Positions 1-11,616 of a stretch of DNA of 11,616 nucleotides are shown here, in pieces. The notes below the pieces were generated by a model that worked only from the letters and a program-made list of their open reading frames with translations, did no database searches and was not told the DNA's origin. The position numbers and the translations under genes are program-made. Each line of letters starts with the position of its first letter. The first letter of the stretch is position 1. Origin of the DNA: Thermoanaerobacterales bacterium (GTDB lineage Bacteria > Bacillota > Thermosediminibacteria > Thermosediminibacterales > Tepidanaerobacteraceae); the NCBI GenBank assembly GCA_012839145.1, contig DUNY01000450.1:1-11616 (forward strand). Direction: 5' to 3'.

Positions 1-779
1 AAGAGAGCAGAGTCAAAATCTTCGCAGGTCCCCATGCCCCTTATACCTGTAGTCCCAAATACCTTGAAAAAGTAATAGCCCTTTCAAAAGAACTTGATAT
101 AGGAATTCACATACATCTTTCAGAAACCCGAAAAGAAGTGGATGAAAGCATTCAAAAATGGGGAAAGACTCCCATCAAGCATGTATATGATTTGGGGCTT
201 TTTGAAATACACACTATTGCAGCTCATTGTGTTCATGTTGACGATGAGGACATTGAAATTCTTACAGAATGTGGAGTAAATGTGGTTTATAACCCAACAA
301 GCAATTTGAAACTTGCTAGCGGGTTTGCACCTATAGAAAAAATGCTAAAAGCCGGTGTAAATGTGGCATTAGGTACTGATGGTGCATCGTCCAACAATAA
401 CCTAAATATGTTTGAAGAAATGCACCTGGCATCTATCGTAAATAAATGTGTAAATAATAATGCTGTATCGGTTCCGGCAGAAGCTGCTATAAAAATGGCT
501 ACAATAAACGGTGCTAAGGCCCTTGGCGTTGATAAAGAGTTGGGCAGCCTTGAAGTTGGCAAAAAGGCTGATATAATCTTTATTGATTTAAAAAAACCTC
601 ATCTATGTCCACTTAATAATCCCCTTTCAGCAATCTGCTATTCGGCTCAAGGCTCTGATGTCCATACTGTTATGGCAGACGGAAAAATACTAATGGAAAA
701 CTATGAGCTAAAGACCATTGATATAGAAAAAGCCATGTACGAAGCTGAGGAATCTGCTCGTAAACTAATTGGGGCTTAA
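1..779 (+). CDS. mtaD: 5'-methylthioadenosine/S-adenosylhomocysteine deaminase (3' part)
   Basis: Partial: the frame is open from base 3 to the TAA at 777-779, giving 258 residues. Family members are about 430 residues, so the N-terminal part lies outside the window. It belongs to the amidohydrolase superfamily (ATZ/TRZ group), cytosolic metal-dependent deaminases that convert methylthioadenosine (MTA) to methylthioinosine (MTI) and S-adenosylhomocysteine to its inosyl analogue. Visible signatures in order are a HIHLSET segment (the His/Glu active-site strand), [15 protein letters not shown] (metal His), [12 protein letters not shown], and [17 protein letters not shown], whose Asp is the usual metal-ligand/catalytic Asp. 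A C-terminal composite domain follows ([17 protein letters not shown]). Other ATZ/TRZ deaminases such as guanine deaminase share parts of this pattern, but the TSNLKLASG and GTDGASSNN motifs and the MTAP-type neighbour favour MTA/SAH deaminase. The gene sits 22 nt upstream of the phosphorylase, so the two are probably cotranscribed. Confidence 0.9.
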
Positions 780-801
780 AGAAAAAGTCAGGAGGGTCAT
801 A

Positions 802-1569
802 ATGGAAAAAGCTATAATAGGCGGTACCGGCGTATATGAAATCGGTAAATCCTCTCAGCAAGAAATCAAAACCGAATATGGTAGGGTTATTGTAGATATT
901 GCAAAGATAAACGGTGAGGAAATTGCTTTTTTAGCAAGGCACGGCAAAGGACACTCAGTCCCGCCTCATTTAATAAATTACAGAGCTAACATGAGAGCCT
1001 TAAGGGACTTGGGTATAAAATACATATATGCTACTTGTGCTGTAGGATCCTGTAATGAAAGCTTTGTTCCTAGTGATGTGGTGGTGTTAAAAGACTTTAT
1101 AGATTTTACCAAGGTCCGTCCCCTTACTTTTTATGAGGGCAGTAAAAATGGCGTGGCCCATGTGACTATGGATGCTCCTTATTGTCCAAATTTACGGGAA
1201 ACATTTTTTAAATGTGCACAAAAGACAGGTCTTCAAATAAAAGGTCATGCCGTATATGTAAGTACGGAAGGCCCTCGGTTTGAAACTGCTCATGAAATTA
1301 AGATGTACAAAATGTTAGGGGGAGATGTAGTTGGTATGACTAATGTACCTGAAGTGGTGCTAGCCAAGGAACTGGGTATGTGCTATCAGGCGGTAGGGAT
1401 AATTACCAACTGGTGCACAGGTATCAAGGGCGATGTCATAGATCACGATATCAAGGGGATAATGGAAAAAAACAAGGCACTTGTTACTGAAACCTTTATC
1501 CTTGCCTTGAACAGTGAAAAACTTTCTCAATATGCATGCAAATGTAAAGCTTCTTTATTAAAACTGTGA
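802..1569 (+). CDS. MTAP-family purine nucleoside phosphorylase, probable S-methyl-5'-thioinosine phosphorylase
   Basis: This 255-residue protein belongs to the MTAP/PNP phosphorylase family, which cleaves methylthio-purine nucleosides with phosphate to a free base and 5-methylthioribose-1-phosphate. The ATG at 802 is chosen over an in-frame TTG at 769 because AGGAGGGTC at 790-798 is ideally placed and the family N-terminus (an EKAIIGGTGVYEIG segment) starts here. Phosphate-site elements are T9 in GGTG, R46-H47 in RHGKGH and PPHLINYRAN (54-63). The nucleoside site has TEGPRF (155-160) and GMTNVPE (178-184). At the purine-recognition position, where adenine-specific MTAPs have Asp (TDYD), this protein has N203 in TNWCTG; Asn there is typical of 6-oxopurine enzymes. 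That residue and the upstream MTA deaminase suggest MTI, giving hypoxanthine, as substrate (inference). A plain MTA phosphorylase (mtnP) is the alternative. The stop lies within a GTGA immediately before the structured RNA. Confidence 0.88.
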   Translation: MEKAIIGGTGVYEIGKSSQQEIKTEYGRVIVDIAKINGEEIAFLARHGKGHSVPPHLINYRANMRALRDLGIKYIYATCAVGSCNESFVPSDVVVLKDFIDFTKVRPLTFYEGSKNGVAHVTMDAPYCPNLRETFFKCAQKTGLQIKGHAVYVSTEGPRFETAHEIKMYKMLGGDVVGMTNVPEVVLAKELGMCYQAVGIITNWCTGIKGDVIDHDIKGIMEKNKALVTETFILALNSEKLSQYACKCKASLLKL

Positions 1570-1827
1570 TTAGTGTAGAAACCCTTCTTAGGTGAAGATG
1601 ACGGAAAACGATCCCTTTTAAGCAAGATCTAATAGCGGGCGGTCCTACACGCTGCCCCTACAAGGGAAAACGTAGCAGGGTCAGCGTGTAGGACGCATGA
1701 TGACGGGCACTCGGTAGGACGCCGAATTGCCGCAAGCCCCTGAGTAGTGTAGGACCAAGTTAAAAGCAACAGGTCTTGTTTTAGGGAGTGGTGTCGTCAT
1801 CTTTACCGGAGCAACTTTATACACTAA
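1570..1827 (+). ncRNA. Large structured RNA, HEARO (IscB/IsrB omega-RNA)-like candidate
   Basis: This gap of about 280 nt has no gene but holds nested long helices. P1 pairs 1570-1577 with 1820-1827 (8 bp). P2 pairs 1591-1604 with 1794-1807 (14 bp, two G-U). P3 pairs 1642-1654 with 1682-1694 (13 perfect bp) and is capped by CCC/GGG and CTAC/GTAG. A smaller arm has GGCA 1706-1709 with TGCC 1728-1731 and TCGG 1711-1714 with CCGA 1722-1725. Another has CCCT 1738-1741 with AGGG 1783-1786 and GACC 1753-1756 with GGTC 1772-1775. It is visibly more GC-rich than its flanks. There is no U-run after P1 and no pairing to the downstream ribosome site (1844-1848), so it is not an obvious attenuator. The size, the multi-helix architecture closed by a terminal stem, and the start just after GTGA fit HEARO RNAs, which are often found without their nuclease gene. 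The strand and the family are inferred; the helices are seen. A cis-acting leader of the next gene is the main alternative. Confidence 0.7.
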
Positions 1828-1852
1828 AGCCAAATTTATAACTGGAGGAATA

Positions 1853-3046
1853 ATGTTGAGAAAAGACTACGGTTTTGATACCCTTTCAATTCATGGAGGG
1901 ACCGAGGAAAATAACCCCAAAAATGCTTTAAACCCCCCGATATTTATGACATCTACTTATATATTTGATGATGTAAAAGATGCCCAAGACATTATGAACT
2001 TTGAAAAACAGGGATATATTTATACAAGGGGCAATAATCCCACATTACAGCTCTTTGAGAAAAGAATGGCCGCTTTGGAAGAAGGAGAGGAGGCTGTCGC
2101 TTTCGCGTCCGGAATGGCTGCAATATCGTCGGTTTTATTTTCATTTCTATCACCGGGGGACAACTTGATAGTCCATAAAACCCTCTATGGCTCAAGCTTT
2201 ACTGTGACACATAAACTCCTCCCCCAATATCATATAAACTGTAAAAGCGTGGATTTTACCCAACCTGAGACTGTAGAAGCAGCTATAGATAAAAATACGA
2301 AGGTCCTGTATTTTGAAACACCCTCAAATCCAAACCTAGCAATAATTGATATGGAGCGGATAGTGAAAATAGCAATGGCATATGATGTCAAAATTATTGT
2401 TGACAATACCTTTGCTACCCCTTATTTTCAAAAGCCCCTTTCTTTCGACGTAGATGTTGTAGTCCATAGTGCAACGAAGTATATATGCGGTCATGGTGAT
2501 GCCCTGGGAGGTGTTGCGGTATCAAAGGATACGGAGTATATACAAAAGCTGAAGTTTGACTATATGTGTGAATTCGGGGGAGTGATGAGTCCCTTTAACG
2601 CATGGCTAATGTTAAGGGGATTAAAAACGCTGGGTCCTAGGATGCGGCAGCATGAAGCTAATGCCATGTGTATTGCGAAATTTTTAGAAAGTCATCCAAA
2701 AATCGAAGTTGTTATGTATCCGGGGCTTGCAAGCTTTACAGGTCATGAACTAGCAAGAAGGCAAATGGACGGTTTCGGAGCAATAATAAGCTTTGAGGTA
2801 AAAGGTGGTATAGAAGCGGCGAAAAAGTTAGTAAACAGTGTTCAGCTAGCCAAGCTTGCTGTGAGTTTGGGCGATTGTGAAACCCTGATAGAACTCCCGG
2901 CAGCCATGACCCATGCCGGGTATCCGAAAGAGAAGCTGCATGAGTTTGGTCTTACAGAGAGTATGGTCAGACTTTCGGTGGGGATAGAGAATGCGAAAGA
3001 TATTATCGAAGATTTGGATAAAGCCTTGAATGCTTCAGGTGCTTAG
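1853..3046 (+). CDS. PLP-dependent Cys/Met metabolism enzyme, methionine gamma-lyase/cystathionine gamma-lyase-like
   Basis: This 397-residue protein has the full length and motif order of the Cys/Met metabolism PLP family: cytosolic tetramers that do gamma-elimination or gamma-replacement on methionine, cystathionine or O-acylhomoserine. Visible are YTRGNNPT (57-64; Tyr and Arg hold the phosphate of the neighbouring subunit's PLP), FASGMAAI (84-91), TLYGSSF (110-116, stacking Tyr112), PSNPN (157-161), IVDNTFATP (182-190, Asp184 to the PLP nitrogen), the PLP lysine K209 in HSATKY, and the C-terminal SLGDCETL and RLSVGIE segments. Overall similarity is greatest to methionine gamma-lyase, with an HGD after the lysine and an MSPFNAWLMLRG block. 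The cysteine that typical methionine gamma-lyases carry in LYGC is S114 here, so cystathionine gamma-lyase or O-acetylhomoserine sulfhydrylase activity is also possible. The ATG at 1853 has GGAGG at 1844-1848. The structured RNA lies directly upstream, and the next gene starts 43 nt after the stop. Confidence 0.85.
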   Translation: MLRKDYGFDTLSIHGGTEENNPKNALNPPIFMTSTYIFDDVKDAQDIMNFEKQGYIYTRGNNPTLQLFEKRMAALEEGEEAVAFASGMAAISSVLFSFLSPGDNLIVHKTLYGSSFTVTHKLLPQYHINCKSVDFTQPETVEAAIDKNTKVLYFETPSNPNLAIIDMERIVKIAMAYDVKIIVDNTFATPYFQKPLSFDVDVVVHSATKYICGHGDALGGVAVSKDTEYIQKLKFDYMCEFGGVMSPFNAWLMLRGLKTLGPRMRQHEANAMCIAKFLESHPKIEVVMYPGLASFTGHELARRQMDGFGAIISFEVKGGIEAAKKLVNSVQLAKLAVSLGDCETLIELPAAMTHAGYPKEKLHEFGLTESMVRLSVGIENAKDIIEDLDKALNASGA

Positions 3047-3088
3047 AAAAATATTTAATGCCGACTCTGACTGGAGGGATATAGTTTT

Positions 3089-3727
3089 ATGAGGAACAAA
3101 CGATACGAAAGAGCATATTTCCCTGCTTTTTTAAAAAGCAGGGAAAAACTAAAACAGTTAAAACCTCAATATATAGCTGCATCAGCCCTTTGTGAATATG
3201 ATCATTCCAAAAAGTATTTTTACATAAAAAGCTTTAACTATAGCTTTAAGATATCATATCCGGAGGGCGAAATTTCTTTTTATGGTTCCCAAAAAAAACC
3301 GCCGACAGGATGGGGCCTGATATTGCTCAATTATCTTTCAGGGGCAAAAGATATACCTCTTGTTGGAAAATGGGTCAGCTACAGAGAACTGCCTCAGGGA
3401 AACGTTTTTTACCCGTCGATTAAAACCAATGTTTTAGATGTCTTAAGCAAACATTATGCCTTTTGTGATAAAAAATTACTTAATGAAAGATTGGTGCAAC
3501 TGGGATTCAACTTAGAAAAGGGCCTAGCCGATACTGCTGCAGAGGGTTTTTTTACTCCCAGAATACCAATAAAAGTACAGTTTTGGGAAGGCGAAAGCTG
3601 TATACCGCCATCAAGCCAGATCCTTTTTGACTCCAGTATATCCTGCCACATGCATATAGAAGACATTGCTGCACTATGTGGTGTGGTCAAAGATTTAGTA
3701 ATCGATACCGGAACTTCGCTTTTATAA
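3089..3727 (+). CDS. DUF3786-like protein of unknown function
   Basis: This 212-residue protein has no signal peptide or membrane helix. I recognise the general pattern of DUF3786, a family of uncharacterised proteins from clostridia, other anaerobes and methanogens. The pattern includes a buried WGLILLNYLSGA segment (75-86), the central GKWVSYRELPQGNVFYP block (93-109), a small stretch with FFTPRIPIKVQFWEGE (154-169), LFDSS (179-183) and a HIEDIAALC helix (189-197) near the C-terminus. Four or five Cys are scattered (C35, C126, C171, C186, C197) without a clear cluster motif. The ATG at 3089 follows GGAGGG at 3073-3078. It is probably cotranscribed with the PLP enzyme, 42 nt upstream. The molecular role is unknown; co-location with sulfur amino-acid enzymes is only a hint. 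A perfect palindrome occupies codons 11-20. Confidence 0.72.
   Translation: MRNKRYERAYFPAFLKSREKLKQLKPQYIAASALCEYDHSKKYFYIKSFNYSFKISYPEGEISFYGSQKKPPTGWGLILLNYLSGAKDIPLVGKWVSYRELPQGNVFYPSIKTNVLDVLSKHYAFCDKKLLNERLVQLGFNLEKGLADTAAEGFFTPRIPIKVQFWEGESCIPPSSQILFDSSISCHMHIEDIAALCGVVKDLVIDTGTSLL
3118..3146. repeat. Perfect 14-bp inverted repeat inside the DUF3786-like gene
   Basis: TTTCCCTGCTTTTT at 3118-3131 is the exact reverse complement of AAAAAGCAGGGAAA at 3133-3146, with one base between. In RNA it would make a 9-bp GC-containing stem plus some A-U pairs with a small loop, about 30 nt after the start codon. No U-run follows on either strand, so it is not a standard terminator. It encodes residues FPAFLKSREK of the protein. 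Confidence 0.85.
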
Positions 3728-3875
3728 TTAACGAGGAAAGTGCATAGGGTTAAGCAGAACAGTCAAGATCACTCCTTAGAGGTTTTTTTAAATATCTATA
3801 TTTTGTCCTTGTAGGCTGCGGCCATAGGCCACACCAAACTTAGAATGACATAATTTTAAAAAGGAGAAGAGCAGA

Positions 3876-4655
3876 GTGCCGAAATTTGGGATATTTTCTT
3901 GGTTCGGATTTGTCATGTCCTTATCGAAAAGAATTGAACTTATAAAGAATGCGGGCTTTGACTCTACTTCGCTTTGGTGGGAAGATGAAGAAGGAAGCCC
4001 TTCAATCAAAAAAAATGAGATGCCCAAGATTGTGCGGGATTCCGGATTAATATTGGAAAACATACATGTTCCCTTTAATGATTCCAATAATTTATGGAGT
4101 GAAACCGCATCAGCCCGAGATAAAATTGTGAAACAACATGTAACTTGGCTCGAAGATTGTGCAAAATTTGATATACCTATAATGGTTATGCACATTATGG
4201 AGGGTAATATGACTCCGGAGCTTAATAAATACGGTATTGAAAGCATGTTATATCTAACAAAAAAAGCCGAAGAGTATAAAGTTAAAATAGCAGCTGAAAA
4301 TACAAAACTTGTAGGTGGTATACATTTTATATTATCTGAAATACAATCAGATCATTTAGGGTTTTGCTACGACAGTTCCCACGCAAGATTACAGGGCGAA
4401 GAGGCTTTATTAAAAGATTTCGACCGTAGATTAATAGCTGTACATCTTTCTGATAATGACGGTCAAAAGGACAGGCATTGGCTGCCGGGAAATGGGGTTA
4501 TAAAGTGGAGCGAATTTTCCAACTCGTTTCCGAAACACTATTACTCAGGGAATCTAACTTTGGAAGTATGTCCAACTGATGAAGAAAGAAAGGCTGGAGC
4601 GAAGCAATTTTTGTTAAAAGCATTTAAAAGCCTTTCAAGTTTGGCGAACTTTTGA
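3876..4655 (+). CDS. Sugar phosphate isomerase/epimerase-like TIM-barrel protein
   Basis: This 259-residue protein matches the xylose isomerase-like TIM-barrel superfamily (AP endonuclease family 2 fold), which includes sugar isomerases, epimerases and inosose dehydratases. Strand-end residues that normally bind the divalent metal or substrate are visible: H64 in NIHVPF, H106 in VMHIM, E141 in AAENT, D166 and H169 in GFCYDSSHARL, H190 in AVHLSDNDG, H201 in DRHWLPGNG, and E230 in LTLEV. This is the Glu-Asp-His-Glu order of the family, so the active site looks intact. The substrate cannot be read from sequence. GTG at 3876 is the start, with AAGGAG at 3861-3866; no better in-frame ATG precedes the first barrel strand (KFGIFSW). 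The preceding gap of 148 nt has only a T7 run (3783-3789) and a tiny GGCC/GGCC hairpin. A 131-nt gap separates it from pcrB. Confidence 0.82.
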   Translation: MPKFGIFSWFGFVMSLSKRIELIKNAGFDSTSLWWEDEEGSPSIKKNEMPKIVRDSGLILENIHVPFNDSNNLWSETASARDKIVKQHVTWLEDCAKFDIPIMVMHIMEGNMTPELNKYGIESMLYLTKKAEEYKVKIAAENTKLVGGIHFILSEIQSDHLGFCYDSSHARLQGEEALLKDFDRRLIAVHLSDNDGQKDRHWLPGNGVIKWSEFSNSFPKHYYSGNLTLEVCPTDEERKAGAKQFLLKAFKSLSSLANF

Positions 4656-4786
4656 CTTATAACCATCTATCCTAACAAAAGATAAAAAACGTCTTTGAAA
4701 GAGGAATTTATAGTAGGATCATAACCGTTTTTTATAGCATACGACAGATTATGACTACAATAATTCGTAAAAGGGAGGGCTGTTAA

Positions 4787-5476
4787 ATGTTCCCAGATTG
4801 GAAAAGCTGGCGACATGTTGTTAAACTTGATCCAGACAAACCGGCGGACGAATGGCTGATAGAGCAGGTTGTAGAAAGTGGCACCGATGCGGTTATAGTT
4901 GGAGGTACTCAAAATATTACCCGGGAAAAGGTGCTAAGACTTTACAAACTTTTGAAGCCTTATCAACTGCCTAAAGTATTGGAAGTATCAACCATAGAGG
5001 CCATAACATTTGGCTTTGACGGTTATTTAATCCCCGTAGTTTTAAATGCAGGAAATCCTAAATGGATTATAGGAGCCCATAAAGAAGCAGTAAAGCTAGC
5101 AGGGGACCTAATGGCCTGGAAGGAAGTTCTACCTGAAGGTTATATAATATTAAATCCGGACTGTGCGGCTGCAGAGCTAACCGAGGCACTATATTCTTTG
5201 AGGAAGAGTGATATTTTAGCATATGCCCGCTGTGGTGAGAATCTTTTTTCCCTTCCTTTGATTTACATAGAGTACAGTGGAAGCTATGGAAATCCGGAAC
5301 TTGTGTCTTATATAAAAAGTGGTTTAACTAAAGCAAGAGTCTTTTACGGCGGAGGCATTGACAACGCTCAAAAGGCCGAGATGATGAGCAGGATGGCGGA
5401 TACCATAGTAGTCGGGAATATGGTTTACACGGAATCCATTAGGAACTTAAAAGATACTGTAAAAGCTGTTAAATAG
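4787..5476 (+). CDS. pcrB: PcrB, heptaprenylglyceryl phosphate synthase family
   Basis: This 229-residue TIM-barrel prenyltransferase is homologous to archaeal geranylgeranylglyceryl phosphate synthase. Bacterial PcrB joins sn-glycerol-1-phosphate to a long polyprenyl diphosphate (heptaprenyl in Bacillus) to make an archaea-type ether lipid precursor. Signatures in order are VVKLDPDK (11-18), VGGTQN (38-43), LEVSTIEA (65-72), IPVVLNAGNP (82-91), YIILNPDCA (119-127), IYIEYSGSYGNPE (159-171), VFYGGGI (185-191) and DTIVVGN (205-211). The last three build the glycerol-phosphate site. Length is normal for the family. The ATG at 4787 follows AAGGGAGGGC at 4771-4780. The prenyl chain length used here cannot be deduced. 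No glycerol-1-phosphate dehydrogenase (AraM) gene is in the window. The gene ends 6 nt before a strong intrinsic terminator. Confidence 0.93.
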   Translation: MFPDWKSWRHVVKLDPDKPADEWLIEQVVESGTDAVIVGGTQNITREKVLRLYKLLKPYQLPKVLEVSTIEAITFGFDGYLIPVVLNAGNPKWIIGAHKEAVKLAGDLMAWKEVLPEGYIILNPDCAAAELTEALYSLRKSDILAYARCGENLFSLPLIYIEYSGSYGNPELVSYIKSGLTKARVFYGGGIDNAQKAEMMSRMADTIVVGNMVYTESIRNLKDTVKAVK

Positions 5477-5482
5477 GTTAAC

Positions 5483-5514
5483 AAAGTCAAGTTTTTGCTT
5501 GACTTTTATTTTTT
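5483..5514 (+). terminator. Intrinsic terminator after pcrB
   Basis: AAAGTCAAG (5483-5491) pairs perfectly with CTTGACTTT (5498-5506) around a six-base loop. The TTATTTTTT tract that follows supplies the U-run. It ends the pcrB transcript. Confidence 0.85.
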
Positions 5515-5540
5515 GACAGCTATAATGTATGCAGTGTAAT
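5513..5540 (+). promoter_or_regulatory. Candidate sigma-A promoter
   Basis: A perfect TTGACA (5513-5518) is followed after 16 nt by TGTAAT (5535-5540), five of six matches to TATAAT. An imperfect inverted repeat (GTGTA 5534-5538, TACAC 5552-5556) overlaps the -10 and start region and could be an operator. The -35 overlaps the U-run of the pcrB terminator. It would transcribe the broken small gene and perhaps the export operon. Confidence 0.5.
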
Positions 5541-5572
5541 AATACTAATAATACACACGGTACATTATAAAT

Positions 5573-5783
5573 ATGGCAAAGATGATGACTTTAAATCCTT
5601 ATAAGAATTACCGGATGTACTTATCTATTGATTGGAGCAATATTCGCCTGGCTTATAGGAGTGATTATATTCTTCACAGGCGATGTACCTAAAATAGTTA
5701 CAATAATGAGTTATACCATAGGAATACTTTTATGCTGGTTTGTGGCTAGTTATAGCATAAAATCAAACAGAGCAAAGGCATAA
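5573..5783 (+). pseudogene. Frameshifted small two-helix membrane protein
   Basis: An open frame starts at ATG 5573 (MAKMMTLNPYKNYRMYL) and continues out of frame. In the frame one base later, a well-formed C-terminal half runs to TAA 5781-5783: first helix LIGAIFAWLIGVIIFF, a short loop TGDVPK, second helix IVTIMSYTIGILLCWFVA, then a basic tail KSNRAKA. Removing one T near 5624 joins the two into a protein of about 69 residues with a smooth N-terminal, basic-then-hydrophobic transition. This strongly suggests a one-base insertion or a sequencing error. No good ribosome site precedes 5573 or any in-frame start of the second half (TTG 5628). I recognise no family. Confidence 0.5.
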
Positions 5784-5921
5784 AAACAATTTTTAAAGAA
5801 TAAATAAAGCTATTTTAAACACTGTATTTACCATAGCTAATAGTAGTATTATAATGGAAAATATAACCATATCACCAAAGCCCATGTGAAAAACATGCTA
5901 CATTGGCTAGTTTAAGGATAT

Positions 5922-5948
5922 TAGTGTAAGACAGAGTCATGCACACTA
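5922..5948. promoter_or_regulatory. Inverted repeat upstream of the export operon, possible operator
   Basis: TAGTGT (5922-5927) and ACACTA (5943-5948) form an inverted repeat with a 15-nt spacer, ending about 18 nt before the ribosome binding site of the adaptor gene. A small CATGT/ACATG hairpin (5883-5897) lies just upstream. I see no convincing -35/-10 pair in the rest of 5784-5978, so the operon promoter is unresolved. Confidence 0.25.
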
Positions 5949-5978
5949 TAGGGCTATTTTTGCAAAAGGAGGATTTGG

Positions 5979-7196
5979 GTGAATAAACGAAAAAAAATTA
6001 TAATTATTGCAGCTATTTTGCTGGTAGTTGTTGCTTTTTTTATTGTTAGTGCAAAACTTCAACCGAAGACAGCTATGTCATTAACTACAGTTAAGGGAAT
6101 TAAGGGCGATATTTCATCAAAGATTACTGCACTTGGAACAGTGGGGGCAACACAAAAACAGGAGGTTTTTTCCGGGATTCAAGGTGTAGTAGAATATGTT
6201 GCCGAGGAAGGTCAACAAGTAAAAAAGGGGGATGTGATTTTAAAAATTAGTGATGAGGAATTAAAGCTGGAACTAGAACAAGCTCAAAGCAAAATGAAGC
6301 AGCAAAAAATAGAACTTTCCAGGCTTATAGACGGTCCAAGGCCTGAGGAGCTGGAAAAAGCCAGGATAAAATATCAGGATGCTTTTGCTGCCTATGAATC
6401 CACATTGGATGATTACGTGAGAAATCAAGGACTTTTTGATTCGGGAGCCATTTCCGAAAATGACTTAACCAATGTCAAAAGAGAATTGGATGTTAAAAAA
6501 AATCAATTATCTATTATGGAATTGGAACTTAATCTTTTAGAAAACCCCGATAAGGATGAAATTGCATTAAAACAAGCGACATTGGAAGAAGCTGAAAAAA
6601 GTCTGACAAATATCAGAAAAAAGCTGGATAAAGCAGTAACCTATGCAGAGTTTGACGGTATAGTATTAAAGCAAGATATAAAACAAGGAATGACGGTATC
6701 GCCGGGTAATTTATTATTAAGTATAGGCAGTCCCTCCGATTTGCAGATTGATTTCGGGGTAAACGAATATGATGCAGCCAGGATAAAGATTGGACAAAAA
6801 GCGATTATTACCGGTGATGGCTTTGGTGACAAGATATATAACGGTGAAGTTATAAAAATTGCCCCTTCGGCCTCGGTGATGCAAACCAGTAGGGGCAATG
6901 AAACTGTAGTAAAGACTACAATAAAAATAATTGATCCCGATGATAATATAAAACCCGGTTTTTCCGCTTCAGTAGAGATTACGGTAGAAGAGAAAAGAAG
7001 CGTAATTTTACTACCGCTGGAATGTGTCATAGAAGGGGAAGATGGTAAGCAGGTGATGATTGTGAAAGATGGGGAAATATCTGAAAGGGAGGTAAAAACC
7101 GGGATAGAAAATGAACTATATACTGAGATAACACAAGGGCTTAATGAGGGTGAGGAGGTTCTTCAAAATCCCACCCAGAATAAAGGTGATATCTAA
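5979..7196 (+). CDS. MacA-like membrane fusion protein (periplasmic adaptor/HlyD family)
   Basis: This 405-residue export adaptor is anchored to the membrane by one N-terminal helix (about 6-24, after MNKRKK) with the rest outside. Domain order: beta-barrel strand entry (35-60), first lipoyl half (67-91, GVVEYVAEEGQQVKKGDVIL), a long charged coiled-coil hairpin (about 92-220), second lipoyl half (225-250, FDGIVLKQDIKQGMTVSPGN), then beta-barrel and membrane-proximal domains to the C-terminus. This is the MacA/HlyD architecture; in MacAB-type systems it couples an ABC ATPase/permease pair to export. There is no TolC-like partner here, as expected in a Gram-positive cell. GTG at 5979 is the start, with AAAAGGAGGA at 5964-5973. 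Its stop overlaps the ATG of the ATPase by one base (TAATG), showing translational coupling. Substrate unknown; antimicrobial peptides or lipophilic compounds are typical of the family. Confidence 0.88.
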   Translation: MNKRKKIIIIAAILLVVVAFFIVSAKLQPKTAMSLTTVKGIKGDISSKITALGTVGATQKQEVFSGIQGVVEYVAEEGQQVKKGDVILKISDEELKLELEQAQSKMKQQKIELSRLIDGPRPEELEKARIKYQDAFAAYESTLDDYVRNQGLFDSGAISENDLTNVKRELDVKKNQLSIMELELNLLENPDKDEIALKQATLEEAEKSLTNIRKKLDKAVTYAEFDGIVLKQDIKQGMTVSPGNLLLSIGSPSDLQIDFGVNEYDAARIKIGQKAIITGDGFGDKIYNGEVIKIAPSASVMQTSRGNETVVKTTIKIIDPDDNIKPGFSASVEITVEEKRSVILLPLECVIEGEDGKQVMIVKDGEISEREVKTGIENELYTEITQGLNEGEEVLQNPTQNKGDI

Positions 7197-7879
7197 TGAT
7201 ATTAGTTAAAAATATGACAAAGCTTTATAAAAACGGTCAAAATGAAGTAGCTGCACTCAAAGAGGTAGATCTTCATGTGAAAGAGGGGGAATTCGTGGCC
7301 ATAATGGGGCCATCGGGTTCAGGCAAATCGACCCTTATGAATATTATCGGATGCCTTGATAAACCCTCGGCGGGAGAGTATTTTTTAGATGGCAAGCCCA
7401 TATCTCAGTTGGACAGCCGCCGACTGGCCTATGTCAGAAATAAAAAGATAGGATTTATATTTCAAAATATTAATTTACTTCCTCGGATAAATTCTCTTAG
7501 GAATGTGGAAATACCCATGATTTACGCCGGTGTATTACCTAACGAAAGACGAAAAAAAGCTATGGAAGCACTAGAGTCAGTAGGTTTGGGAGACAGATGG
7601 TACCACAAACCCAATGAACTTTCCGGGGGGCAAAAGCAGCGAGTAGCTATTGCACGGGCTTTAGTCAATTCTCCCGGGATTATCTTGGCTGATGAACCTA
7701 CGGGGAATCTTGACAGTAAATCCGGTGCCGAGATTATGGAGATATTTGCTAATCTGCACCGGGCTGGGACTACAATTATCCTAGTAACTCATGAAAAAAA
7801 AGTAGCGCGATATGCTCAAAAGGTAGTAACCTTTTTAGATGGCAGAAAGGTGGAGGAGATTTCCAGTGAACTTCTTTGA
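7196..7879 (+). CDS. MacB/LolD-type ABC transporter ATP-binding protein
   Basis: This 227-residue cytosolic ATPase energises the adaptor/permease complex. All ABC motifs are intact: Walker [10 protein letters not shown] (38-46), Q-loop Q90 in FIFQN, signature LSGGQ (142-146), Walker B IILADEP (162-168) with catalytic E167, D-loop NLDS (171-174) and switch H199 in VTHE. The short length without extra domains and the neighbours place it in the LolD/MacB-N group (type VII, mechanotransmission ABC exporters). The start ATG overlaps the preceding stop by one base. The gene end overlaps the start of the permease by 14 nt. Confidence 0.93.
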
Positions 7880-9056
7880 GAGTATTGTAATTGCGTGGGA
7901 AAGCATTGTTGCCAATAAAATGCGCTCTCTCCTTACAATGTTAGGCATCATAATAGGCGTTTCTTCGGTAATAACCGTTTCAGCATTGGGACAGGGAGGC
8001 AGGTCTGCCATCAATAAAGAAATGGATTCCTTTGGTGCTAATCGATTTGGAATCTATTATAATTATAATCCTGATAATCCCATAACAGATGCTGATGCTT
8101 TCACCCTTCAGGATGTGGCGGTTATAAAGGATATCTCACCGGTCGTTGAAGATATTGCACCGATAAACTGGGACAAGGTAAATATCCAATCAAGAGGCAA
8201 GGAAATCGGGGTTCAAATAGTAGCGACTACTGCGGACTATGTAAGAATAGCAAATCTGAAGCTGGACGCCGGTAGATTTTTTAGTCATGAAGATGATAAT
8301 GCAAAAAAACATGTTGCAATCATAAGCGAATCATTGTCAAAGGAGCTTTTCAATTCCTCTGTAGCCATTGGAAAAAAAATAATGGTTGGTAATCGGCCTT
8401 TTAAAGTTATAGGCTTGCTGGGAAGGGAAGAATCTGTTTTTTCAATGGGCCAGGATAGTAAGTTGATGTACATACCTATTTCAACATATTTTTCTTTCAG
8501 CGGATCAAATTGGATAAACAATATTGAAGGTAAAGCGGTATCCCAAACTGAAGTGGATAAAGCCATTGATCATTCTCTAAGTATTTTGCATAGGCGCCAT
8601 CGAAATAAGGATAAGTATCAGGCATGGAATTCTCAAAAAGAGATGGACAGCGTAAATAGGGTTACCGGAATTGTAGCTTTGGTAATCAGTGCCATTGCTG
8701 GTATATCCTTATTGGTCGGTGGAATAGGTATTATGAACATCATGTTGGTATCGGTTACCGAGCGGACCCGGGAAATCGGTATCAGGAAGGCGCTAGGTGC
8801 CCGAGAAAGTGATATAATGATGCAGTTTTTAATAGAGTCTTTAGTTCTTTCATTTTTCGGAGGTACCATAGGGATGTTTTTGGGTTTTGGTGTATCCAAG
8901 ATAATAGCCGGGCTGATAAAAATGCCCACTGTTGTATCATGGCAGATGATTGCCCTTGCCTTTACCTTTTCGGCCGGAGTTGGAGTATGTTTCGGGCTCT
9001 ATCCTGCAAGAAAAGCAGCATATCAGGACCCTATAGAAGCACTGAGATATGAATAA
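7866..9056 (+). CDS. MacB/FtsX-type ABC transporter permease
   Basis: This is a permease of 396 residues if it starts at GTG 7866. That start is preferred to the upstream in-frame ATG 7839 because GGTGGAGGAG (7849-7858) sits 7-8 nt before it and the family N-terminus ([20 protein letters not shown]) begins here. Topology is the MacB four-helix type: TM1 about 19-41 (LLTMLGIIIGVSSVIT), a large extracytoplasmic MacB-PCD domain (about 45-260), then TM2 (about 268-293), TM3 (about 322-345) and TM4 (about 355-378). Typical FtsX-domain signatures are GGIGIMNIMLVSVTERTREIG followed by RKALGA, and the C-terminal LYPARKAAYQDPIEALRYE. It uses mechanical coupling to drive substrate out through the adaptor rather than moving substrate through its own membrane part (family knowledge). 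It is translationally coupled to the ATPase by overlap and followed immediately by a terminator. Confidence 0.9.
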   Translation: MNFFESIVIAWESIVANKMRSLLTMLGIIIGVSSVITVSALGQGGRSAINKEMDSFGANRFGIYYNYNPDNPITDADAFTLQDVAVIKDISPVVEDIAPINWDKVNIQSRGKEIGVQIVATTADYVRIANLKLDAGRFFSHEDDNAKKHVAIISESLSKELFNSSVAIGKKIMVGNRPFKVIGLLGREESVFSMGQDSKLMYIPISTYFSFSGSNWINNIEGKAVSQTEVDKAIDHSLSILHRRHRNKDKYQAWNSQKEMDSVNRVTGIVALVISAIAGISLLVGGIGIMNIMLVSVTERTREIGIRKALGARESDIMMQFLIESLVLSFFGGTIGMFLGFGVSKIIAGLIKMPTVVSWQMIALAFTFSAGVGVCFGLYPARKAAYQDPIEALRYE

Positions 9057-9082
9057 AGCAGCTTTAGCTGCTTTATTGTTTT
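9054..9082 (+). terminator. Intrinsic terminator of the export operon
   Basis: TAAAGCAGC (9054-9062) pairs with GCTGCTTTA (9067-9075) around a TTTA loop, followed by TTGTTTT. The stem includes the permease stop codon itself. Confidence 0.8.
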
Positions 9083-9150
9083 GTGTAGACATATTCCCTT
9101 TTCCTACAACATATGTTTTTAAATGTAATACCTAGGTGGAGGGAATATTT

Positions 9151-11616
9151 ATGAGTATATACCAAACAGATCCCTATATGGGGCTATCAAATAGAGAAAT
9201 ACCGCTGAAAAAGAAACTTTTTGGGGAAAATCAGTTAGAACAATCCGGTGGTATTTCAGCAATAAAGATTTTTGTAGGCCAGTTTAAGGATTCTATGATC
9301 CTTGTATTATTGGGAGCTTCTTTTATTTCAGCATATCTTGGAGAAGTGGCCGATGCTATAGCTATTGCTGCAATTGTAATATTAAACGGTATGCTCGGTT
9401 TCATCCAAGAATTCAGAACTGAAAAGTCAATTCAGGCATTGCACCAACTGGCTGCACCAACTGCAAAAGTATTGCGAAACGGCACCGTCATGACCATACC
9501 TGCACGAGATATCGTGCCCGGTGATATAACCCTTCTAGAGAGCGGGGATAGAGTACCTGCAGATGGCAATTTATTAGTAACGGAGAACTTGAAAATTGAC
9601 GAATCTCTTTTGACCGGGGAATCTGTACCGGTAGATAAAAAGACAGAGATTGAAGAAGAATCTGAAATTAAAATTCATAGACCAAATTATGCTTTTATGG
9701 GAACTTTAGTAGTTACAGGCAGAGGCAAAATGATTGTGGAAAGAATAGGTATGGATACAGAGATGGGGAAAATTGCAGGTATGATAGGGGATATAGAGAG
9801 TGAACAAACACCTCTTCAAAAAAGATTGAATCTTTTGGGTAAGCAACTAGTTGTCCTTTGCCTAGTTATTTGTGCTACAGTTGCATTGCTTGGAGTTATT
9901 CGAGGCGAAAAAATTTATGATATGGTTCTTTTTGGGGTAAGTCTGGCAGTGGCAGCCATTCCCGAAGGGCTTCCGGCTATAGTTACTGTAGTTTTGACTT
10001 TAGGTGTTCAGCGAATGATACGAAAAAAGGCGATAATACGACGGCTTACTGCAGTAGAAACCTTAGGCTGTGCTACGGTTATTTGCAGTGATAAGACGGG
10101 TACGTTGACGGAAAACCGAATGAGTGTACGAAAGATATATATAGATGGAGAAACAATAATGGTTACCGGCACTGGATATAGAAATGAAGGAGAATATTTA
10201 ACCCAGGAAGGTAAACCTTTAAAGAGCTTGCCGAAAGAGGTAAAAAAGCTTCTAGAGATAGGTATATCCTGCAACAATGCTAGAATCAACAGAGAAAAGA
10301 GGGCCAATATATTTGGAACTTTTAGTAATAAACAACTTGTACCCTACGGAGATCCAACAGAAGTAGCAATCCTGGTTGCGGGGCTAAAAGCCAAAGTGGA
10401 AAAGGAAGATGTTGATGGTAACTATGTAAGAATCAGAGAGATTCCCTTCGATTCGGATAGAAAGCGCATGTCTGTGGTTGTCAAATCTAGAAAAGGGGAA
10501 ATCTATCTTTTTACAAAAGGTGCACCGGATGTAGTATTATCCTTATGCACAAATTTGGAGGTCAGTGGAGGGATACGTCCTATTACTAAAAAGGATGAAA
10601 AAAATATTTTAATCGTCAATGAGGATATGGGTCGGGAAGCTTTAAGAGTATTGGGTTTTGCCTATAAAAAGCTTTCAATAACCGAATTACAAGATGTAGA
10701 TCCGGAAAGGAACCTTATTTTTTTAGGCATGATGGGTATTATTGACCCACCTAGGCCAGAGGCAGTTTTAGCAATTCAAAAGTGTTTCAAGTCCGGAATC
10801 AGGCCGGTGATGATAACAGGAGACCACAAATCTACTGCTTGGGCTGTAGCTCAAGAACTGGGCATGTTAACAAGGGACAGTAAGATCTTAACCGGACAAG
10901 ATATGGACAATATGAGTGAAAGTGAATTATTCAAACAAATTGATGATATAGCTGTTTTCGCCCGAGTGACACCACGTCATAAACTGAAAATAGTCAGAGC
11001 CTTGAAAAAGAAAGGTCATATTGTTGCCATGACAGGAGACGGTGTCAATGATGCTCCCGCTGTGAAGGAGGCAGATATCGGTGTATCTATGGGGATAAAC
11101 GGCACTGATGTAACTAAAGAAGCCTCTTCCATGATACTTATGGATGATAATTTTGCAAGTATTGTGGCTGCAGTAGAAGAAGGCAGAATAATCTATGACA
11201 ATATCCGAAAATTTATTAGGTACCTCCTTTCTTGCAATGTTGGAGAGATACTTACAATGATATGGACATCTGTTCTAGGTTTGCCATTACCTCTGCTTCC
11301 CATACAAATTCTATGGGTAAACCTAGTGACAGACGGTCTTCCTGCTATGGCTCTGGGTATAGACCCCCCTGACAAAAACGTAATGAACCGTAGACCTAGA
11401 GGAAAGAATGAGAATGTTTTTTCCCAAGGCCTGGGCAGCAAGATAATATTTCGAGGTGTGATTATAAGTCTTGTTACCTTAGCAGCGTTTATTATTGTCC
11501 ATCTATATAGCCAAAGTAATCTTGAGATGGCTAGAACCGGAGCATTTGCTACTTTGGTTATGTCTCAACTCTTATTTGTTTTTGAATGTCGAAATGAAAA
11601 CGCAGGTGTTCGCTGG
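9151..11616 (+). CDS. Calcium-transporting P-type ATPase (P2A, SERCA/PMR1-like), 3' end cut by window
   Basis: The frame is open from ATG 9151 (GGTGGAGGG at 9136-9144) to the window end: 822 residues of an expected 870-900, lacking only the last transmembrane segments. It is an ATP-driven pump in the cytoplasmic membrane. Motifs in order: TGES of the actuator domain (155-158), IPEGLP in M4 (270-275, E272 calcium ligand), phosphorylation site CSDKTGTLTENRM with D314, nucleotide-domain KGAPD, DPPRPE hinge, TGDGVNDAP (628-636), then CNVGE in M5 (N696, E699) and NLVTDGLPAMALG in M6 (N724, D728). These are the same residues that bind calcium in SERCA (E309, N768, E771, N796, D800), so calcium, possibly with manganese, is the likely cargo. 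It has its own ribosome site and lies after a terminator, so it is probably a separate transcript; no clear promoter is seen in 9083-9140. Confidence 0.93.
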   Translation, partial: MSIYQTDPYMGLSNREIPLKKKLFGENQLEQSGGISAIKIFVGQFKDSMILVLLGASFISAYLGEVADAIAIAAIVILNGMLGFIQEFRTEKSIQALHQLAAPTAKVLRNGTVMTIPARDIVPGDITLLESGDRVPADGNLLVTENLKIDESLLTGESVPVDKKTEIEEESEIKIHRPNYAFMGTLVVTGRGKMIVERIGMDTEMGKIAGMIGDIESEQTPLQKRLNLLGKQLVVLCLVICATVALLGVIRGEKIYDMVLFGVSLAVAAIPEGLPAIVTVVLTLGVQRMIRKKAIIRRLTAVETLGCATVICSDKTGTLTENRMSVRKIYIDGETIMVTGTGYRNEGEYLTQEGKPLKSLPKEVKKLLEIGISCNNARINREKRANIFGTFSNKQLVPYGDPTEVAILVAGLKAKVEKEDVDGNYVRIREIPFDSDRKRMSVVVKSRKGEIYLFTKGAPDVVLSLCTNLEVSGGIRPITKKDEKNILIVNEDMGREALRVLGFAYKKLSITELQDVDPERNLIFLGMMGIIDPPRPEAVLAIQKCFKSGIRPVMITGDHKSTAWAVAQELGMLTRDSKILTGQDMDNMSESELFKQIDDIAVFARVTPRHKLKIVRALKKKGHIVAMTGDGVNDAPAVKEADIGVSMGINGTDVTKEASSMILMDDNFASIVAAVEEGRIIYDNIRKFIRYLLSCNVGEILTMIWTSVLGLPLPLLPIQILWVNLVTDGLPAMALGIDPPDKNVMNRRPRGKNENVFSQGLGSKIIFRGVIISLVTLAAFIIVHLYSQSNLEMARTGAFATLVMSQLLFVFECRNENAGVRW

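What the first reader, a model, noticed from the sequence alone, without database searches (positions are those of the whole stretch)
1570..1827. Stand-alone large structured RNA between the phosphorylase and PLP-enzyme genes
The stretch is non-coding but holds perfect 13-bp and 14-bp helices enclosed by an outer 8-bp stem, plus two further arms, and is more GC-rich than its flanks. It matches no common riboswitch I know (no S-box, T-box, TPP, cobalamin or lysine signatures). Size and layout are most like HEARO, the RNA of IscB/IsrB RNA-guided nuclease elements. No nuclease gene is present, so it could be an orphan omega-RNA left by a mobile element, an RNA acting in trans with a nuclease elsewhere, or an undescribed leader of the methionine gamma-lyase-like gene.
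Basis: partly seen in the sequence, partly recalled or inferred. Interest (0 to 1): 0.72.

Follow-up and report, generated by a model that had tools for sequence, protein, structure and literature searches.

The report
Degenerate mobile TwoAYGGAY-like hairpin element
The stretch is not a guide RNA of an RNA-guided nuclease but an old, partly scrambled copy of a small jumping DNA element whose folded core is related to a known RNA family of unknown function that is suspected to bind the regulator protein CsrA.

Summary
The structure is real (z -4.65) but is one copy of a dispersed repeat: 31 BLAST matches in its own genome, and matches in 9 of 60 relatives. Nineteen aligned copies form 94% of the cells of a 49-pair fold, with double changes at 30 pairs. 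HEARO does not appear even at E 10. Homologues of the window copy pass the Rfam cut-off for TwoAYGGAY, RF01731; the window copy does not. In one relative, TwoAYGGAY-type copies have terminal inverted repeats, and 8 of 9 repeat pairs are flanked by a duplicated terminator hairpin. The window element splits a phosphorylase-lyase gene pair; 5 of 5 relatives with that pair lack it. TwoAYGGAY loops carry GGA, the CsrA signature. Of 50 TwoAYGGAY-positive Bacillota genomes 48 encode CsrA, against 237 of 348 negatives, but a second, 61-genome comparison shows no significant link. In the window copy a private inverted duplication buries one GGA. Best reading: a decayed non-autonomous transposon with a TwoAYGGAY-type core. 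CsrA binding is untested.

The parts
1567..1830 (+). the whole element (ends approximate): degenerate copy bounded by terminal inverted repeats, RNA-like strand +
   Evidence: BLAST family of 31 matches in the own genome; end repeats by comparison of copies
1570..1581 (+). left terminal inverted repeat (TTAGTGTAGAAA; family form about TTGATTNNNGTGTANAAA)
   Evidence: family pattern with up to 1 mismatch found 21, 29 and 21 times in G000, G005 and G010, against 4, 2 and 3 for the backward-read control
1816..1827 (-). right terminal inverted repeat
   Evidence: 12 nt, 92% complementary to 1570-1581
1591..1603 (+). outer helix P1, 5' strand
   Evidence: conserved among copies
1795..1807 (+). outer helix P1, 3' strand
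1621..1629 (+). helix P2, 5' strand (helix 1)
   Evidence: position read from the sequence; family helix
1772..1780 (+). helix P2, 3' strand
   Evidence: position read from the sequence; family helix
1642..1659 (+). private inverted duplication of hairpin 1 sequence, replacing the family's 5' segment
   Evidence: pairs with 1677-1694; both arms only in the window copy among 19 own-genome loci
1664..1755 (+). conserved twin-hairpin core recognised by the family covariance model
   Evidence: model R1: 61.6 bits, E 4.2e-13, model positions 34-126 of 155
1682..1702 (+). hairpin 1 of the twin-hairpin tip, GGA at 1691-1693; buried in the predicted fold of this copy
   Evidence: loop TAGGACG in the model alignment; GGA unpaired probability 0.004-0.007
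1704..1732 (+). hairpin 2 of the twin-hairpin tip, GGA at 1717-1719 in an exposed loop
   Evidence: unpaired probability 0.97-1.0 for the stretch AGG at 1716-1718
802..1569 (+). upstream gene, phosphorylase superfamily (MTAP-like by my reading)
   Evidence: PF01048, E 7.3e-39
1853..3046 (+). downstream gene, Cys/Met metabolism PLP enzyme (methionine gamma-lyase-like)
   Evidence: PF01053, E 1e-145

Best explanation
The feature is an old, decayed copy of a non-autonomous transposon (MITE-like) bounded by terminal inverted repeats, inserted between a phosphorylase gene and a methionine gamma-lyase-like gene in a Tepidanaerobacteraceae genome. Its core is a divergent relative of the TwoAYGGAY RNA (RF01731): a long stem ending in two hairpins whose loops hold GGA. 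Mechanism. (1) Shown in a relative: TwoAYGGAY copies are discrete units between duplicated terminator hairpins, sharing their terminal repeat with longer elements. (2) Inferred: a DDE-type transposase acting in trans moves them by structure-dependent insertion at terminator hairpins. (3) Inferred: when transcribed, the twin GGA loops present paired sites for a CsrA dimer, so copies could act as CsrA decoys. In the window copy a private inverted duplication buries the first GGA loop, so this copy is probably only partly able to do so. It is not HEARO. The confidence given is for the identity (transposon copy with TwoAYGGAY-type core, not HEARO); step 3 alone I put at about 0.35.
For: Dispersed repeat: 31 matches in the own genome, 9 of 60 relatives; covariance model R1 finds 18 of 61 genomes, own included. 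Link to TwoAYGGAY: L028 44.8 bits and, two loci of G008 at 50.0 and 44.8 bits, over the cut-off of 43; conversely R1, built from this family, matches 19 of 42 loci that the Rfam model found. Fold: 94.1% of cells paired, 30 of 49 pairs with double changes, 0 of 500 shuffles as high on either, slid controls at most 10 pairs. GGA loops: in alignment A3, 18 of 19 at loop 1 and 19 of 19 at loop 2. Mobility: 9 terminal-repeat pairs in G056, 8 flanked by direct repeats of a palindrome, 7 of these 8 being RF01731 matches; contig ends with the same terminal repeat have flanks that are reverse complements of each other, L110/L128 and L118/L125. Empty site: 5 of 5 loci of relatives with both genes adjacent lack the element. 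CsrA: own genome has one; 48 of 50 RF01731-positive genomes against 237 of 348 negative ones, Fisher p 7e-6. A published model allows whole stem-loop duplication by structure-dependent transposition of the IS1272 kind (PMC5678879, passages).
Against: The window copy itself reaches no TwoAYGGAY match in Rfam even at E 10. No target-site duplication is recognisable at the window copy, nor beyond chance at most Tepidanaerobacteraceae copies. No transposase gene with this terminal repeat was found in the family: the one candidate followed (L148) was a solitary end. In G056 the interior of the longer element is not in the held assembly. Against CsrA: G202 (94% complete, 6 matches) and G254 (75% complete, 1 match) have no CsrA match; in the 61-genome sample 15 of 18 R1-positive and 31 of 43 other genomes have CsrA, p 0.52; own-genome copies keep GGA at loop 1 in only 7 of 18; no promoter-like site inside the three elements scanned; copies lie at least as often against as with neighbouring genes.
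Confidence: 0.8

Rival explanations
1. A purely DNA-level MITE: the palindrome matters only for transposition, the RNA has no function, and the apparent covariation comes from template-switch correction of imperfect palindromes rather than from selection on RNA. (A rival to step 3 of the best explanation, not to the identity.)
For: Both strands fold well. Double changes far outnumber wobble intermediates (94 cells with double changes; 22 G-U cells). Loop inversion is seen (L025 and L005 have the complement in loop 1). The excess of G-U over A-C is weak: 22 to 11 and 59 to 37. No bias to run with neighbouring genes; divergent gene pairs are rare (3 of 66 resolved).
Against: Unpaired GGA letters of loop 2 are among the only invariant columns across 30 diverse copies, which palindrome correction would not explain. 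CsrA co-occurrence in the 398-genome sample.
Confidence: 0.45
2. An orphan HEARO or other omega-RNA of an IscB/IsrB/TnpB nuclease.
For: Size, multi-branch shape and multi-copy spread in genomes resemble it.
Against: No HEARO match at E 10; terminal inverted repeats and duplicated targets are unlike IS605-type elements (recalled); no recurrent neighbouring gene at 77 loci.
Confidence: 0.02
3. A cis-regulatory leader of the methionine gamma-lyase-like gene.
For: It ends about 25 bases upstream of the gene, on the coding strand.
Against: Absent from 5 of 5 relatives with the gene pair; homologues sit by unrelated genes, in either orientation.
Confidence: 0.04
4. A REP/REPIN-like element moved as single-stranded DNA by a Y1 (HUH) transposase.
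For: Hairpin-rich, intergenic, multi-copy; the slight wobble asymmetry would also fit a strand-specific DNA hairpin.
Against: In G056 the units have terminal inverted repeats and duplicated targets, which HUH elements do not make (recalled).
Confidence: 0.07

Closest known systems
TwoAYGGAY RNA, Rfam RF01731 (clan CL00106)
   Same: Two adjacent hairpins with GGA loops on a long stem; homologous loci pass its cut-off; multi-copy in several Bacillota genomes (20 matches in G053, 9 in G056).
   Different: The window copy does not reach the model and has a rearranged 5' side. The papers seen describe a structured RNA of unknown function, not a mobile element (passages only).
CsrB/RsmY/RsmZ-type CsrA-sequestering sRNAs
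   Same: GGA in hairpin loops, in pairs; a CsrA gene in the same genome. Gardner and Eldai already proposed that TwoAYGGAY binds CsrA (PMC4333381, passages).
   Different: No binding data, no promoter found, dispersed in many copies, in Bacillota rather than Gammaproteobacteria.
MITEs, and IS1272/IS1182-type structure-dependent transposition
   Same: Short, non-coding, terminal inverted repeats, shared with longer elements; insertion at stem-loops with the whole stem-loop duplicated is one pathway of a published model (PMC5678879, passages).
   Different: A conserved, structured interior found across Bacillota families; the transposase is unknown, so the IS family is not established.
HEARO (RF02033) omega-RNA
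   Same: Size class and dispersed occurrence.
   Different: No sequence/structure match, different ends, no associated gene seen.

Membership tests
TwoAYGGAY (RF01731) | score over the Rfam gathering cut-off (43 bits), window copy | tested here: not met
   no TwoAYGGAY match up to E 10 on 1550-1860
TwoAYGGAY (RF01731) | score over the cut-off, homologous copies of the same repeat family | tested here: met
   L028 44.8; G008 50.0 and 44.8; L036 42.4 and L024 37.5 are below
TwoAYGGAY (RF01731) | two adjacent hairpins with GGA loops | tested here: inconclusive
   met in the family alignment (loop 1 18 of 19, loop 2 19 of 19); in the window copy both GGA are present but loop 1 is buried in the predicted fold
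HEARO (RF02033) | match to the Rfam covariance model | tested here: not met
HEARO (RF02033) | linked or trans iscB/isrB gene | tested here: inconclusive
   no recurrent flanking gene at 77 loci; the rest of the genome was not searched for iscB
MITE | terminal inverted repeats, no ORF, short length | tested here: met
   in G056 units of 263-272 bp
MITE | target duplication or empty site | tested here: met
   target duplication in G056, 8 of 9; empty gene pair in 5 of 5 relatives for the window copy, though no duplication is seen at the window copy
MITE | transposase of a partner element with the same ends | tested here: inconclusive
   longer elements with the same ends in G056; interior not assembled
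CsrA-binding sRNA | CsrA gene in the genome | tested here: met
   G000:C301:2774-2923, E 5.2e-20
CsrA-binding sRNA | physical binding to CsrA and expression as RNA | not testable with these tools
   needs a binding assay and RNA data

The most novel reading that the evidence does not exclude
TwoAYGGAY is a transposon-borne CsrA sponge: a family of non-autonomous elements that insert into transcription terminators across Bacillota and thereby scatter paired CsrA-binding hairpins through host transcripts, so that transposition itself titrates or rewires a global regulator; the window copy is one such insertion in a methionine-salvage-like operon, since partly silenced by an inverted duplication.
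Probability: 0.25. Interest if true: 0.8.

Novelty: new variant of a known kind. Interest (0 to 1): 0.5.

Why it matters
TwoAYGGAY has been a structured-RNA family of unknown function since its description in 2010. Recognising it as a mobile, terminator-targeting element explains its copy number and scattered sites, gives a concrete partner to look for (a transposase with the same ends), and makes the CsrA-decoy idea testable. It also warns that covariation in palindromic mobile elements is not by itself proof of an RNA function, and removes an apparent orphan omega-RNA from the list.

Tried and rejected
HEARO and other Rfam families on the window: nothing at the lenient threshold except chance matches. 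Viral contigs with the core pattern: 0 matches. Plasmid and phage records: no match. The genome contigs pattern scan gave 43 stretches, many in unrelated phyla and not followed up, probably chance for a 19-letter pattern. A candidate insertion sequence in G010 (L148) proved to be a solitary end beside an operon. The search for the interior of the longer G056 element found only contig edges. Target duplications at Tepidanaerobacteraceae copies: none beyond shuffles in most. Wobble asymmetry as a test of RNA against DNA: weak. The GGA-loop count in Rfam-found loci (62 of 65 hairpins in 43 of 45 loci, two too short; 0 of 62 on the reverse complement) is partly circular, because the model selects for GGA. 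In the 398-genome run only 6 candidates per genome were scored, so it misses positives: G005 had 2 matches and none.

Full report
What was checked. The stretch 1570-1827 is an intergenic, strongly folding region (z -4.65, 0 of 100 shuffles) between a phosphorylase-superfamily gene and a Cys/Met-metabolism PLP-enzyme gene. The reverse strand folds about as well, which already suggests a long DNA palindrome.

It is a repeat. BLAST of the stretch gives 31 matches in its own genome, the best after itself at 80% identity over most of the length, and matches in 9 of 60 related genomes (the tally of 10 of 61 includes the own genome). A covariance model (R1) built from 19 copies finds 17 copies in the own genome and matches in 18 of 61 genomes, own included. 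It recognises the window copy at 1664-1755 with 61.6 bits; the 5' part is not recognised, and the window copy has a private inverted duplication there. Both arms of that duplication occur in the window copy alone among the 19 own-genome loci scanned.

The conserved fold. In the 19 copies, 94.1% of cells of a 49-pair structure are standard pairs and 30 pairs show changes on both sides; no shuffle of 500 reached these two values, and slid structures give 10 or fewer such pairs. RNAalifold on a set of 25 copies gives 33 pairs, 23 with double changes. The structure ends in two adjacent hairpins whose loops hold GGA: 18 of 19 at loop 1 and 19 of 19 at loop 2. In an alignment of 30 copies from several families the only invariant columns are a C, the GGA of hairpin 2 and a following G. 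Caution: wobble intermediates are few, and loop 1 is found in its complement form in L025 and L005, both expected if imperfect palindromes are corrected by template switching. The covariation therefore does not by itself prove an RNA function. The excess of G-U over A-C is 22 to 11 and 59 to 37, which is weak.

Relation to TwoAYGGAY. The window copy matches no relevant Rfam family at E 10. But L028 scores 44.8 bits with RF01731, over its cut-off of 43, with L036 at 42.4 and L024 at 37.5, and two loci of G008 score 50.0 and 44.8. In the other direction, R1 matches 19 of 42 loci that were found with the Rfam model. HEARO does not appear in any of these Rfam searches. TwoAYGGAY is multi-copy: 20 matches in G053 and 9 in G056; 50 of 398 sampled Bacillota genomes carry it.

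Mobility. In G056, of 18 loci given to the script, 9 distinct pairs of terminal inverted repeats (CAGNNTGTNGACAAA, up to 3 mismatches) spanning 263-272 bp were found; 8 are flanked on both sides by the same palindrome, the stem-loop of a terminator, differing from locus to locus. Seven of these 8 are RF01731 matches; the eighth (L115) is not in the Rfam list. In L266 only the stem is the same on the two sides. The ninth pair (L129) has 3 mismatches at each end and no such flank. One RF01731 copy there (L264) gave no pair, and one at a contig edge was not tested. The same terminal repeat also ends longer elements that break the assembly; the flanks of L110 and L128, and of L118 and L125, are reverse complements of each other, as expected for one element between duplicated palindromes. 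The interior of these is not in the held assembly, so that it encodes a transposase is inferred. A published model for IS1272, of the IS1182 family, foresees duplication of a whole target stem-loop as one pathway (PMC5678879; passages). In Tepidanaerobacteraceae the ends are about TTGATTNNNGTGTANAAA, found 21, 29 and 21 times in three genomes against 4, 2 and 3 for the control, also on shorter units with other interiors. No partner element was found there.

The insertion in the window. Of 11 loci with the lyase gene, six (own included) have the phosphorylase gene next to it; the five others have shorter spacers without the element, and R1 finds nothing in the ten loci of relatives. Duplicated target sequence is not recognisable at the window copy. 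Over 33 copies from the family and class and 40 Rfam-found copies, flanking genes run with the element in 18 cases, against it in 27, converge in 18 and diverge in 3, with 7 unresolved. No flanking gene family recurs at more than 3 of 77 loci (the first run had left out near-identical pairs). This is the picture of an element that settles behind genes, not of a leader.

CsrA. The GGA loops are the CsrA-binding signature, and Gardner and Eldai predicted in print that TwoAYGGAY binds CsrA (PMC4333381, passages); the discovery paper lists it as a probable RNA (PMC2864571, passages). New here: of 50 RF01731-positive genomes 48 encode CsrA, against 237 of 348 others (Fisher p 7e-6; high-quality genomes 43 of 44 against 222 of 311). 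This is not corrected for kinship; the exceptions are G202 (94% complete, 6 matches) and G254 (75% complete, 1 match). The 398-genome run scored only 6 candidates per genome, so some negatives are false. In the 61-genome sample, R1-positive genomes have CsrA in 15 of 18 cases and the others in 31 of 43, p 0.52; the three without (G001, G007, G008) are 84, 82 and 68% complete, and G026, counted as having it, has only a match under the cut-off. Own-genome copies keep GGA at loop 1 in 7 of 18 and at loop 2 in most. In the window copy, GGA of loop 1 is paired with probability over 0.99 and the loop 2 site is open. So the association is suggestive, not decisive.

Literature. Seven papers hold the word TwoAYGGAY, five of them listed; I read passages of those five. 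None of the passages speaks of mobility. Searches for CsrA with mobile elements gave no paper on this subject in the listings. MITE-derived sRNAs are known from Coxiella (PMC10969869, passages). That the mobility of TwoAYGGAY is unreported rests on these searches alone.

Verdict. The thing is a degenerate copy of a TwoAYGGAY-type, terminator-targeting non-autonomous transposon. The CsrA role is a prior proposal that this work supports in part and does not settle.

Noticed in passing
L224, L226 (upstream of the lyase gene): The same intergenic spot in two relatives carries a different palindromic repeat of the GGGGACGGTTCTTTGACTCA kind (L224; a variant in L226), as if the spacer collects mobile palindromes.
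   Followed up: no
L155, L163, L150: Short units of about 105-125 bp with the same terminal repeats but other or deleted interiors, in G005, G010 and the own genome.
   Followed up: partly
G011:C44:2419-2560: One copy lies about 250 bp from the csrA gene of that genome (csrA at C44:2021-2170); may be chance among 15 matches.
   Followed up: no
L094, L101 (G028:C15): Two TwoAYGGAY copies in tandem about 290 bp apart (both found again by R1).
   Followed up: no
L218, L219: Upstream of the lyase gene in G006 and G010 there is a short stretch resembling the end of the phosphorylase gene but no BLAST match to the gene; possibly a remnant.
   Followed up: no
G202: A 94% complete genome with 6 TwoAYGGAY matches and no CsrA match: the best counterexample to a strict CsrA link.
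   Followed up: no
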